From contig NZ_CP034449.1 of the NCBI RefSeq assembly GCF_003952425.1, positions 4,638,001-4,702,000 of the forward strand: DNA of 64,000 nucleotides, given 5' to 3'. Below the pieces are notes generated by a model. That model was not told the origin of the DNA, ran no database searches, and worked only from the letters and a program-made list of their open reading frames with translations. Below, piece by piece: positions 1 through 64,000 of the stretch (its first letter is position 1; the number at the start of each line of letters is the position of its first letter). The DNA is from Mesorhizobium sp. M2A.F.Ca.ET.046.03.2.1 (GTDB lineage: Bacteria; Pseudomonadota; Alphaproteobacteria; Rhizobiales; Rhizobiaceae). The position numbers were made by a program, and so were the translations under genes.

Positions 1-282
1 GATCCCGGTTTCAGCCTGGTCTACACGCTGACGCTCTTCCTTGCCGCCGTTCCGATCACGCTCGGTCTCGACCCGTTGAAGCTCACTATCTTCTCGATGG
101 CGCTGACCGCGGCGAGCCTGCCGCTGACGGTCGTGCCTTTCCTTTTCCTGCTGAATGACGACCGCTATGTCGGCGAGCACCGCAACGGCGTGGTTTCCAA
201 CGCGGCCGTGATCTTCGTCATCGCGCTCGGCTTCGTGCTGGCGGTGGTGTCCATTCCACTGCAGATATTCGGAGGTACGTGA
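1..282 (+). CDS. Nramp-family divalent metal transporter, C-terminal part
   Basis: The reading frame is open from base 1 and stops at 280-282, so only the last 93 residues are present. They form three hydrophobic segments, and the loop before the last one contains LNDDRYVGEHRNG, typical of the C-terminal end of Nramp (Mn2+/Fe2+ proton symporter) proteins. The protein would sit in the inner membrane and import divalent metals. The stop codon overlaps the ATG of the next gene, so it is co-transcribed with two PRC-barrel genes, a pairing often seen with metal transporters. The family call rests on a partial sequence; substrate choice cannot be judged because the metal-binding helices lie upstream of the window. 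Confidence 0.75.
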   Translation, partial: DPGFSLVYTLTLFLAAVPITLGLDPLKLTIFSMALTAASLPLTVVPFLFLLNDDRYVGEHRNGVVSNAAVIFVIALGFVLAVVSIPLQIFGGT

Positions 283-641
283 TGCAGTTGCTGCGCGACA
301 TACTGGACAAGCAGGTCGTCGATCGCGAGCAGGTCAAGATCGGCAAGGTGGACAGCATTGTCGCCGAGCTGACGCCGGGCAAGCAGCCCAGTGTAAGTGC
401 CGTTGAACTCGGCTCGATCGCGCTGGCGCGACGGCTTGGCTCGGCGCCCGCAAGATGGACGGCGAAGCTCGCGGCAAGGCTGAGCGGCAAGCAGCAGGCA
501 CGGCCCCACCGGATCGCCTGGGACAAGGTGCGCGATATCGGCGTCGACTTAGAATTCGAAATCGACGTCCGCCGGACCAGGATCTTCGCCTGGCAGGACT
601 GGCTGCGCGAACATGTGGTCGGCCGAATACCGGGAGCGTGA
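282..641 (+). CDS. PRC-barrel domain protein
   Basis: The ATG at 282 overlaps the stop of the transporter gene, which fixes the start; a GTG lies one codon upstream. The 119-residue soluble protein opens with a domain resembling the PRC-barrel beta fold (LLRDILDKQVVDREQVKIGKV and a later IAWDKVRDIGVDLEF). A basic helical linker lies between the two conserved parts. PRC-barrel proteins act in RNA processing or as regulatory partners of membrane proteins. Here translational coupling to a metal transporter suggests a regulatory or metal-sensing partner, which is inference. The following gene encodes a second, similar protein. Confidence 0.6.
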   Translation: MQLLRDILDKQVVDREQVKIGKVDSIVAELTPGKQPSVSAVELGSIALARRLGSAPARWTAKLAARLSGKQQARPHRIAWDKVRDIGVDLEFEIDVRRTRIFAWQDWLREHVVGRIPGA

Positions 642-643
642 GC

Positions 644-973
644 ATGGCGACTGTACACCTCGATCACCTTGCCGGCAGGCGCGTGTTCTCCGAGCACGGC
701 AGGAGCATCGGCTATATCGAGGAGATCATCGCCGAGCGGGACGGCAGCGACCTTGTCGTCACCGAATTCCATGTCGGGATCTTTGCCGCGTTCGAGCGCT
801 TGTCCGCTTCGACCATCGGCACCGCCTTGCTCGACTTCTTCGCGTTGCGGCGGCGTGAAGGCCTTTATCGCATTCCCTGGGACAAGCTCGATATTTCCGA
901 TCCGACGCGCCCCAGGCTGCTCTGCCGCGACGAGGAGCTTGCCGCTTTCAAGGCGAAGCCCGAGGGCAAATGA
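644..973 (+). CDS. PRC-barrel-like protein
   Basis: The ATG at 644, two bases after the previous stop, gives a 109-residue soluble protein beginning MATVHLDHLAGRRVFSEHGR. The pattern of a short strand, G-x-I-x-x-I, then a closing segment RIPWDKLDISD parallels the preceding PRC-barrel protein (HRIAWDKVRDI). The two probably form a pair derived by duplication, or a heterodimer. It is the third gene of the metal-transporter unit. The longer open frame starting at 455 is rejected because it would overlap the previous gene by about 190 bases. Confidence 0.6.
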   Translation: MATVHLDHLAGRRVFSEHGRSIGYIEEIIAERDGSDLVVTEFHVGIFAAFERLSASTIGTALLDFFALRRREGLYRIPWDKLDISDPTRPRLLCRDEELAAFKAKPEGK

Positions 974-1001
974 CGATTTGCTAAAAAGCTGCCCATGCGG
1001 G

Positions 1002-1026
1002 GGAACATAGCAGCCTGCGCGAAGTT
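1002..1026 (+). promoter_or_regulatory. EcfG-type general stress promoter
   Basis: GGAAC (1002-1006) is followed after exactly 17 bases by GTT (1024-1026). This matches the alphaproteobacterial EcfG consensus GGAAC-N16-cGTT. It lies 26 bases upstream of the small membrane protein gene at 1052 and would drive the whole stress cluster to about 2998. Confidence 0.65.
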
Positions 1027-1051
1027 GGATTCGCATGGAGGAGGCTGCGCC

Positions 1052-1126
1052 ATGAACAGTGTCATCTATCTCATCGGTCTGATCGTCGTTGTGCTCGCGG
1101 TGCTTTCCTTCCTCGGTTTTCACTAG
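1052..1126 (+). CDS. 24-residue single-span membrane protein
   Basis: A very short gene with an excellent ribosome-binding site, GGAGGAGG at 1037-1044, seven bases before the ATG. The product is almost entirely one hydrophobic helix (VIYLIGLIVVVLAVLSFLG) with short polar ends. From memory, tiny proteins of this shape are common in Rhizobiales and sphingomonads near stress genes. It sits directly behind an EcfG-type promoter and nine bases before the next gene, so it is probably a stress-induced inner-membrane microprotein. Function unknown. Confidence 0.65.
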   Translation: MNSVIYLIGLIVVVLAVLSFLGFH

Positions 1127-1134
1127 GAGGCACC

Positions 1135-1749
1135 ATGCAGCGCGAGAACGATCGGGGCCGCGAGCCCGCCGACTTTGGCAAGGCAAAGGACGAACTTGCC
1201 GACAGGATCCAGGAGGAAACCCAAAGCGCGGGTGAAGCGCTTCACGATGCCCGCGACGAGGTCGCCCGCAGGGCGGGGGCGTATGCGGCCGAAGCCCGGC
1301 AGGCGGTCGCCGAAAAAGCCGAGCAGGCGCAGCGCGATATCGGATCGAGCCTGTCCGCTTTCGGCGGCGCGCTGCGCGCCGCGAGCGATCACCTGGCCGA
1401 GAGCGACCAGGGCGCGGCCTCGAAATTCATGCAGGAGGCCGCGAGCGGGCTGGAACAGCTGTCCTCCTCGTTGAAGGAGAAGCCGTTCGGACAGGTGCTT
1501 GAAGACGTCCAGTCCTTTGGCCGCCAGAATCCTGGAGCGCTTCTTGCCGGTTCGGTTCTGGCGGGACTGGCGCTTGGCCGTTTCATAAAGGCTTCGCCGC
1601 CCGGCACGCGCCTCCCGACGCAGGGCGCGGCCACGCCTGAATATCCCAGCCAAACCGGCATGGGAACGGACGCAGACCGGGATGACCCTCCAGCGAACTG
1701 GGGTTCAGACGGCGGCATACCGGGGAAGGCAGCGGAGCTGAAGAAATGA
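1135..1749 (+). CDS. YqjD/ElaB-like stress envelope protein
   Basis: The ATG at 1135 follows AGGAGG at 1125-1130. The 204-residue product is mostly an Ala/Glu/Lys/Arg-rich amphipathic helix (residues about 15-125). A short hydrophobic GxxxG-type segment follows (PGALLAGSVLAGLALGRFI, about 135-153), then a Pro/Gly-rich hydrophilic tail. This architecture is that of YqjD/ElaB-type membrane-anchored proteins, which in enterobacteria bind ribosomes in stationary phase; equivalence here is inference. It overlaps the next gene by four bases (ATGA), forming an operon with the holin-like and DUF3618 proteins, the same order as yqjD-yqjE neighbourhoods. Confidence 0.6.
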   Translation: MQRENDRGREPADFGKAKDELADRIQEETQSAGEALHDARDEVARRAGAYAAEARQAVAEKAEQAQRDIGSSLSAFGGALRAASDHLAESDQGAASKFMQEAASGLEQLSSSLKEKPFGQVLEDVQSFGRQNPGALLAGSVLAGLALGRFIKASPPGTRLPTQGAATPEYPSQTGMGTDADRDDPPANWGSDGGIPGKAAELKK

Positions 1750-2138
1750 GCATTCAGGACAATCCAAGTCTCGGCACATTGGTTGCCGATCTGGCGCAAC
1801 AGGTGAGCACGCTCGTGCAAACGGAGGCCAGGCTCCTAAGGGCGGAAATCTCGGAGAGCGCGACCAAGGCCGGCGCGGGCGCCGTCGAGGTGCTGGGCGG
1901 CGCGATATGCCTGCTCGCGGCGCTTTTGGTCTTGTTGCAGGCGCTTGTCATCGCCCTGGCTCGCCTTGGTCTGGGTGCAGGATGGTCCGCCTTGCTCGTC
2001 GGTGTGGTGGTTGCCGTTCTGGGCGTGATCCTGTTGCGGACGGGCATGGCAAGCATGGCGCCCTCCGAGCTCGCGCCGGACCGTACACAAGAACAGCTCA
2101 AGCGTGACGTGAACGTGATCAAGGAACAAGCGAGATGA
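1746..2138 (+). CDS. phage-holin-like membrane protein (YqjE-like)
   Basis: A 130-residue protein with an N-terminal amphipathic helix (LVADLAQQVSTLVQTEARLL). Two transmembrane helices (about residues 45-70 and 75-95) are joined by a short turn, and a charged tail follows. This is the pattern of the Phage_holin_3_6 / YqjE family, which in non-phage settings are chromosomal envelope-stress proteins. The start overlaps the previous stop and its own stop overlaps the next start, so the three proteins are translationally coupled. Nothing phage-like surrounds it, so an actual lysis role is unlikely. Confidence 0.6.
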   Translation: MSIQDNPSLGTLVADLAQQVSTLVQTEARLLRAEISESATKAGAGAVEVLGGAICLLAALLVLLQALVIALARLGLGAGWSALLVGVVVAVLGVILLRTGMASMAPSELAPDRTQEQLKRDVNVIKEQAR

Positions 2139-2998
2139 CCGAGAAATCCGCAGCCGAGCTCGAACGCGAGGCGGAAGCCACGCGCGCAAGGGTGGTGGCG
2201 ACCGCCGACTCCATTCGCGACAAGATGACCCCGGGCCAGCTCTTCGACGAGTTCACGGGGCTTTTCAGGAATGGCACGGGCTCCGACATGCTCCACAACC
2301 TGAAGGTCCAGGTTCGGGACAATCCATTACCTCTGACCATGATCGGCGCGGGTCTGGCCTGGCTGATGTTGGGCAGTGGCGCTTCGAGCGCGTCGACTGG
2401 CACCGATCGCGTGACGCGGCGCGGTTCCGGGCCCGATCAGGGAGCATTTGGGGCTGGAATGAGTTCGACGGCCTCGAATGCGGCAGGCTCTGTTGGCGAA
2501 GCAGCCAGCGGAGCGGCCGCAACCGTCTCGGGAATGGCAGGCGAAGCAGCCGGTGCAGTGTCGGACATGGCAAGCAGCGCTGCGGACAAGCTTGCGAGCT
2601 CGGCGGCAGCTACGGCCGACATGGCGACAAGCGCCGGCCGGTCCGCGCACAATCTGCTGCAGGACCAGCCTCTCGCTGCGGCCGCCGTCGGCCTCGCCAT
2701 CGGAGCTGCGATCGGCGCCATGCTGCCCCACACGGAACTCGAGGACGAGCAATTGGGCGGCTATCGCGAGAAGCTTCGGGACACTGCCGAAGAGACTTTG
2801 AAAGAAGGCCTCGACGCCGCAAAGCAAGTTGCGGCCGAAGCCTACCAGACGGCGAGCGACGAAGCCGGACGGCTGGCGTCAAACGAGGGGACGCTGGCCG
2901 ACAAGGTCGGCGGTGTCGTCAAGGCCACTGCCGACAAGGCCGACGAGTCGGTGCGCGAGAAGCTCTCCGATTCCGATCCGTTCTCGCGGGAATCGTAA
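2135..2998 (+). CDS. DUF3618-type membrane-anchored stress protein
   Basis: The 287-residue protein begins with a DUF3618-like module: an N-terminal helix with LEREAEATRARVVATADSIR, then a linker and PLTMIGAGLAWLMLG as a first membrane segment at about 65-80. The middle is a long Ala/Ser/Gly-rich stretch with repeated AGEAAG/ASSAA units. A second hydrophobic segment follows (AAAVGLAIGAAIGAML, about 185-200), then a helical C-terminus. It probably tethers a flexible, low-complexity region to the inner membrane. It is the last gene of the coupled stress unit; a separate EcfG-type site follows before DUF892. Confidence 0.6.
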   Translation: MTEKSAAELEREAEATRARVVATADSIRDKMTPGQLFDEFTGLFRNGTGSDMLHNLKVQVRDNPLPLTMIGAGLAWLMLGSGASSASTGTDRVTRRGSGPDQGAFGAGMSSTASNAAGSVGEAASGAAATVSGMAGEAAGAVSDMASSAADKLASSAAATADMATSAGRSAHNLLQDQPLAAAAVGLAIGAAIGAMLPHTELEDEQLGGYREKLRDTAEETLKEGLDAAKQVAAEAYQTASDEAGRLASNEGTLADKVGGVVKATADKADESVREKLSDSDPFSRES

Positions 2999-3015
2999 CC
3001 GGAACTCACGTTCAA

Positions 3016-3040
3016 GGAACAATGCACGCCGCCGGCGGTT
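3016..3040 (+). promoter_or_regulatory. EcfG-type general stress promoter
   Basis: GGAAC (3016-3020), 17 bases, GTT (3038-3040), ending 31 bases before the DUF892 start codon. A second GGAAC at 3001-3005 has no GTT at the right distance. Confidence 0.65.
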
Positions 3041-3071
3041 CGGGCGGCGTCAGATCGATGGAGATACTACA

Positions 3072-3581
3072 ATGGCTGAATCGCGCGAATGGCTTGTCCA
3101 ATGGTTGAGGGACGCTCACGCCATGGAGGAACAGGCAGAGACAATGCTGTCGGGGCAATTGAGCCGGATTGAGAGTTACCCTGAGCTCAGCGAGCGAATT
3201 CGTTCTCATCTGGAAGAGACGAAAGAGCAGGCAAGGCGGCTGAAGAGTTGCCTGGACGGGCTCGACGAAGGATCGTCCATGCTGAAGGATGCAGGCGGCA
3301 AGCTGACTGCCACGGCGCAGTCGATCAGCGGCGTGTTCGCCGGCGACGAAGTCATGAAAGGCTCGCTGGCGAGCTACACTTTCGAACATATGGAAATCGC
3401 CTCTTACACGATCCTCATCGCCGCCGCCAATGCCGCGGGCGAGGCCGAGATTGCCCGCGTGTGCGAACAGAACCTGCGTGAGGAGGAAGCGATGGCCGAG
3501 TGGCTGAAGAGCAACCTGCCGCAGGTCACAGAACAATTCCTGGCGCGGGCAGACATGGACAGCGACAGCGCGAAACGCTGA
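3072..3581 (+). CDS. DUF892 / YciF-like ferritin-fold protein
   Basis: The ATG at 3072 gives 169 residues; the open frame further upstream runs through the previous gene and is rejected. The sequence (WLVQWLRDAHAMEEQAETML, then SYTFEHMEIASYTILIAAA and CEQNLREEEAMAEWL) is the helical, Glu/His-rich pattern of the DUF892/YciE-YciF family. These adopt a ferritin-like four-helix bundle with a putative di-iron site and are stress-induced. The EcfG-type promoter immediately upstream fits that. A soluble cytoplasmic role in iron or oxidative stress is inferred from the family. Confidence 0.8.
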   Translation: MAESREWLVQWLRDAHAMEEQAETMLSGQLSRIESYPELSERIRSHLEETKEQARRLKSCLDGLDEGSSMLKDAGGKLTATAQSISGVFAGDEVMKGSLASYTFEHMEIASYTILIAAANAAGEAEIARVCEQNLREEEAMAEWLKSNLPQVTEQFLARADMDSDSAKR

Positions 3582-3592
3582 TTTTGGAAGCA

Positions 3593-3617
3593 GGAACAAT
3601 CGGAGGTTCCACAAGTT
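3593..3617 (+). promoter_or_regulatory. EcfG-type promoter before the PQQ-ABC operon
   Basis: GGAAC (3593-3597), 17 bases, GTT (3615-3617). The next start codon is 141 bases downstream, so a transcript would carry a long leader, or the site could serve a non-coding RNA. Confidence 0.55.
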
Positions 3618-3656
3618 GGAGCCCAGGTCGGTCCTCCCACCACCGGTCTAGGCTCC
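3618..3656 (+). other. strong hairpin immediately after an EcfG-type promoter
   Basis: GGAGCC (3618-3623) pairs with GGCTCC (3651-3656), and AGGTCGGT (3625-3632) pairs with ACCGGTCT (3642-3649) with two G-U pairs. One mismatch separates the two stem parts. No T-run follows, so it is not a simple terminator of the DUF892 gene. It begins where the predicted transcript would start. Confidence 0.4.
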
Positions 3657-3757
3657 GGGCCCACACTGCTTTGCAGCAGGGCGGGCTCGACTCGGTTTGC
3701 CGTCCAGGAACATTCCTCGTCGAAAATCATTAGGGTCTCTGCCGTCCTGGAGTTCCC

Positions 3758-4978
3758 GTGGCGATTTCGAACATCCAACTTGGCTTGCTCGACCTGAATC
3801 AGACGAGGCTGGCTCTGGCGTTTGTCGGTCTGCTCGCCGTCGCCGTCCCCGCGCTTGCCGAGCCGCAGACGATGGTGATCGGCTATCTCGGCGAACAGCG
3901 CAAACTGCCTCTATCCCTTGGGCCGTTGGACGAGGCCGTCACAGATGATGGTCTGCAAGGCGCCAGACTGGCCATTGCCGACGACGCCGGCACCGGCCGC
4001 CTTCTCGGCCAGCAATTTCGGCTGCAAGAAAGGGTTCTCAAGCCGGGCGAAGCACCTGCCGAAGCTGTCAACGCGTTCGCGGCCGCCGGCATCAGCTTCG
4101 TCGTTGCCGATCTCGATGCCGCGCAATTGCTGCAGGCGAGCGCAGCGCCCGGTGCCGAGCGTATGATGCTCTTCAACAGCCGCGATCCTGATGACAGCCT
4201 GCGTCAGGAGGACTGCCGAAGAAACGTTCTGCACACCATTCCGAGCCGCGCCATGCTGGCCGACGCCCTGGCGCAATACCTGGTCTGGAAAGGCTGGCAG
4301 CACTGGTTCCTGCTGACTGGTCCGCATCCCGACGACCTGGCCATGGCGGCGGCCTTTCGGCGGGCAGCGACGCGTTTCGGGGCGCAGATCACCATCGACA
4401 AACCTTGGACGTTCCGGCCCGCCAACGGCCGCGCCGACACCGGACATGTCACGCTCCAGACGGAGATCCCTGCTGCAACGCAGGTCGGCGACTATGATGT
4501 TCTGGTCGTCGCCGATGAAGCCGACGAGTTCGGCGCTTATCTCGAGGGGCGCACCGCCTTGCCGAGGACGGTGGCCGGGACGCAAGGGCTGGTCGCCACC
4601 GGCTGGAGCGCGGTCGACGAAGAATGGGGCGCCACGCAGCTCCAGGACCGCTTTCACAAGCTGGCCGGACGCTGGATGCTGCCCAGCGACTACGCCGCCT
4701 GGCTGGCGGTCAGAAGCGTCGGCGAGGCGGCAACGCGGCTGCACAGCCTCGATCCGACTGCGATAGCAAAGTATCTGCGCAGCGACGATTTCCTGCTCGC
4801 CGGCTTCAAAGGACAAGGGCTGAGTTTCCGTCCGTGGGACGGGCAGATGCGCCAGCCCATCTTGATCGCGGGCCCCCGGCTGCTCGTTTCCAGTTCGCCA
4901 CAACCGGGTTTTCTGCATCAGCGCACGCCGCTCGACACTCTGGGCATCGATCTGGAGGAGAGCACATGCAAACGCTGA
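3758..4978 (+). CDS. quinoprotein-associated ABC substrate-binding protein
   Basis: A GTG start at 3758 follows CTGGAG at 3747-3752. The 406-residue protein has an export signal (LALAFVGLLAVAVPALA) and a periplasmic-binding fold of the type-1, branched-chain amino-acid-like class. It is matched by neighbourhood and sequence style to the TIGR03863 family, the binding protein of an ABC system found with PQQ alcohol dehydrogenases. The ligand is unknown. It begins an operon with a beta-propeller, an ATPase and a permease, and the convergent operon encodes a XoxF-type dehydrogenase. It overlaps the next gene by 13 bases. Confidence 0.75.
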   Translation: MAISNIQLGLLDLNQTRLALAFVGLLAVAVPALAEPQTMVIGYLGEQRKLPLSLGPLDEAVTDDGLQGARLAIADDAGTGRLLGQQFRLQERVLKPGEAPAEAVNAFAAAGISFVVADLDAAQLLQASAAPGAERMMLFNSRDPDDSLRQEDCRRNVLHTIPSRAMLADALAQYLVWKGWQHWFLLTGPHPDDLAMAAAFRRAATRFGAQITIDKPWTFRPANGRADTGHVTLQTEIPAATQVGDYDVLVVADEADEFGAYLEGRTALPRTVAGTQGLVATGWSAVDEEWGATQLQDRFHKLAGRWMLPSDYAAWLAVRSVGEAATRLHSLDPTAIAKYLRSDDFLLAGFKGQGLSFRPWDGQMRQPILIAGPRLLVSSSPQPGFLHQRTPLDTLGIDLEESTCKR

Positions 4979-5925
4979 TCGCGCTCGTGCTGGTGTTGGT
5001 CCTTGTCCCGCCCGCGGCGGCCGAGACGATTTACGTCTCTAATGAGCAGGACAACACCGTGGCGGTCGTCGATGGGGCGACCATGACACTGCAGGCGGGG
5101 ATCGATGTCGGCCGGCGCCCGCGCGGCATGGCGCTTTCGGTTGACAAGAAGACGCTGTTCGTTGCCGAAGGCGACGACAACCGCATCGACGTGGTCGATC
5201 TCGCGAAGCGGCAGATAGTCGGACAACTGCCTTCTGGCGCCGATCCGGAATTCTTTGTCGTGCACCCGGACGGCAAGCGGCTCTTCGTCGCCAATGAGAA
5301 CGACAACCAGGTCTCGGTGGTGGATATAGCTGGCGCGAAAATCATTGGCACAGTCGATGTCGGTGTCGAGCCGGAGGGAATGGCGGTCAGCGCCGATGGC
5401 CGAACCGTCGCCTGCACGTCGGAGACGACGAGCATGGTCCATCTCATCGACGCCACTACGCTCGAACTCATCGACAATCTGCTCGTCGACACGCGGCCGC
5501 GCGCCGCGGCGTTCTCGGTCGACGGCAAGCAATTATGGGTGTCGTCCGAAATCCGAGGCACCGTCACGGTCTTCGACACCGCGACACGCGCTCAAACTGG
5601 CAAGATCGAGTTCGAGGTGCCGGGTATCCGGCGTGAGGGCGTGCAAGCGGTCGGCATCGAGATGTCACGCGACGGCGCGGCTGCCTATGTCGCGCTCGGC
5701 CCGGCTAACAGGATTGCCGAGGTCGACACGAAGACATTCACGGTCAGGCGCCTCTATCTCGTCGGCCAGCGGCCCTGGCATGTCGCGCTCTCTGACGACC
5801 AGAAGCAACTGATCAGCGCGAACGGCAACTCCGGCGATATCTCCTTCATCGACCTGGAGAACCAGGAGGTCGTGAAGTCGCTGCCGGTGGGGCGCGGTCC
5901 ATGGGGCGTCGTGATCGGCCCATGA
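4966..5925 (+). CDS. periplasmic beta-propeller protein of the PQQ-ABC system
   Basis: The ATG at 4966 after GGAGGAG (4953-4959) gives 319 residues with a clear signal peptide ending PPAAA. The mature part is built of repeating blades, each with a YVSNEQDNTVAVVDG-like strand set, in the YVTN/YncE style. Its place between the binding protein and ATPase genes matches TIGR03866 (PQQ-dependent catabolism-associated beta-propeller). It probably acts in the periplasm with the alcohol dehydrogenase system; its biochemical role is not established. The longer open frame from 4624 overlaps the previous gene and is rejected. Confidence 0.8.
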   Translation: MQTLIALVLVLVLVPPAAAETIYVSNEQDNTVAVVDGATMTLQAGIDVGRRPRGMALSVDKKTLFVAEGDDNRIDVVDLAKRQIVGQLPSGADPEFFVVHPDGKRLFVANENDNQVSVVDIAGAKIIGTVDVGVEPEGMAVSADGRTVACTSETTSMVHLIDATTLELIDNLLVDTRPRAAAFSVDGKQLWVSSEIRGTVTVFDTATRAQTGKIEFEVPGIRREGVQAVGIEMSRDGAAAYVALGPANRIAEVDTKTFTVRRLYLVGQRPWHVALSDDQKQLISANGNSGDISFIDLENQEVVKSLPVGRGPWGVVIGP

Positions 5926-6647
5926 CCGCCCTGGCGATCGAGAATCTTAGCCACAGCTTCGGAACCCGGCAGGTTCTCCAGAATGTCTCGTTCACTGTTG
6001 CTGAAGGCAGAATGTGCATCCTGCTTGGCCGTAACGGCGCCGGAAAGACGACATTGTTCTCGCTGATCACCGGTCTCTACTACGCGCGCACCGGGCTGGT
6101 GCGTGTGTTCGATATGGCGATGCAGGCGAACCCGTCCGCCGCGCTCGCGCAAATGGGCGTCGTCTTCCAGTTGCCGACGCTCGATCTCGATCTAACACCG
6201 GGCGAGAACCTGCGCTACCACGCCGCGCTGCATGGACTTCCGACGGAACTGACCAAGGCGCGCTCACGGGAGGAATTGAGCCGCCTCGAGGTGCTGGACA
6301 GGATCGACGATCGGACCCGCGCGCTATCCGGCGGCCAGCGCCGGCGCGTGGAGATTGCGCGGGCGCTGATGCACAGCCCGCGCCTGCTGCTGCTCGACGA
6401 GCCGACCACCGGGCTTGACGTGCCGGGACGGCGCGCGCTCGAGCAGCATGTAAGGGACCTTTGCCGGGAACGTGGCATCGCCGTCCTATGGGCGACGCAT
6501 TTTCTCGAAGAAGTAGCGGCCGACGATGACGTCGTGGTGCTGGATCGGGGTAGGGTTTGCTGGACCGGCCCCACGGACCGCATCGCGCCCGAACTCGGCG
6601 TGGTAAGCGTCGCTGAAGCATTCGCCTTGCTGACGGGTTCGCCATGA
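5922..6647 (+). CDS. ABC transporter ATP-binding protein (PQQ-associated)
   Basis: The ATG at 5922 overlaps the previous stop (ATGA) and gives 241 residues. Walker A is GRNGAGKTT (about residues 35-43), the signature is LSGGQRRRVEIARAL, Walker B is LLLLDEPTTGLD, and the H-loop is WATHFLEE. All catalytic residues are intact. It belongs to the ABC-2 exporter ATPase class and, by position, corresponds to TIGR03864 of the PQQ alcohol dehydrogenase-associated ABC system. It couples to the permease that starts four bases before its stop. Confidence 0.85.
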   Translation: MTALAIENLSHSFGTRQVLQNVSFTVAEGRMCILLGRNGAGKTTLFSLITGLYYARTGLVRVFDMAMQANPSAALAQMGVVFQLPTLDLDLTPGENLRYHAALHGLPTELTKARSREELSRLEVLDRIDDRTRALSGGQRRRVEIARALMHSPRLLLLDEPTTGLDVPGRRALEQHVRDLCRERGIAVLWATHFLEEVAADDDVVVLDRGRVCWTGPTDRIAPELGVVSVAEAFALLTGSP

Positions 6648-7450
6648 AAGTCGATCACGCATTACGGGCACTCGACGGCATCTTGCGGCGGGAAATGCTG
6701 CGCTCGCTGCGGCAGCGCGCGCGCCTGTTCTCCGCAATGGTGAGGCCGCTGGTCTGGCTGGCGATTTTCGCGGCCGGCTTCCGCTCCGTTCTCGGCCTGT
6801 CGATCACGCCGCCCTACCAGACCTATGTTCTTTACGAGGTCTATGTAGTGCCTGGGCTGGCGGCCATGATGCTGCTGTTCCATGCCATGGCGAGCTCGCT
6901 GGCCATGGTCTATGACCGCGAGATGGGCAGCATGCGCCTGTTGCTAACGGCTCCGCTGCCGCGCTGGTACCTGCTTGCCGCGCGCCTGCTTGCCAGCGTG
7001 ATTGTCGGCCTGCCGCTCGTCTATCTGTTTCTTTTCGTGGCGCGCTTCTGGGACGTACGGCCGCCGATCCTGGGCTATGTCGCCGTGTTCCCGGCGCTCG
7101 TGCTGTCGGGCTTGATGCTCGGCGCGTTCGGTCTGTTGGTCTCCTCGATGTCCACTCAGATGGAAAACTTCGCCGGCGTGATGAATTTCGTCATCTTCCC
7201 GATGTTCTTCGCCTCGACAGCGCTCTATCCGATCTGGCGCCTCGCTGAAGCCGGTCCGGTGCTGGCGACGATCGCCGCCTGGAATCCATTCAGCTCGGCG
7301 GTCGAGTTGATCCGCTTTACGCTCTACCTGCGGTTCGAAATGGGTTCCATGCTCGTTGTTGTCGCCTGTCTCGTGGCATTCTTCCTCGCGGCGGTGGCCG
7401 GTTATGATCCCGGTCGCGGCCTGTGGTCCCGGCGTGGCGGCGAGGGCTGA
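6644..7450 (+). CDS. ABC-2 type permease (PQQ-associated)
   Basis: This 268-residue integral membrane protein has six hydrophobic segments. It shows the ABC-2 pattern of a cytoplasmic N-terminus rich in Arg (RALDGILRREMLRSLRQRAR) and a conserved REMGSMRLLLTAPLPRWYLL coupling region. It pairs with the preceding ATPase; the start overlaps by four bases. It fits the alcohol-ABC permease family TIGR03861. Whether the system exports a cofactor, a toxic intermediate or assembles the dehydrogenase is unknown. The gene ends one base before the convergent cytochrome c gene stop, leaving no intergenic space. Confidence 0.8.
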   Translation: MKVDHALRALDGILRREMLRSLRQRARLFSAMVRPLVWLAIFAAGFRSVLGLSITPPYQTYVLYEVYVVPGLAAMMLLFHAMASSLAMVYDREMGSMRLLLTAPLPRWYLLAARLLASVIVGLPLVYLFLFVARFWDVRPPILGYVAVFPALVLSGLMLGAFGLLVSSMSTQMENFAGVMNFVIFPMFFASTALYPIWRLAEAGPVLATIAAWNPFSSAVELIRFTLYLRFEMGSMLVVVACLVAFFLAAVAGYDPGRGLWSRRGGEG

Positions 7451-7867
7451 TCATCTGAGGGCATAGAGATAGGCCGCGATGTCGCGCGCCTGCTGCTCGG
7501 TGATCCTCGTCGAGGGCATGGCGGTGTGCGGATTGATTTCCCGTGCCGAGCGGATCCAGCGGATCAGGTTCTCCGGGTTGTTCGCCAGCACACCGCCGAT
7601 GTAGACGCGCCCGGCCAGGCTGCCGTCCAGCCGCGGCCCGACCTGGCCTTGCGCCCCCGGCACCCCGGGAATCGTATGGCAGCCTGAGCAGCCATTCGCT
7701 GTCATGATAGGAATGGCGCGCGCGCCCACGCCGCCGGTCGCCACGTCCGACTCGTGTTGGACACGCTCGCGGCGGTCGAGCCACAAGGTCGTCGCCGCGA
7801 TTACGACCACCAGAAGCACGATCGCGACGAGGACGCCCCCGAGCAGCCTAACCAGGTCGGAGCGCAT
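7451..7867 (-). CDS. membrane-anchored cytochrome c
   Basis: The 138-residue protein has an N-terminal membrane anchor (residues 8-30) and a single class-I cytochrome c domain. The heme motif is C60-SG-C63-H64, and the distal Met is in the AMPSTRITEQQ segment. It is the final gene of the XoxF/caa3 operon and overlaps the CtaG gene by 20 bases. It likely faces the periplasm and shuttles electrons to the oxidase. It is the second of two small cytochromes c in this operon besides the heme domain fused to subunit II. Confidence 0.8.
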   Translation of the reverse strand: MRSDLVRLLGGVLVAIVLLVVVIAATTLWLDRRERVQHESDVATGGVGARAIPIMTANGCSGCHTIPGVPGAQGQVGPRLDGSLAGRVYIGGVLANNPENLIRWIRSAREINPHTAMPSTRITEQQARDIAAYLYALR

Positions 7868-8726
7868 GGGCCGCCTCCCTGGTTCCGCTGTTGCTTATCC
7901 AAAGGCCGGCGAGCAGCAGAGCGGCTCCGCCGTAGATCAGCCCGGCCGGCACCCACATCACAAGCCCGGCGAGTTGCTGATCCTCGAGCGGACTCAGGCG
8001 CCAGAGCGCGGCGCCGGAGGCATTCTCCGGATACCAGAGTTTTGGCGAGACCAGCAGCAGGACGCCGAGCAAGCCGGTGTGAAGCGAGGTGAAGAAAAGA
8101 TGCATGACGGAAATGCCATAGGTCTGCTGTCGGCCGGAACGCGGCAGAAGCACCCACCAGAACAGCAGGGCGGTGCCGAGGAAGCTCGCATGCTGCGCAT
8201 AATGCAGCACACCCTGCTGCAGCGCTGCCTCGAAGAGCACCGGAACATGCCAGATCCAGATCGCTATCCCATGAAGGATCGTCGCGCTGAGCGGGCGAGC
8301 GGCGAAAGCCCAGAGCGCCTGCAGCACCTTGCCACGAGTGACGTTTCCCGTCCCTCGGCGGAGTGTGGTTGGCAATGCCCACATCAAGGCCGCGCCGGGA
8401 CAGGCGGCGACAAGAAGCGGCGCCGCCACGGCCATCAGCAACTCATGCTCGATCATATGGGCGGAAAATACCAGCTCGCCGAGCGCATGGATGGGGCTGA
8501 CCAGCGCAACGGCCAGCACGCTCCAGCCGGCCGCGAACAACAGAGCTTGCCGTAGCCGTTCGGGACGGCCCCGGCCGCTGCGACGCCACAGACGGCCCGC
8601 GCCGAGCGCATAGATTAGTGCTATCGCAGCCAAGGGAGACGTGATGGGAAGCGCCAACGTCCATCCGGCCCCCGGCGCACCGGCGCCGTAGCATATCGAG
8701 GTGGAGAAGAAGGCGTCCAAGCTCAT
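7848..8726 (-). CDS. ctaG: cytochrome c oxidase assembly protein CtaG (caa3 type)
   Basis: The start at 8726 (MSLDAFFSTSICYG) overlaps the upstream gene stop by four bases; the open frame extending to 8969 runs over that gene and is rejected. The 292-residue protein is polytopic, with about seven membrane helices. It carries the hallmark SAHMIEHELLMAVAAPLLV segment with conserved His residues of the caa3_CtaG family, proposed to help build the CuB/heme centre. Its position after the oxidase subunits supports a role in maturation of this oxidase. Confidence 0.85.
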   Translation of the reverse strand: MSLDAFFSTSICYGAGAPGAGWTLALPITSPLAAIALIYALGAGRLWRRSGRGRPERLRQALLFAAGWSVLAVALVSPIHALGELVFSAHMIEHELLMAVAAPLLVAACPGAALMWALPTTLRRGTGNVTRGKVLQALWAFAARPLSATILHGIAIWIWHVPVLFEAALQQGVLHYAQHASFLGTALLFWWVLLPRSGRQQTYGISVMHLFFTSLHTGLLGVLLLVSPKLWYPENASGAALWRLSPLEDQQLAGLVMWVPAGLIYGGAALLLAGLWISNSGTREAAHALRPG

Positions 8727-9064
8727 CGCAGGCACTCGTCGAGGATGAGCGCTGCGCTGCCCTGCATGATGATGACGAGGGCGAACAGCAATGCCGCGAG
8801 AATGCCGAGATCGGCGACGAAACGTTCGGTGCTGCGGGTGCGCTCCGGTTTGAACGCCGCGCCGCCCTGCCGCTTCGCCCGCCATGACAGCGCGCCACCA
8901 AGCAGCGAAAACACCGCGAGCAACAGCGCCACCGGTAGCACCACCTGGACCTGGCGATTGCATTGCCAATGCACGAGCGAATAGTTCAGCTGCGTCGAGA
9001 TTGCCCAGGCCAAAGGCCCCGACAACAAACCTCCCCAGGACGTGCCCAGCCGCAGCGCGCGCAT
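8723..9064 (-). CDS. small membrane protein of the oxidase operon
   Basis: A 113-residue protein with three hydrophobic segments (about 10-27, 40-60 and 85-108). It lies between subunit III and ctaG, one base after the former and overlapping the latter by four bases. No family is recognised with certainty. The position and size suggest a fourth oxidase subunit or assembly factor. A conserved-looking WQC motif (HWQCNRQVQ) precedes the second helix. Function is inferred only from operon context. Confidence 0.6.
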   Translation of the reverse strand: MRALRLGTSWGGLLSGPLAWAISTQLNYSLVHWQCNRQVQVVLPVALLLAVFSLLGGALSWRAKRQGGAAFKPERTRSTERFVADLGILAALLFALVIIMQGSAALILDECLR

Positions 9065-9065
9065 C

Positions 9066-9671
9066 TCAGCCTAACCTCGGTAGCCAGTAGATGAGGAGGT
9101 AGATCGGAATCCAGGTGAGGACCACGAAGTCCCAGTAGAAGACATTGTCGCCGACATCGCCGAAGCGCCGGCCGCTATAGCCATGGTGCGTGAACATCAA
9201 CACCGTCAGGACAATCGTATCGCCGACATCGGTGATCAGATGCGTGGTGTGGAGACCAAGCAGCACCCAGAGCATCGAGCCGTAGGCATTCGTGTCCCAG
9301 TAGATATTCAGGGCGGGAAACTCGAACCAGCGCACGACAAGAGGCGCGAGGCCGAGCAGCGACATCACCACCATTCCGATCCGCACGGACCGCATGGCGC
9401 ATCGCTTGGCATAGCCGTTGAGGATGTGGTTGGGCACCAGGCTGGCGATGAGAAGCAGCGTCACGATGGTTCCCGGCCAATGGTTGGGCTGCGGAGCGCT
9501 CAGGCGCCAGTTGGGCCACAAAGTAACGAGGTAGAGGTAAGCGCCGGCGGCTAGCGCGAAGCCCATGCCTTCCAGCGCCATGAAGCCAAGCGTGCCCCAC
9601 CAGGTCGGGCTGCGCGGGCCATGGCCAAAGGTCGGGAGGCCGGTAAGATCGAGGGCGGGACGCTGGTTCAT
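9066..9671 (-). CDS. cytochrome c oxidase subunit III
   Basis: The 201-residue protein has five membrane helices and subunit III motifs, including LEGMGFALAAGAYLY, GLHTTHLITDVGDT and the C-terminal WDFVVLTWIPIYLLIYW. It is the short five-helix form common in caa3/ba3-like oxidases. It overlaps subunit I by four bases. It stabilises the core of the proton-pumping oxidase in the inner membrane. Confidence 0.85.
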   Translation of the reverse strand: MNQRPALDLTGLPTFGHGPRSPTWWGTLGFMALEGMGFALAAGAYLYLVTLWPNWRLSAPQPNHWPGTIVTLLLIASLVPNHILNGYAKRCAMRSVRIGMVVMSLLGLAPLVVRWFEFPALNIYWDTNAYGSMLWVLLGLHTTHLITDVGDTIVLTVLMFTHHGYSGRRFGDVGDNVFYWDFVVLTWIPIYLLIYWLPRLG

Positions 9672-11644
9672 TCCTCGTCCTCCGGATCGGCCTTCGGCCA
9701 GAACCAGCCGACCAAGGTGACGGCGATCGGCGCGGCGCCCCAGATGATCGCCCAGGGCGTGAAGATCGAGTACAGGAAGGTGGCGCCGACGGCGATGGCC
9801 GCCAACAGCGGCCAGATCGACGGCGTCGCCGATTTTTCGCGGATGTCGGGATGGGCTTCCGCCACGGTGGAGACGAGCAATTCGCGAACGTCGACCCGAA
9901 GCCCGGTCGCGACAGGAAGCGCCCCGCGTTCGGCCCAGAGCGGCTCGACATTCGTCACGATCGGAATGCGCGCGAAATTATAGCCGGGCGGTGGCGAGGA
10001 CGTCGCCCATTCAAGCGTGCCGGCATCCCAGGGATTGTCGCCTGCGGGCGTGCCCCTTAGCGCGCCATGAACCAAGTTGAACGCAAACAGGACGAAGCTC
10101 AGGAAGAAGAGCACCGCGCCGGCGCTGATGAAGAGATTGATGTTCCCCCAGCCGAGCTCGGCCGGATAGGTGTAGACCCTGCGCGGCATGCCCCACAGGC
10201 CGACGATGTGCATAGGGAAGAATGCCGCGTTGAAGCCGATCATCGCCAGCCAGAAATGCCAGCGTCCGAGGCGCTCGCTCATCATGCGGCCGGTGATTTT
10301 GGGGAACCAGAAATAGGCGGCCGCGAGCAGCGGGAAGACCGAACCCCCGATCAGCACGTAGTGGAAATGGGCGACGACGAAATAGGTGTCGTGCACCTGC
10401 AGGTCGAGCGGCACCGAGGCGAGCATGACGCCGGTAAGTCCGCCGATGACGAAGGTGAAGAAGAAGCCGAAGACGAACAGCAGCGGTGTACGGATCACCG
10501 GCCTGCCGTCCCAGAGAGTGGCCAGCCAGCAGAAGATCTGAACGCCGTTGGGGATGGCGATCAACATGCTGGATGCGGTGAAGAAGCTCGCGCCGAGCTT
10601 CGGCAGCCCGGTTGCGAACATGTGGTGGACCCAGAGGCCGAACGACAGGAAACCGACCGCGATCAGCGACAGGACCAGCCCGAGATGGCCGAAGGCCGGG
10701 CGCCGGGCGAAGACCGGAATGATTGCGGAGACCATGCCGGTGGCCGGCAGGAAGATGATGTAGACTTCGGGATGGCCGAAGAACCAGAACAGGTGCTGGA
10801 ACAGCAGCGCGTCGCCGCCCTCGGCCGGGTTGAAGATATGCGTGCCGACGAGCCGGTCGAGGATCAGGAAGGTCGAGGTGATCATCACCGCCGGCATGGC
10901 GAAGACGACGAGGAAGGACGTGACCAGGAGGGCCCAGACATAGAGCGGGATCTTGTCCAACGACATGCCCGGCGCGCGTTGCTTGAACACGGTCACGATG
11001 GTCGCGACGGCGACGGCCAGTGAGGATACCTCGGTATAGGTGATCATCTGCGCCCAGACGTCGGCGCGCTTGCCCGGACCGTATTCCGGTCCGGACAGCG
11101 GCACATAGGCGAACCAGCCGACATCCGGCGCCATCGCGAGGGCGAACGACACCCAGGCAAAGAGGCCACCCGAAAGATAGACCCAATAGCTGAAGGCGTT
11201 GAGGCGGGGGAAGGCGATGTTGCGGGTGCCGACCATCAACGGCACCAAGTAAATGCCGGTCGCCTGCACAATGGGCACGGCGAATAGGAACATCATGGTG
11301 ACGCCGTGCATCGTGAACAGCTGGTTGTAGAGGTCCGGGCCGATCAGGCCACGCTGCGGGCCCGAGAGCTGGATGCGCATGGCCACGGCGTTGAGTCCGC
11401 CCAGGCACAGGAAAAGGAAGGCGGTGATCAGGTAGCGGCGTGCGATGACCTTGTGATCGACGCTCGACAGCGCGCCGATGATTCCGGGAGGCGTCCGCCA
11501 CGTCCGCGCCAACCAGCGATGCAAGCTGGCGTCGTCCATGCCGGTGTCGCGCGGCCCGTCACGCTCTGGTGCTATATCGCCCCTGACGGACGTTTCCCGC
11601 TCCGGCGGCAGATCGCGTTCGCTGGTGAGATCCGCGCTGCTCAT
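9668..11644 (-). CDS. ctaD: cytochrome c oxidase subunit I (caa3-type)
   Basis: This is a 658-residue heme-copper oxidase core subunit. Visible landmarks are the heme a ligand His in TMHGVTMMFLF, the CuB His/Tyr pair in FGHPEVYIIFLP, the two CuB His in WVHHMFATG, and the heme a3/a ligands in HDTYFVVAHFHYV. About twelve helices precede a hydrophilic C-terminal region with two more hydrophobic stretches. An N-terminal extension rich in Arg/Glu/Asp precedes the first helix. It reduces O2 to water with electrons from subunit II and pumps protons. The operon links it directly to a XoxF dehydrogenase. Confidence 0.93.
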   Translation of the reverse strand: MSSADLTSERDLPPERETSVRGDIAPERDGPRDTGMDDASLHRWLARTWRTPPGIIGALSSVDHKVIARRYLITAFLFLCLGGLNAVAMRIQLSGPQRGLIGPDLYNQLFTMHGVTMMFLFAVPIVQATGIYLVPLMVGTRNIAFPRLNAFSYWVYLSGGLFAWVSFALAMAPDVGWFAYVPLSGPEYGPGKRADVWAQMITYTEVSSLAVAVATIVTVFKQRAPGMSLDKIPLYVWALLVTSFLVVFAMPAVMITSTFLILDRLVGTHIFNPAEGGDALLFQHLFWFFGHPEVYIIFLPATGMVSAIIPVFARRPAFGHLGLVLSLIAVGFLSFGLWVHHMFATGLPKLGASFFTASSMLIAIPNGVQIFCWLATLWDGRPVIRTPLLFVFGFFFTFVIGGLTGVMLASVPLDLQVHDTYFVVAHFHYVLIGGSVFPLLAAAYFWFPKITGRMMSERLGRWHFWLAMIGFNAAFFPMHIVGLWGMPRRVYTYPAELGWGNINLFISAGAVLFFLSFVLFAFNLVHGALRGTPAGDNPWDAGTLEWATSSPPPGYNFARIPIVTNVEPLWAERGALPVATGLRVDVRELLVSTVAEAHPDIREKSATPSIWPLLAAIAVGATFLYSIFTPWAIIWGAAPIAVTLVGWFWPKADPEDEE

Positions 11645-12654
11645 TTCAGCCCCTCGAGATAGGCAACGATGGCGTTGAGTTCGTCGCCGCTCAGATCGAC
11701 CACCGGCATGTGCGAGCCGGGCTTCACGCCTTGCGGGTCAGCGATCCAGGCGGCGAGGTTGCCTCGGCTCATCGTCAATGTTCCGGCCGCGAGCGTCTGC
11801 CGGCTGGCGAGATGGGTGAGATCGGGCGCGACCGTTCCGCCCGCCGGCGTGCCGCCGATCTTGTGACACATCACGCAGGGGCGTTTCAGGAAGAGGTTCT
11901 CGCCGGCCTTGGCCTCGTCGCCTGTTGGAACGGCGGCCGGCTCCAACTGGTCATTCCACCAGGCATCGAACTTCGCGCGCGGCTCGGCGATGATGAAGGT
12001 GCCCATATTCGCGTGCTGCGCGCCGCAGAACTCGGCGCATTGGCCTCGGTAGACACCGGGCTTGTCGGCCTTGATATCGAGCACATTCATTCGGCCGGGA
12101 ATGAGGTCTAGCTTGCCGGAAAGGCTCGGCACCCAGAAGGAATGGATGACGTCGGTCGAGGTGAGAAGAAGCCGCACGGGTTCGCCGGCGGGAATATGGA
12201 TCTCGTTGGCCGTGGTCAGGATGCGGCTCGGCGTGGCGTCTTCGTAGCGCACCTCCCACCACCATTGATGACCGGTGACGCGAATGGTCAGCGCGGCGTC
12301 CGAGCCGATCGCGGCAAGGGTTCTGTTGGCGAAGAAGCTGAGCAAGGTCAGACCGACCAGGATCACGGCGGTCAGCCCGACAGCGATCATCACCACGCGC
12401 AGCTTGCGGCTGTCGGCGCCGGCGTCCAGCGCAAGCGGCTCGGCATGTTGCCGGGACCGCATCAGCAACGGCACGGCAAGGGCGGCCATCACCAGCACCC
12501 ACACCACCGCACACAGGCCGGTGAAGAACCAGATCAGCCATGCGAGCTCGCTCGCCGCCGGACCTTTCGGGTCAAGCGCCGATTGCCAGCCTGCGCATCC
12601 CTGAAGAAACAGGGCGATTGCCGTGGCGAACGCAATCGAGGCGAGGCGTTTCAC
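11641..12654 (-). CDS. ctaC: cytochrome c oxidase subunit II with fused cytochrome c domain
   Basis: The 337-residue protein starts with a lipobox-like signal (FLQGC), then two membrane helices. Next comes a cupredoxin domain with the CuA ligands in CAEFCGAQHANM and the Trp-rich GHQWWWEV strand. The C-terminal third is a cytochrome c domain with heme motif CVMCH and a Met in GSHMPV. This fusion defines a caa3-type oxidase that takes electrons from a soluble or membrane cytochrome c. It overlaps both neighbours by four bases. Confidence 0.92.
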   Translation of the reverse strand: MKRLASIAFATAIALFLQGCAGWQSALDPKGPAASELAWLIWFFTGLCAVVWVLVMAALAVPLLMRSRQHAEPLALDAGADSRKLRVVMIAVGLTAVILVGLTLLSFFANRTLAAIGSDAALTIRVTGHQWWWEVRYEDATPSRILTTANEIHIPAGEPVRLLLTSTDVIHSFWVPSLSGKLDLIPGRMNVLDIKADKPGVYRGQCAEFCGAQHANMGTFIIAEPRAKFDAWWNDQLEPAAVPTGDEAKAGENLFLKRPCVMCHKIGGTPAGGTVAPDLTHLASRQTLAAGTLTMSRGNLAAWIADPQGVKPGSHMPVVDLSGDELNAIVAYLEGLK

Positions 12655-13184
12655 GGCGACTTCCCCAGCGTGGCGGCATCCGGCATGCGGTTTTCGGACG
12701 GATGCGCCATCATGTCGTCATTGCGCGACGGCGCGGCGGAGGAGGGCGCGTTGCCGCTAAGCGAGCGAACGAAGGCCGCAAGCTCCCAGATCTGGTCGTC
12801 GGGGATCTTGTCGCGGAAGCTCGGCATGCCGTTCGGGCGGCCGTCGCGGATCGTGGCATGGATACTCTCCATCGAGCTGCCATAGATCCACTTTTCGTCC
12901 ATCAGCGCTGGGCCCATGCCGCCGCCGCCATTGGCATGGCATCCCGAACAGTTGAACCAGCCGAACAGGCGCTTGCCTTCGCTCAGATGAAAGGCATTGG
13001 CCTCGAAGCTCGCCGCCTTGTTGTCCGTGGGGGAGGGGCGCTGCCCGCCGGGTTCCAGCGTTGTCACCGGAGTCGGCTGCTCGCCGGAGCCGAGCGCCGA
13101 TTGCGGACGTGTGTCCCGTTCCTCGCGCTGGCAGGCAGAAAGGGCCAGCGACGCGAGCAGGAGCAGCGCGGCAACCGGTCTCAT
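12651..13184 (-). CDS. cytochrome c lipoprotein, XoxG-like by position
   Basis: The 177-residue protein has an N-terminal lipoprotein-type signal (SLALSAC, Cys18), a Pro/Gln-rich linker, and one cytochrome c domain. The heme motif is C79-SG-C82-H83 and a likely axial Met is in NGMPSF. Lying directly after the XoxJ-like gene and before subunit II, it is the best candidate for the electron acceptor of the dehydrogenase. Equivalence to XoxG is inferred from gene order, not from sequence identity. Confidence 0.75.
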   Translation of the reverse strand: MRPVAALLLLASLALSACQREERDTRPQSALGSGEQPTPVTTLEPGGQRPSPTDNKAASFEANAFHLSEGKRLFGWFNCSGCHANGGGGMGPALMDEKWIYGSSMESIHATIRDGRPNGMPSFRDKIPDDQIWELAAFVRSLSGNAPSSAAPSRNDDMMAHPSENRMPDAATLGKSP

Positions 13185-14050
13185 CGCACAGGCCTCCCGG
13201 AGGCGTCGAGGCGCGGCACAGCATATTGACCCAGCAGGGCGTCTATTTCGGCCTTGTGCCTGGCGAGAGCGCTGTTCACATCACCACGCAGCGCATCGTC
13301 CTCACGCCGAACGCCCATAGAGATATCGTAAATCATGGGCAGTTGCGGTCCGTCTATGCGCGGCGTGACGGGCGTGATGCGTAGCGGCACCCTCTGCTTC
13401 TGGGCGAAATAGCCGGCAAGCGGACCCCACACCACGGCGACGTCGATCTCGCCGCTCGCCACCGCGTCGACGATGCGCGCGGGCGGATTGGGAGCGGAGT
13501 AATCGCCATAGACGGGGTAGCCGATGAGGTGCCCGACGATGCCGCGGCGGCCAAGCGCCTGGACAGGAGGCGAGTTGGCGCCGTCGTCGCCGATGAGTTG
13601 AACGCCGATGCGCAAGTCGCGCAGCCGCGGGTCGTTGAAGGAGGTCACGTCCGGGCTGTCCTGGCGCGTCACGAAGACATAGGACGACCGATAATAGGGC
13701 GTGGTGGTGCGCAGCATTTCGAGATTGGCAGGCGTGCCGGGCACGAGGTCGCACAGTCCCGCCTTTAGCGTGTTGCGCACGAAGCCGCGGCGCTGCGCCC
13801 ACCAGGTATAGGTCAGCTTGGCCCCGAGATCGTCGGCGATGATTTGCGCGATCCTGTTTTCGAAGCCCTGGCCGGCCGCGTTGGAAAAGGGCAAGTTATT
13901 CGGGTCGGCGCAGACCCTGAGCTCACGAGGGCCGGCCGTCGCCGGCAAGAGCAGCAAGGCGACCGCGGCGATGCCGAGCGCCATGCGCGTGAGCAGCTTC
14001 TGGGCCACGCCGTGGATCAAGCCGAATGCATCAGGGCAGACGGAACACAT
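13181..14050 (-). CDS. xoxJ: XoxJ/MoxJ-like periplasmic binding protein
   Basis: The 289-residue protein has a signal segment (MALGIAAVALLLLPATAG) and the family hallmark ELRVCADPNNLPFSN of quinoprotein dehydrogenase-associated binding proteins (TIGR03871). XoxJ/MxaJ proteins are thought to bind and help activate the apo-dehydrogenase. The ATG at 14050 overlaps the dehydrogenase stop by 20 bases. An internal ATG at 13984 would begin exactly at the signal peptide and is a possible alternative. It overlaps the cytochrome gene by four bases. Confidence 0.82.
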   Translation of the reverse strand: MCSVCPDAFGLIHGVAQKLLTRMALGIAAVALLLLPATAGPRELRVCADPNNLPFSNAAGQGFENRIAQIIADDLGAKLTYTWWAQRRGFVRNTLKAGLCDLVPGTPANLEMLRTTTPYYRSSYVFVTRQDSPDVTSFNDPRLRDLRIGVQLIGDDGANSPPVQALGRRGIVGHLIGYPVYGDYSAPNPPARIVDAVASGEIDVAVVWGPLAGYFAQKQRVPLRITPVTPRIDGPQLPMIYDISMGVRREDDALRGDVNSALARHKAEIDALLGQYAVPRLDASGRPVR

Positions 14051-15905
14051 AAAGCGTGCCTCCCGCCGTGGTCGCGTTCTTCAGGTCCTTCATCGCATTG
14101 ACGAAACCGAGCGCGGCGGTGGCATCGCGCGGGTCGAGGTCGCCCGAAACGATGGCGCCGGCCCAGCCGCCGACGCCGGACAAAACGGCGACATATTGGT
14201 GGCCATCCGGGCCACGATAGGTGATGGGTTGACCGATGATGCCGGACGAGGTCTTGAACTGCCAGAGCAGGTCGCCGGTCTTGGCGCTCACCGCCTTGAA
14301 CCAGCCTTCCATCGTCCCATAGAAAACCACGTCGCCAGCGGTCACGACCGCACCGCTCCACACCGGGAAATTCTCCTTGAGGCTCCAGGCTGGTTTCTCG
14401 GCGGCGATATCCCAGGCGGTGAAGGCGCCGCGGTTGCCGCCCGGCCCGGGAATCATGCGCACGTTCATTCCGACATAAGGCGTGCCGGCGATGTAGTTCA
14501 CCTCGACGCCTTCTTCGTCCATGCACAGATTGTTGTGCGGGATGTAGAGCAGGCCGGTCCTCGGCGAAAAGGCCGAAGGCTGCCAGTCCTTGAGGCCCGA
14601 GGCGGTCGGACAGATGTCGCGGATGACCTTGCCGGTACCCGTCAGCTTGTCCGGATTTTCCATCAATCTGCCAGTCTTGAGATCGACGCCCTTGCTGGAA
14701 TTGACGGGGCCATAAGGTTTTGCAGACAGGACCTCGCCGGTGGCGCGATCAAGCACGTAGAGATAGCCGTTGCGTTCCGGGCGGACCAGCACCTTGCGCG
14801 GCTTGCCCTGCCAGTTCATGTCGAGCAGGACCTGCTCATTGATGCCGTCATAATCGTGGAGATCGTGCGGGGTCCATTGATAGAACCATTTCGCCGCTCC
14901 GGTGTCGGGGTCGCGCGCGAAGATTCCCGATGTCCATTTGTTGTCGCCAGGCCGCAGGTCGGGATTCCACGGGCCGGGATTACCGGTGCCGTGGAAGATC
15001 AGGTTGAGGTCGGGATCGTAGGAAATCCAGCCCCACATGTTGCCGCCGCCGATCTTCCACGCCTCCGGCGGCCATGTCGTGACGCCAAGGTCCTTGCCCT
15101 TGTCCATGTCGTAATGCGGCTTGAAGTCCGGGCCGATCAGCACGTCCTTGTCGGGCCCGGTATTGTAAGCCGTCCACACGACATGACCGTCGCCGGCGTC
15201 GAGCGCCTTGACCCAGCCGCGCACGCCCATCTCGCCACCGGAATTGCCGACCAGCACTTTGCCTTTCACCACGAGCGGCGCCATGGTGATGGTCTCGCCG
15301 ATATTGATGTTGCCGATATGAGCGTTCCAGATCGGCTGGCCGCTGTTCGCGTCGAGCGCGATGGTGTGGCCGTCCAGCGTGTTGAAGAAGACGCGCCCGT
15401 CCGCGAAGGCTGCGCCGCGGTTGACGACGTCGCAGCACGCGACCCCTTGCGCGGCCGGCTCGGGGTTGGGCTCGTATTTCCATTTTATCGGCGCGCCGGG
15501 CTTGGAGAGGTCGAGCGCGTAGACGATGTTCGGAAAGGGCGTGACGATATACATCGTGTTGCCGACGACCAGCGGCGCCGCTTCCTGGCCCTTGTTCACT
15601 CCGGTCGAGAAGGTGAAGGCGACCTGCAGGTTCTTGACGTTGCCTTCGTTGATTTCCGCGAGCTCGCTAAAGCGCGTCGAGGCGTAGTTCTTGGCCGGCA
15701 TCGTCCATTGCCCGTCATCGGGCGGCGCGGCCGCGGCAGGCGGAGAAATCGCCGGTGCTGGCGGAGGCTGTGAAGCGGCCATCAGCAACGTAGCGCAGGC
15801 CAGCAGCAGGGTCGGAAAGATGCTTGGAGAATATCTTCGGAGTGCCGACGGGTAGCCGGCCAGTGAGGCGTGATCCCTGGATCGTGCTGGGTGCGCTTGC
15901 TTCAT
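14031..15905 (-). CDS. xoxF: PQQ-dependent alcohol dehydrogenase, XoxF-type (lanthanide motif)
   Basis: The ATG at 15905 overlaps the upstream stop (ATGA) and gives 624 residues; the longer frame is rejected. A signal peptide is followed by an eight-bladed quinoprotein propeller. Diagnostic features are the vicinal Cys157-Cys158 (GVACCDVV) that caps PQQ, and D351-Y-D353 in HDLHDYDGINE. D351 corresponds to the catalytic Asp and D353 to the extra Asp that coordinates a lanthanide in XoxF/ExaF enzymes; MxaF has Ala there. It likely oxidises methanol or another small alcohol in the periplasm. The flanking His (HDLHD where many XoxF have HDEWD) makes the clade uncertain. Confidence 0.87.
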   Translation of the reverse strand: MKQAHPARSRDHASLAGYPSALRRYSPSIFPTLLLACATLLMAASQPPPAPAISPPAAAAPPDDGQWTMPAKNYASTRFSELAEINEGNVKNLQVAFTFSTGVNKGQEAAPLVVGNTMYIVTPFPNIVYALDLSKPGAPIKWKYEPNPEPAAQGVACCDVVNRGAAFADGRVFFNTLDGHTIALDANSGQPIWNAHIGNINIGETITMAPLVVKGKVLVGNSGGEMGVRGWVKALDAGDGHVVWTAYNTGPDKDVLIGPDFKPHYDMDKGKDLGVTTWPPEAWKIGGGNMWGWISYDPDLNLIFHGTGNPGPWNPDLRPGDNKWTSGIFARDPDTGAAKWFYQWTPHDLHDYDGINEQVLLDMNWQGKPRKVLVRPERNGYLYVLDRATGEVLSAKPYGPVNSSKGVDLKTGRLMENPDKLTGTGKVIRDICPTASGLKDWQPSAFSPRTGLLYIPHNNLCMDEEGVEVNYIAGTPYVGMNVRMIPGPGGNRGAFTAWDIAAEKPAWSLKENFPVWSGAVVTAGDVVFYGTMEGWFKAVSAKTGDLLWQFKTSSGIIGQPITYRGPDGHQYVAVLSGVGGWAGAIVSGDLDPRDATAALGFVNAMKDLKNATTAGGTLYVFRLP

Positions 15906-16684
15906 TTGGGCGTCGAACCTCCGACGCCGGAACCGATTTCCGCCGCGATGTCGGCCTCGTGGCCGGCACAAAGCGGATGCCCCCAGCCGGAGGCGCTTTT
16001 CCCGCCGGGATCGAGATCGTAGATGATGGCGTCCTTTCGGTTGGGATTGACGCCCGCCGGGACCTTGTCGAAGCCAAGGGCTGCGCGCACGCGCCAGGCG
16101 ATATTGTGATCGGCGCAGGAGGAATCGCCACTGACACCGAGGCCGCCGACAATTGTTTTGCCGTCGTAAAGTGCCAGGCCCCCGCCAAACACGACGACGC
16201 CTCCGATCGGCTTGCCGATCAGCGGGTCACTGGCGCTGCCAAACGTCTTGGGGTCGCCTGCGTAAGCCGCTGCTTCGTTGACGGGGTTGGTCGCCTGCAG
16301 GCCGAACAGCGGCCCACCGGGCTGCACCCCGGCAAAGAGGTTGGCTGTCGAAAGCGCCATGTTCGCAAGGCTAAGCCCATTGGCCGTGTTCGCTTTCTCG
16401 GCCGCGATTAACCGGCTGCCCGGCCACTGCGCATCAACCGTGGGTCCACTGAAGGCGACCGCGCAGACGGTGCCGTCGCGAGCTACGATCGCTGCCCATT
16501 CATTGGTCTCGAAGCCGCCATTCGCGGGGCCGCCGCTCGCCTTGACATTGGCCTTCAAGGCCGAGAGCAGCTTGTCGTGATCGGCCGGGCAGGGCGCCTG
16601 GGCCCGAGCAGTGCCTTGCTGCATCGAGCTAAACGCCAAGACAAGCAGGCCCAGAGCTAGTGGCAAGAACCGACGATGAGACAT
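15902..16684 (-). CDS. HbpS/GlcG-family (DUF336) secreted protein
   Basis: The 260-residue protein has a clear signal peptide (about 29 residues, ending TARAQA). Its mature domain contains the GlcG/HbpS pattern (VFGGGLALYDGKTIVGGLGVSGDS). HbpS of Streptomyces binds heme and senses redox stress; related proteins often accompany quinoprotein dehydrogenases. It is the first gene of the minus-strand operon, 29 bases from an EcfG-type promoter. Two Cys near the ends (PCPADH and PLCAGHE) could form a disulfide. Exact role here is unknown. Confidence 0.75.
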   Translation of the reverse strand: MSHRRFLPLALGLLVLAFSSMQQGTARAQAPCPADHDKLLSALKANVKASGGPANGGFETNEWAAIVARDGTVCAVAFSGPTVDAQWPGSRLIAAEKANTANGLSLANMALSTANLFAGVQPGGPLFGLQATNPVNEAAAYAGDPKTFGSASDPLIGKPIGGVVVFGGGLALYDGKTIVGGLGVSGDSSCADHNIAWRVRAALGFDKVPAGVNPNRKDAIIYDLDPGGKSASGWGHPLCAGHEADIAAEIGSGVGGSTPK

Positions 16685-16712
16685 GATCAGAAAACGCTTG
16701 TTGATGTTACTG

Positions 16713-16737
16713 AACTGGCAATCGGCTGCTTTGTTCC
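16713..16737 (-). promoter_or_regulatory. EcfG-type promoter of the xoxF-caa3 operon
   Basis: On the minus strand GGAAC (16737-16733), 17 bases, GTT (16715-16713), 29 bases before the first gene of the operon. Spacing is identical to the other EcfG-type sites in the window. Confidence 0.65.
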
Positions 16738-17021
16738 TCGAACATCGCGAAGGGTTGCACCGGCGAGGTTTGCTGGCCGAGGCTGCCGGATCGGAAGAGG
16801 ATCGGACGGCGCCGAATCCGCAGCAGATCGCTTCGTCCCATCACGCTGTTTGATACGCACGCCCGTTTGTAACTGTCGCCGGTTTGCGATCTTGCCGGCT
16901 CCGGGGCCGAGATGATCGATCGGCGGCTCGGAGAGCTTTACCCCCTTCGGCTTCCCTGCGAGTCCGATGCAGCAGGAGGCCAGGGTTTCTGAACACAAGT
17001 CCGGTCTGGGCGTTACAGGAG

Positions 17022-18074
17022 ATGTTCGTCGATATCCTGCAATTCGTCGTCGGAGCCCTTGTGGTCTGGTTCACGCTTCGCGATGTCTTTGACACCGTCG
17101 TTGTGCCGGGCGAGAGCCGGGCGTCCCTGCGTCTCGCAAGCCGGATGGTGTTCGCCGGCTTGTTCGGGCTGCGCCATACGCGCAAGGCCGGCGCCGCCAT
17201 TCCGGCGGCGTTCGCGCCTTTCGTGCTGGTAGCGTCCTTCACCGGCTGGATGCTGCTTCTCATTTTCGGTTTCGGGCTGATGGTGGCTGCTCTGAGCGGT
17301 TGGTACCGGCCCGCGGTGCCGACCTTCTCCCAGTCGGTGTTCGTTGCCGGAAGCAGCCTGGTGACGGTTGGCCTGAGCGAGACGGACGCGACCGGTCCTG
17401 CCCGTTGGGTCAACATCGCGGCGGGATTCTGCGGTCTGTCGGTCATGACGATGGCCGTCACCTACCTGCTTCAGGTGCAGACCAGCATCGGCAGGCGTGA
17501 CTCCGGCATCCTCAAGATCACCACAGCGTCAGGCGATCCGCCGTCCGCGGTGGCGCTGCTGGAGCGCTATGCTTCACTCGGTTGCAAGGATGAGCTGGAA
17601 CAGGTGCTCGTAAAGGGCAGAGATTGGTGCGCAGAGGTGCTGCAGAGCCATGCATCGCACCCATTCCTGATCTATTTCCGGTCTTTGGAAACTGGTGCGG
17701 GGTGGCCTGCCACTCTCGCGGCGTTGTTGGACCTTGCTGCCGTCATCGAGGCGATCGATGAGCCCAAACTGCGCGGCAAGGCTGTTCTGCTGCGTGAGGA
17801 AGGCACCCACCTTGCAGACGAGCTGAGCAAGCTGCTTCGGCTCGACATCGACCGCCCAACAACCGATAGAGAGGTGCTGCAGCAGGTTCTGGAACGTGCG
17901 GCAAGGGCAGGCTACGGAACCCCAAAACCGAATGGCTTGGGGCGACTGGCATCGCTCAGGGAATGCTATACCCCAACAGTCGAGGCATTGTCGCGTCATC
18001 TGGGCAGTCCGCCTGCGCCCCTTCTGCCGAACAACCGCAGTTTGTCACGCGAAGAACTGGCGCAGCTTCCTTGA
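17022..18074 (+). CDS. channel-like inner-membrane protein
   Basis: The ATG at 17022 follows CAGGAG (17016-17021); the frame open from 16884 lacks an earlier credible start. The 350-residue product has hydrophobic segments at about 3-20, 55-90 and 125-150. Between the last two lies a pore-loop-like segment FVAGSSLVTVGLSETD. It resembles two-TM potassium channels, but the filter reads TVGL, not TVGYG. The C-terminal 190 residues are soluble and helical. An ion channel is plausible but selectivity cannot be stated. It converges on the XRE gene with 9 bases between. Confidence 0.6.
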   Translation: MFVDILQFVVGALVVWFTLRDVFDTVVVPGESRASLRLASRMVFAGLFGLRHTRKAGAAIPAAFAPFVLVASFTGWMLLLIFGFGLMVAALSGWYRPAVPTFSQSVFVAGSSLVTVGLSETDATGPARWVNIAAGFCGLSVMTMAVTYLLQVQTSIGRRDSGILKITTASGDPPSAVALLERYASLGCKDELEQVLVKGRDWCAEVLQSHASHPFLIYFRSLETGAGWPATLAALLDLAAVIEAIDEPKLRGKAVLLREEGTHLADELSKLLRLDIDRPTTDREVLQQVLERAARAGYGTPKPNGLGRLASLRECYTPTVEALSRHLGSPPAPLLPNNRSLSREELAQLP

Positions 18075-18083
18075 CCTGTGTGG

Positions 18084-18386
18084 TCACATTTCGCTGTTGC
18101 CGATTATCCCGGCTTCGCCCCCGGCGAGATTGGTGGCGTGCGGAGCTTTCGAAGTGTGCAAGCGCACGACAGGCTTGCCGGAGCTGTCCTGTCCAAAGAA
18201 CGCGACGCCGGCGGCCTGCAATACCTGGCGCATGGCAAGCAGTTTTTCCGCCGAGGGCACCCGACCTCCGCGCTCGAATTCGCGAATGCTCGCTTCGCTC
18301 AAGTCGCATTTTGCCCCAAGCCGCACCCGCGGCCAGTTCAACAAGGTTCGGGCGGCCATTACCTGCTCTGGCGTTAGAGGAGCCAC
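18084..18386 (-). CDS. small XRE-type helix-turn-helix regulator
   Basis: The product contains PEQVMAARTLLNWPRVRLG followed by LSEASIREFERGGRVPS and a capping helix. This is the typical five-helix XRE/Cro DNA-binding domain of short rhizobial regulators. The start is uncertain: a GTG at 18386 preceded by GGAG gives about 100 residues, whereas the open frame extends to 18500. After the HTH comes a short tail GVAFFGQDSSGKPVVRL, common in this subfamily. Target genes are unknown; it is divergent from a tiny membrane-protein gene with its own promoter. Confidence 0.7.
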   Translation of the reverse strand: MAPLTPEQVMAARTLLNWPRVRLGAKCDLSEASIREFERGGRVPSAEKLLAMRQVLQAAGVAFFGQDSSGKPVVRLHTSKAPHATNLAGGEAGIIGNSEM

Positions 18387-18493
18387 CAAACATCTCCACT
18401 GCTTCTTGATCGTGTCTCGAACTGAAAGTTCAAGAACATGTTCCCTTGCCCCCAAAAATCGCAGGCGAAATGCCCCTCCGACCGCTGCCCCTT

Positions 18494-18518
18494 GGAACAA
18501 TGATGATCACCTTCCGTT
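18494..18518 (+). promoter_or_regulatory. EcfG-type promoter
   Basis: GGAAC (18494-18498), 17 bases, GTT (18516-18518), with C before GTT, the best match of the five to the full consensus. The predicted transcript would begin close to the ATG at 18527. Confidence 0.6.
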
Positions 18519-18526
18519 CGGTGGCG

Positions 18527-18652
18527 ATGAAACAGCTTCTCTCAGATTTCGCGGCAATGGCGCAGCCGGGTTATTGGATTGCCCTCGGACTTCTTGTCAT
18601 CCCTTACGGAGTGGGCGTGTTTTTCCTTGTGAGGGTTTGCCACTGTATGTGA
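18527..18652 (+). CDS. candidate 41-residue membrane protein
   Basis: Starts MKQLLSDFAAMAQPGYW and continues as one strongly hydrophobic helix (IALGLLVIPYGVGVFFLVRV). It lies nine bases downstream of an EcfG-type -10 element, so the message may be nearly leaderless. An upstream in-frame start at 18446 would cross the promoter and is less likely. No family recognised. The case rests on promoter position and a coherent transmembrane segment. Confidence 0.4.
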   Translation: MKQLLSDFAAMAQPGYWIALGLLVIPYGVGVFFLVRVCHCM

Positions 18653-18798
18653 GCGCGTGCGTGGCGCGATCATGAGCCCGGGCCTCGACGTTGGTTGGCG
18701 GGTTTTCTTGTTGCAACTCGGAACAAGCTGCAGTTTGCCATGTTGAGAAGGTCTGCGACTGTCCCCCTCAAGCGGTCGCAGAATGGTGGAAACACCGG

Positions 18799-18838
18799 CC
18801 CGCGTCCTCGCCGAGGGGCGCGGGTTTCCCCTTTTTCA
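18799..18838 (+). terminator. possible rho-independent terminator
   Basis: CCCGCG (18799-18804) pairs with CGCGGG (18819-18824) around a C/G-rich inner part, followed by TTTCCCCTTTTTC. The T-tract is interrupted by C, so termination efficiency is uncertain. It could end the short transcript from 18527. Confidence 0.4.
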
Positions 18839-18903
18839 GGCCACGCCGGAACCAACCGGCACGGTTGGCGGTCCCTCTCGCGCGAAACCGGGGGAACGAG
18901 TGC

Positions 18904-19020
18904 ATGCTTAGATTTCTGATCGCCCTGGCCGCGGTGTATGCTGCCATCAGACTTGGCAGGGATGTCGGATGCGGTGAGGCTCGGACGTTGTTCAACGGCC
19001 CGGTGGACTACACTTCATGA
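18904..19020 (+). CDS. candidate 38-residue protein
   Basis: ATG at 18904 preceded by GGGGGAACGAG. The product begins with a short hydrophobic stretch (MLRFLIALAAVYAAIRLG) and ends in a polar tail. It could be a small membrane-associated protein, but there is no homologue I recognise and chance is not excluded. Confidence 0.3.
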   Translation: MLRFLIALAAVYAAIRLGRDVGCGEARTLFNGPVDYTS

Positions 19021-19554
19021 ATATCTAAGTTCGTGAAATAATTGGTTTATTAGGAAAATAGCTGGCGGAGAGAGCATCTTTCGAATAACCACCTAACTGG
19101 TTGAGACTGTTGGAATTTTTTTTGTCGCCCGTTGCCCAGTTTGTTACACAGCCAAGGATGGCCGTTTTGCGCCCTATAGCAGACATTCACAGGCGTCTCT
19201 GAACTCGGTCACCCGGCCTCACACGGCGCCAGATCCACTTCGCAAAGTGAACATTTCGACCCTGCACGCGGCCCACAGCCTCACCATGTCGCGCACGGGG
19301 ATCGGTTTTTATAGCTTCGCGACATCCGCCAGATCGGCGGCGATCGCTTCGGCGCCAGTGGCAAATGCGAACGGCACACCGCGTGACCTAGCAAATGCAC
19401 GATCGAACATCGACCCGGACGATGCTCGCGTCGAGTTGAGCAAGGGACGTAGGGCCCCCTTCTCAGGACGTCGTTGCTGATCGAGTGGCTTGCACACGAC
19501 GCCTAAACGCGCTCATTTGAAAGTGTTACTAGCAATGACAGTCGCGGTTGTACC
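19021..19554 (+). other. 534-base stretch without a supported gene
   Basis: Locally AT-richer than its surroundings at 19021-19160, with T8 at 19117-19124. A 77-codon open frame at 19247-19480 has no ribosome-binding site and a composition typical of a shadow frame. It presumably holds the promoter of the regulator that follows; no convincing sigma-70 or EcfG site was found. Confidence 0.4.
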
Positions 19555-22503
19555 TTGCGGCACGACTGTCGAAGCGCGAGGCGCAGTCGCTTGGGCACTG
19601 ATTCAGATCGCAGGACGCTGTCATTTGGCCCCTTTTACTTGCTTCCTGCGCGGGAGCTGCTGGTACGCGGGGATCAACCTGTGCGGATTGGTAGCCGCGC
19701 CTTGGGGATCCTTGTCGCGATGGCCGAACGAGCTGGCGAAGTCGTCAGCAAGAGGGAGCTGTTCGATATCGTTTGGCCCAACACGGCTGTCGAGGAGAGT
19801 AGTCTCAGGGTCCATGTCGCTGCCCTGCGTAAAGCGCTTGGCGACGGCGAAGGCGATAACCGGTACATCGCCACCATTCCCGGCCGTGGCTATCGCTTCG
19901 TCGCGCCAGTCGCAACAACCGGAGAGCCGGTGCCTCGCCAAATAGACGCCGCCGCACGACCGCGAAGCGACGGGAAAGTGGTCGCCGGAATTCGCATCTT
20001 CGGCCGTGACGACTTCGTGGCCTCGCTGAACGCCCTTTTGTGCGAACGGCGCCTTGTCAGCGTGGTCGGTCCGGGAGGAATGGGGAAGACGTCCGTCGCA
20101 CTGGCTGTCACGGAATCTGTCGCGACGCGTTACTCCGATGGGGCATATATTGTCGAACTTGCGCGCTTGGTTGACCCACGACTCGTCCCTACTGCGCTCG
20201 CCACGGCACTGGGCAAGCCGGTCCGCTCCAAAGACGCGACCCCCGAGCTTCTCGAGTTCCTCCAGAATAAACACATGCTGATCGTGCTCGATAATTGTGA
20301 GCATCTTATCGACGCGGCGGCTGAACTGGCAGAACGGATCACCCAAAACACGTCACAAGTCAGCGTCCTGGCCACGAGCCGCGAGCCCCTTCGCGCTCTC
20401 GGCGAGACCGTGGCACGATTGCCGTCGCTCGAGTTCCCGACCCGGCTGGAAGGCCTCACGACGGCCGAGGCGCTCAGCTTTCCGGCCACGCAACTCTTTG
20501 TCGATCGTGCGAAGGCGACGCGAAGCGATTTCGAACTCGATGATTCGACGGTGCCATTTGCCGCCGACATATGTCGTCGCCTCGACGGAATTCCGCTTGC
20601 TATCGAGCTCGCGGCTGGCCGAGTCGATGCATTTGGCATGCGAGAACTTGCATCTTTGTTAGACGAACGATTTCGCGTGCTGAACCGCGGCAGGCGAACG
20701 GCGCTACCGCGTCAGCAGACCTTGAGCGCAACTTTTGATTGGAGCTATGAACTGCTGTCGGAAAGCGAGCAAACCGTCCTGAGGCGTCTGTCGGTCTTCG
20801 TCGGAGCCGTGACGATGACGCCGGCGGTTGCCGTTGCGGCCGGCAGCGACCATTCCTCGTCCGATACGGCGGCTGTGATTGCAGGCCTGGTATCGAAGTC
20901 GCTGGTGGCAGCCGACACCAGCGGTACGGTGACCCAATACAGGTTGCTAGAATCGACTCGAAGCTACGCTCGCGAGAAGTTGACCGAGGCAGGCGAAAGC
21001 TCCGCCTCGGCGCGTCGCCACGCATCCTACTACGCCGCGCTTCTTGATCGGGCGCATTCCGAGTTTTTCAGCAGGCCGCTAGCCGAGTGGATGGCCGAGT
21101 ACAGCAGCTGCATCGACAACGTCCACGTTGCCATTGATTGGGCTCTATCGCCTGATGGCGACGGTGATGTCGGCGTGGCGCTCACTGCCAACGCCGTTCC
21201 GCTGTGGACTCGCCTGACCCTCCTCGAGGAATGCCGAACTCGCGTCGAACGCGCTCTCTCAGTCTTGAGTCCCGATGTCGCTCGCGGAGGCAAGCGCGAG
21301 ATGCAGCTCTTCGCAGCATTTGCGGCGGCCTCGACCCTTACCAAGGGGCCGGGACCGGAATCGGAACTGGCCTGGTCAGCGACGCTCCAAATCGCTGAGC
21401 GGATCGGCGACATCGACTATCAGCTCCGTGCACTATGGGGCACCTGGATTGGCCATCACACCGGCGAGAGCCAGGCTAGGGCCCTCGAGGCGGCGCGCAA
21501 GTTCAGGGACGTCGCGGCGCTGTCGTCGGATGTTGCCGATCCCGTCGTGGGCGATCGGATCATTGGAACGGTCCTCTGGGCTCAGGGAGAACTGCAGGCC
21601 GCTCGCAGCACGATGGAACAGGTCCTTCGCTCATATGTGGCTCCGTCCGATCGTTCGCACCTGATCCGCTTCCAATTCGATCAACGGGTCACGGCCTATT
21701 CGGCATTGTCTCTGACGCTTTGGCTTCAGGGTTTGCCCGAGCAGGCAATGAAAATAGTCGAGACCAGTGCGCAACTGGCACAAAACCTTGCCCACGATCC
21801 TTCGATATTTCATGCGACCGCATTGTCGGGTTGCCGGGTCGCGCTCCTGGCGGGCGACAGGCCTTCCGCCGATAGGCTGCTGGCCTTGCTGCAGGGTGCG
21901 GTAGCGCGGCAAGTCAGCTACGGCGTCTGGATTCGAGCCTACCGGGGCGAGATCATGATCCGCGACGGCGATCCTGAAGCTGGTTCGCGTTTATTGGAGG
22001 TGGCTCTCACCGAGCTCCCAAAAGCGGCCTTTCACGCTCACTACGCGTCGCTTCGGGCCGCCCTGGCGCAGGGTCTCGCCGCTGCGGGCCGGGCTGATGA
22101 TGCGGCGACAGTGATCGAGCATGCACTCGCACTCGCCGAACGCTCGGGGGACGTTTGGTATTTTCCGGAGTTGCTGCGCGTCAAAGGCGAGTTTTTGGCC
22201 GCACGACGGGCACCCGATGCGGCCGAGGAGACTTTTCTACTTTCCCTGGACTGGGCCCGGCGGCAAGGGGCGCTTGCCTGGGAGCTCCGCACGGGCATCA
22301 GCCTGGCGCGTCTTTTGGCGGAACAGGGCAGGATCGCTGTGGCGCACGCGTTCCTGTCTGAGTTGCGGGCAAAATTCACGGAGGGATTCGAGACGGTCGA
22401 TCTCGTCGAAGCCGCACAGCTGCTCACGCGGCTAGAAGACAGTCGACGGGCCGATACTGATGAGATTGAGACCGACAAGAGCACCCGAGGGAAACTGCTG
22501 TAA
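19555..22503 (+). CDS. winged-helix / STAND ATPase / TPR regulator
   Basis: The 982-residue protein has an OmpR/PhoB-type winged helix at about 20-115 (SRALGILVAMAERAGEVVSK then YIATIPGRGYRFVAPV). A STAND-type ATPase follows, with P-loop GPGGMGKTS (about 172-180) and LIVLDNCEHL as Walker B. The C-terminal half is TPR-like helical repeats. Such proteins are signal-responsive transcription factors in rhizobia. The only available start is a TTG at 19555 with no good ribosome-binding site, so the true start is uncertain. Its 3' end overlaps the convergent oxidoreductase gene by 72 bases. The adjacent detoxification cluster is a candidate target. Confidence 0.8.
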   Translation: MRHDCRSARRSRLGTDSDRRTLSFGPFYLLPARELLVRGDQPVRIGSRALGILVAMAERAGEVVSKRELFDIVWPNTAVEESSLRVHVAALRKALGDGEGDNRYIATIPGRGYRFVAPVATTGEPVPRQIDAAARPRSDGKVVAGIRIFGRDDFVASLNALLCERRLVSVVGPGGMGKTSVALAVTESVATRYSDGAYIVELARLVDPRLVPTALATALGKPVRSKDATPELLEFLQNKHMLIVLDNCEHLIDAAAELAERITQNTSQVSVLATSREPLRALGETVARLPSLEFPTRLEGLTTAEALSFPATQLFVDRAKATRSDFELDDSTVPFAADICRRLDGIPLAIELAAGRVDAFGMRELASLLDERFRVLNRGRRTALPRQQTLSATFDWSYELLSESEQTVLRRLSVFVGAVTMTPAVAVAAGSDHSSSDTAAVIAGLVSKSLVAADTSGTVTQYRLLESTRSYAREKLTEAGESSASARRHASYYAALLDRAHSEFFSRPLAEWMAEYSSCIDNVHVAIDWALSPDGDGDVGVALTANAVPLWTRLTLLEECRTRVERALSVLSPDVARGGKREMQLFAAFAAASTLTKGPGPESELAWSATLQIAERIGDIDYQLRALWGTWIGHHTGESQARALEAARKFRDVAALSSDVADPVVGDRIIGTVLWAQGELQAARSTMEQVLRSYVAPSDRSHLIRFQFDQRVTAYSALSLTLWLQGLPEQAMKIVETSAQLAQNLAHDPSIFHATALSGCRVALLAGDRPSADRLLALLQGAVARQVSYGVWIRAYRGEIMIRDGDPEAGSRLLEVALTELPKAAFHAHYASLRAALAQGLAAAGRADDAATVIEHALALAERSGDVWYFPELLRVKGEFLAARRAPDAAEETFLLSLDWARRQGALAWELRTGISLARLLAEQGRIAVAHAFLSELRAKFTEGFETVDLVEAAQLLTRLEDSRRADTDEIETDKSTRGKLL

Positions 22504-23127
22504 CCTGCCGCCTTCGGAGAGTCGGCCGAGATCGATGCCGGCCAGGCCCAGATGCGCGATCATCCTGCCGATCACCGCCTTGGCACGCGCATGGTCGCCA
22601 GAAAAGAAGATGACACGCCGTCCAGTCGCCGCCTCCGGGGACATCAGCAGCAACTGAGGCGGCAGCGTGTTGAAGGCCTTTACCAGTCGTGCGCCCGGGA
22701 CGAGGTGGGATACAATCTCGCTGGAGTTCCTGGCCAGGAAATCGGGGAGTGCGGCGGTAGGCATGTCGGGGTTCGTTGCATCGATCACGATCCTGCCGTC
22801 CCAATCGGGCACTTCCAGTAGCGCCACGGCAAGCTGGGACCATGGTACGGCGAGCACGACGATTTCTTCTTGCGCCGCCTCGGTCACGCTAGCGGCGACG
22901 GCTAGGTCCCCGAGTTCCCTTGCAAAATCTTGAAGGGTTGACCTTCCTCCTTTGTTGCTGACAACCGCCACCATGCCGGCCCCCACTGCGAGGCGCGCGA
23001 TGGCTGAGCCGAGCCGCCCACAGCCAATGATGCCGATCCTGGCATACTCGACATCGGGAAGACTGCTCTGAGATGGTCGGAGGGGCATGGGCTGGTTGGC
23101 TCGCGGAGTCGCTCCAGGATAATGCAC
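22432..23127 (-). CDS. NADPH-dependent F420-reductase-like oxidoreductase
   Basis: A GTG start at 23127 is supported by AGGAG five bases upstream. The 231-residue protein has an N-terminal Rossmann motif (IGIIGCGRLGSAIARLA), a SNKGG loop suited to NADP binding, VIDATNP, and the KAFNTLPP segment. This is the pattern of the F420:NADP oxidoreductase-like family, widespread in bacteria that lack F420; the true substrate is therefore unknown. It diverges from the DJ-1 gene across an inverted repeat and its 3' end overlaps the STAND regulator gene. Confidence 0.75.
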   Translation of the reverse strand: MHYPGATPRANQPMPLRPSQSSLPDVEYARIGIIGCGRLGSAIARLAVGAGMVAVVSNKGGRSTLQDFARELGDLAVAASVTEAAQEEIVVLAVPWSQLAVALLEVPDWDGRIVIDATNPDMPTAALPDFLARNSSEIVSHLVPGARLVKAFNTLPPQLLLMSPEAATGRRVIFFSGDHARAKAVIGRMIAHLGLAGIDLGRLSEGGRLQQFPSGALVGLNLISIGPSTVF

Positions 23128-23141
23128 GGCGCTCCTTTAAG

Positions 23142-23203
23142 CGAATGAATCGATGTGAACGTCGAAGCAACTAGCGCAGCAATTTTTCACATCGATTCAC
23201 TCG
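23142..23203. promoter_or_regulatory. large inverted repeat between divergent genes
   Basis: CGAATGAATCGATGTGAA (23142-23159) is repeated in inverted orientation at 23186-23203 with one mismatch, separated by 26 bases. It occupies the promoter region of both the oxidoreductase gene (start 23127) and the DJ-1 gene (start 23296). This looks like a pair of operator half-sites for an unidentified regulator. Confidence 0.6.
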
Positions 23204-23295
23204 CCGGCTTAGCCCGCCCAACCTATCGTCCACTTACCGACCTGAAACGGTGCCCTCCACCGAGCGCTGGAGGCCAAGTCCACCTACGACACGCA

Positions 23296-24114
23296 ATGGA
23301 GGACAATGTGAGCAAAGGAAAAGTGCTTATTCTCGGGTCCAATGCGACCAGGATCGAGGTTAAGGGCGGCCGGTGGGGCGCTACAGGACAGTACCTCAAT
23401 GAGACGGTCGTTCCAGCAATGGCCGTCATCGATGCCGGCTATGAGGTCGTGCTCGCGACGCCGAATGGCGAAAAACCGGTAATCGACAAGGCTTCTGATG
23501 CGCCGGCGCATTTCGGCGGCGACAAGGAGGCGTACGATCGCGCCAAGGCCTTCTACGCCGACCATCCATCGATGACGCCGCGAATGCTCCGGTCGGTAAT
23601 CGAAGAAGGGCTGGACAACTACGCCGGTGTGTTCGCTCCGGGTGGGCAGGCCCCGGTCGTCGACCTCATGCAGGATCAGGACGTCGGCGATGTGCTCCGC
23701 CATTTTCATGAGAAGGCGAAGCCCACGGCCCTGCTTTGCCACGGACCCATATCAGCGGTCGCCGCGATGCCCTACGCACGCGAGTTTCGCGCGGCTTTGA
23801 TTGCCGGAGATCCGGACAAGGCGGCAGAGTGGGCCAAAGGCTGGCAGTATGCGGGCTACAAGATGACGATATTCTCTTCGACCGAAGAGAAGGTGATCGA
23901 GGACAACATCTTGCACGCGAAAATCTATTTCCACATGCCTTACGCGCTGACGCTTGCAGGCGCCAACGTGACCACAACTCCGGTCGATTTCGATCCCTAT
24001 GTGGTCGAGGATCGCGAACTGATCACGGGCCAGAACCCGCGTTCGGATCATCCGATAGGTGCAGCGCTGATCGCTGCGCTCGACCGCCAGTGCGAAGGCA
24101 AGCGCGCCGCCTGA
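23296..24114 (+). CDS. DJ-1/PfpI-family protein
   Basis: The ATG at 23296 is chosen over the 5' extension because the domain begins at once (KGKVLILGSN). The 272-residue protein has the DJ-1/PfpI/class-I amidotransferase-like fold with nucleophile Cys148 in LLCHGP, and YAGVFAPGGQAPVVDL upstream. Members act as glyoxalases, deglycases or chaperones in carbonyl stress. It leads a plus-strand unit with an ABM protein and a secreted hydrolase, downstream of the inverted-repeat operator. Confidence 0.8.
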   Translation: MEDNVSKGKVLILGSNATRIEVKGGRWGATGQYLNETVVPAMAVIDAGYEVVLATPNGEKPVIDKASDAPAHFGGDKEAYDRAKAFYADHPSMTPRMLRSVIEEGLDNYAGVFAPGGQAPVVDLMQDQDVGDVLRHFHEKAKPTALLCHGPISAVAAMPYAREFRAALIAGDPDKAAEWAKGWQYAGYKMTIFSSTEEKVIEDNILHAKIYFHMPYALTLAGANVTTTPVDFDPYVVEDRELITGQNPRSDHPIGAALIAALDRQCEGKRAA

Positions 24115-24169
24115 GGTCCTGCGGGTCGGCCTCGGCGCCGACCCAACCTCCCGGAGAAAGAACTGGATC

Positions 24170-24466
24170 ATGTCGACCGGTGTCAAGATCGTGGGAATCC
24201 TTACCGCTTGGCCAGGCAAGGCCGCAGAGCTCCAGCGGCTCCTATGCGCCACACGAGTATCCAGCCGGACGGAGCCCGGCAATATGAGATGGGACATCTG
24301 GCGCGACCGTGCCAATCCGGACCGCTTCATACTTGACGAGCTCTACTCAGACGACACCGCGCTTAACGTCCATCGCGAGACGCCGCACTTCAAGAACTAT
24401 GCAAAGAAGATCGGCGATCTGGCCGAACGAACACCGATCGTTCTCGATCCGGTCGACGTCACATGA
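24170..24466 (+). CDS. ABM-domain (antibiotic biosynthesis monooxygenase-like) protein
   Basis: The 98-residue protein shows the dimeric ferredoxin-like ABM pattern: an initial strand KIVGILTAWPGKAAELQRLL, EPGNMRWDIWRDRANPDRF, then LDELYSDDTALNVHRETPHF. YgiN-type members oxidise quinols; others are heme-degrading or unknown. Preceded by GGAGAAAG. Context (DJ-1, hydrolase) suggests quinone or electrophile detoxification. Confidence 0.8.
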   Translation: MSTGVKIVGILTAWPGKAAELQRLLCATRVSSRTEPGNMRWDIWRDRANPDRFILDELYSDDTALNVHRETPHFKNYAKKIGDLAERTPIVLDPVDVT

Positions 24467-24486
24467 AACGCTAGGAGAACAGGACA

Positions 24487-25245
24487 ATGAAACGTGCAAT
24501 TACAGGATTACTCGCAGCCATGATCACAACGGCTTCCCCGCTCGCAGCCTCCGCTGCCGAAAAGGCCGTCTCAATCGTGCTCGTTCGCGGTGCCTTCGTC
24601 GATGCCTCCGGGTGGCAGGCCGTCCATGACATCCTGTCCGCGAAAGGTTACGAGGTCTTGGCGGTGCAGAACCCGACTGTCACCCTTAAAGGTGACGTTG
24701 AAGCGACCCGCCAGGTTATCGCCAGGGCCAAGAAGCCGGTGGTGCTCGTGGGTCATTCCTATGGCGGCGCGGTCATTACAGAGGCTGGCGATCTGCCCAA
24801 GGTGCAGAGCCTGGTCTACCTCGCCGCCTACGCGCCCCAGGCCGGAGAATCCGTGTTCGACATCGCGACGGCGCCCACGCCCGGCGAGGACAAGGCGCCG
24901 CTGCTCCCGCCAAGTAACAACTTCCTGCTCTGCGACTCGGAGAAGTTCCCGACTTCCTTCGCTGCCGATGTCGATCCAAAGACGGCTCGCTTCATGGCGG
25001 ATGCGCAGGTGCCCTGGGGTTTGGAAGCCGTGCAGACAAAGATCACCGCCCCCGCCTGGAAGGAGAAGCCGACCTATTTCATGGTGACGACCAAAGATCA
25101 CATGATCCCACCCAGCCAGCAGCGCGCCAATGCGGCACGCGCGAAAGCAAAAGTGGTGGAAATCGACTCCAGCCACGCGGTGATGCTCTCGCATCCTCAG
25201 GAAGTCGCCGACTTCATCGCTGGCGTGGCCGCCCAGACGAATTAA
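24487..25245 (+). CDS. secreted alpha/beta hydrolase
   Basis: The 252-residue protein has a signal peptide (about 23 residues, ending ASAA). It carries an alpha/beta hydrolase core with nucleophile elbow GHSYGG (Ser91), a likely acid in the TTKDHM region, and a catalytic His in SSHAVMLS near the end. The sequence style matches the EstC/pyrethroid-hydrolase-like group of small esterases. An AGGAGAAC site lies just upstream. It is the last gene of the DJ-1 unit. Confidence 0.8.
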   Translation: MKRAITGLLAAMITTASPLAASAAEKAVSIVLVRGAFVDASGWQAVHDILSAKGYEVLAVQNPTVTLKGDVEATRQVIARAKKPVVLVGHSYGGAVITEAGDLPKVQSLVYLAAYAPQAGESVFDIATAPTPGEDKAPLLPPSNNFLLCDSEKFPTSFAADVDPKTARFMADAQVPWGLEAVQTKITAPAWKEKPTYFMVTTKDHMIPPSQQRANAARAKAKVVEIDSSHAVMLSHPQEVADFIAGVAAQTN

Positions 25246-25524
25246 TGCCGGTTGTAACCCATAAAGGCGCAGCTGGAGACAGCGAGACCACCCCGCGGCA
25301 GTCTCTCTTCATCGAACGGCGGATAAGGGCCGTCAACTATGCTGAACTGCCGACGCGGCCTTCCCGGATGGCTGGCGTCGGCCCCGTTCAATGCTTGAGC
25401 GGCTGAACATGCGACGGCGGCTGTTTCGAGTAGTGCCCACAAGCGGACGGACAGCAGCCGGCCCCGACGTTGCCATTGCCTCCTCGTTTCTATGCCGGCC
25501 AATCACGGCCGCAGGAGAAACGAA

Positions 25525-26105
25525 ATGGGACATTCACAATATGACCCGACCGCCCACGGTCGCCGCGCTTGGAATGCAGGCAAGAAGGTTGGCACGAAAC
25601 GACCTCTGAAACCTCGACAGATATGGGCTATCCGCTTCTTCCTGGATCGGGAGCAGCGTTTGCGCGATCGCGCGCTTTTCGATCTCGCGATCGACAGCAA
25701 GCTGCGCGGGTGTGACCTCGTCAAGATTAAGATCGGTACCCTCGTGGTCGGCCCGGAAATTCGGACACGCTCGATGGTCGTGCAGCAGAAGACTAGCCGG
25801 CCAGTACAGTTCGAACAGATGAGCGACGCACGCGCAAGTCTTCTTGCCTGGCTACAACGACGCGGCGGTGGTGTTGATGATTATGCATTCCCTAGCAGGA
25901 TCAACCATGCTGCTCACCTAAGCACAAGACAGTATGCCCGTCTCGTCGATGAGTGGGTCCAGGCGGGCACAGGGAATGCGTTCCGTATTCCTGGGGCATA
26001 AGCCCAATCGCGTCAATCATCTACAAGGCGACAGGAAACCTGCGGGCCATCCAGATTCTGCTTGGCCACACCAAGAGTTTGCGCCTTGAGGATTTCTCTC
26101 CATAA
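25525..26105 (+). pseudogene. decayed tyrosine recombinase (integrase)
   Basis: The ATG at 25525 after CAGGAG begins MGHSQYDPTAHGRRAWNAG and matches, from memory, a recurrent small rhizobial integrase of about 200 residues. Translation stays in register to VDEWV, then shifts and stops at about 26001. The homologous sequence resumes in another frame near 26010 (SIIYKATGNLRAIQ, then ILLGHTK), losing the region that carries the Arg of the HxxR box. It ends abnormally after HTK without the catalytic Tyr. At least one frameshift and one 3' break make it inactive. It marks the left edge of an accessory region. Confidence 0.75.
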
Positions 26106-26214
26106 CGATCCCAGCATCGGCTTTTTCCTGCCCTGCCCACCGATCAAGTGTTTTGTGGACAGCATCGTACTTTGCTAATGTTGCCGCCACTGCACTCGGC
26201 GAGGAAATCGCAGC

Positions 26215-29200
26215 ATGTCGGAGAAGGGTCCGGTCGCGTTGCCGGGGGCGTCTGTGGCAACAGGTTTTCTGGGCGGCAACGGCGACAATCCGTCCGAAGC
26301 CCGGCATGAGCGTCGAATCCTGACCGCGCTCTGCTACGACCTGGTCGGATCGACCGACCTTCTTGCCATCCTGGACATCGAAGAGTTCGAGGAACTTATA
26401 TCAGCCTTCCAGCGGGCGACGAAACAGGCGGTCGCGTCATGCTCGGGTGCCGTCCAGGTCGAGGTCGGTGATGGCGGCGTTGCTTTGTTTCCTGCCGAAA
26501 TAGACGCCAAGGACGCGGCATCGCTGGCGATCCGAGCCGGGCTCGAAATCATCGACGCCTGCAGGCGCGTCGGCTCGGACAAAGGCCGCGCCGATTTGCA
26601 TGTCCGAGTCGGAATCGCGACATCGATGACCCTGATCCACAAGGGTGACGCCGATACCGGTCACGACAATGTCACCGGCCCGGCCTTCGCGATGGCCACG
26701 CGGCTCCAGGCCATCGCGCAGCCGGATACGGTGATGGTCTCGGACGCGACACGCAACCTGGCACGACGGTCGCATGTGTTCAGCTTTAGGGGCGCCCATG
26801 CGATCAAGGGGTTTGCCGAGCCGGAGCTGGTCTGGCGCGCGCTGAGTCACAAGCGCGAGGTCGACCGCTTCTTCGCCTTCGGGCGGCTGAGCAGTCCGCT
26901 CGTCGATCGCGAGGCCGAGCTCGCCACAATCGCCGAAGCATGGGACAGCGCCCTTGCGGGAAACGGCGGCGTTGTGGTGATCGAGGGCGAGGCCGGGATC
27001 GGCAAGTCGCGCATTCTTCACGAAGTGCGCCGGCGCACGCGTCACCAGCGCGCGAAACTCCTATTCTTCCAGTGCACGCCCGGCGGCTTGCGCTCGGCGC
27101 TCCATCCGCTGCTACAGAACGTAGGCGGCGATCTCGCCGGCAATGAAGGGCAGCTGAGTGCTGCCGCCGTGGCGGAAGCTTTCCGCGATCATGACGTCCA
27201 CGATCCTGAAATCATCGACATCTTTTCGTTCCTGCTCGGCGCTGCGGGGGGCGATCCGATGCTCAAGGAGATCGACGCCGAAGCGATGCGCGCGAAAGCC
27301 AATTGGGCGGTTCGCCACGCGCTCGAAGCCCTGTGCGCCAGCGGGCCGATTGTTCTGGTGGTCGAGGACATCCATTGGATCGATCTGACGTCGAGACAAT
27401 TGTTGGCTGAACTTGCACAGTCGGCCCGTCACTTCCGGGCGCTTGTCATCGCGACCACGCGCCCTGAATCCGGGAGCTGGCTGGCAGCATCGAATCCAAG
27501 GCATATCTCGCTAAAGCCGCTCAACCGCGAGCAAACGCGGCTGGCGATCGCGGCCATGTGGCCGCAAGGCACGCCGTCAACTTCCCCGGAATTTCTCGAC
27601 GTGGTGGAACGCGTGACCGGAGGCGTCCCGCTGTTCATCGAAGAAATCTGCCAGTGGATGACCGAGAACGCGGCGTCGGCAACGGATCGGCTGGAGCAGA
27701 CCGCGACGCGCAGTCATGCCTCGGTGTTCGAAAGCGTGATCGAGGCCAGGCTCGAAACGCTGGGGTCGGCACGCGAAGTCGCGCGCGCTGCGGCCGTCGC
27801 GGGCAACCGTTTCAATCAGGAATTGCTGCGCGCGCTGTTGCCGGAGCTCGACGACGAAATCATCGCAAACGCGCTGGATACGCTGAGTGACGCCGGGTTC
27901 CTGATCCGTGTGCGGCCTTCCGGCGCTCCGGTTTATGGCGTGCGCCATGCGCTTATCCAGGAGACGATCTACAACGCAACGCTGCGCAAGAGACGCCAAG
28001 CCTTGCATCGCCGCCTGTTTGCCGCGGTGAGCCGCAATCGAAACCTGGCCGGGTGGCTGGGCACCGCCGAGGTTGCCGAGCATGCAGAGCGCGCAGGCCT
28101 TCTGGAGGACGCGATAGCTCAGTTCGTGATCGCAGGCACGGAAAGCTCGTCCCGCTCGGCGATGGCGGAAGCGAGGCAGATACTCGAGCATGCATTGGCG
28201 CTCTGCGAGCGCGTTGCGGCAGCCGACACGCGAGACGCGCTGCGGCTATCGGCAATGATCGTGCTCGGTCCCATCCTGACCGCTGTCGAAGGTCCGAACT
28301 CGGCGCCCGCCCGCAAATTGTACGAGGACGGTGTGGTGATCGCCCGGCGGCGGCCGGTGGCCGAGCGGGCCAAGTGGTTCCCGATCTACTGGGGCTGGTG
28401 GTTTACGGATACCGTCATGGACGGCGAGCGCGCGGAGGTCGTGCTCAGCGATCTCAGGGATGTCGAGGATGCCGAAGTGCAACTCCAGGCCAGGCATTGC
28501 GTGTGGGCAATCGACTTCAATCTTGGCCGCCACGACCGCTGCATCGCGACAGTCGACGCCGGACTGTCGCTCTATGAGCACGGCCACGGCAAAGCCCATG
28601 CTGCGTTGTTCGGCGGACATGACGCGAGGGTCTGCGGGCTCGCCCACCGCGCCTTGTCAATGTGGTTCGTCGGAAAGCCGGCAGGCGCGCTCCATTCGAT
28701 GTCGGAAGCTAGGAGCTGGGCGCAGCAAACCGGACATGCCGGCAGCATCGCGCATGCCTACCTCAACGAGGCGATGCTGCACTGCTATCGCCGCGATTTT
28801 TCGATGCTGCGAAGCGTGATAGCGGATCTGCGCCACTTGACCGAGCGTCATCATATGCCCGCCCTCGCCGCCGCAGCGCAGATCTTCGAAGGCTGGTGCG
28901 ACGGCAACGCCGGCCAGGTCGAGGGCGGCAGGGATAAAATGCGGCAAGGCCTCGGCCTCCATGGAGAGTTCCAGACGCCTGAGGACGAACCGGTCTATTG
29001 CGGCATGCTGGCGGAGCTTTTGACAAGAACTGCCGAGGTTGATGAGGCGCTCGCTCTGCTGGACTCGGCTGTGGCGCAGGCCGAGGCCGGCGGCAGCCGG
29101 TTCTGGCTGGCAGAACTCTACAGGCGAAGGGCCGAGCTACTTCTTCTCCAGGGCGATGCGAAGGCGGACGTAGTCGCTGCCCTCGAAAAGAGCATCGCCA

Positions 29201-29376
29201 TAGCCGCGGAGCAAGGCGCCGTGCCTTTCCTCGTCAGTACATACGAAATCCTTCAATCATCAGGCCTGTCACCTGAACTGTCGGCGCGCTATCGCGATCG
29301 GGTCGAACGTGCGAAATCCGCTCTCGAGCCGGGCGCCTCGCTGATCGTCAATCCCGAATCGGCTGTTCGGCACTAG
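26215..29376 (+). CDS. class III cyclase-like / AAA ATPase / TPR protein
   Basis: The 1053-residue protein has a class III nucleotide cyclase domain at about 30-205 (LCYDLVGSTDLL, VEVGDGGVALFP). A STAND/AAA module follows with P-loop GEAGIGKS (about 259-266) and VVEDIHWID, then a long TPR-like C-terminus. The usual cyclase Asn in the NxxxR motif appears as Ala (GPAFAMATRLQ), so the cyclase may be catalytically weak or dead and serve as a sensor. It ends 24 bases before the ycaO gene, so it probably regulates or belongs to the modification locus. Confidence 0.8.
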   Translation: MSEKGPVALPGASVATGFLGGNGDNPSEARHERRILTALCYDLVGSTDLLAILDIEEFEELISAFQRATKQAVASCSGAVQVEVGDGGVALFPAEIDAKDAASLAIRAGLEIIDACRRVGSDKGRADLHVRVGIATSMTLIHKGDADTGHDNVTGPAFAMATRLQAIAQPDTVMVSDATRNLARRSHVFSFRGAHAIKGFAEPELVWRALSHKREVDRFFAFGRLSSPLVDREAELATIAEAWDSALAGNGGVVVIEGEAGIGKSRILHEVRRRTRHQRAKLLFFQCTPGGLRSALHPLLQNVGGDLAGNEGQLSAAAVAEAFRDHDVHDPEIIDIFSFLLGAAGGDPMLKEIDAEAMRAKANWAVRHALEALCASGPIVLVVEDIHWIDLTSRQLLAELAQSARHFRALVIATTRPESGSWLAASNPRHISLKPLNREQTRLAIAAMWPQGTPSTSPEFLDVVERVTGGVPLFIEEICQWMTENAASATDRLEQTATRSHASVFESVIEARLETLGSAREVARAAAVAGNRFNQELLRALLPELDDEIIANALDTLSDAGFLIRVRPSGAPVYGVRHALIQETIYNATLRKRRQALHRRLFAAVSRNRNLAGWLGTAEVAEHAERAGLLEDAIAQFVIAGTESSSRSAMAEARQILEHALALCERVAAADTRDALRLSAMIVLGPILTAVEGPNSAPARKLYEDGVVIARRRPVAERAKWFPIYWGWWFTDTVMDGERAEVVLSDLRDVEDAEVQLQARHCVWAIDFNLGRHDRCIATVDAGLSLYEHGHGKAHAALFGGHDARVCGLAHRALSMWFVGKPAGALHSMSEARSWAQQTGHAGSIAHAYLNEAMLHCYRRDFSMLRSVIADLRHLTERHHMPALAAAAQIFEGWCDGNAGQVEGGRDKMRQGLGLHGEFQTPEDEPVYCGMLAELLTRTAEVDEALALLDSAVAQAEAGGSRFWLAELYRRRAELLLLQGDAKADVVAALEKSIAIAAEQGAVPFLVSTYEILQSSGLSPELSARYRDRVERAKSALEPGASLIVNPESAVRH

Positions 29377-29400
29377 CCGACCCTGCAAGAGCAATCCGCG

Positions 29401-30555
29401 ATGCTGGAGCGATACAAACGCCTTGGTCCGCCGCCCGACGAGGCGCTGGCGAAGCTGATGAAGATGCGCGGAGGCCTTGGCATTACGCGGATCGCCGACA
29501 TTACCGGACTCGACCAACTCGGCATCCCGGTCGTGCAGGTGACTAGACCTTTCTCGCTCTCCAACGCGGTCGCGCAAGGCAAGGGCGCCACGCTGGCGCA
29601 AGCCGCGATATCGGCCATGCTGGAATCGGCCGAGACCTTCTTTGCAGAGCAGGTGGCGAATTTCGACACAGTCGTCGGTTCCGCCGATCAATTGCGCATC
29701 CCGCCCGGTCGGTTCGAAAGGCATCTCCGGGGGGGCGCCACGCCCGGATGGCGCGGTAAGGACACGGCGTGGGTAGCCGCGGACAATCTTCTTACCGGCA
29801 GCCGCGACCTGGTCCCGTTCGAGCTCGCGCACACCGCGTATGTGTTGCCGTCCCTGCCCCACGACGGCATTTTCGCGGCATCGACGAGCGGTTTGGCCGC
29901 AGGCTTCGAGGAGCGGGATGCCATCGTTCATGGCATGCTTGAATGCATCGAACGGGACGCGATCGCCACGTCATACCGGACCCACGGTTTTTTCCACCGT
30001 CAACGCATCGATCCCGAGACGATCGATGATCCGTCGCTCCGTGATCTCCTGGAAACTTTGGCGGCCAAGAACGTGCTGGTCGGCCTTTGGCAGGCTTTGT
30101 CGCCGTTGGGCATCCCGGTGGTGTGGTGTCATCTGCTGGAAGACGAACCGACGGAAACGGTCCTTTTGGATCATCCGGCTGATGGCTCGGCTGCGGGTTT
30201 CAGTTTTGCCGGCGCGGCGGCGGACGCCATCTACGAAGCGGCCCAGGCCCGTCTGGCGGCGATCTCGGGGGCACGCGATGACCTGACGCGCGCGTCCTAT
30301 CCGAAATACCCCGATCGGCAGATGATTGCCGCGCATCGCCGGCTCCTCCGCGATGGACCGCGCAGCGTGGATTTCCGCGCGCTTGCCGAGCAGAATTTCA
30401 ACACGGCGTCGGACGGGCTGTCGGTCCTCTTGGCAATTCTCGAAGACGGAGGGTTCGATGCGGTCCACCTAGTCCGGGTAAGAACGCGACCGTTCGACGC
30501 CCTGTCGGTTGTCAGGATCGTCATCCCTGTCTTGCAGCCACTTTTGCAGGGGTAG
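29401..30555 (+). CDS. ycaO: YcaO-domain ATP-dependent cyclodehydratase
   Basis: The 384-residue protein carries the YcaO ATP-binding helix GFEERDAIVHGMLECIERDA (about 168-187), with the spaced Glu residues that bind Mg-ATP. YcaO enzymes activate peptide backbone amides to make azolines, amidines or, with TfuA, thioamides. Here the C-terminus ends VIPVLQPLLQG and lacks a Pro-rich PxPxP tail. TfuA follows after five bases. No E1-like or Ocin-ThiF partner is near, which favours TfuA-dependent thioamidation over azoline formation; this is inference. Confidence 0.85.
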   Translation: MLERYKRLGPPPDEALAKLMKMRGGLGITRIADITGLDQLGIPVVQVTRPFSLSNAVAQGKGATLAQAAISAMLESAETFFAEQVANFDTVVGSADQLRIPPGRFERHLRGGATPGWRGKDTAWVAADNLLTGSRDLVPFELAHTAYVLPSLPHDGIFAASTSGLAAGFEERDAIVHGMLECIERDAIATSYRTHGFFHRQRIDPETIDDPSLRDLLETLAAKNVLVGLWQALSPLGIPVVWCHLLEDEPTETVLLDHPADGSAAGFSFAGAAADAIYEAAQARLAAISGARDDLTRASYPKYPDRQMIAAHRRLLRDGPRSVDFRALAEQNFNTASDGLSVLLAILEDGGFDAVHLVRVRTRPFDALSVVRIVIPVLQPLLQG

Positions 30556-30560
30556 ATTTT

Positions 30561-31283
30561 ATGCGCCCGAAACTCGTCTTCACCGGCCCTACCGTGTCCC
30601 ATGCCGACGCGTTGAAGGTCGTCGATGCGGTATGCCTTCCCCCCGCCGTGCAAGGATCGATTGTTTCAGCCGTGCAGCATTTAGACCCGAGCGCGATCCT
30701 TGTCATAGACGGCGGTTTTCAGGCTGAGCCGGCGGTTCGGCACAAGGAAATCCTTTGGGCTCTCAGCCGCGGCATTCATGTCTTCGGAGCGGCCAGCATG
30801 GGCGCCCTTCGAGCAGCCGAGCTGTTCCCCCATATGCAAGGCGTCGGGCTTATCTACCGATGGTATCGCCGCTTCGCCTTTGCACCCGACGACGCTGTAG
30901 CGGTATTGCATGGACCGGCCGAGGTGAATTTCGCTCAATTGACGCATGCGCTGATTGACTTGCGCCGGACCCTTCGCGCTGCTTGCCGGCGCGGCGTGAT
31001 TTCATCCGAACAGCAGGCGAGGCTCGAGGGTGCGGCACAGGCCGTCAACTTTCGCGAGCGCACCCTGGCACGGATGGTCCGGGATGCGCATCACGGCAAC
31101 GACGACGTCGAGAAATTGTGCAGGGAGCTCGGCGCGGCTTTCGTCCAGCAAAAAAAGCAAGATGCCCTGCGGGCACTCGAACTTTTGCGGGACCAAGCAT
31201 TTGAAAAAGCACACCCCATGCCGGAATTGCAGCTAACCTCCGCCTTCTCCAAGGATATGGATGATGCGGGGCTGGCGCTATAG
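30561..31283 (+). CDS. tfuA: TfuA-like protein
   Basis: The 240-residue protein begins MRPKLVFTGPTVSHADA and contains the TfuA hallmark GAASMGALRAAEL (about 76-88), followed by YRWYRRFAFAPDDAVAVLHG. TfuA partners with YcaO in trifolitoxin and thioamide biosynthesis and in archaeal McrA thioamidation, where it supplies sulfide. It lies five bases after ycaO. Its presence makes thioamidation the leading hypothesis for this locus. Confidence 0.87.
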   Translation: MRPKLVFTGPTVSHADALKVVDAVCLPPAVQGSIVSAVQHLDPSAILVIDGGFQAEPAVRHKEILWALSRGIHVFGAASMGALRAAELFPHMQGVGLIYRWYRRFAFAPDDAVAVLHGPAEVNFAQLTHALIDLRRTLRAACRRGVISSEQQARLEGAAQAVNFRERTLARMVRDAHHGNDDVEKLCRELGAAFVQQKKQDALRALELLRDQAFEKAHPMPELQLTSAFSKDMDDAGLAL

Positions 31284-31335
31284 GTCGTGACCTCTTGGCG
31301 GCCGACGATTTACGCAACGTAAGCACCGTGATAGC

Positions 31336-32544
31336 GTGGCAGCGTCAGAGGGGGCCAAGCAATTGGACGCGGTCGATCGTGTCGTTGCGCAAGATCGGTT
31401 GCTGGGAACGCGGTTCCTGGTCTACCCGCAGGTCCCTCATCTTTCGGGTTACGGAACACCCGAAACAGTATGGATTTCTACTCCACCCGATCTGATCCGC
31501 TCCGGCCCGGAAGATCACCGCATTTGCGTTCGCGATCCGCTCCTCGACAAGGAGCCTTACGACTACCCTTATCTGCCACCGTTTGTCGGGGAAATCTTTC
31601 CGCCTGCAGAGGCTGGCTTTGACGGCCATTTCGATCAGATTTCCCTAACCTCGCGACAGTTCCTTTCTGCACACGCTTTCGCCTCGGTCAGCCGCGTGCT
31701 GGACATCTGGGAAAGCTACCTCGGCAAACCGATTGTCTGGTATTTTGCCGAGACGTACGAGCGGCTCGAAATCATCCCCTTCGTCAACTGGGAGAATGCG
31801 CAATCGGGTTATGGCTATCTGGAACTCGGCCGAGAGCGCGGCATCGACGGAGGCAAGTATCCCTACGCGCTCAACTTCGATGTGATCGCACATGAGGTCG
31901 GCCACGCAATCTTGTTTTCGTTGTTCGGGACACCAGCCGGCGGCCTGACTCAAGGCGATTTCGGACCGTTCCACGAAGCCAGTTCGGATCTGGTCTCGCT
32001 CTTATCCTTCCTGAATTTCGACAGCGGCATGGACCGGCTGCTGCGGCACTGCGACGGCAACCTACTTGTTCTCAATGAACTGAACCGGATTGCCGAACTG
32101 ACCGGCGATCGGCAGATTCGCCTCGCCAGCAACGCACGCCGCATGTCGGAGGTGACGGCAGAAATCCATGACAGGTCACGGCCATTCACGGGGGCTGTGT
32201 TCGACACGATCGTCGACGCCTACCACGCGGCACTGGTGCACGAGGGGTTGGCCGACGAGAGGCTGCTGGGGATCGATATCAAAGATCTCGACCAATCCGA
32301 CATGCAGCGCATCTCGGATTTCACGTCCCGCGCCTTCCGCGCTCGGCCCTTCATGTTCAAGAGCATGCTGATCAGAGCAAGGGACGAGGTGGCTCTCGCA
32401 CTTGCTCAGGCATGGCCACGCCTCGATGCGGATGACCTGTCGTTCGAAAAGGCCGCGGCGTTGGTGGTGGACGCCAGCGATCGCGTCGCGCCGATGCTCG
32501 CGGAAAAATTCGATGAGAATTTCAGCTGGCGGGAGATCTTGTGA
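31336..32544 (+). CDS. zinc metallopeptidase (gluzincin) of the YcaO-TfuA locus
   Basis: Starting at GTG 31336 the product has 402 residues; a TTG at 31363 preceded by AGAGGGGG is a credible alternative. It contains H186-EVG-H190 (VIAHEVGHAILF) and a downstream E214 in FHEASSDLVSLL, the M4/thermolysin-like third ligand. There is no signal peptide, so it acts in the cytoplasm. It may remove a leader from a modified peptide, or process the small proteins encoded just downstream. Family assignment beyond gluzincin is not possible by eye. Confidence 0.7.
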   Translation: MAASEGAKQLDAVDRVVAQDRLLGTRFLVYPQVPHLSGYGTPETVWISTPPDLIRSGPEDHRICVRDPLLDKEPYDYPYLPPFVGEIFPPAEAGFDGHFDQISLTSRQFLSAHAFASVSRVLDIWESYLGKPIVWYFAETYERLEIIPFVNWENAQSGYGYLELGRERGIDGGKYPYALNFDVIAHEVGHAILFSLFGTPAGGLTQGDFGPFHEASSDLVSLLSFLNFDSGMDRLLRHCDGNLLVLNELNRIAELTGDRQIRLASNARRMSEVTAEIHDRSRPFTGAVFDTIVDAYHAALVHEGLADERLLGIDIKDLDQSDMQRISDFTSRAFRARPFMFKSMLIRARDEVALALAQAWPRLDADDLSFEKAAALVVDASDRVAPMLAEKFDENFSWREIL

Positions 32545-32576
32545 GCTGAAGGATGCAGCAAAAAGGAGCGAGGAAA

Positions 32577-32879
32577 ATGAGCGACGACTATCACCGACCG
32601 ACACTAACGTTTCCATCAGGCGCTTACAACGCAACACAGGTCAGGCTCTATGGCTTGGGGGCGGAGATTGGACTCAGCGTGCCCGGTGCGCCAGCACCCT
32701 TTGGGGACACCGGCATGTATGTCGAAACCGCGCCTGGGGCACCCATCACCGACGAGCAACGTGCCAACGCACTTGAAGTGTTGGGGAAATATAATAGCAA
32801 CAAAGGCCGCCAAGATATATTAAATGGAATTATTCCATTTCCAAAATACCGATCAGAGTCTCTTATCATTTCAAGATAG
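32577..32879 (+). CDS. small unrecognised protein, candidate modification substrate
   Basis: The ATG at 32577 follows GGAGCGAGG and gives 100 residues. The N-terminal half is rich in Gly/Tyr/Ala/Pro (GAYNATQVRLYGLGAEIGL, then SVPGAPAPFGDTGMYVETAP). The second half is more ordinary, ending YRSESLIISR. It has no Cys. It lies 32 bases after the metallopeptidase gene. No known family. Candidate precursor or accessory protein of the YcaO-TfuA system, from context only. Confidence 0.6.
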   Translation: MSDDYHRPTLTFPSGAYNATQVRLYGLGAEIGLSVPGAPAPFGDTGMYVETAPGAPITDEQRANALEVLGKYNSNKGRQDILNGIIPFPKYRSESLIISR

Positions 32880-32929
32880 ACCTGAAGAATTTTGGCGTTG
32901 CGTTCATTTCAACGGTAGGAAGCACATTC

Positions 32930-33268
32930 ATGCTCGGATCATCTCCAGAACAGAAAACATCGTGCGGGATTATTGTCGGTTATGCCTATGAGGGACATAC
33001 CTACGATTTGCCAAAGCCCAAGATAATGATCATCCCGGCGTTTCCGGAGCCCAAGATACCAGCGGACGATTCGGAATTTGACGCGAAGGAACCTGAAGGC
33101 TACGCGGTTTGGCTCGTTGATAAGCTCGACGAATGCGTGGAGTTGGAGATGAACCAAGGCTTTGTCGAACAGATCGTCCTCGAGGCAAACCTTCCAGGCA
33201 AGCGTTCACCGACGATGTACGCATCCAAGATGACGATGGGACACCGTGGCGGAAAGCTGAACGACTAG
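32930..33268 (+). CDS. small unrecognised protein, candidate modification substrate
   Basis: The ATG at 32930 follows TAGGAAG and gives 112 residues. It begins MLGSSPEQKTSCGIIVGYAY, then a Pro/Lys-rich stretch (DLPKPKIMIIPAFPEPKIP), an acidic middle part, and KMTMGHRGGKLND at the end. It has two Cys. Not similar by eye to the preceding protein. It closes the YcaO-TfuA gene row; the next DNA is pseudogene remnant. Could be an immunity/partner protein or a second substrate. Confidence 0.55.
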   Translation: MLGSSPEQKTSCGIIVGYAYEGHTYDLPKPKIMIIPAFPEPKIPADDSEFDAKEPEGYAVWLVDKLDECVELEMNQGFVEQIVLEANLPGKRSPTMYASKMTMGHRGGKLND

Positions 33269-33313
33269 TCTCTCATGTTCCCTGTCAGGGTTGATTCCGT
33301 TGAAGGTCTTTGC

Positions 33314-33578
33314 CATCTCATCGCCGGCCGCTACTCCGAAGTGGTAAGGGCTGAACGTCGGGCCGTACTGATGAGACCAAACTTTGGAACCGCCTGGCGC
33401 ACACTCACAGCGCGGCAGGATTAGCCGGCGATCTGGAAATGGCCCGACAAGGACTCGTCGAATGCAAACCTCTACAGCCGAATCTCAGCATCGACTGGGT
33501 CGAGAAATACCGCCCGCTGATACGGCTGAGGACCGCGCCAGATACGTCGAGGGCCTGCGTCGAGCGGGCCTGGAATAG
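33314..33578 (+). pseudogene. frameshifted C-terminal remnant of a cyclase/TPR gene
   Basis: Three successive frames join into one sense: HLIAGRYSEVVRAERRAVLM from 33314 up to a stop at 33422, then AGLAGDLEMARQGLVECK and LQPNLSIDWVEKYRPLIR in the next frame, then AEDRARYVEGLRRAGLE to the stop at about 33578. This is the typical tail of the rhizobial adenylate cyclase/TPR proteins. At least two frameshifts, and the 5' part is absent, so it is a decayed fragment. Confidence 0.65.
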
Positions 33579-33833
33579 TCCGGCTAAATCGTGCCAGCCG
33601 ACACCCCGCCGACCTGCGACGCAGCACATTGCGCGCCGCATCTGCCTCGACCCCGCAAAGGCATCGATACCCGGCGGCGCATGGGGGACCTATTCACGCG
33701 CCTTATGGGCGCAAGCCGCTCTACGCAGCGAATATGGGCTGATTTTGGCGGCCATCGCTTTCGAAGGTAATGTACTGAGAGTCTGCATAACCGGCGAGGG
33801 CAATATAGACCAGTGCCAGTCGCTTCTGATGGA

Positions 33834-33947
33834 TTAGACCGTTGGACCGTTCGATGCGCTCTGCTGTCCAAGAGGCGAACAAGGGGCGGACGAATCAGTT
33901 TCAACCCAAGAGGATTCCACCTTGCGGGCCTCGTATTTGTCTGACAT
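33834..33947 (-). CDS. candidate 37-residue peptide gene
   Basis: On the minus strand ATG at 33947 is preceded by AGGAGA about ten bases upstream. The product begins MSDKYEARKVESSWVETD and ends SSAPCSPLGQQSASNGPTV, so it has a charged, leader-like N-terminus and a Ser/Pro/Cys-containing C-terminus. It is divergent from the coiled-coil gene at 33992. Coding status is uncertain; the shape resembles a small RiPP precursor, but no homologue is recognised. Confidence 0.35.
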   Translation of the reverse strand: MSDKYEARKVESSWVETDSSAPCSPLGQQSASNGPTV

Positions 33948-33991
33948 AATTTACCGTCTCCTAATGTTTAAGTGGGCAATTGGGGTTAGAG

Positions 33992-34657
33992 ATGGCCAAG
34001 GAACCTTCTAGTGCCGCTTCTTCGGCAAATAAAGCGGATGCAAATCTGATAGGTAATTCAGAGGGAAACGGGCTGAACTTCATGGCCTCCCAGGCTCGCG
34101 AGGGCGGGCCAGGCGGTGACGCTCCAGGTGTCGACAAGATACGCGATCTTTTGTTCGGCAATCAGATGCAGGACTATGATCGCCGCTTCTCCAAGCTTGA
34201 GGAACGGTTCCTGCAGCGATTCAAGGATGTCGAATCCGAAACCAAGCGCAATCTTGAAACCTACGAGTCGAATGCCAAGAAACAGGTTGACTCGCTGGCG
34301 ACGCAGTTGCGCAACGAAAAGGACGCACGCGCCGAGGCCGACAAGGAAATGGACCGCAATCTTCGCGATCAAAACCAGGCGCTCGAAAAGCAGGTGCGCG
34401 CCTTATCGGATCAATTGAGTGAGCTCGAGCGCGAATTCGCGGATCGCATGAGCAGAAGCGACCATTTGCTGCGCGAGGAAATCAAGCAGAAGAACGAAAG
34501 CGCCCAAATGCTCATGGAGAAGATCTTTTCCGATCTCAGCAACGTCAAGACCGACCGGAATCTTCTGGCCGGGCTGTTCGTCGAGGTCGCGAAATGTCTC
34601 AACCAGGATCCCGTCGGCAGCAAGGGCAATTCCGAGCGTGGCTGGAAAGTGAGTTGA
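33992..34657 (+). CDS. coiled-coil protein of the OmpA-GTPase-cyclase operon
   Basis: The ATG at 33992 gives 221 residues; a TTG four codons upstream is an alternative. A flexible Ser/Ala/Asn/Gly-rich N-terminus (to about 45) is followed by a long Glu/Lys/Arg heptad region (about 60-180) predicted as coiled coil, ending NLLAGLFVEVAKCLNQD. No signal peptide. It lies seven bases before the OmpA gene. Probably a cytoplasmic scaffold or effector linking to the GTPase; function inferred from position. Confidence 0.65.
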   Translation: MAKEPSSAASSANKADANLIGNSEGNGLNFMASQAREGGPGGDAPGVDKIRDLLFGNQMQDYDRRFSKLEERFLQRFKDVESETKRNLETYESNAKKQVDSLATQLRNEKDARAEADKEMDRNLRDQNQALEKQVRALSDQLSELEREFADRMSRSDHLLREEIKQKNESAQMLMEKIFSDLSNVKTDRNLLAGLFVEVAKCLNQDPVGSKGNSERGWKVS

Positions 34658-34664
34658 TCGGAAC

Positions 34665-37600
34665 TTGACGTCGAGCGTCGAACCAATCAGCCTTTCTCAA
34701 AAACAAGCTTCGAACGATACCGGTATTGATCGCGAGGCTTTGGCCCGCCTTTTGGTGGAAATTGCCCGGAACGTCGATCCGGACAACCATACGCTTTACG
34801 AAGGTGTTCCAGCCGCCGACCATCGGCTGGAAAGGCTCCGCCAACTGCTCGTCGGCGGCGAAATCTCGGAGCTGTCCCGCGTTACGCACCTGCTCGACGA
34901 ACCCGAGCAGCTTGCCGCCGCGGTGGGCAACGTTCTGCCCGAAGCAACTGCGCGCGCGTCCCATACGCAACTCGGCGAGGCTCTTGCCCCGGCTGTCGAA
35001 CGGGCGGCGCAGCGGTCCATCCAAAAGAACCCAAACACGCTCACCGATATATTATATCCGGTGTTTCTGCCGGCCATTCGCAAGTCGATCGGCGAAAAGA
35101 TCGACCAAACCTTCCAGTCGTTGAATGAGTCTCTGAGGCATATATTCACATGGCATGGGTTGAAGTGGAGGTTTGAAGCCTGGCGAACGGGGACAAGCTT
35201 CTCTGCAGTTGTTCTCAAGCATTCTCTTATCTATCGCGTAGAACATGTCTTTCTCATCAGCCGCGCTTCCGGGCTCCTGATTGCGCATGTAACTTCCCAA
35301 GACGCAACCAGCGAAGACCCTCAACTGATTTCCTCGATGCTGAGCGCGATCCAGGATTTTGTGAAGGACTCTTTCAAGGAGAAGGAAAACAGCGGCCTCG
35401 ACACCATCCGGTTTGGGGAACTTCGCCTCTGGTCGGAAGTCGGACAGTTTGCGACCCTGGTTGCGGTGATCCGGGGAAATCCTCCGGAGGAACTGCATGA
35501 AGTCATCCGCGACGTACTGCTTCGCATCCATCAAGAATTCTCGCGGGCCCTGGAGCGGTTCGACGGCGACAGTTCCCAGTTGCCCGGCGTTGAGACGCAG
35601 TTGCAGACCTGCGTCGAGCTGCAGCACATGGATTCGAAAGAGGGATTTCCGTGGCTGGTGGTGACGGCGGTCCTGCTGGCATTGATCGTGGCGGGCGGCT
35701 GGTTCTTTCTGTCCTGGCAAACCGCACACCGCTGGCAGGCCTACCTGTCGCGGCTGGCGGCCCAACCGGGCATAGTCGTTTCGGACCAAAAAATTCGTGG
35801 CGGCGAGTTCTATGTCGCCGGCCTGAGAGACCCGCTCGCCGCGGACCCGCAGTCGCTGCTGTCGGGAACGGAGGTCGATCCCGCCCGCGTTCATTCAAAC
35901 TGGCAGTTCTATCAGAGCCTCGAGCCGGAATTCGTGCTGAAGCGGCTGTCGGCGTCGCTGGCGCCGCCGGATTCGGTACGACTCTCGGTCGTCGATGGTC
36001 GCATCGTCGCCGAGGGTGAGGCGACTACCACGTGGATCAACCGGGCGCGGGCCGCTGCCCAGCAGCTTTCCGCAGGCGGGCCGGTCTTCGACATCTCCGG
36101 GGTCCGCGATGTGAGCGCCGAGGAGCGCTGGCAGGTGTATGTGTCGCGACTGGAGGCCCAGCCTGGCATCATCGTCGCCGATCAGAATGTGCGCGACGGC
36201 CAATTCTATATTACCGGTCTGAGAGACCCGCTTGCCGCCGACCCGCAGTCGCTGCTGCCCGGGACGCAGGTCGATCCCGCTCGCGTTCATGCAAGCTGGC
36301 AACTCTACCAGAGCCTTGAGCCGCAGTTCGTGCTGAATCGGCTGACGGCGTCGCTCGCGCCGCCGGATTCGGTGCGGCTTTCAGTCGTCAATGATCGCAT
36401 CGTTGCCGCAGGCGAGGCCACCACTGCGTGGATCAACCGGGCGCGTGCGGCCGCCCGGCAGCTTTCAGCCGGCGGCCCGGTCTTCGACATCTCCGGGGTA
36501 CGTGATGTGAGCCCCGAGGAGCGTTGGGAGGCCTACGTGTCGCGACTGGAGACGCAGCCCGGCATCATCGTCGCCCAACAGAATGTGCGCGATGGCCAAT
36601 TCTATATTACCGGCCTGAGAGACCCGCTTGCCGTCGACCCGCAGTCACTGCTGTCCGGGACGCAGGTCGATCCCGCTCGCGTTCATTCGAGCTGGCAATT
36701 CTATCAAAGCCTTGAGCCGCAGTTCGTGTTGAAGCGGCTGACGGCGTCGCTGTATCCGATGGATAAAGTGCGACTTTCGATCGTCAATGGCCGCATCGTT
36801 GCCGAGGGTGAGGCTCCCGACACCTGGATAGATCGGGCGCGCGCAGCGGCAAGACAGCTTTCAGAAGGCGGGCCGGAGTTCGACATCTCCAAGGTTCGTG
36901 ATGTGAGCCCCGATGCGCGCGCGGCCGAGCATTGGCAATATTATGTGTCGCGACTTGAGGCCCAACCGGGAATAATCGTCGCCCAACAAACGGAGAGGGG
37001 CGGAGATTTCTACATTTCCGGACTGAGAGACCCGCTTGCCGCCGACCCGCAAGCTCTGCTTTCCGGAACGAAGGTTGATCCCGCCCGCGTTCATTCACAG
37101 TGGCAATTCTATCAGAGTCTTGATCCGAAGTTCGTGGTGAAGCGGCTGACGGCGTCGCTGTCCCCGCCGAAATCGGTTCGGCTTTCGATCATCCAGAGTC
37201 GCATCGTTGTCGTGGGCGAGGCACCTGCCGGCTGGATCAGCCGGGCGCAGGCCGCCGCCGACCAACTTTCGGCGGACGGAGTGGTTCTGGATGTCTCGCA
37301 GTTGCGCGAGCTGAACCTTGCAGAGCTTAATCAGTTGAGAGAGGCCATCCAGACGACCGATATTTTCTTCTCTTCCGGTAGAGTTGTCCCGGGACCGGAG
37401 CAGACGCCGGTGCTCGACAGATTGGCTGATCAGTTGAAGGAATTCGCCGAAAATGCCCGCAAGGCAGGCGTGACAGCGCGGTTCATGTTGACCGGCCATT
37501 CGGACACAACGGGTCGTGAGACGGCCAACGCCTCGATCAGCGCTGCCCGCGCCGAGACAGTTCGCGCGCTTCTCAACAAGCGCGGCGTCGCTCCGGAACT

Positions 37601-37712
37601 GCTCTTGGTTCGGGGCGCCGGCACCTTTGAGCCGGCGGTACCCGAAAACGAAAATAGCCGAACTGGGAACTCCACCAACCGCCGGGTTTCGGTTACAGTG
37701 AACCTGGAGTAG
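34665..37712 (+). CDS. OmpA-domain membrane protein with four internal repeats
   Basis: A TTG start at 34665 gives 1015 residues. The N-terminal 325 residues are cytoplasmic and helical. One membrane helix follows at about 328-348 (PWLVVTAVLLALIVAGGWFF), then four periplasmic repeats of about 132 residues beginning at residues 356, 488, 620 and 756. The C-terminus is an OmpA-like peptidoglycan-binding domain (MLTGHSDTTGRETANASISA). It should span from cytoplasm to cell wall, placing a cytosolic domain next to the coiled-coil protein and Rab-like GTPase encoded in the same operon. Each repeat ends in a segment resembling a BON domain. Confidence 0.75.
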   Translation: MTSSVEPISLSQKQASNDTGIDREALARLLVEIARNVDPDNHTLYEGVPAADHRLERLRQLLVGGEISELSRVTHLLDEPEQLAAAVGNVLPEATARASHTQLGEALAPAVERAAQRSIQKNPNTLTDILYPVFLPAIRKSIGEKIDQTFQSLNESLRHIFTWHGLKWRFEAWRTGTSFSAVVLKHSLIYRVEHVFLISRASGLLIAHVTSQDATSEDPQLISSMLSAIQDFVKDSFKEKENSGLDTIRFGELRLWSEVGQFATLVAVIRGNPPEELHEVIRDVLLRIHQEFSRALERFDGDSSQLPGVETQLQTCVELQHMDSKEGFPWLVVTAVLLALIVAGGWFFLSWQTAHRWQAYLSRLAAQPGIVVSDQKIRGGEFYVAGLRDPLAADPQSLLSGTEVDPARVHSNWQFYQSLEPEFVLKRLSASLAPPDSVRLSVVDGRIVAEGEATTTWINRARAAAQQLSAGGPVFDISGVRDVSAEERWQVYVSRLEAQPGIIVADQNVRDGQFYITGLRDPLAADPQSLLPGTQVDPARVHASWQLYQSLEPQFVLNRLTASLAPPDSVRLSVVNDRIVAAGEATTAWINRARAAARQLSAGGPVFDISGVRDVSPEERWEAYVSRLETQPGIIVAQQNVRDGQFYITGLRDPLAVDPQSLLSGTQVDPARVHSSWQFYQSLEPQFVLKRLTASLYPMDKVRLSIVNGRIVAEGEAPDTWIDRARAAARQLSEGGPEFDISKVRDVSPDARAAEHWQYYVSRLEAQPGIIVAQQTERGGDFYISGLRDPLAADPQALLSGTKVDPARVHSQWQFYQSLDPKFVVKRLTASLSPPKSVRLSIIQSRIVVVGEAPAGWISRAQAAADQLSADGVVLDVSQLRELNLAELNQLREAIQTTDIFFSSGRVVPGPEQTPVLDRLADQLKEFAENARKAGVTARFMLTGHSDTTGRETANASISAARAETVRALLNKRGVAPELLLVRGAGTFEPAVPENENSRTGNSTNRRVSVTVNLE
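35730..37310 (+). repeat. four tandem in-gene repeats (about 396 bp unit)
   Basis: Units start at 35730, 36126, 36522 and 36930; the first two periods are exactly 396 bp and the third is 408 bp. The protein units share RLEAQPGIIV, GLRDPLAADPQSLL and VDPARVHSSWQFYQSLEP. High nucleotide identity between units two and three suggests recent duplication or gene conversion. Confidence 0.85.
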
Positions 37713-37725
37713 TGCGGAGCCCGGG

Positions 37726-38220
37726 ATGCTGCAAAAAAAGATCTGCATGTTGGGCGGGTTCGCCGTCGGCAAGACGAGCCTGGTGCGCAGGTTTGTCCAA
37801 AGCATCTTCTCGGAAAACTACCTGACCACGGTCGGCGTCAAGATCGACAAGAAAAGCGTCGCGTTTCCGGACAAGACCGTGGACTTGATCTTGTGGGACC
37901 TGGCCGGCGAAGACGATATCGGTTCGTTCCGCGTCAGCTATGTGCGAGGCGCGACCGGGCTCGTGCTTGTCGCCGATGGAACCCGGCCAGCCACTCTTGC
38001 CGTGGCGCTCACGCTGCGTGAACGGTGCGAGGCCGAATTCGGTGCCATGCCGTTCATATTGCTGTTCAACAAATCCGACCTGACCGAGCGGTGGGCGATA
38101 CCGGAAGGCGAGATCGACGAACTCAAACAACGTGGATGGCAGGTCTATCTGACGAGCGCGCTATCGGGCGAACATGTCGACGATGCGTTTCGTCAGCTTG
38201 CTTCGATGGTCGCCAAGTAG
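37726..38220 (+). CDS. Rab/Ras-like small GTPase
   Basis: The 164-residue single-domain GTPase has G1 GGFAVGKTS (residues 10-18), a G2 Thr in the YLTTVGVKI region, G3 WDLAGED (DTAGQE in eukaryotic Rabs), G4 NKSDL and G5 TSAL. It has no membrane segment or lipidation signal. Prokaryotic Rab-like GTPases (Rup group) are known but mostly uncharacterised. It lies 13 bases after the OmpA gene and three bases before the cyclase gene, so it probably relays a signal from the envelope protein to the cyclase. That link is inference. Confidence 0.85.
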   Translation: MLQKKICMLGGFAVGKTSLVRRFVQSIFSENYLTTVGVKIDKKSVAFPDKTVDLILWDLAGEDDIGSFRVSYVRGATGLVLVADGTRPATLAVALTLRERCEAEFGAMPFILLFNKSDLTERWAIPEGEIDELKQRGWQVYLTSALSGEHVDDAFRQLASMVAK

Positions 38221-38223
38221 ACC

Positions 38224-39288
38224 ATGTCCAGTTTGCCGAAAGAAGTCAGAAGCTGGATATACGACTTCTTTTCCAATGGGCGCTTCGCAGCGTATCTGAA
38301 GATCGACGCCCGGCAATGCATAGAAGAGAAGGGCGGCAACCTCGACTTTTACGGGCTCTCGTCGCTTCGCATCGGCGAGCCCGTTGCCGAGCAGCTTGAA
38401 TTCATGGAAGGGCTGCTGCCTTGCCCGGAGCTTCCATTCCATATGCCGATGATGGAACTGCCCGGCGGCCACGTCGCCGACCTTCATCTCTTTGGTGACA
38501 GCGGCTCGGTGTGGCTGGTGTTTCTCGACGCCACGCCCGAACGCGACCACCAGCAGCGGCTTCAGCAGAAGGCATACGAAATGACGCTCCTGCAGGAGAG
38601 GGAGCGCCAGCTCAATGCCAAGCTGCAATCGACGAACGAGGCGTTAAGGGAGAGCCAGGAGGGCTTGTCGCGCGAATACCGGCGCGCCGAATCCCTGCTC
38701 CTCAACATTCTTCCAGCGTCGATCGCGGAGCGGCTGAAAGCGGATGAGCAGATTGCGGACAACCATGCGGAAGTCAGTGTGCTCTTTGCCGACATCGTAG
38801 GTTTTACGGAAAAGGCGCGGAGCGTCGGAGCCGCGCCCACGCTCGCTATTCTGAATTACTTCTTCAAGTCGGCGGATATGCTCTCGGAAGAATATGGATG
38901 CGAAAAGATTAAGACCATCGGCGATTGCGTAATGGCGGTCTCTGGCCTGCCCACCGCGCGATCCGATCATGCGCAAGCCTTGGCGCATTATGCGCTCGAG
39001 CTACGGGCGGCAGCCAGGCGCGAGCGCTTCGCAGGCGAACCGCTAAGCCTCAGGATTGGAATTCACTCCGGACCGATCGTGGCGGGCGTCATAGGCAAAA
39101 GACGGTTTGTCTATGACCTGTGGGGCGACACCGTCAATCTCGCCGCACGCATCCAAAAGGCCGCTGAGCCCGATGAAATCCGTATTTCGGATGCAACCCA
39201 CCAATTGCTCACACCGGATTTTGCTTGCGAGCCGCTTGGGGAAACGGAATTGCGTGGCACAGGTCGCGTGCGAATGTGGCGGCTCTAG
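38224..39288 (+). CDS. class III adenylate cyclase with PAS-like N-terminus
   Basis: The 354-residue protein has a PAS-like N-terminal domain (about 1-105) and a signalling coiled coil (about 110-165). The catalytic domain has metal ligands D190 (LFADIVGFT) and D234 (IGDCVMAV) and the transition-state Asn/Arg in WGDTVNLAARI. A Lys two residues before IGD (EKIKTIGD) and Asp in LWGD fit adenine specificity, so cAMP is the expected product. It is soluble. It follows the GTPase by three bases and precedes the cNMP-gated channel by 66 bases, suggesting a dedicated source of ligand. Confidence 0.88.
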   Translation: MSSLPKEVRSWIYDFFSNGRFAAYLKIDARQCIEEKGGNLDFYGLSSLRIGEPVAEQLEFMEGLLPCPELPFHMPMMELPGGHVADLHLFGDSGSVWLVFLDATPERDHQQRLQQKAYEMTLLQERERQLNAKLQSTNEALRESQEGLSREYRRAESLLLNILPASIAERLKADEQIADNHAEVSVLFADIVGFTEKARSVGAAPTLAILNYFFKSADMLSEEYGCEKIKTIGDCVMAVSGLPTARSDHAQALAHYALELRAAARRERFAGEPLSLRIGIHSGPIVAGVIGKRRFVYDLWGDTVNLAARIQKAAEPDEIRISDATHQLLTPDFACEPLGETELRGTGRVRMWRL

Positions 39289-39354
39289 GCACCTTTACGC
39301 TTGCCTCAAAGGCATCCTATTTTGGAGGGCAGCAGCCACTCGCGGGCATAGAAA

Positions 39355-40422
39355 ATGTCGGTACTGCCTTTCTTAAGAATTTACGCGCCGCTCAACGCGG
39401 TGCTGGCTGCGCCTGGGCTTTTGGCGGTGGCTGGGCTCACGATACCGGACATGTCCGGACGAAGCAGGCTGGCTCTGGCTGCAGTACTCGCTGCCATTTG
39501 GGGCGCCTATCTCCTGCAAATGGCCGCGACGCTGCTTAAGCGTGAGGCGGGAGGCGTTCGGGACAGGACGCCGGCAATCGCCATCGATGTACTCGCGGTC
39601 TTGGTTCCACTCGCCGCATTTCTGCTCGTTGGCACGCCCGACCGGAGCCTCTACTGTGCTGTCTGGCTCCTGAAACCGCTGCGCGACTCGACTTTCTTCC
39701 CAGTGCTGGGCAGAGTCCTGGCCAACGAAGCGCGCAATCTGATCGGCGTCACCACGCTCTTCGGCGTCGTTCTGTTCGGCGTCGCGCTCGCGGGCTATGT
39801 CATCGAGCGCGGCATCCAGCCGGAAAAGTTCGGCAGCATCCCCCAGGCAATGTGGTGGGCGGTGGTCACGCTGTCTACCACCGGCTATGGTGACGCTATT
39901 CCGCAAAGCTTCGCCGGCCGCGTCCTTTCCGGGGCCGTCATGATGAGTGGCATCGGCATCTTCGCCCTCTGGGCTGGCATTCTTGCCACCGGCTTCTATC
40001 AGGAAGTCCGTCGCGGGGACTTTGTCCGTAATTGGCAACTGGTCGCCGCCGTGCCGTTGTTTCAGAAGCTCGGACCGGCCGTGCTGGTCGAGATCGTGCG
40101 CGCGTTAAGACCTCGCACCGTGCCGGCGGGCGCCGTGATCTGCCGCAATGGCGAGATCGGTGACCAGATGTTCTTCGTCGTGGAGGGGCGCGTCAGCGTC
40201 GCGACGCCAAATCCGGTGGAGCTTGGCCCTGGCGCCTTCTTCGGCGAGATGGCGCTGATCAGCGGCGAACCGCGCATGGCGACCGTCAGCGCCGCAACGG
40301 CGGTCTCACTGCTATCGCTGCACTCGTCGGATTTCCAGATGCTGTGCAGCAGCAGCCCGGAGATCGCGGAAATCATCCGCAAGACCGCGCTCGAGCGGCG
40401 CGGCGCGGCGCCGATGGCTTGA
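39355..40422 (+). CDS. mlotiK1: cyclic-nucleotide-gated K+ channel MlotiK1
   Basis: The 355-residue protein begins MSVLPFLRIYAPLNAVLAAP and matches, from memory, the Mesorhizobium loti MlotiK1 channel along its length. It has six membrane helices, selectivity filter TTGYGD (residues 175-180), a short linker, and a C-terminal cyclic-nucleotide-binding domain with LGPGAFFGEMALISGEPR. MlotiK1 is a tetrameric K+ channel opened by cAMP and used as a structural model. Its operon position behind a GTPase and adenylate cyclase gives it a plausible physiological input. Confidence 0.95.
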   Translation: MSVLPFLRIYAPLNAVLAAPGLLAVAGLTIPDMSGRSRLALAAVLAAIWGAYLLQMAATLLKREAGGVRDRTPAIAIDVLAVLVPLAAFLLVGTPDRSLYCAVWLLKPLRDSTFFPVLGRVLANEARNLIGVTTLFGVVLFGVALAGYVIERGIQPEKFGSIPQAMWWAVVTLSTTGYGDAIPQSFAGRVLSGAVMMSGIGIFALWAGILATGFYQEVRRGDFVRNWQLVAAVPLFQKLGPAVLVEIVRALRPRTVPAGAVICRNGEIGDQMFFVVEGRVSVATPNPVELGPGAFFGEMALISGEPRMATVSAATAVSLLSLHSSDFQMLCSSSPEIAEIIRKTALERRGAAPMA

Positions 40423-40525
40423 CCGCACTAAGAAGTGCAACTGCGGGACGTATCCACCCCCCCGGCTCCACAATTGAGGTAGCCGACGATATCATCGATC
40501 GCCGGCATTAGGTATCATAGCTTTC

Positions 40526-42742
40526 CTACTCCGTTGTGCCGGCTTTTTTCCTACGCCGGTTGGTGTGCGACTGCGCGACGGCCAGTTTCAACTCGGGTGT
40601 GATCTGCAACGGCGCATTCTCTGCCTCATGTGGGCTCTGCAGCCCCTCGACGTGAACGGTCGGGAATGGCAGTTCGATGCCCTGCTCCTTGAAGGCCTGG
40701 CGGAGGCGTAAAAAGAATCTCCCCTTCATAGCGAAGGCACCTCCCGGTCTGGTTGTGACCTTGACCCTCAATACGATGCCATACTCACCGAACTCCTGTA
40801 CGCCCTGCATCTTGATCGGTTCGATCACCCAGTTCTTGAATTCTGGATCTTCCGCCAGCTCCAGGCCTATCCGCTTGATCAGCTTACGAGCGAAGTCGAT
40901 GTCGGTGTCATAGCCGACGGTGATGTTGAATTTGTCGGTAACCCAGTCACGGCTTTGGTTCTGGACGGCTCCGAGTTCACCGAACGGTATCGTGAACAGC
41001 GGGCCACGATGGTGACGCAGCTTTACGGAGCGCAACGAAAAGCTCTCCACCGTACCCCTGTAGCTGCCCGATGAAATGTATTCGCCGACACGAAATGCAT
41101 CGTCGAGCAGATAGAACACGCCCGAGATCACGTCCTTGACGAGGGTTTGTGCGCCAAAACCCACAGCGACGCCAACGACGCCGGCGCCCGCGATCAGGGG
41201 GCCGATCTGGATACCGACCGAAGCGAGCATCATCAGCACCGCCATGACGACGATCACTGCCAGTAGAATGTTTTGGATGATGGGCAAGAGCGTGCGCAGC
41301 CGCGCCTGCTGCGGATCGACGACCGGCATCTCCTCGTCGCTGATCACCGCGTGCGCTTCGATGCCCAGCTTTCTCTCGATCAATGCCTTGATGATCGACC
41401 AGCCGAAATCGGCTGCCAGCGCAATGACAATGACATTGATCAAGCCGCGCAATATGAGCGTGGTCGTCGTGTTGCTGTCCTGCATCGACTGCATGTCCAG
41501 ACCCCAGGCACTCGCAAGAAGGTAAGCCGCCGCCAGGATCAAGATCATCCGGACTGCGCGATCGATGACAGCGATCGTGACCGCCGGGATCGTAGGCCGG
41601 CCGGCATCTTCCGAACCCGGCCGCAGGACGAAATTGACCCCGCGCTGCGTCAGCACGATTGCGAAAGGCAGGAAGAATGCGGCGAAGGTAAACCAGAACA
41701 ATATGGGAAGGCCGGCGATGCGCAGCAGGAACAGGACGACGAAGTAAGCAGTCAAAAACCATGTCGCTGCCGTGTGACCGTGCCCATCGTTCCGCTGTGT
41801 TCTTGGCCGACGCCAAACGGCAATCAGAAAGAGCAGCAGCAGCACGAAATCGGCACCTACCGACAGCACCAGCATTCCGTCCTGGTCAATGCCGAGACCC
41901 GGCAAGAGGATGAACGCGGCGGCGAAGAAGGCGAAGATGCCGAAGATCCTGGGTACCCAATAGAACCAATGGTCGGCCGTTTCGTTGGTCACCGGCAAAG
42001 CACGAACCTCGACGGCGTTCTCGACCTGCATGAAGGAAGGGACGAGCAGGGCTGCGAGATACATGCGCACAGCCGCTGTGGCGACCGCAGCCATCAGAAA
42101 GGTCAGCACGATCTCGCGGATAAGCATTGGCCAGTCAAACAACATGAACGCGCCGGCGCTGCCCAGCGCGAACGAGAGGATCAGCAGGCTGGAATAAAGC
42201 GTGCGGCCACCAATCTTCTTGGCCCGCCCGATGGGCGTATCCTTCGATTGCGCGATGATCCACAAACGGAACGGGCGGGTGAGCTTGTACGTTGCCCAAG
42301 TGAGCGCCAGGCCGGCAGCGATGAAAATCGCGATCAGCAAAAGCATGCTGGCAGGCCTCTTGCCGGACATATCCTCCATGGTCTCTGCCCGCACGCGCGC
42401 AAACTGGCCTGGCAGAGAGGGCAAGGTCCCCACGATTCTTTCGATATGATGCTTGATCCGATCGAGCGTCGAGGATGCCATCGTATTCATCCGGCCCGGC
42501 GCGGCCACGGCATCGGACGATGCGCCGGACGGCGAAGCTCCTGCCGCGGCAGGCGTTCCGGTCGGCCCGGCGTCCTGCTTTCGTTGCTCGGCCACCCAGG
42601 CCTTCACCGACGGATCGTCGAGAAGATCGAATAACTGTTTGACCTTTTCAGGCGGAACGGTCGCCGGCGCCTGTGCCTGTGATGGACCAGTCAACAAGAG
42701 GGCGATCCCAAAGACGAGGGACCTGGCGATCAGGAAAAACAT
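40526..42742 (-). CDS. MscS-family mechanosensitive channel
   Basis: The start at 42742 begins with a clean signal peptide (MFFLIARSLVFGIALLLTG, cleavage after AQA) and gives 738 residues; the frame is open to 42829. A periplasmic N-terminal region is followed by about ten membrane helices. The MscS pore helix is GAGVVGVAVGFGAQTLVKD, then a beta domain (GVFYLLDDAFRVGEYISSG) and an alpha-beta C-terminus. It is a large YbdG/MscK-like form acting in the inner membrane as a tension-gated valve. Confidence 0.85.
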   Translation of the reverse strand: MFFLIARSLVFGIALLLTGPSQAQAPATVPPEKVKQLFDLLDDPSVKAWVAEQRKQDAGPTGTPAAAGASPSGASSDAVAAPGRMNTMASSTLDRIKHHIERIVGTLPSLPGQFARVRAETMEDMSGKRPASMLLLIAIFIAAGLALTWATYKLTRPFRLWIIAQSKDTPIGRAKKIGGRTLYSSLLILSFALGSAGAFMLFDWPMLIREIVLTFLMAAVATAAVRMYLAALLVPSFMQVENAVEVRALPVTNETADHWFYWVPRIFGIFAFFAAAFILLPGLGIDQDGMLVLSVGADFVLLLLFLIAVWRRPRTQRNDGHGHTAATWFLTAYFVVLFLLRIAGLPILFWFTFAAFFLPFAIVLTQRGVNFVLRPGSEDAGRPTIPAVTIAVIDRAVRMILILAAAYLLASAWGLDMQSMQDSNTTTTLILRGLINVIVIALAADFGWSIIKALIERKLGIEAHAVISDEEMPVVDPQQARLRTLLPIIQNILLAVIVVMAVLMMLASVGIQIGPLIAGAGVVGVAVGFGAQTLVKDVISGVFYLLDDAFRVGEYISSGSYRGTVESFSLRSVKLRHHRGPLFTIPFGELGAVQNQSRDWVTDKFNITVGYDTDIDFARKLIKRIGLELAEDPEFKNWVIEPIKMQGVQEFGEYGIVLRVKVTTRPGGAFAMKGRFFLRLRQAFKEQGIELPFPTVHVEGLQSPHEAENAPLQITPELKLAVAQSHTNRRRKKAGTTE

Positions 42743-42829
42743 CGCGGTCAGATAGCCGAGATGTCGTGTCGGGCGCGCCAGATTCTGGGCTCCCAATCGA
42801 CGTATCATTGATTCGGGGCAGCTTGCCAT

Positions 42830-43153
42830 TCAATGTATATAGACGATGACATAGCGCCCTTGGTAGGGTTGATAGTAGCTGCTGCCGCAGTGCCAAAGCA
42901 CGGTGCCGTTGATCGAAGTCGTCACACACGCAGCCGGGAGCCTGTTCACGTAGATAGTCGAACGGCGGATCGTTCGGCGTGTGGTGCGCCTTGCGACGCC
43001 TGCGACGCTGCCAGGCGTGAGCGGATGGCCAACTCGCGCCTGCGCTTCGCCAACGACGGGGGCGAAGGGCGCAAGGGCATCGATGAGCCCCGCAAACATC
43101 AAGACGACGACGATTCCGGCAGCGCCGGTCAATCTCAAGCTAGGTCTCGTCAT
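42830..43153 (-). CDS. small secreted basic protein
   Basis: The ATG at 43153 follows GGGAGG. The 107-residue product has a signal peptide (about 43 residues, ending EAQA). Next come a Thr/Arg-rich stretch (VARRTTRRTIRRSTIYVNRL) and a C-terminus with two Cys and several Tyr (WHCGSSYYQPYQGRYVIV). This layout recurs in rhizobial hypothetical secreted proteins. Function unknown. It lies 87 bases upstream of the MscS gene. Confidence 0.6.
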   Translation of the reverse strand: MTRPSLRLTGAAGIVVVLMFAGLIDALAPFAPVVGEAQARVGHPLTPGSVAGVARRTTRRTIRRSTIYVNRLPAACVTTSINGTVLWHCGSSYYQPYQGRYVIVYIH

Positions 43154-43335
43154 TTTTGATCCTCCCAAGAGCTCACCGCTTCGCGCGTTCTTATGTCCGG
43201 ACTATGCAGCACCCAACGCAGGCTAGAACTTTAGAGTGTACTAATTCTCAAATTCGACTTCTATCCGGATTGCGCAAATTCCATCGAACCGCTGGCGATG
43301 GTGACCGGCATTTCTCGGCGCGGGTTGCGCCCGGG

Positions 43336-43720
43336 TCACGATCTTCCGGCGCGCTGCAGTGTTTCGTAGGGAGATTCGCCGAAGAAGAGTCGATAATTCG
43401 CGGCGAAGCGGCCCAGATGGGTGATCCCCACCTCCATAGCGACCGCAGTTATGCTCAAGCCGTCAGCACGTGCCGCAGTAAGGAGCCGTCTGTTCATTGA
43501 GACGGAGCGCTCTGATGAATTCGAGCGGGGCTACGGCGAAGGTAGTGCGAAAGGCGTAATCCAGTTGTCGACGGCTAACACCGATTTCCTTGCACAGTCG
43601 AACAATGGGTATGTCTTCCCGGATATGAGTGCGAATGAAATCCTCGGCCGCCGACGCTTGTCTTAAATGACGCGACAATCGCTCTGAACAGTGGCGGCGC
43701 GCCGCACTGGCGCGAGACGC
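43336..43720 (-). pseudogene. broken AraC-family regulator
   Basis: Both halves of the AraC DNA-binding domain are readable but in different frames. The first is FIRTHIREDIPIVRLCKEIG with SRRQLDYAFRTTF (43500-43670). The second is LSITAVAMEVGITHLGRFAA with FFGESPYETLQRAGRS, ending at 43336. A frameshift near 43490 separates them. Upstream of about 43720 the frame meets a stop and no sensor domain remains. A non-functional remnant. Confidence 0.7.
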
Positions 43721-43761
43721 TCACGCGCCATTCGATGGGCCGGCGTGCCCTTCGTCTCTTA

Positions 43762-43797
43762 CTCGTGACGTCCGTGAGGCTCGTGACGTCCGTGAGG
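43762..43797. repeat. 18-bp tandem duplication
   Basis: CTCGTGACGTCCGTGAGG occurs twice head to tail (43762-43779 and 43780-43797). Each unit is itself partly palindromic (CTCGTGACGTCCGTGAG). It lies just upstream of the broken AraC gene and may be an old operator or random duplication. Confidence 0.6.
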
Positions 43798-44279
43798 CCT
43801 TCGCGCGGCATCGATCGCAGCAGTCATAACAACTGATGGGCTTACGTCCGGGGAGCAAACTGGAGGCATCCGCGCTGAATTCGTCTGGGGCGACGAGCTG
43901 ACCTCCGGTGGCCAGCATATGGAGAACAGTTATCGATGCTGCTGACCGACAAAGTGTGTAGTGGAGTCGCACTTGTTCAGGTCGGGGAAGACAGACCCGA
44001 GCGCTTCGTGCGAATGTAGCTCCATGAAGGGCTTCGGATTGGCGCCCATCACATCACGAAATGCGGGGTCCAGAGTGAAGAACGCTATCTGATCTTTCGC
44101 ATCGCGCCGGTCGCATGGGAGACTATGAATTCGCGGACGGTGAGGGGCGATCTGCGGCCTCTTGGGTAATACGAATTGAAAATTGCGCCCTCATGTTTCA
44201 CAACAGGTCGGTTAGGCCTCAGGATGGCTTCCCCAACCGCCCCGGTTCCCAAGGCGAGAATTCTAAAAGACGTTCAGAA
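43798..44279. other. 482-base stretch without a supported gene
   Basis: No intact gene found. On the minus strand a 50-residue run around 43940-44110 (DQIAFFTLDPAFRDVMGAN, then PKPFMELHSHEALGSVF) looks protein-like but has no start and meets a stop, so it may be a gene relic. The 3' part precedes the glycosyltransferase gene, whose ribosome-binding site is weak. Confidence 0.35.
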
Positions 44280-45494
44280 ATGATCCAGCACGTACAAGAC
44301 GCTCGAATTCTCATGTACAGCCACGACACGTTCGGGCTCGGCCACCTGCAGCGCTGTCGGACCATCGCGCATTCGCTGGTCGAGGATTTCCGCGGACTTC
44401 AGGTGCTGATCATTTCGGGTGCGCCCATCGCCGGCGCGTTCGATTATCGCGCCCGTGTCGACTTCGTGAAGATCCCCAGCGTCATCAAGTTGCGCAACGG
44501 CGAGTACACCTCGCTGGAAAAGGATATCGATCTGCATGAGACGCTCAGAATGCGCCAGTCGATCATCCGCCACACGGCCGAGACCTTCCGGCCGGATATC
44601 TTCATCGTCGACAAGGAACCGCTCGGCCTGCGCGGTGAGATCGAGGACACACTGTCCTACCTCAAGACGCGGGGTACCACGCTCGTGCTTGGCCTGCGCG
44701 AGGTGATGGATGCGCCGCATCTGCTCGAAGCAGAGTGGGCACGCAGGGATGTGATGCGCAAGATAGGCCTGTTCTACGACAAGGTCTGGGCCTATGGCCC
44801 GCCGGATTTCTACGATCCGTTGACCGGCTTGGATGTGCCGCCGGCCGTCAGGGCAAAGATGAGGTTCGTCGGTTTCCTGCAACGGCGCCTGCAGCGGAAC
44901 GAGTTGCCCGGCCACCGGCCCGAGGGTGAGTATATCCTTGTTACCACAGGGGGCGGCGGTGACGGCGCGGAACTGATCCACGACGTCATCGATGCCTATC
45001 AGCAGAACCCGCAGTTGCAGCACAGGGCGCTGATCGTGCTTGGGCCTTACATGCCGGCGCGCAAGCGCAACAAGCTGCTCAAGAAGGGGGCCAAGATCCC
45101 CTGCATCAAGATCATCGAGTTCGACAACCGCATGGAAGACCTGATTGCCGGGGCCAAGGCGGTAGTGGCGATGGGCGGTTACAACACCTATTGCGAGATA
45201 CTGTCTTTCGACAAGCCGGCGCTAATCGTGCCGCGCGTCGAGCCCCGTGAGGAACAACTGATCCGCGCTCGGCGCGCAGCCGAACTCGGCCTTATCGAGA
45301 TGCTTTTGCCGGACGAAGCCAAGGATTCCCAGCGGTTTGCCGATGCACTGGTGGCGCTGCCGGACCGGCCCCGCCCATCTCAGAGCAATCCGCATCTGAG
45401 GCTGGAAGGACTGCCTCATATTTCCGAAATCGTCGCAGAACTGCTCGATCGGCGGGCCAGCCCTCACCTTTCGGTCATTGAGGGAATGAGCTGA
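44280..45494 (+). CDS. glycosyltransferase, GT28/MurG-like
   Basis: The ATG at 44280 (MIQHVQDARILMYSHDTFG) gives 404 residues; the frame extends to 44115 without a better start. The N-terminal LMYSHDTFGLGHLQRCRTIA and the C-terminal AGAKAVVAMGGYNTYCEILSF are the acceptor and UDP-sugar binding patterns of GT-B MurG/GT28-like enzymes. The gene two downstream encodes a similar but distinct protein. It opens a run of glycan genes; the donor and acceptor are unknown. Confidence 0.8.
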   Translation: MIQHVQDARILMYSHDTFGLGHLQRCRTIAHSLVEDFRGLQVLIISGAPIAGAFDYRARVDFVKIPSVIKLRNGEYTSLEKDIDLHETLRMRQSIIRHTAETFRPDIFIVDKEPLGLRGEIEDTLSYLKTRGTTLVLGLREVMDAPHLLEAEWARRDVMRKIGLFYDKVWAYGPPDFYDPLTGLDVPPAVRAKMRFVGFLQRRLQRNELPGHRPEGEYILVTTGGGGDGAELIHDVIDAYQQNPQLQHRALIVLGPYMPARKRNKLLKKGAKIPCIKIIEFDNRMEDLIAGAKAVVAMGGYNTYCEILSFDKPALIVPRVEPREEQLIRARRAAELGLIEMLLPDEAKDSQRFADALVALPDRPRPSQSNPHLRLEGLPHISEIVAELLDRRASPHLSVIEGMS

Positions 45495-45495
45495 G

Positions 45496-46740
45496 TTGCA
45501 ACGTCGCAAGATCGTCGTGGTTCTAAAGGGCTATCCGCGGTTGTCGGAAACCTTCATCGCGCAGGAACTGCTCGGTCTGGAGCGCGCGGGATTTGACCTG
45601 ATACTCGTCGCGCTCAGGCGGCCGACCGACGCAAAACGCCACCCTGTGCATGACGAGATCAAGGCGCCCATCCGTTATCTGCCGGAATATCTGCATGAAG
45701 AGCCGCTGCGCGTGCTTCGCTCGCTGTTTGCCTATCTGCTGCGGCCGGGGTTCTGGCGCGCGCTCGGATCGCTGGCTGCCGATATCCGCCGCGACTTTAC
45801 GCGCAATCGCGTGCGCCGCTTCGGGCAAGCGCTCGTGCTGGCGGCCGAATGGCCGGAAGACGCGGGATGGTTGCATGCGCATTTCGCGCACACGCCGGCA
45901 TCGGTGACGCGCTACGTCAGCCAGCTTCGTGGCCTGCCCTGGAGCTGCTCAGCCCATGCCAAGGACATCTGGACTTCTGCGGACTGGGATCTGGCCGGCA
46001 AGCTTTCCTCGGCGCGCTGGACGGTCACTTGCACGAAAACCGGCTTCGATCGTCTTAAAGAACTCGCAAACGGCAACTCGTCCGTGCATCTGAGCTACCA
46101 TGGGCTTGACCTTGATCGCTTCGGCAGTTTCGGCGAGGCGCGAAAACAGCATGACGGCTCGGCGGCGGACGACCCGGTTATCATTCTCAGTGTCGGGCGC
46201 GCAGTTGCAAAGAAAGGTTACGATACCTTGCTGGAGGCGCTTGCCCTATTGCCTGGCGATTTGGCGTGGCATTTCGAGCATATCGGCGGCGGCGAGGAAC
46301 TGGAACGGCTCAAGGCGCTGGCGCAAAAGTTCGGACTGGATGGTCGCGTGTCCTGGAAGGGCGCGCTTGCGCAAGAGGAGGTGCTTGAGCACTACCGGTG
46401 CGCCGACATCTTCGCCCTGGCCTGCAGGATCACCGCAAATGGCGACCGGGACGGTCTGCCGAATGTTCTGGTGGAGGCGGCCAGCCAGCGGCTTGCCTGC
46501 GTGTCGACCGATATTTCCGGCGTGCCGGAGCTTTTGTCGCCGGATGAAACCGGGCTGCTGGTTCCGACGGAAAACCCAATTGCCCTCGCACAGGCGCTGG
46601 AGCGCCTGATCCGCGATCCCGTGCTGCGCGCCCGCCTCGGCGACGCCGCCGAGCGGCGCGTGCGCGGCAATTTCGACCATACGGCAAGCATCGGACAGCT
46701 CAAGGAACTGTTCGAGCGCGAGTGGCGGGCCGCCGATTGA
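45496..46740 (+). CDS. glycosyltransferase family 4
   Basis: A TTG start at 45496, one base after the previous stop, gives 414 residues. The N-terminal domain has VVVLKGYPRLSETFIAQELL. The C-terminal GT-B domain has VGRAVAKKGYDTLLEAL and the E-x7-E region GDRDGLPNVLVEAASQRLA. It resembles enzymes that extend exopolysaccharide. It is translationally coupled to both neighbours. Confidence 0.85.
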   Translation: MQRRKIVVVLKGYPRLSETFIAQELLGLERAGFDLILVALRRPTDAKRHPVHDEIKAPIRYLPEYLHEEPLRVLRSLFAYLLRPGFWRALGSLAADIRRDFTRNRVRRFGQALVLAAEWPEDAGWLHAHFAHTPASVTRYVSQLRGLPWSCSAHAKDIWTSADWDLAGKLSSARWTVTCTKTGFDRLKELANGNSSVHLSYHGLDLDRFGSFGEARKQHDGSAADDPVIILSVGRAVAKKGYDTLLEALALLPGDLAWHFEHIGGGEELERLKALAQKFGLDGRVSWKGALAQEEVLEHYRCADIFALACRITANGDRDGLPNVLVEAASQRLACVSTDISGVPELLSPDETGLLVPTENPIALAQALERLIRDPVLRARLGDAAERRVRGNFDHTASIGQLKELFEREWRAAD

Positions 46741-47894
46741 AGCGCGTCTTCCTCTATGTCCAGCACCTGCTCGGTATCGGCCATCTCGCTCGCTCCAGCC
46801 GCATCGCAGCGGCACTGGTCGATGTCGGGTTTGACGTAACCGTCGTGACCGGCGGCGCGCCGATCGCGGGGTTTCCGGGACCAGGGGTGAAAACTGTAAC
46901 CCTGCCGCCTGTCACCTCCGGTGATGAAGGATTTTCCGGACTTGTCGACCTGCAGGGCAAGCCCATCGACGATGATTTCAAGAAACGGCGTTCAGAGATG
47001 CTGCTGCAGGCATACCGGGATTGCAGACCTGATATCGTCATTGTCGAGGCCTTTCCATTTGGACGCCGGCAGATGCGCTTCGAACTCATGCCGCTGCTCG
47101 AAGCCATCGAGGCGACATCGCCCAGACCGCTGCTGGCGACGTCCGTCCGCGATATCCTTCAGGAGCGCGTCAAGCCGGGCCGAAACGAGGAAACGGTCGA
47201 TCTCATCAACAGGCATTTCGACCTTGTCATGGTCCACGGCGACCCAACTTTCGCAACCATCGACAGGACATTTCCACTAGCCTGGGCAATCAGGGCCGAG
47301 GTCACCTACACAGGGCTCGTTGCCGCGCCGCCATCGCCCGCGGCCTCCGAGCGCTTCGACATTCTGGTGTCGGTTGGCGGTGGAGCTGCCGGGAGGGGTC
47401 TTGTCAGTTCCACCATCGCAGCGGCGCGGAATGCCAAAAATGGCTGGAAATGGTGTTTGATCACCGGCCCCAACCTGCCGAAAGACGAGTTTGACGCGAT
47501 CGCACGCGATGCCACGCCGGGCCTGTCCATCTTCCGCTTCCGCGAGGATTTCGCCAGCCTGCTGACCGGTGCCCGCCTGTCGGTCTCGCAGGCGGGTTAC
47601 AACACGGTCTGCGATGTCCTGCGCGCGGGTTGTCGCTCCCTGCTCGTGCCGTTTGCAGCCGGCGGGGAAACCGAACAAACGGTTCGCGCCCTGATGCTCG
47701 AAGAACTCGGTCTTGCAACGGTGCTGATGGAAAAGGACCTGACGCCTGAAGGTTTGGCGCAGGCGATCGAACAGGCGCTGGTGGCGCCGAGGCCGTCCGC
47801 GCATCGTCTCGATCTGGAAGGGGCGCATCACTCGGCGCAAATCCTGCGCGAGCGGCATCGAACGCGGTCGCTAAAAATGGGGCCCGGGACATAA
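46737..47894 (+). CDS. glycosyltransferase, GT28/MurG-like
   Basis: A TTG at 46737 overlaps the previous stop (TTGA) and gives 385 residues; a GTG at 46722 is the alternative. It begins LKRVFLYVQHLLGIGHLARS and has SVGGGAAGRGLV and LLTGARLSVSQAGYNTVCDV, the same fold as the protein at 44280. Three glycosyltransferases in a row imply assembly of an oligosaccharide on a lipid or other acceptor. An intergenic palindrome follows. Confidence 0.8.
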   Translation: MKRVFLYVQHLLGIGHLARSSRIAAALVDVGFDVTVVTGGAPIAGFPGPGVKTVTLPPVTSGDEGFSGLVDLQGKPIDDDFKKRRSEMLLQAYRDCRPDIVIVEAFPFGRRQMRFELMPLLEAIEATSPRPLLATSVRDILQERVKPGRNEETVDLINRHFDLVMVHGDPTFATIDRTFPLAWAIRAEVTYTGLVAAPPSPAASERFDILVSVGGGAAGRGLVSSTIAAARNAKNGWKWCLITGPNLPKDEFDAIARDATPGLSIFRFREDFASLLTGARLSVSQAGYNTVCDVLRAGCRSLLVPFAAGGETEQTVRALMLEELGLATVLMEKDLTPEGLAQAIEQALVAPRPSAHRLDLEGAHHSAQILRERHRTRSLKMGPGT

Positions 47895-47913
47895 CCAAGC
47901 AGACGGCGGGGCC

Positions 47914-48000
47914 TAAAGCGCGTCGCGCTGAACGGATTCAGTCGACGCGCTTTAAGTCTTGATGCATGTCGTTGTCCTAAACCGCTACGCGGTTTTGGAC
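47914..48000. repeat. rhizobial intergenic palindromic repeat
   Basis: TAAAGCGCGTCG (47914-47925) pairs with CGACGCGCTTTA (47943-47954). A second hairpin GTCC-T-AAACCGC / GCGGTTT-T-GGAC spans 47974-48000. The words AAAGCGCGTCGCG and CGACGCGCTTTA are familiar from dispersed intergenic repeats of Rhizobiales. It lies between convergent genes and could also end transcription. Confidence 0.7.
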
Positions 48001-48022
48001 GAAAGGCACTAAACCGTCCCAA

Positions 48023-48682
48023 TCAGCATGAAGCGCGTATATTTTTTGTCGGTAGTTCGCCGGAGAATCGTATCTCCCGCAGCGCCGCCATTGCCTCGAA
48101 GGCTGCAAGTGAAGCCACGCAGTTAATGTGCGTCGGCTCGCTGAAATAGTCATTCGATTGCAGCAGTACATTCGTGCCCCGCGGGAGCAGGGCAAGCCAG
48201 GCGCGCAGATCGGCGATGTGCTCGCAGCTCGTATTGACTATCAGGTCGGACGGCCCGGCCGCATAGTCGAGTGCGTACATATCGGCTGTCAGCGCCCGGA
48301 ACCGGTCGCCGGCTTCCCGGTTGAGGGTCTGGGCAACCGGCGCGACTTCGGGATCGATGTCGATGCTGTCAATCGTCGCGATGTCGAAGCGGGGGTCGTT
48401 GAAAAGCATCGCCGGCAAGATGCCGTACCATCCGCCCAGAACCCATATGCGCGCGAAGCGCCCGCCGCAGCTTTCGAACAGTCTGTCGAGCGCCCACATC
48501 TTGCAGGCCACCTGCTTGTGGTTGAAGGCGTTGGCGATGTCGGCCTGCGGATGTTTGGCGATGACGCGCGCCAGCCCTGCCACGAGAGGGTGGTTGACAT
48601 AGGCGGCAATTCCCCGCGTGAGGTCCAAGGCCTGCTCGTGCCCGTCCATGCCGGCATTGCGCGGTTGCGTGACATCCATCAT
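48023..48682 (-). CDS. SAM-dependent methyltransferase-like protein
   Basis: The start at 48682 gives 219 residues; the frame is open to 48736. IWVLGGWYGILPAMLF provides the glycine-rich SAM motif I, followed by IDSIDIDPEVAPVAQ (motif II acidic residue) and PSDLIVNTSCEHI. It resembles small class I methyltransferases of polysaccharide loci. It is convergent with the glycosyltransferases and divergent from the ABC gene. Substrate unknown. Confidence 0.7.
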   Translation of the reverse strand: MMDVTQPRNAGMDGHEQALDLTRGIAAYVNHPLVAGLARVIAKHPQADIANAFNHKQVACKMWALDRLFESCGGRFARIWVLGGWYGILPAMLFNDPRFDIATIDSIDIDPEVAPVAQTLNREAGDRFRALTADMYALDYAAGPSDLIVNTSCEHIADLRAWLALLPRGTNVLLQSNDYFSEPTHINCVASLAAFEAMAALREIRFSGELPTKNIRASC

Positions 48683-48841
48683 ATTCGCCTTGTACGTTGG
48701 GATTTCGGGCGACACAACGCAATCTTGCCTCGCCAAGCCGCCTCGCAGGCTTCGAACGCGTCGCCGGCGATGATTGCCGATGCGCCGTCCACCAGCCGAT
48801 GCTTTTACTTTGTTCTTTGAACTGAAGGTTCACAGTCGCAT

Positions 48842-51556
48842 ATGGAACCCAGCCTAGCTCGCTATATCTGGACGCACACCAAGAAGCAGCAGCTCTGGAT
48901 ATTGGTTATCGTCTTGCTTTCGATGATCCCGTATTTCATGTCCTTTGACCTGCCGAAGCTGATCGTCAACGGCCCGATCCAAGGCAAGGGGTTCGAGCAA
49001 CCGGGCGCGACCCAGCCATTCATGAGGCTGCACTACAACCTGCCGTTCATCGGAGAGGTCCAGTTCTTTCCTGGCTTTCAGCTCGACCGCACGACGACGC
49101 TGTTTGCCCTCAGCCTCGTGTTCCTCCTGCTGGTCATCATCAACGGCCTGTTCAAATTCTACATCAACACCTACAAGGGCCGCCTCGGCGAACGCATGCT
49201 GCGCCGTATCCGCTTCGAATTGGTCGATCGTGTGCTGCGGTTTCCGCCGCGTTATTTCAAGCGCGTGAAATCCGCCGAGGTGGCAACCATGGTGAAGGAC
49301 GAGGTGGAGCCGCTGGGCGGGTTCATCGGCGATGCTTTCCTGCAGCCGGTGCTGCTCGGCGGCCAGGCGGTGACGGCCATGCTGTTCATCGTGGTCCAGA
49401 ACTTCTGGCTCGGAATGATCGCCGCCGTAATCGTTTTGATCCAGATCGTGCTCATCCCGCGAATGCGGCGGCGGCTGATCGTGCTCGGGCGTAAACGGCA
49501 GTTGACGGCGCGCGCGCTATCGGGCCGCGTCGGCGAAATCGTCGACGGCATCGGCGCGGTTCACGTCCATGATACATCAAACTACGAGCGCGCCGACATA
49601 GCTGCCCGGCTCGGGCTCATCTTCAAGATCCGCTTCGATCTTTACCAATGGAAATTCATGGTGAAGTTCCTCAACAATTTTCTCGCGCAGATCACGCCCT
49701 TTCTGTTCTACATGGTCGGCGGTTACCTGGTCATCCATGGCCGGCTGGACGTTGGCCAGCTCGTGGCCGTGATCGGCGCCTACAAGGACCTGCCCGGACC
49801 GATGAAGGAACTGATCGACTGGGATCAGGATCGGCAGGATGTCCAGGTCAAATACCAGCAGGTCGTCGAACAATTCACCGTCGAGGGTCTCATTGCGCCG
49901 CAAATCGGCGCACTGACGATCGATGATCCCGGTCCGATGACCAAACCTCTGTCGGCGATCGGTCTGTCCATGGCAGACGATGGCGGTGCAATGCTCCTCG
50001 ACCGGGTCTCTCTGCAGGTGAACCCCGGTGAGACGGTGGCGCTGGTCAGCACCTCAACAGGTGGAGCGGAGGCGCTTGCAGAGGCCTTCGCGCGGCTGAG
50101 CTGGCCGGAAAGCGGAAAGGTCGCTTCGGGTGCCGACGACCTGCTTGAACTCCCTGAAGCAGTGACCGGCCGGCGCATGTCCTATGCCTCGTCCGATGTT
50201 TTCCTGTTCCAGGCAAGCCTCCGCGACAATCTGCTCTACGGATTGAAGCATGCGCCGCTGACATCGGTGACTTATGACGGTGCCGCGGCGGACCAGCACC
50301 GCTGGAACATTCACGAGGCGCGCCGGTCGGGCAACCCGGACCTTGATGTCCACAGCGACTGGATCGACTATGCTTCCGTCGGCGCTACCGGCCCGCACGA
50401 CCTCTTTGAAGCCGTGCGCCAGGTGCTCGACGCAGTTCTTCTGTCGCGCGACATTCTGGATCTAGGCTTGCGTTCTTCGGCCGACCTCACGCGTCACACC
50501 AAGCTTGCCGGGCGGATCGTCGAACTGCGTGCGGCGCTGCGAACCCGGTTGGAAAATGAAGGATTGAACGAACTGGTGGTTCCTTTCGAGCCGGGCGCCT
50601 ACAACAAGGAAGCAACGATCGGCCAGAACCTGCTCTTCGGCGCTGCCGCCGGCCCGGAGCTTGCCGACAAGGCTCTGGCGGCAAATTCCTATTTTGCTTC
50701 CGTGCTGAGGCAAGCCGGCCTCGATCGCACGCTCTACGAGATGGGCCTGAATATCGCCGAACAATCGATCGAGCTGTTTGCCGATCTGCCGCCCGATCAC
50801 CAGTTCTTCCAGCAGCTCGCCTTCATGAGCGCCGAGGAGATACCCGCCTACGAAACCTTGCTGCAACGGCTCAAGAACCGTCCCTACGAGACGGTCTCGG
50901 AGAACGACCGCGCCATGATCGTCACCCTGAGCTTTGCTTATATCGAGCCCCGGCATCGCTTCGGCCTGCTGGGCGACGAACTGATGAACAAGATCGTTGC
51001 CGCACGCAATCGATTTTATGAAAACCTGCCGCCCGAGCTGCAAAATGCGGTCGAACGCTACGATCCCGCCAGATACATTGCCGCGGCTACGGTCATGGAC
51101 AATGTCCTATTCGGGCGTCTGGGTAGCAATCATCCCGACGCGCCGGATCGCATACGCTCCATCGTCTATGACATTCTTGATGAATTGGGGCTTTATGCCG
51201 AACTGCTGGATGTCGGTTTGGACTTCAATGTCGGCGCCGGCGGCAGGCGGTTGACCGCTGGGCAGCGACAGAAGCTCGATGTTGCCCGAGCCCTGCTCAA
51301 GCGGCCCGATTTTCTCATTCTCAACCGGCCGCTGTCGGCGCTCGACCAGCGCGTACAGGACAAGGTGTCGCAAAACGTGCTCGAGGAAGCCAGGCGCGAC
51401 GGCCGTTCTCCGGCAATTGTGTGCGTCGTGACGAATCCGGCAATGGCGATGATGTTCGATCGCGTTGTCGTCTTCGACTCGAGTCGTTTGGTGGAAGACG
51501 GAACACACGAGACGCTTTTGGCCGGGGGCGGTATTTTCAAGGAACTGCTCTCATAG
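48842..51556 (+). CDS. ABC exporter-like protein with degenerate, expanded ATPase domain
   Basis: The 904-residue protein has an N-terminal exporter membrane domain (about 15-330). The ATPase domain is abnormal. The P-loop reads VALVSTSTGGAEAL (about 400-413) with no Lys, and Walker B reads FLILNRPLSALD (about 821-832), with Asn and Arg where the Asp and catalytic Glu belong. The signature LTAGQRQKLDVARALL is near normal. Between P-loop and signature lies an insert of about 280 residues containing extra Q-loop-like units. It is probably unable to hydrolyse ATP alone; it may act as a regulated exporter half or a non-transport protein. The following genes encode cNMP-binding and MBL proteins. 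Confidence 0.75.
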   Translation: MEPSLARYIWTHTKKQQLWILVIVLLSMIPYFMSFDLPKLIVNGPIQGKGFEQPGATQPFMRLHYNLPFIGEVQFFPGFQLDRTTTLFALSLVFLLLVIINGLFKFYINTYKGRLGERMLRRIRFELVDRVLRFPPRYFKRVKSAEVATMVKDEVEPLGGFIGDAFLQPVLLGGQAVTAMLFIVVQNFWLGMIAAVIVLIQIVLIPRMRRRLIVLGRKRQLTARALSGRVGEIVDGIGAVHVHDTSNYERADIAARLGLIFKIRFDLYQWKFMVKFLNNFLAQITPFLFYMVGGYLVIHGRLDVGQLVAVIGAYKDLPGPMKELIDWDQDRQDVQVKYQQVVEQFTVEGLIAPQIGALTIDDPGPMTKPLSAIGLSMADDGGAMLLDRVSLQVNPGETVALVSTSTGGAEALAEAFARLSWPESGKVASGADDLLELPEAVTGRRMSYASSDVFLFQASLRDNLLYGLKHAPLTSVTYDGAAADQHRWNIHEARRSGNPDLDVHSDWIDYASVGATGPHDLFEAVRQVLDAVLLSRDILDLGLRSSADLTRHTKLAGRIVELRAALRTRLENEGLNELVVPFEPGAYNKEATIGQNLLFGAAAGPELADKALAANSYFASVLRQAGLDRTLYEMGLNIAEQSIELFADLPPDHQFFQQLAFMSAEEIPAYETLLQRLKNRPYETVSENDRAMIVTLSFAYIEPRHRFGLLGDELMNKIVAARNRFYENLPPELQNAVERYDPARYIAAATVMDNVLFGRLGSNHPDAPDRIRSIVYDILDELGLYAELLDVGLDFNVGAGGRRLTAGQRQKLDVARALLKRPDFLILNRPLSALDQRVQDKVSQNVLEEARRDGRSPAIVCVVTNPAMAMMFDRVVVFDSSRLVEDGTHETLLAGGGIFKELLS

Positions 51557-51745
51557 AGCATTGGACATTCAGATGGAATCCTTCCGCCGGTGGGAAACTC
51601 GCTGCAAGGTCAAGGGATTGAGAGTTCCGGCTGATTGGGCTCGCTACCTCAAGCGGCTCGTATTGCCACCTGGAAACGGAATTGTTTTCATCTGGGCGTG
51701 GGTTGTTCTAGTCTGGCAGACGTGAATTTTGGGAGGTTTGCGACA

Positions 51746-52195
51746 ATGCTGCTCAAGGATGAGGTTGGAATGCTGCAACGCGTTCCCTTGTTCTCCGGCA
51801 TTGAGTCGGCAAAGCTCAAGCTGCTTGCGTTCACATCCGATCGCGTCAGCTACAGCGCCGGCCAGATTCTTTTCCGGCAAGGCGACGAGGGAGATGCCGC
51901 CTATGTCATCCTTTCAGGCAAGGCGGATATTCTGGTCGATTCCGACAACGGACCGATAAAAGTTGCCGAACTGCTGCCAAATTCGATCGTTGGCGAGATC
52001 GCCATATTGTGCAACAGCTCTCGCACGGCCACCGTCAGAGCTGCAAGTCCGGTGGAAGCTTTGAGAATTCGCAAGGATCATTTCCTGAGGCTCATGAGGG
52101 AGTTCCCGGAAATGACCATCGAAATGGTGCGGGTCCTCGCCGATCGCCTAAGCCATACGACCGCGGATCTGATCGACGCACGGAGCGCCAAGTAA
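51746..52195 (+). CDS. stand-alone cyclic-nucleotide-binding protein
   Basis: The ATG at 51746 after GGGAGG gives 149 residues. It is a single CNB domain (LFSGIESAKLKLLAFTSDRV, a YSAGQILFRQGDEGD turn) with phosphate-binding cassette VGEIAILCNSSRTATVRA keeping the Glu and Arg that bind cAMP. It has no HTH, so it is not a transcription factor; it probably binds a protein partner. Its neighbours (degenerate ABC protein, MBL hydrolase) are likely partners. Confidence 0.85.
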   Translation: MLLKDEVGMLQRVPLFSGIESAKLKLLAFTSDRVSYSAGQILFRQGDEGDAAYVILSGKADILVDSDNGPIKVAELLPNSIVGEIAILCNSSRTATVRAASPVEALRIRKDHFLRLMREFPEMTIEMVRVLADRLSHTTADLIDARSAK

Positions 52196-52270
52196 CCAGT
52201 GACGCGCACTTAATCCTCGCCGTCGTGATGGCTCCGGCTAGCATGGGCGACTGGACCGCGAAGGAGCAGC

Positions 52271-53125
52271 ATGGAGGACGAGGTTTTCCTGGTCAAGTTT
52301 TGGGGGGTGCGCGGCAGCATTTCGGTATCGGGGCCAGAATTCTCCCGCTATGGCGGCAACACGATCTGCATCGAGATGCGATGCGGTAAGCATACGATTC
52401 TCTTCGACGCGGGCTCTGGCCTGCCGCCTGCCGGCCGAGCGCTTCGGGCGTCGGGCGTAACCGATTTCGACCTGTTTTTCACCCACTGCCATTACGACCA
52501 CATCATCGGGCTGCCGGCTTTTAAGCCGATCTACGACCGCAGCGTCAAAGTCAGGCTTTGGTCCGGGCATCTTGCAGGACGCATGACGACTCAGCAGATT
52601 GTCGATGAGTTCATGCGGCCGCCTTGGTTTCCGGTGAGACTGGACGTCTGCAAGGCAAGCCTCGACTACCGCGATTTCGTATCAGGAGACGTTCTTCGGC
52701 CGCGCGAAGGGGTGGTGATCCGAACCGGCAGCCTAACCCATCCCGGTGGCTGTATAGGCTATCGGGTCGAATGGGGCGGCCGCGTCGTGGCGGTGATCAC
52801 CGACACCGAACACGAGCCGGGCAAGCTTGATCAGGCGGTCCTCGACCTCATCGAAGATGCCGACCTCGTCATTTACGATTGCACCTACACCGAGGAGGAA
52901 ATGGAGCGCTACCGCGGCAACGGGCACTCGACATGGCAACAGGGGGTCAAGCTCTGCGAGGCGGCCGGCGCGCGGGAGCTTGCGCTGGTTCACCACGATC
53001 CGGCACGCACCGACAATGAGTTGGACGAGATGGAGAAACTGGCCAAGGACAGGTTTGCCGGCGCTTTCGCCGCGCGGGATGGCCAGACGCTCGAATTTCC
53101 AGTCTTATCGCACAAAGCGCGCTGA
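52271..53125 (+). CDS. metallo-beta-lactamase-fold hydrolase
   Basis: Preceded by AAGGAGCAGC, the 284-residue protein has the MBL metal motif H72-C-H74-Y-D76-H77, an N-terminal FWGVRGSISVSGPEFSRYGG typical of PhnP/ElaC-like phosphodiesterase relatives, and further ligands in TDTEHE and LVHHDP. These enzymes often cleave phosphodiesters, including cyclic nucleotides. Next to a cNMP-binding protein it could be a cNMP phosphodiesterase, which is inference. Confidence 0.85.
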   Translation: MEDEVFLVKFWGVRGSISVSGPEFSRYGGNTICIEMRCGKHTILFDAGSGLPPAGRALRASGVTDFDLFFTHCHYDHIIGLPAFKPIYDRSVKVRLWSGHLAGRMTTQQIVDEFMRPPWFPVRLDVCKASLDYRDFVSGDVLRPREGVVIRTGSLTHPGGCIGYRVEWGGRVVAVITDTEHEPGKLDQAVLDLIEDADLVIYDCTYTEEEMERYRGNGHSTWQQGVKLCEAAGARELALVHHDPARTDNELDEMEKLAKDRFAGAFAARDGQTLEFPVLSHKAR

Positions 53126-53154
53126 GCTGTTTCCTCTCTCTTCTTGTTTTGACG

Positions 53155-53195
53155 CAATTCCGGACGGAAAGCCGCTCACACTTTTCCTGGAATTG
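53155..53195. repeat. rhizobial palindromic repeat overlapping a gene end
   Basis: CAATTCCGGACGGAAA (53155-53170) is imperfectly complementary to the TTTTCCTGGAATTG run ending at 53195. The words match the dispersed rhizobial repeat. It covers the stop codon of the deacetylase gene (53176-53178), so that gene's last residues are repeat-derived. Confidence 0.65.
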
Positions 53196-53952
53196 CTCTA
53201 CCGGCGCCGCGCCTGACCAATGTCCTGATCGGAAGCCATGCGCAGGCTTCAGTCTGTGCGGTGACCGTGAACAGCCGTTCCAGGAAAAGCCAGGCCGATT
53301 CATCGTGTACGAGATGGTGGGCGAGCACGCCGACCGGTTCGCCGCCGTCGAATGCCTGTCGCAATTGCGCGATGATGGCCTGAACCAATATGCCGTGATC
53401 GCGGCAACCGCGCGTGCCATGCCAGTCCATGATGTCGACATTGCTGTTGACGACCGCCAGCGAAGCCGGCTTCGGCGGCCCATAGACCGACAATGCCGCA
53501 AATCCCATCGATCCAAGCTCGGATACCAAGCCGGCGTCGATCCTGTTCCAGGGCGGCACCAGCATCGGAACGGCACGTGCGCCGTGCAGGCCGGTTATGC
53601 GCGACAGCCCGCGAGCCAGATCATCGAGCACCGCCTCGCGTGGCCGCTGCGGGCCGAGCTCCTGCTTTTTCTGGCCCTCCGACGCATGATTTCGGTGCGC
53701 CCAGCCATGGATGGCGACTGTGGCATGCGGCGCCTCGTCAAGCCGGGCGACCAGCTTCCCATCAGTCAGGGCCGGAATGACGGCCAGAGTGACCGGAATT
53801 GGGAATTGACCGGTGAGGTCGAGCAGCCGATCAAGCGCAGCCGTCGGATCCACGGCGTCATCATCGCGCAGCCAGAACTCTGCCTTGCGGTCCGCCCGCT
53901 GCCAGCGCGCCAGTTCTTTCACCAAGGGTTGCCAGATCTGATCGGACGTCAT
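53176..53952 (-). CDS. polysaccharide deacetylase-family protein
   Basis: The 258-residue protein has the NodB-like metal triad: D30-D31-D32 (WLRDDDAVD) and H82-x3-H86 (IHGWAHRNH), plus later LVPPWNRIDAG and LAHHLVHDE motifs. These enzymes remove N-acetyl groups from glycans. No signal peptide, so it may act on a cytoplasmic intermediate. The start overlaps the stop of the upstream glycosyltransferase gene. The terminal residues (RAIPGKV) come from an intergenic repeat. Confidence 0.8.
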   Translation of the reverse strand: MTSDQIWQPLVKELARWQRADRKAEFWLRDDDAVDPTAALDRLLDLTGQFPIPVTLAVIPALTDGKLVARLDEAPHATVAIHGWAHRNHASEGQKKQELGPQRPREAVLDDLARGLSRITGLHGARAVPMLVPPWNRIDAGLVSELGSMGFAALSVYGPPKPASLAVVNSNVDIMDWHGTRGCRDHGILVQAIIAQLRQAFDGGEPVGVLAHHLVHDESAWLFLERLFTVTAQTEACAWLPIRTLVRRGAGRAIPGKV

Positions 53953-55037
53953 GAAACCGGGATCTTCGCAAGAAGTTCGGCGAGACGCGCTGCCGCAGCA
54001 CCGAGGGAGCGTTCTTCGAGGATGAAACGTCTGGCTTCTGCGGCCATGACGGTTCTTTCGTCGTTGCGGGCCAGAAGCCTTTCAATGGCTGAAGCGAACG
54101 CCGTCAAATCGCCCGGCGGGGTCAGGAACCCGGTCCGGCCATCCCGCACGACCTCCGGCACGCCGGCGATGTCCTGAGCCACCACCGGCAGGCCGGCGGC
54201 CTGCGCTTCAAGATAGGCAACGCCATAGGCCTCGCCGAAACCCGGCCAGACGTAAATTCCGCCACTGTAGAGGACATCCGGCACGGCGGCCGGCTCAATC
54301 GCGCCAAGCCATTCGATACGCTCGGCGGGCAAGCCGGCAAATTGCGCTTTGACCTCGTCACGGGCAGGCCCGTCCCCGACGACCGACATGGTCCAGGGCA
54401 GGTGACCGATCGAGCCGAGCGCTTGCGCCAGCATGCGATAGCTTTCGAGTTTGTCGCCCGGGCGCATCATGGCGACAGTAACGAGGCGTGTCGGACAACC
54501 CCGTGCCGGCGTTTCACGGAATGCCGATGTGTCGATGAAGGGCGAAAGCATGCCGAAAGTGGCGCCGGGTACCGCATCCGCCAGTCCCTGGCGGTCCCTT
54601 TGCGTGAAGCAGATGTTCAGCGCCGCCTGTTCGACGGCTCGCGCCACCAAAGCTTGCGTATCAGCCCACAAACCGGCGTTGCGCCGCCTCGAATAGGAGG
54701 CTTCCGCTGTCGCATAGGGGACAGCAAAGGCCGCCGTCAGCTCGGGCCCGATCAGGTCGGGCGCCTTGTAATAGGGATGATAAGTGAACCAGAGATCGGG
54801 CTTGCCGTCACGAGCCCAAAGCCTTGTCAGCCGCGCGGCTTCTTCCCGGGCCTCGATCTTGCGCGCATCGAAACTTTTCGGCTCCGGTTCGCGTAGATAG
54901 AAGCGCAATTCGGATGCCAGTTCGACGCGATGCCCCACGTGCTCCAGCGCCTTGATCAGCGTCCGTGCCATCTGGCGGTCGCCGGAGGCAACGGGATCAT
55001 TGGGTGACTTCAGTGGTGCGTAGAAGGCAATTCGCAT
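53949..55037 (-). CDS. glycosyltransferase family 4
   Basis: The 362-residue GT-B enzyme has an N-terminal acceptor domain (FYAPLKSPNDPVASGDRQMA) and the family signature GIYVWPGFGEAYGVAYLEAQ with AAGLPVVAQDIAGVPEVV. It forms a two-gene unit with the deacetylase (four-base overlap), suggesting that it adds an N-acetylated sugar that is then deacetylated. Confidence 0.85.
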   Translation of the reverse strand: MRIAFYAPLKSPNDPVASGDRQMARTLIKALEHVGHRVELASELRFYLREPEPKSFDARKIEAREEAARLTRLWARDGKPDLWFTYHPYYKAPDLIGPELTAAFAVPYATAEASYSRRRNAGLWADTQALVARAVEQAALNICFTQRDRQGLADAVPGATFGMLSPFIDTSAFRETPARGCPTRLVTVAMMRPGDKLESYRMLAQALGSIGHLPWTMSVVGDGPARDEVKAQFAGLPAERIEWLGAIEPAAVPDVLYSGGIYVWPGFGEAYGVAYLEAQAAGLPVVAQDIAGVPEVVRDGRTGFLTPPGDLTAFASAIERLLARNDERTVMAAEARRFILEERSLGAAAARLAELLAKIPVS

Positions 55038-55124
55038 CGCCGGACCCTATCATCAGAAAGCCGCCGCAAGTCAATTTCGAAGCATGATCGACTTCACCCT
55101 TCAAGCAGTGGAATATGCTATCTG

Positions 55125-56291
55125 ATGCCCATGGAAACAGCTGCCGCGTCCGACCCGTTTGTCGCTTCTCTGCCGGTCTTCGCAAAGTTCGAAAGCGTTG
55201 CCGATATCGACAACTATCGGCCTCTCCCCGATGACTGGGCGCTGGCCACCGCCGACATCGTCGGCTCGACCAAGGCGATCGAGGCTGGGCGCTATAAAAC
55301 CGTCAATATGGCCGGCGCCAGCGTCATTTCGGCGCTGCTCAATGCGCTGGGTCGGCAAGATTTTCCCTTTGTCTTCGGCGGCGACGGCGCGCTCGTGGCG
55401 TTTCCCGGCTCGGCGCTGGAGATCGCCCGCAACGCGCTTGCCGCTGTCCAGAGATGGGTGGCGGAAGAACTGGACCTAGCCCTGCGTGCCGCAATCGTGC
55501 CGATAAGGGATATAAGAGCGCAAGGGCTCGACGTTCGCGTGGCGAGGTTCCAGGCCTCCGAAGCGGTCTTCTATGCCATGTTCGCCGGCGGTGGCGGCAG
55601 TTGGGCGGAAGCCGAGATGAAAGCGGGGCGCTACGGCATCGATCCCGCGCCGGCCGGCGCGCGGCCGGACCTGACCGGCCTCTCCTGCCGCTGGAACCCG
55701 ATCGAGGCCCGACATGGCGAAATCGTCTCGATCATAGCCATACCAGGGGCGTCACGCGACTTGCGCGGCTTTCAGTTGCTGGTTTCCGACATCATCGCCC
55801 TTGCTGGCAGGCAGGAGCGCGATGGCCACCCCGTACCGGCGGACGGGCCGGCCTACAGTTTACTGCCCGCCGGTCTCGATCTCGAGGCGCGGGCCACGGG
55901 GCCGGCTGGACGGCGGTGGCTGACGAAGCTGTGGGTAGTGTTCCTCATGACGCTTACGGCTGTCACCGATCGATGTGGCTGGACGATCGGCGGTTTCGAT
56001 CCGAAGGTCTATAAACGTGAAGTGGCCAGCAATTCGGACTTCCGGAAGTTCGACGACGGCTTGAAGATGACCATCGATGTTGACGCCGATGTCTTGCAAC
56101 GGATCGAAAACCGGCTGAAACAGGCGGAACAGGCGGGCATCTGCACCTATGGCCTGCACCGCCAGAAATCGGCCTTGATGACATGTCTCGTCGCTTCGCC
56201 GCTGCAGCGCGATCACCTTCATTTCATCGATGGCGCTGCCGGCGGCTATGCGATGGCTGCCGCAAGCCTGAAGGCGAAGGTGCCGGTTTGA
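55125..56291 (+). CDS. DUF3095 cyclase-like protein
   Basis: The 388-residue protein has a nucleotide cyclase-like first half with ALATADIVGSTKAIEAGRY and VFGGDGALVAFPG, the two metal-binding acidic motifs of the class III fold. The second half ends in TYGLHRQKSALMTC, the DUF3095 pattern. Members are uncharacterised but likely bind or make nucleotides. It is the third of four cyclase-like proteins in the window. Two ATGs, at 55125 and 55131, are possible starts. Confidence 0.8.
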   Translation: MPMETAAASDPFVASLPVFAKFESVADIDNYRPLPDDWALATADIVGSTKAIEAGRYKTVNMAGASVISALLNALGRQDFPFVFGGDGALVAFPGSALEIARNALAAVQRWVAEELDLALRAAIVPIRDIRAQGLDVRVARFQASEAVFYAMFAGGGGSWAEAEMKAGRYGIDPAPAGARPDLTGLSCRWNPIEARHGEIVSIIAIPGASRDLRGFQLLVSDIIALAGRQERDGHPVPADGPAYSLLPAGLDLEARATGPAGRRWLTKLWVVFLMTLTAVTDRCGWTIGGFDPKVYKREVASNSDFRKFDDGLKMTIDVDADVLQRIENRLKQAEQAGICTYGLHRQKSALMTCLVASPLQRDHLHFIDGAAGGYAMAAASLKAKVPV

Positions 56292-56405
56292 TGACGGCTT
56301 GCGGAAACCGATCTTCCGCAATATGCCTCCGGTATGGTCCTGGGACCAAGTGAGCCTCGCCACGGGAACGGACAAGCCTGTCCGAATTGACGGGAAAGCA
56401 GATTT

Positions 56406-57749
56406 TTGGACGCCTCACGATCGATATATGACCATCTTCTAAACCGGATTTCGACGCGCGCCGCGCAAGTCGGCGTGATCGGACTGGGCTATGTCGGATT
56501 GCCGCTGGCGGTTGCGGTAGCACGCGCGGGCTTCCCGGTTTCGGGCTTCGACATCGAAGCCCACAAGGTCGAGAGCCTCAACAACGGCCAATCCTACATC
56601 GAGGCGGTGACGTCGACAGCCCTTGCCGGCCAGGTGGCGAGCGGACGGTTCCGCGCCACTGCGGATTTTGCGGAACTGGCCGTCTGCGAGGTCATCATCA
56701 TCTGTGTTCCGACACCGCTGACGAAAAACCGTGAGCCGGATCTCTCCTTTGTCAGGAACACAGCAGGCACCATCGCCAAGCATCTGCGTCCAGGCCAGCT
56801 CGTCGTGCTGGAATCGACCACCTATCCCGGCACCACCGACGACGTGATCAAGCCCATATTGGAAGAAACCGGCTTGCGGTCGAAGATAGACTTCTTCCTC
56901 GGCTTCTCGCCCGAACGCGAGGATCCCGGCAACCGCAGCTTTGAAGTCGCGACGATTCCTAAGGTCGTGGCAGGCGACGGCATTGAAGCGGCGACGCTCG
57001 TGCAGGCCTTCTACCATGGCGTGGTCAAGACCGTCGTTCCGGTTTCGACCACCGCGACCGCCGAAGCGGTCAAGCTGACGGAAAACATCTTCCGCTCGGT
57101 CAACATAGCTCTCGTCAACGAGTTGAAGGTCGTGCTCGGTGCGATGGGCATCGACATCTGGGAGGTGATCGAGGCGGCAAAGAGCAAGCCCTTCGGCTAC
57201 ATGCCGTTCTATCCTGGCCCCGGCCTTGGCGGGCACTGCGTTCCGATCGATCCCTTCTACCTGACGTGGAAGGCGCGCGAATACGAACTGCCGACCCGCT
57301 TCATCGAGCTCGCGGCAGAGATCAACACGGCCATGCCGCGTCATGTGGTCGATGAGCTGGCGAAGGCGCTGGACCAGCGCTGCGGCAAGGCGCTCAGCCG
57401 CTCGCGCATTCTCATCGTGGGGCTCGCCTATAAGAAGAATGTGCCCGATATCCGCGAAAGCCCTTCATTGCGGCTCATTGAACTCATCGAGGATTGGGGC
57501 GGCAAGGCGGAATTCCACGATCCGCATGTTATCGAGATACCGACCACACGAGAGCATATGGCGATCAAGGGGCGCCGCTCGGTCGAATTGACCGAGGCGG
57601 CCCTGAAAGATTTCGATGCTGTCGTCGTTGCAACCGACCACGACGCGATCGACTATCACACGATCGCTGATCACGCCCCTCTGATCGTCGACACGCGCAA
57701 TGTTTTTGGCCGCCTCGGGCTAGACCGAGAGACGGTGGTGAAGGCCTGA
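56406..57749 (+). CDS. UDP-N-acetyl-hexosamine/UDP-sugar dehydrogenase (WecC/WbpA type)
   Basis: A TTG start at 56406 gives 447 residues. The NAD site is VGVIGLGYVGLPLAVAVA, the catalytic Cys278 is in LGGHCVPIDPFY, and the C-terminal UDP-binding domain has VGLAYKKNVPDIRESPSL. Such enzymes oxidise UDP-GlcNAc or UDP-ManNAc at C6 to uronic acids for capsule and O-antigen. It supplies an acidic sugar to the surrounding glycosyltransferases. Confidence 0.88.
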   Translation: MDASRSIYDHLLNRISTRAAQVGVIGLGYVGLPLAVAVARAGFPVSGFDIEAHKVESLNNGQSYIEAVTSTALAGQVASGRFRATADFAELAVCEVIIICVPTPLTKNREPDLSFVRNTAGTIAKHLRPGQLVVLESTTYPGTTDDVIKPILEETGLRSKIDFFLGFSPEREDPGNRSFEVATIPKVVAGDGIEAATLVQAFYHGVVKTVVPVSTTATAEAVKLTENIFRSVNIALVNELKVVLGAMGIDIWEVIEAAKSKPFGYMPFYPGPGLGGHCVPIDPFYLTWKAREYELPTRFIELAAEINTAMPRHVVDELAKALDQRCGKALSRSRILIVGLAYKKNVPDIRESPSLRLIELIEDWGGKAEFHDPHVIEIPTTREHMAIKGRRSVELTEAALKDFDAVVVATDHDAIDYHTIADHAPLIVDTRNVFGRLGLDRETVVKA

Positions 57750-57963
57750 CGGCATCTGAGCCGGCGAATTTCTTGCACGGTGTCAGGATCGTGGTTGCAC
57801 TGCGTCGGCTGACTCGCCACATAACGCCACGGAATACAGATGCATTTACGCCTTCCCCTTGGCCGCAAGGGTAGTCATCCGGGATATTCTTCGCCGCTTT
57901 TGCCGCCGAGGCCGGCTTGTTGACTTCGGGTGTCTTATCGTTGGGTCGTTGACGGACTGTGTT

Positions 57964-59355
57964 ATGACAGATCAGAAGATAATGGTTCCGTCTTCCGACG
58001 GGTTTCGGGATAGCATGAGCACATCGTACGCAGAAATCTCCACCATCCTCATGGATAAGGTTGCCGATTGGCTGAACGAATCGGCGCTGGCGGGCAACGA
58101 CCTGGAAGCATTGGTAAATGGCTTTTGCGAACGGCTGGCTGCTGCCGGCCTGCCGCTGAAGCGGGTGCATTTGAGCTTCTCGATGCTCCATCCGCTCTAT
58201 GACGCGCTTGGCTTCACCTGGGTTCGCGGCCAGGGCATGGAAGTGGAAGGCTTCCGCAAGGAGGCCGGTGTGCCGTCTGAAAGATTCCTGACCAGTCCAT
58301 ACTACCATCTGCTCAGCAATAAGCTCGACCATCTGCGACGCCGGCTCGACCCGTCGGTGCTATCGGAGTTTCCTGTTTTCGATGACCTCCGGCTTATGGG
58401 CATCACCGATTACATGGCTTTCGTCCATCCCTTCAGCGGCAACACCAGTCAGGGCATGATGGGGTCTTGGTCCACCGACAGCGCCGCGGGCTTCAGCGAC
58501 AGCATGATTTCGGCGCTGCTGCGCATCCAGAGCCATCTCGCTATCGCCACCAAGATGGCGGTGCTCACCAAGCTCGCTGACAACATGATGACCACCTATC
58601 TCGGCGGCGACGCTGGCAGGCGCGTGCTTGACGGCCAGATCAAGCGCGGCGAGGGCGATACAATCCGGGCCGCACTGGTAATGGGAGATATGCGCGGGTC
58701 GTCGAGGCTTGCCGAAACTTCCGGCCGCGAAGTCTATATCGATACGCTGAACCAGTTTTTCGACGCCGTTGCCGCACCTTTCAATCGCAACGGCGGGCAG
58801 ATCATGAGTTTCATTGGTGATGGCTTCATTGCCGTCTACCCTTGCGAAAGGCACCGTTCGCAGTCCGAGATCGCCTGCCAGGCTGCTCTTGCGGCCGCGC
58901 ACAAGGCCAGCGCGCGCATGATGGATCTCAACCTGCGCCGAAAAGAGCAGGGGTTGTCCGACATCAAATTTGGTATCGGCCTGCATGTCGGCAATGTGAT
59001 GTTTGGCAATGTCGGGCTTACCGACCGGCTCACATTCTCTGTCTTCGGCTCGGCTGTGAACGAGGTCCAGCGCCTTCAGACCCTGACCAAGAAATATCCG
59101 CATAGCGTTCTGGCCAGCAAAGACTTCGCCGGCTATTGCGGTGCCAACAAATGGCTGACGCTCGGCAACGAGGAACTGGCTGGCATCAAGCAGAAGCTGA
59201 CGGTGCTTTCACCAGATCTGTCGGGAGCTCTCGCACTCGATGAAGACGGTGCGCCGGAGCCGATTCACGGCCGAAGATCGGACGCCGAGCAGGTCATGCT
59301 GCTTCACCGCGACGCCGCGCGGATGGCGGCGGGCGACCCGAGTAAGCTCCAGTAA
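57964..59355 (+). CDS. class III adenylate/guanylate cyclase
   Basis: The ATG at 57964 (MTDQKIMVPSSDGFRD) gives 463 residues; an internal ATG at 58015 is an alternative. The N-terminal 200 residues resemble the sensor half of rhizobial cyclases (NGFCERLAAAGLPLKRVHLS). The catalytic domain has ALVMGDMRGSSRLA, MSFIGDGFIAVYP and VFGSAVNEVQRL with the Asn/Arg pair. The base-specifying Lys found in KFIGD-type cyclases is replaced by Ser, so substrate preference is unclear. Confidence 0.85.
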   Translation: MTDQKIMVPSSDGFRDSMSTSYAEISTILMDKVADWLNESALAGNDLEALVNGFCERLAAAGLPLKRVHLSFSMLHPLYDALGFTWVRGQGMEVEGFRKEAGVPSERFLTSPYYHLLSNKLDHLRRRLDPSVLSEFPVFDDLRLMGITDYMAFVHPFSGNTSQGMMGSWSTDSAAGFSDSMISALLRIQSHLAIATKMAVLTKLADNMMTTYLGGDAGRRVLDGQIKRGEGDTIRAALVMGDMRGSSRLAETSGREVYIDTLNQFFDAVAAPFNRNGGQIMSFIGDGFIAVYPCERHRSQSEIACQAALAAAHKASARMMDLNLRRKEQGLSDIKFGIGLHVGNVMFGNVGLTDRLTFSVFGSAVNEVQRLQTLTKKYPHSVLASKDFAGYCGANKWLTLGNEELAGIKQKLTVLSPDLSGALALDEDGAPEPIHGRRSDAEQVMLLHRDAARMAAGDPSKLQ

Positions 59356-59496
59356 ACCGCCGCGATCTGGCCCGATCGCCTTTGGTAGCCAGTTCGGTCG
59401 TCGGTTCCGCCACTGACGACCGCTTCGAATCCAAGTTGCTCTGCGCTGGCAATGCGCTAGTCTCGCTTTCTGGAGAGCTGCCAGAGTGGGGCTGGT

Positions 59497-61398
59497 GTGA
59501 AGATGAATTCGAGTGTCGATCTGCTGCGGATCGAAGACGTTGGCATCTCTTTTGCCATCATGGGGGGGCCGTTGCATGCCGTCAGGCGCGCAAATCTTCG
59601 CGTCCTGCCCGGTAAGGTTACCGCGCTTGTGGGCGAGTCCGGTTCCGGAAAATCGGTTCTCAGCCAGGCCGTGATGGGCATTTTGCCGAACACAGCCCAT
59701 GTTCGCGGCCGGATCCTGTTTTCCGATCCTGAAAAGCCCGGCACGACGCAGGATATCCTCAAGATGTCGCGTGATGGGCCCGAAATCCGGGCGTTGAGAG
59801 GCAGCCGCATCGGCAAAATCTTTCAGGAGCCGATGACATCGCTGTCGCCGCTGCACACGATCGGCAACCAGGTCAGCGAATCCCTGCAGATTCATACGCC
59901 CATGGCTCGGGCGGAGCGCAAGGCGCGGACCGAGGAAATGCTCAGCCTTGTCGGCTTTCCCAATCCCAAGCGCGCCTATGACATGTATCCCTTCGAACTT
60001 TCCGGAGGATTGCGTCAGCGCGCCATGATCGCCATGGCGCTTATCTGCCGGCCCGCCCTGTTGATCGCCGATGAGCCGACGACGGCGTTGGACGTCACCA
60101 TCCAAGCGCAAATCCTGCAATTGCTGCGCGGGCTTCAGACCAAGCTGAACATGGCGATGCTGCTGATCACGCACGACCTCGGCGTGGTCGCCAATGTCGC
60201 CGACGAGGTGGTGGTCATGTACCATGGCGAGATCATGGAGGCGGGACCCGTCGAGGCGATATTCCGCCGGCCAGGCCATCCTTACCTTAAGGGCCTGATG
60301 GCAGCCGTTCCGCATTTCGACCTGAAGCCTGGCGAAAGGCTAAAGGCGCTGCGCGAGGTGCCGGTGAATGTCGGAAACCTGCTCGGCAAGCAGACCGCGC
60401 CGGCATCGAAGGGGCCGGACGACATCCTGCTGTCGGTCAGGGATCTGACAAAGACCTTCACCATCCGCAAGTCCGGATGGTTCGGTGGGGATCATCAAAC
60501 CTCTGTTCGCGCCGTCGACGGCGTGAGCTTCGACATCAAGCGGGGTGAATGCCTGGGTCTGGTCGGCGAAAGCGGTTCCGGCAAAACCACCGTCAGCAAG
60601 ATCCTCATGCGGGCTGTCACCCCTAGCGGTGGTTCTGTGATCTTCAACAGCCGCGATCGACCGATCGACGTCCTGGCAGGCGAGGGAGACGCCCTGCACA
60701 TGCTGCGCGCGAAAATCCAGATGGTCTTCCAAGACCCGGTTTCGTCGCTTTCACCTCGCATGACGGTGGAGAACATCTTGAGCGAGCCGCTGGAAATTCA
60801 TCAGCGTGGCAATGCCGCATCCCGGTTAGCCACGGTCAAGAGCCTGATGCAGGCAATCGGGCTCGATCCGCGCTTCATCAAGCGTTATCCGCACAGTTTC
60901 TCAGGCGGGCAGCGTCAGCGGATCGGCATCGCGCGCGCGTTGGCGCTGGGGCCTGAACTGCTGATCTGCGACGAGCCGGTTTCAGCGCTCGACGTCTCCG
61001 TCCAGGCGCAGATCCTGAACCTTCTGAAGGACCTGCAGAAGGAACTGGGACTGACCTATCTGTTCATATCCCATAACCTGGCGGTGGTGGACTACATGGC
61101 AGACCGCATCGCGGTGATGTGCGGGGGGCGTATCGTCGAGCTAGCGCCGCGCGAAATTCTGCTCAGGAAACCGATCCACCCCTACACGCGCTCACTGGTC
61201 GCCGCAGTACCTTTCCCCGATCTCGACAGGCCGATGGATTTCAAGACGCTGAAGCTCAGCGGCGCTTCCGACACCAGCGCATGGGGACCGCAATTCCGCG
61301 ACGAGGGCGAAGAGGACGTGCTGTCGCCGCTCGATCTTGGCGGCGGCCACCTTGTTCTGGCCCGACGCTCGGCCGATGCCAGCGAGCTACGCCATTGA
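59497..61398 (+). CDS. peptide ABC transporter, fused double ATP-binding protein
   Basis: A GTG start at 59497 gives 633 residues. Two complete ATPase domains: GESGSGKSV with [16 protein letters not shown] and [10 protein letters not shown], then GESGSGKTT with [16 protein letters not shown] and CDEPVSALD. Each half is followed by an oligopeptide-transporter tail ([14 protein letters not shown] and [13 protein letters not shown]). It is the single ATPase for the Dpp/Opp-like importer whose other parts follow. Its stop overlaps the next start (TTGA). Confidence 0.92.
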
Positions 61399-63293
61399 TC
61401 AGCCGGCGCACCGTCCTTGGACTCATGGCTTCGGCATTTGTGCCGAGCACGTTGCACGCCGGCGATCTGGAGCCGGAATTTCTTCAGCCGCTGCTGAAGG
61501 CCCTGGCGCTGCCGGCACTCGCCAAGCGCTTGCCCAAGAGCCCGCGCGTGGTGAACCTCGCTGCGATGGGCCGGCAGCCCGGCCAGTACGGCGGCACGCT
61601 GCGCACGATCATCGGCAGCCAAAAAGACATCCGGATGATGACCATCTACGGATATGCTCGCCTGGTCGGCTATGACGAAAAGCTCAACCTGCAGCCCGAT
61701 ATTCTCGAAAGTTTCGACGTGGCGGACGATCGTGTCTTCACTTTCAAGCTACGGGAAGGACATAAATGGTCTGACGGCAGCCTGCTGACGCCAGAGGATT
61801 TTCGCTATTGCTGGGAAGATGTCTGGCTGAACGATGAGCTTACGCAAGGCGGGCTCACCCCGACCCTGCTGGCGGACGGCAAGCCGCCACGCTTCGAGAT
61901 CGTCGATCCGTTGACAGTCCGCTATAGCTGGGATGCGCCTAATCCCGACTTCCTGCCCAAGCTCGCTGCCGCTTCGCCGCTATCGCTTGTTCTGCCGGCC
62001 GCCTATCTCAAGCAGTTCCACAAGAAATACCAGGACCCATTCCGGCTTGCCGGCTTAATGGAGGAGAACAGGGCCAAGAAATGGACGCTCCTGCATATCC
62101 GCATGTCGCGCCAGTATCGCCCGGAGAACCCGGAACTGCCGACGCTCGATCCCTGGCAGAACCGGACCAAGCCACCGGCCGAGCAGTTCGTCTTTGAGCG
62201 GAACCCGTTCTTTCATCGAATAGACGAGAATGGCCGGCAACTGCCGTACATTGACCGGGTTGTCATGAATGTCAGCTCGTCGGCGATCATTTCCGCCAAG
62301 ACCGGTGCGGGCGAGAGCGACCTGCAATGCATGGGAATCGACTTTGCCGACTACGCCTTCCTGAAGGACGCGGAGAAGCGCTACCCGGTGAAGATGCATC
62401 TGTGGAAACGCACACAGGGTTCGCGGCTGGCGCTGCTGCCCAACCTCAATTGTGCCGACCCGGTGTGGCGTGACCTTCTTCGCGACGTGCGCGTGCGCCG
62501 CGCGCTTTCGCTCGCAGTGGACAGGCGCGAGATCAACTTGGCCGTGTTCTATGGATTGGCGCAGGAAAGTGCCGATACAGTCCTGCCGGAGAGCCCGCTT
62601 TACCGGCCGGAATTCGCGAGAGCCTGGGTCGCCCACGATCCCGACCGAGCCAACGCCCTGCTCGACGAGGTCGGGCTTAAGGCGCGCGACGATGACGGTC
62701 TGCGGATCCTTCCCGATGGACGCCCGGCGCAGGTCATCGTGGAAACGGCCGGCGAAAGCACGCTGGAAACGGACGCGCTCGAACTCATCACCGATCACTG
62801 GCGGCAGGTCGGCATCGCCCTGTTCGTCCGGACTTCGCAGCGAGACATCTTCCGCAGCCGCGCGCTAGGTGGCGAGATCATGATGTCGATTTGGTCGGGT
62901 ATCGACAATGGTGTGCCGACCGCCGACATGAACCCGTCCCAGTTGGCCCCCACCATGGACGACCAGCTGCAATGGCCGCTCTGGGGTGCTCACTACCTGT
63001 CTCACGGCACGGTCGGCGAGGCGCCCGATCTTCCGCCTGTCGTTGAGTTGATGGCTTTGCTCAAGCGCTGGAACGTTTCGACCGAAGCCGCGGAGCGCGC
63101 CGAAATCTGGAATTCAATGCTGTCGATCTACACCGATCAGGTGTTTTCGATCGGCACGGTGAACGGAACGCATCAGCCGGTTCTGGCGTCCTCGAGGCTG
63201 CGCAATCTGCCTGACAAGGCGCTCTACGGCTACGATCCGACCGCCTATTTCGGTGTCTATATGATGGACACATTCTGGCTTGGAGAGTCCTGA
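61395..63293 (+). CDS. peptide ABC transporter substrate-binding protein (Tat signal)
   Basis: A TTG at 61395 overlaps the previous stop; the frame is open from 61119 but the overlap and signal fix the start. The N-terminus [17 protein letters not shown] is a twin-arginine (Tat) signal. The 632-residue SBP_bac_5 domain has LNLQPDILESFDVADDRVFT and KLREGHKWSDGSLLTPEDF. It binds an oligopeptide or other large solute in the periplasm. Confidence 0.88.
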   Translation: MISRRTVLGLMASAFVPSTLHAGDLEPEFLQPLLKALALPALAKRLPKSPRVVNLAAMGRQPGQYGGTLRTIIGSQKDIRMMTIYGYARLVGYDEKLNLQPDILESFDVADDRVFTFKLREGHKWSDGSLLTPEDFRYCWEDVWLNDELTQGGLTPTLLADGKPPRFEIVDPLTVRYSWDAPNPDFLPKLAAASPLSLVLPAAYLKQFHKKYQDPFRLAGLMEENRAKKWTLLHIRMSRQYRPENPELPTLDPWQNRTKPPAEQFVFERNPFFHRIDENGRQLPYIDRVVMNVSSSAIISAKTGAGESDLQCMGIDFADYAFLKDAEKRYPVKMHLWKRTQGSRLALLPNLNCADPVWRDLLRDVRVRRALSLAVDRREINLAVFYGLAQESADTVLPESPLYRPEFARAWVAHDPDRANALLDEVGLKARDDDGLRILPDGRPAQVIVETAGESTLETDALELITDHWRQVGIALFVRTSQRDIFRSRALGGEIMMSIWSGIDNGVPTADMNPSQLAPTMDDQLQWPLWGAHYLSHGTVGEAPDLPPVVELMALLKRWNVSTEAAERAEIWNSMLSIYTDQVFSIGTVNGTHQPVLASSRLRNLPDKALYGYDPTAYFGVYMMDTFWLGES

Positions 63294-63295
63294 GC

Positions 63296-64000
63296 GTGCT
63301 TCGATATATTGTCTGGCGCATTGCTGTGATGGTTCCAACGCTGCTGATCATATCGGCGCTGGTGTTCACGATCATCGAACTTCCCCCGGGCGACTATTTC
63401 GACAGCTATGTTGCAGAGCTTCGGGCTCAGGGCGAAGCGGTGGATTCCGATCGCATCCAGATGATGCGCAAGGAGTATGGTTTCGACAAGCCGCCGGTCA
63501 TTCGCTACTTCTACTGGGTCGGCGGAATGCTACACGGCGATTTCGGCTATTCCTTCGAATATGAGCTGCCGGTTCGCGATGTCATCGGTGACCGAATGTG
63601 GCTGACCATTTTGGTTTCCTTCGTCACGATCATCTTCACCTGGCTCATCGCCTTTCCGATCGGCATGTACTCAGCCACCCATCAATACAGCTGGGGCGAC
63701 TACGGCCTGACTTTCTTCGGTCTTCTCGGCCTTGCCATTCCGAATTTCATGCTGGCGCTGATCCTGATGTATTTCGCCAACATCTGGTTCGGCACGTCCA
63801 TCGGCCATCTCATGGACCCGCAATATCTCGGCGAGCCGATGAGCTGGGCCAAGGCGAAATCGATCCTCGCCCATCTCTGGATCCCGGTCTTGATCATCGG
63901 CACCGGGGGCACGGCAAGCATGATCCGGCGGCTGCGCGCCAATCTGCTCGACGAGCTGCACAAGCAATATGTCGTGACCGCGCGCGCCAAGGGCCTTCAT
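63296..64000 (+). CDS. peptide ABC transporter permease (DppB/YejB-like), truncated by window end
   Basis: A GTG start at 63296, two bases after the previous stop, opens a frame that continues to the window edge (235 residues seen). It begins VLRYIVWRIAVMVPTLLIIS, has DFGYSFEYELPVRDVIGDRM, and ends in the EAA-type coupling loop region (YVVTARAKGLH). It is the first permease of the importer; the second presumably follows outside the window. Confidence 0.9.
   Translation, partial: MLRYIVWRIAVMVPTLLIISALVFTIIELPPGDYFDSYVAELRAQGEAVDSDRIQMMRKEYGFDKPPVIRYFYWVGGMLHGDFGYSFEYELPVRDVIGDRMWLTILVSFVTIIFTWLIAFPIGMYSATHQYSWGDYGLTFFGLLGLAIPNFMLALILMYFANIWFGTSIGHLMDPQYLGEPMSWAKAKSILAHLWIPVLIIGTGGTASMIRRLRANLLDELHKQYVVTARAKGLH

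Follow-up and report, generated by a model that had tools for sequence, protein, structure and literature searches.

The window, i.e. the whole 64,000-nucleotide stretch of DNA analysed here, comes from a soil bacterium and contains one five-gene cassette that is common to many relatives. The gene order is cyclase/ATPase/TPR protein, YcaO, TfuA, peptidase and precursor. The features of the locus are:

25492..26001, + strand: truncated tyrosine integrase (PF00589, E 1.4e-5, 25.4 bits, just below the cut-off of 27.1)
26074..33294, no strand given: whole cassette, shared with the cassettes of other genomes, with sharp common ends
26215..29376, + strand: cyclase-like/AAA-16/TPR protein, 1053 aa (PF00211, E 5.1e-7; PF13191, E 4.3e-19)
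29401..30555, + strand: YcaO, 384 aa (PF02624, E 1.5e-53), predicted ATP-dependent thioamide-forming enzyme
30561..31283, + strand: TfuA, 240 aa (PF07812, E 8.4e-40; 6xp8, E 1.2e-27)
31336..32544, + strand: HEVGH metallopeptidase of 402 aa, with a predicted role in releasing or trimming the core
32577..32879, + strand: N-terminal half of the precursor in frame 1, ending prematurely past the frameshift
32577-32654, + strand: conserved MSDDYHRPTLTFPSGAYNATQVRLYG of the precursor; the hypervariable segment comes next
32843..32846, + strand: A-run, frameshift site by alignment with 5 close alleles
32930..33268, + strand: 112-residue ORF of the preliminary description, an internal stretch of the precursor and no separate gene
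32960..33193, + strand: conserved C-terminal half of the predicted folded leader in the second frame, GYAYEGHTYDLPKP ... WLVDKLDE ... LEANL
33194..33265, + strand: C-terminal tail PGKRSPTMYASKMTMGHRGGKLND, predicted core; tandem repeats sit here in a sister branch

The flanks were compared with 12 close cassettes by blastn. The longest matches (L045, L046, L049 and L054) show similarity on the left from 26074-26075 onward; on the right, it stops at 33294 in five of the 12 cassettes (L045, L046, L048, L049 and L054). The truncated integrase is located directly upstream, at the left boundary. DNA similar to the integrase flank ends at ∼26076 in other genomes, which is the cassette start, and the integrase belongs to the surroundings, outside the pathway. 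The STAND-type regulator at 19555-22503 is a separate gene. Within the shared five-gene unit, neither a transporter nor an immunity gene or RRE partner was identified; in agreement with the preliminary description, no azoline dehydrogenase or E1-like partner was found in the unit or among the scanned neighbouring proteins of the window.

The preliminary description placed four genes at the positions listed above, followed by two unrecognised proteins of 100 and 112 residues. The cluster is real and the four genes hold; the two small proteins, however, are one gene. Their ORFs are the halves of a single ∼230-residue precursor gene, split by a one-base frameshift as sequenced. In all nine genus relatives fetched, one open frame of 217-244 residues spans both ORFs, and the A-run at 32843-32846 is one base shorter in the window than in five of five close alleles. 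The relatives' profile matches positions 1-97 of the precursor in one frame of the window and 93-236 in another; the database protein P0001 consists of the window's first 90 residues and 20 more from the second frame. Because the gene is broken in the genome sequence, the product may be absent from this strain.

The five genes are strongly linked. Among the loci retrieved by precursor sequence, 84 were confirmed and 80 retained; all five genes lie on the same strand and in the same order in 79 of these 80, and the 80th is a 3.2-kb contig. The precursor thus stands with the YcaO-TfuA pair in 79/80 loci, contrary to the possibility, raised earlier, that the small proteins occur mostly without it. 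The nine relatives all have the five genes in order. In genome samples, YcaO, TfuA and peptidase adjoin the precursor at all 11 order-level profile matches; at the six further class-level matches, TfuA and peptidase were present in six and YcaO in five. The linkage also holds in reverse, with peptidase and precursor at 20 of 23 readable TfuA loci (two contig-end TfuA fragments, from G076, were left out of the reading). TfuA-YcaO loci L204, L208 and L209 have neither peptidase nor precursor. Locus L151 carries a repeat precursor, TfuA and peptidase, with no YcaO detected, and L153 is a precursor remnant without enzymes. Rhizobium johnstonii 3841 also has the locus, on pRL11 (ycaO, tfuA, peptidase and precursor genes, RL_RS31040 to RL_RS31025), where peptidase and precursor are annotated as hypothetical proteins only.

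The closest NCBIfam model of YcaO is TIGR03266 (McrA-glycine thioamidation), which scores 144 bits, below its curated cut-off of 365; the SagD model gives only 77 bits (cut-off 219). No housekeeping model is among the three NCBIfam models listed for YcaO; these models give no sign of the grouping with housekeeping RimO-type proteins that had been named as speaking against the system. The protein can be aligned with MJ1094 (6pe3). Residues E75, E78, E181, E184, E279 and R284 are kept in all 111 aligned rows, the window among them, and would form the catalytic set. A PxPxP C-terminus, which is tied to azoline formation, was seen in none of the 111 YcaO loci.

TfuA follows YcaO directly in the window. 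Its closest NCBIfam model is NF033432, with a score below the cut-off. TfuA is predicted to hydrolyse thiocarboxylated ThiS, supplying sulfide; ThiS-family proteins are encoded at three places in the genome. S79 is present in 113/113 and K198 in 112/113 aligned rows, window included, and these two residues probably correspond to the Ser-Lys pair named in the available text of PMC13185837.

From its sequence, the HEVGH protein has no Pfam or NCBIfam match. The HExxH zinc motif and a downstream Glu are present in 108 of 110 peptidase sequences; the two exceptions, 18 and 91 aa long, are frame fragments. The predicted model is of thermolysin-clan fold. HExxH, downstream Glu and predicted fold are shared with the thermolysin-clan M4 and M36 peptidases, whereas the cassette protein is only ∼10-16% identical to solved members in structural alignments, is without a Pfam match and is seated in a RiPP-like locus. 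Judged by its predicted fold, it likely hydrolyses peptide bonds, freeing the tail. According to the available text of PMC12636437, some HEXXH proteins of RiPP clusters instead work as oxidative enzymes that depend on alpha-ketoglutarate. Among metalloproteases, the accessible part of a protease review names M1, M16, M50, M61, M79 and M103.

The best NCBIfam match of the cyclase/ATPase/TPR protein is TIGR03903 (TOMM_kin_cyc), with 333 bits, below the cut-off of 706. This TOMM kinase/cyclase model presumably belongs to the TOMM NHLP-Burk clusters. The protein is a putative sensor-regulator of the system.

Across loci, the precursors are 149-285 residues in length. The predicted model contains a folded domain and a loose tail, with AF2 pLDDT below 50 for tail residues 214-230. 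NCBIfam gave no listed match up to E 10 for six intact precursors, in a search whose filters drop most matches above ∼0.1. The cassette of the window falls in the single-core branch, with the tail pattern PG.RSP..Y...M.L.HR. In the sister branch, tandem repeats are located where the window has its tail. Such C-terminal repeats, scoring above the best of 100 shuffles, are present in 21 of 109 precursor rows, a set that holds doubly fetched loci (e.g. L113/L132 and L069/L131) and near-identical Mesorhizobium copies (L200-L203 and L205), three further precursors lying outside it. The units are VSGA-R, GMSA-R, VSGS-R/K, GASV-R, AVMAS-R and DLVG-RS, in arrays such as VSGAR x8 and GMSAR x6. The sister-branch repeat tails are under purifying selection; pooled over 16 of the 21 arrays, pN/pS between units is 0.055 at pS 0.574. 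The YcaO tree splits by precursor type, needing 3 label changes where shuffled labels need 20.8 on average. Locus L149, of the repeat branch, has a basic tail without repeats. The repeat of L105 is N-terminal and was left uncounted.

Taken together, we give a probability of roughly 60% to the reading that YcaO-TfuA thioamidates the flexible tail of the folded precursor and that the thermolysin-like peptidase beside it likely frees this tail. Judging from the gene families, YcaO-TfuA would swap backbone oxygen for sulfur, giving a thioamide, in the C-terminal tail of the ∼230-residue precursor; the sulfur would come from ThiS via TfuA. The folded domain may serve as an oversized leader on which the enzymes dock, with the tail as the modified and released core. 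The co-encoded peptidase would then cut the tail free as a small peptide, and the cyclase/ATPase/TPR protein may regulate the system. The modification is predicted on the residue that immediately precedes Arg or Lys, because of the repeat units and of the thiovarsolin precedent, in which the thioamide lies between Pro and Arg of APR. The idea of the preliminary description, a thioamidating pathway that modifies and then trims a small protein, fits these findings, with one ∼230-residue precursor as the substrate. Speaking against the main reading are the hypervariable leader segment beside a conserved tail and the conservation of YxYEGHxY (both described below), the lack of an identified transporter, immunity gene or RRE partner in the shared unit, and the exceptional loci L149, L151, L153, L204, L208 and L209.

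Alternatively, the folded domain itself could be thioamidated at YxYEGHxY, like McrA or uL16. In that case the protein would mature as a whole, and the peptidase would remove the tail as a processing or targeting signal. YxYEGH ranks with the most conserved stretches, and E139, G140 and W179 are invariant in 58 aligned precursors. Within the single-core branch, the conservation of YxYEGHxY equals or exceeds that of the tail, so modification there is possible. The McrA-glycine model scores best for YcaO, and the available text of PMC13063428 reports that E. coli YcaO recognises the folded uL16 structure. However, repeat-branch precursors vary in this motif (FTFDG in L150, FIGIG in L151 and GYMVD in L152) yet keep the short repeats, and repeated 4-6-residue units under purifying selection are hard to square with a removable signal. 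We consider this alternative unlikely.

The leader segment of the precursor is hypervariable. Across five Mesorhizobium loci, conservation within the precursor is highest in the tail (92-96% identical to L045) and the enzymes are 89-97% identical to those of the window, while the leader segment is only 13-25% identical to L045. A variable leader segment with a conserved tail inverts the pattern that is usual for RiPPs. The 104 parsed database proteins (of 120 listed) fall into 29 variable-segment classes. Both this diversity and the near-identical enzyme sets with unrelated segments, as allele replacement under balancing selection predicts, favour a role in antagonism or self-recognition: the protein would be polymorphic, with a hypervariable segment that engages, under diversifying selection, a competitor receptor, an immunity factor, or a phage or host molecule as its partner, and the tail modification would be a mere maturation step. 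However, drift in a leader loop would likewise give variation, and the stretch common to the cassettes stops at 33294, with no further shared gene on the right of the precursor and hence no immunity or secretion gene carried along there. This role is quite unlikely in our estimation.

It is very improbable that YcaO instead cyclodehydrates Ser, Thr or Cys of the tail to azolines or amidines, with no thioamidation. Ser and Thr do occur in the tails, and the regulator's best match is the TOMM-associated TIGR03903; against this, TfuA adjoins YcaO in 79/80 loci, the scanned neighbours offer no dehydrogenase or E1-like partner, and YcaO has neither the PxPxP end nor a SagD score near the cut-off. 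The reading of two separate small proteins, one of them the substrate, is almost certainly wrong and was rejected for the family: the window does show two open frames, but the relatives' single frame, the one-base difference in A-run length and the contiguous profile coverage across the two frames contradict it.

Several known systems resemble the cassette in part. Like the cassette, the thiovarsolins (varAYTO, Streptomyces varsoviensis) have YcaO beside TfuA and repeated short Arg-containing core units; their YcaO-TfuA locus encodes a repeating precursor, and members of its family have anywhere from none to five repeats (PMC6511847). In the available description, VarA was found in a 20-120-residue window, and its cluster contains the heme-oxygenase-like VarO and no specific protease; in contrast, the cassette has precursors of 149-285 residues with a predicted folded leader and a thermolysin-like peptidase in the cluster. 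Thioamitides (thioviridamide, thiostreptamide and thiogochangamides) also use the YcaO-TfuA pair for backbone thioamides (available text of PMC13185837). The cassette precursor is different from theirs. No other thioamitide tailoring gene was seen in the five-gene unit. The McrA thioglycine system of methanogens (ycaO-tfuA) provides the closest NCBIfam models, TIGR03266 and NF033432, and modifies a protein, not a small peptide, as the accessible text of PMC5589413 puts it. Different from that system, both models score below their cut-offs here, the cassette substrate is an unrelated protein whose tail is disordered or repeated, and a peptidase is co-encoded. The E. coli YcaO/uL16 case likewise has a folded protein as YcaO substrate; in the part of PMC13063428 available, however, the suspected uL16 modifiers are YcaO enzymes without TfuA nearby, and the substrate is a ribosomal protein. 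The window regulator, being related to TIGR03903, recalls the TOMM NHLP-Burk clusters (TIGR03795, Ser/Thr kinase), in which a cyclodehydratase is accompanied by a large kinase and a long leader of ∼108 residues (available text of PMC2887384). Unlike those clusters, the cassette has TfuA and no dehydrogenase was seen; six intact precursors of the family gave no NHLP model match.

YcaO-TfuA loci have already been mined at large scale, with more than 500 from Rhizobium, and are abundant in rhizobia; as of that 2021 survey, the known YcaO-TfuA thioamidated RiPPs were all actinobacterial (Actinobacteria), as far as the available text of PMC8120280 goes. The earlier statement that no described RiPP class has this set of genes stands for the precursor and the peptidase, not for the YcaO-TfuA loci; the novelty is the precursor and its processing rather than the enzyme pair. 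RiPPER, the precursor finder used in such mining, looks by default for sizes of 20-120 residues (available text of PMC6511847), and a protein-sized precursor would likely have been missed by earlier short-peptide searches. We see an even chance that the cassettes represent an undescribed class of thioamidated RiPPs scattered in Alphaproteobacteria, in which 149-285-residue precursors with a folded leader present one conserved ∼24-residue tail or 4 to ∼12 copies of a 4-6-residue unit, a thermolysin-like peptidase releases thioamidated mini-peptides and the hypervariable leader face marks strain identity.

The protein-sized precursor with its repeat tails offers a candidate substrate for many rhizobial YcaO-TfuA loci and a sequence handle for finding more. 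If the proposed reading is true, it would bring a folded-leader logic to YcaO enzymes, place thermolysin-clan peptidases in RiPP maturation and imply thioamidated 4-6-residue peptides in plant-associated bacteria. The locus of Rhizobium johnstonii 3841 raises this question directly in a laboratory symbiont.

The window belongs to a genome of 7.37 Mb in a single contig, with Mesorhizobium as the source of its nearest named proteins, and the coordinates that the preliminary description gave for the four large genes of the cassette were borne out. The features are as follows:

26215-29376, cyclase-like/AAA/TPR protein
29401-30555, YcaO
30561-31283, TfuA
31336-32544, HEVGH protein (predicted peptidase)
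32655-32959, hypervariable segment in the leader of the precursor; it is also present in the precursors of loci L054, L055, L056, L062 and L067 of other genomes

The two small proteins downstream, 100 and 112 residues in size, had been described as separate genes; instead, all nine fetched relatives contain one open frame of 217-244 residues, which starts like the 100-residue protein and ends like the 112-residue protein. Compared with the profile of the nine relatives, the window yields two abutting pieces in different frames, and the A-run at 32843-32846 is one base longer in 5/5 close alleles than in the window. The database protein P0001 tracks the window's sequence and then, for another 20 residues, goes on in the second frame; the break in the precursor gene of the window may therefore come from a recent mutation or from an error in sequencing.

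A scan with the precursor alignment, using one genome per species, gave 84 confirmed loci, 80 of which were kept. As judged by tblastn, cyclase, YcaO, TfuA, peptidase and precursor follow each other in this order on one strand at 79 of the 80 loci; the remaining one is a 3,180-base contig with peptidase and precursor only. Among the genera represented are Mesorhizobium, Rhizobium, Sinorhizobium/Ensifer, Chelativorans, Phyllobacterium, Microvirga, Chelatococcus, Stappia and Aestuariivirga. To guard against a possible bias of the pattern scan, whole-genome profile searches were added. At the order level, 11 of 297 genomes gave matches, and YcaO, TfuA and peptidase adjoin the precursor in all 11. 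At the class level, matches were found in 7 of 385 genomes, six of them new; TfuA and peptidase are present at all six new loci and a detectable YcaO at five. No YcaO was detected at the sixth, L151, where three further frames were also scanned; its precursor, accompanied by TfuA and peptidase, is of the NVGM-repeat type. At the phylum level, all matches (8 of 398 genomes) came from the window's own class, and one of them, L153 in genome G244, is a remnant of the C-terminal half of the precursor without the enzymes, reflecting cassette decay. On checking, three further weak matches each proved to have all five genes. With TfuA as the starting point, 23 of 101 relatives' genomes were positive, at 25 places; peptidase and precursor are present at 20 of the 23 readable loci and absent from L204, L208 and L209.

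Similarity between cassettes extends from about 26074 to 33294. On the left, the cassette is adjoined by a fragment of an integrase; elsewhere, relatives of this fragment match as far as about 26076. On the right lies short repeated DNA (33296-33580) resembling a mobile or repeat element; it also occurs at two other sites of the genome (88-90% identical) and upstream of the cassette in locus L045 (85%). Farther right is the OmpA-like gene, whose DNA recurs in many genomes of the genus; it stands beside none of the nine first-fetched cassettes. Based on these boundaries and neighbors, the cassette looks inserted at this site. It was found on plasmids too, and no shared terminal words of the cassettes were found. 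The stretch 34665-38220 holds the OmpA-like gene, which encodes a protein of 1015 residues that has internal repeats as well as OmpA and BON-like domains, and after it the gene of a small GTPase of the Ras/Roc type (PF00071, E 4.2e-27). A second STAND-type regulator, 982 residues in size, is located at 19555-22503; it contains winged-helix DNA-binding (PF00486), NB-ARC-like ATPase and TPR regions. In Rhizobium johnstonii 3841 pRL11 (locus L154, 13738-14133), a 131-residue hypothetical gene, WP_011654999.1, directly follows the precursor.

The Mesorhizobium precursor starts with a conserved stretch (in most alleles MSDDYHRPTLTFPSGAYNATQVRLYG), which is followed by the variable segment; the half-domain after it (GYxYEGHxY...LPKP...W..DK...LxxN) and the tail (PG.RSP..Y...M.L.HR.G.L) are both conserved. 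In the AlphaFold2 model, built from 58 sequences, the mean pLDDT is 82.3; it is 73-95 for the ten-residue blocks of residues 11-200 and below 50 for residues 214-230. The precursor is thus predicted to have a folded body and a loose tail. A clear PDB relative was identified neither by Foldseek nor by a second aligner.

In more distant precursors, which lie beside the same enzymes, the tail is not PG.RSP..Y; it is built of tandem units that are perfect or nearly so: VSGAR, VSGSR, VSGAK, VSGSK, GMSAR, GASVR, AVMASR, DLVGRS, MTGRSM, YSGGKA, GSGANL or GMNV. The repeat score exceeded the best of 100 shuffles in 22 of 109 precursor rows, which count some loci twice; leaving out locus L105, whose repeat is N-terminal and in the leader, there are 21 tail repeats. 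In 15 arrays inspected for exact units, the amino-acid copies are identical and the codons are mostly different; the array of locus L150 has 8 copies and 8 distinct DNA units. Pooled over 16 arrays, pN/pS between units is 0.055 with a pS of 0.574 (0-0.38 for single arrays). Given this low pN/pS and the identical copies in different codons, the units are held by selection on the peptide. Loci L200-L203, L205 and L206 of genus relatives are of the GMSAR-repeat type; the cyclase-like match near them is a different one and is partial. Genome G036 carries both this type and that of the window.

The YcaO tree, made by a quick method with a midpoint root and containing several long branches, places the repeat branch apart from the single-tail branch (3 label changes in total vs 20.8 in shuffles); locus L149, with a non-repeat basic tail, falls within the repeat branch. 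Since this split matches the precursor type, enzyme type and tail type go together, the pattern expected of an enzyme that acts on the tail.

In the simplest reading, the folded domain would be the leader, YcaO-TfuA would thioamidate the tail, with sulfur drawn from ThiS through TfuA, and the peptidase would release this tail or the single units. Thiovarsolin is the closest precedent; according to the available text of PMC6511847, a YcaO-TfuA pair acts there on a repeating precursor, the thioamide lies between Pro and Arg of APR, and the precursor family ranges from no repeat up to five repeats. Like APR, most units here have a residue that is usually small in front of Arg or Lys, and on this likeness that residue is the predicted modification site. 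YSGGKA fits the pattern; GSGANL and GMNV contain neither Arg nor Lys.

The hypervariable segment is unaccounted for by this leader and core assignment. Five Mesorhizobium loci share 89-94% (YcaO), 93-95% (TfuA) and 95-97% (peptidase) identity with the window; compared with L045, their variable segments are only 13-25% identical, whereas the tails are 92-96% identical. The 104 parsable database proteins show 29 classes of the segment. In a RiPP, one would not expect a diversifying leader beside a fixed core. The segment could encounter a partner subject to diversifying selection, which keeps alive two alternatives at the protein level: modification of the folded domain itself, at YxYEGHxY, or a polymorphic protein meeting its partner through this segment.

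TfuA loci in Proteobacteria were already included in large-scale mining, with over 500 in Rhizobium in the available text of PMC8120280. The precursor finder of that mining was RiPPER, with a default window of 20-120 residues as given in the available text of PMC6511847; this default, if kept in the 2021 survey, would exclude precursors of 149-285 residues. No description of the cassette's precursor was found in the literature searched. The YcaO-TfuA pathway itself is known; what appears new is its combination with a precursor that has a predicted folded leader and with a dedicated, predicted thermolysin-clan peptidase.
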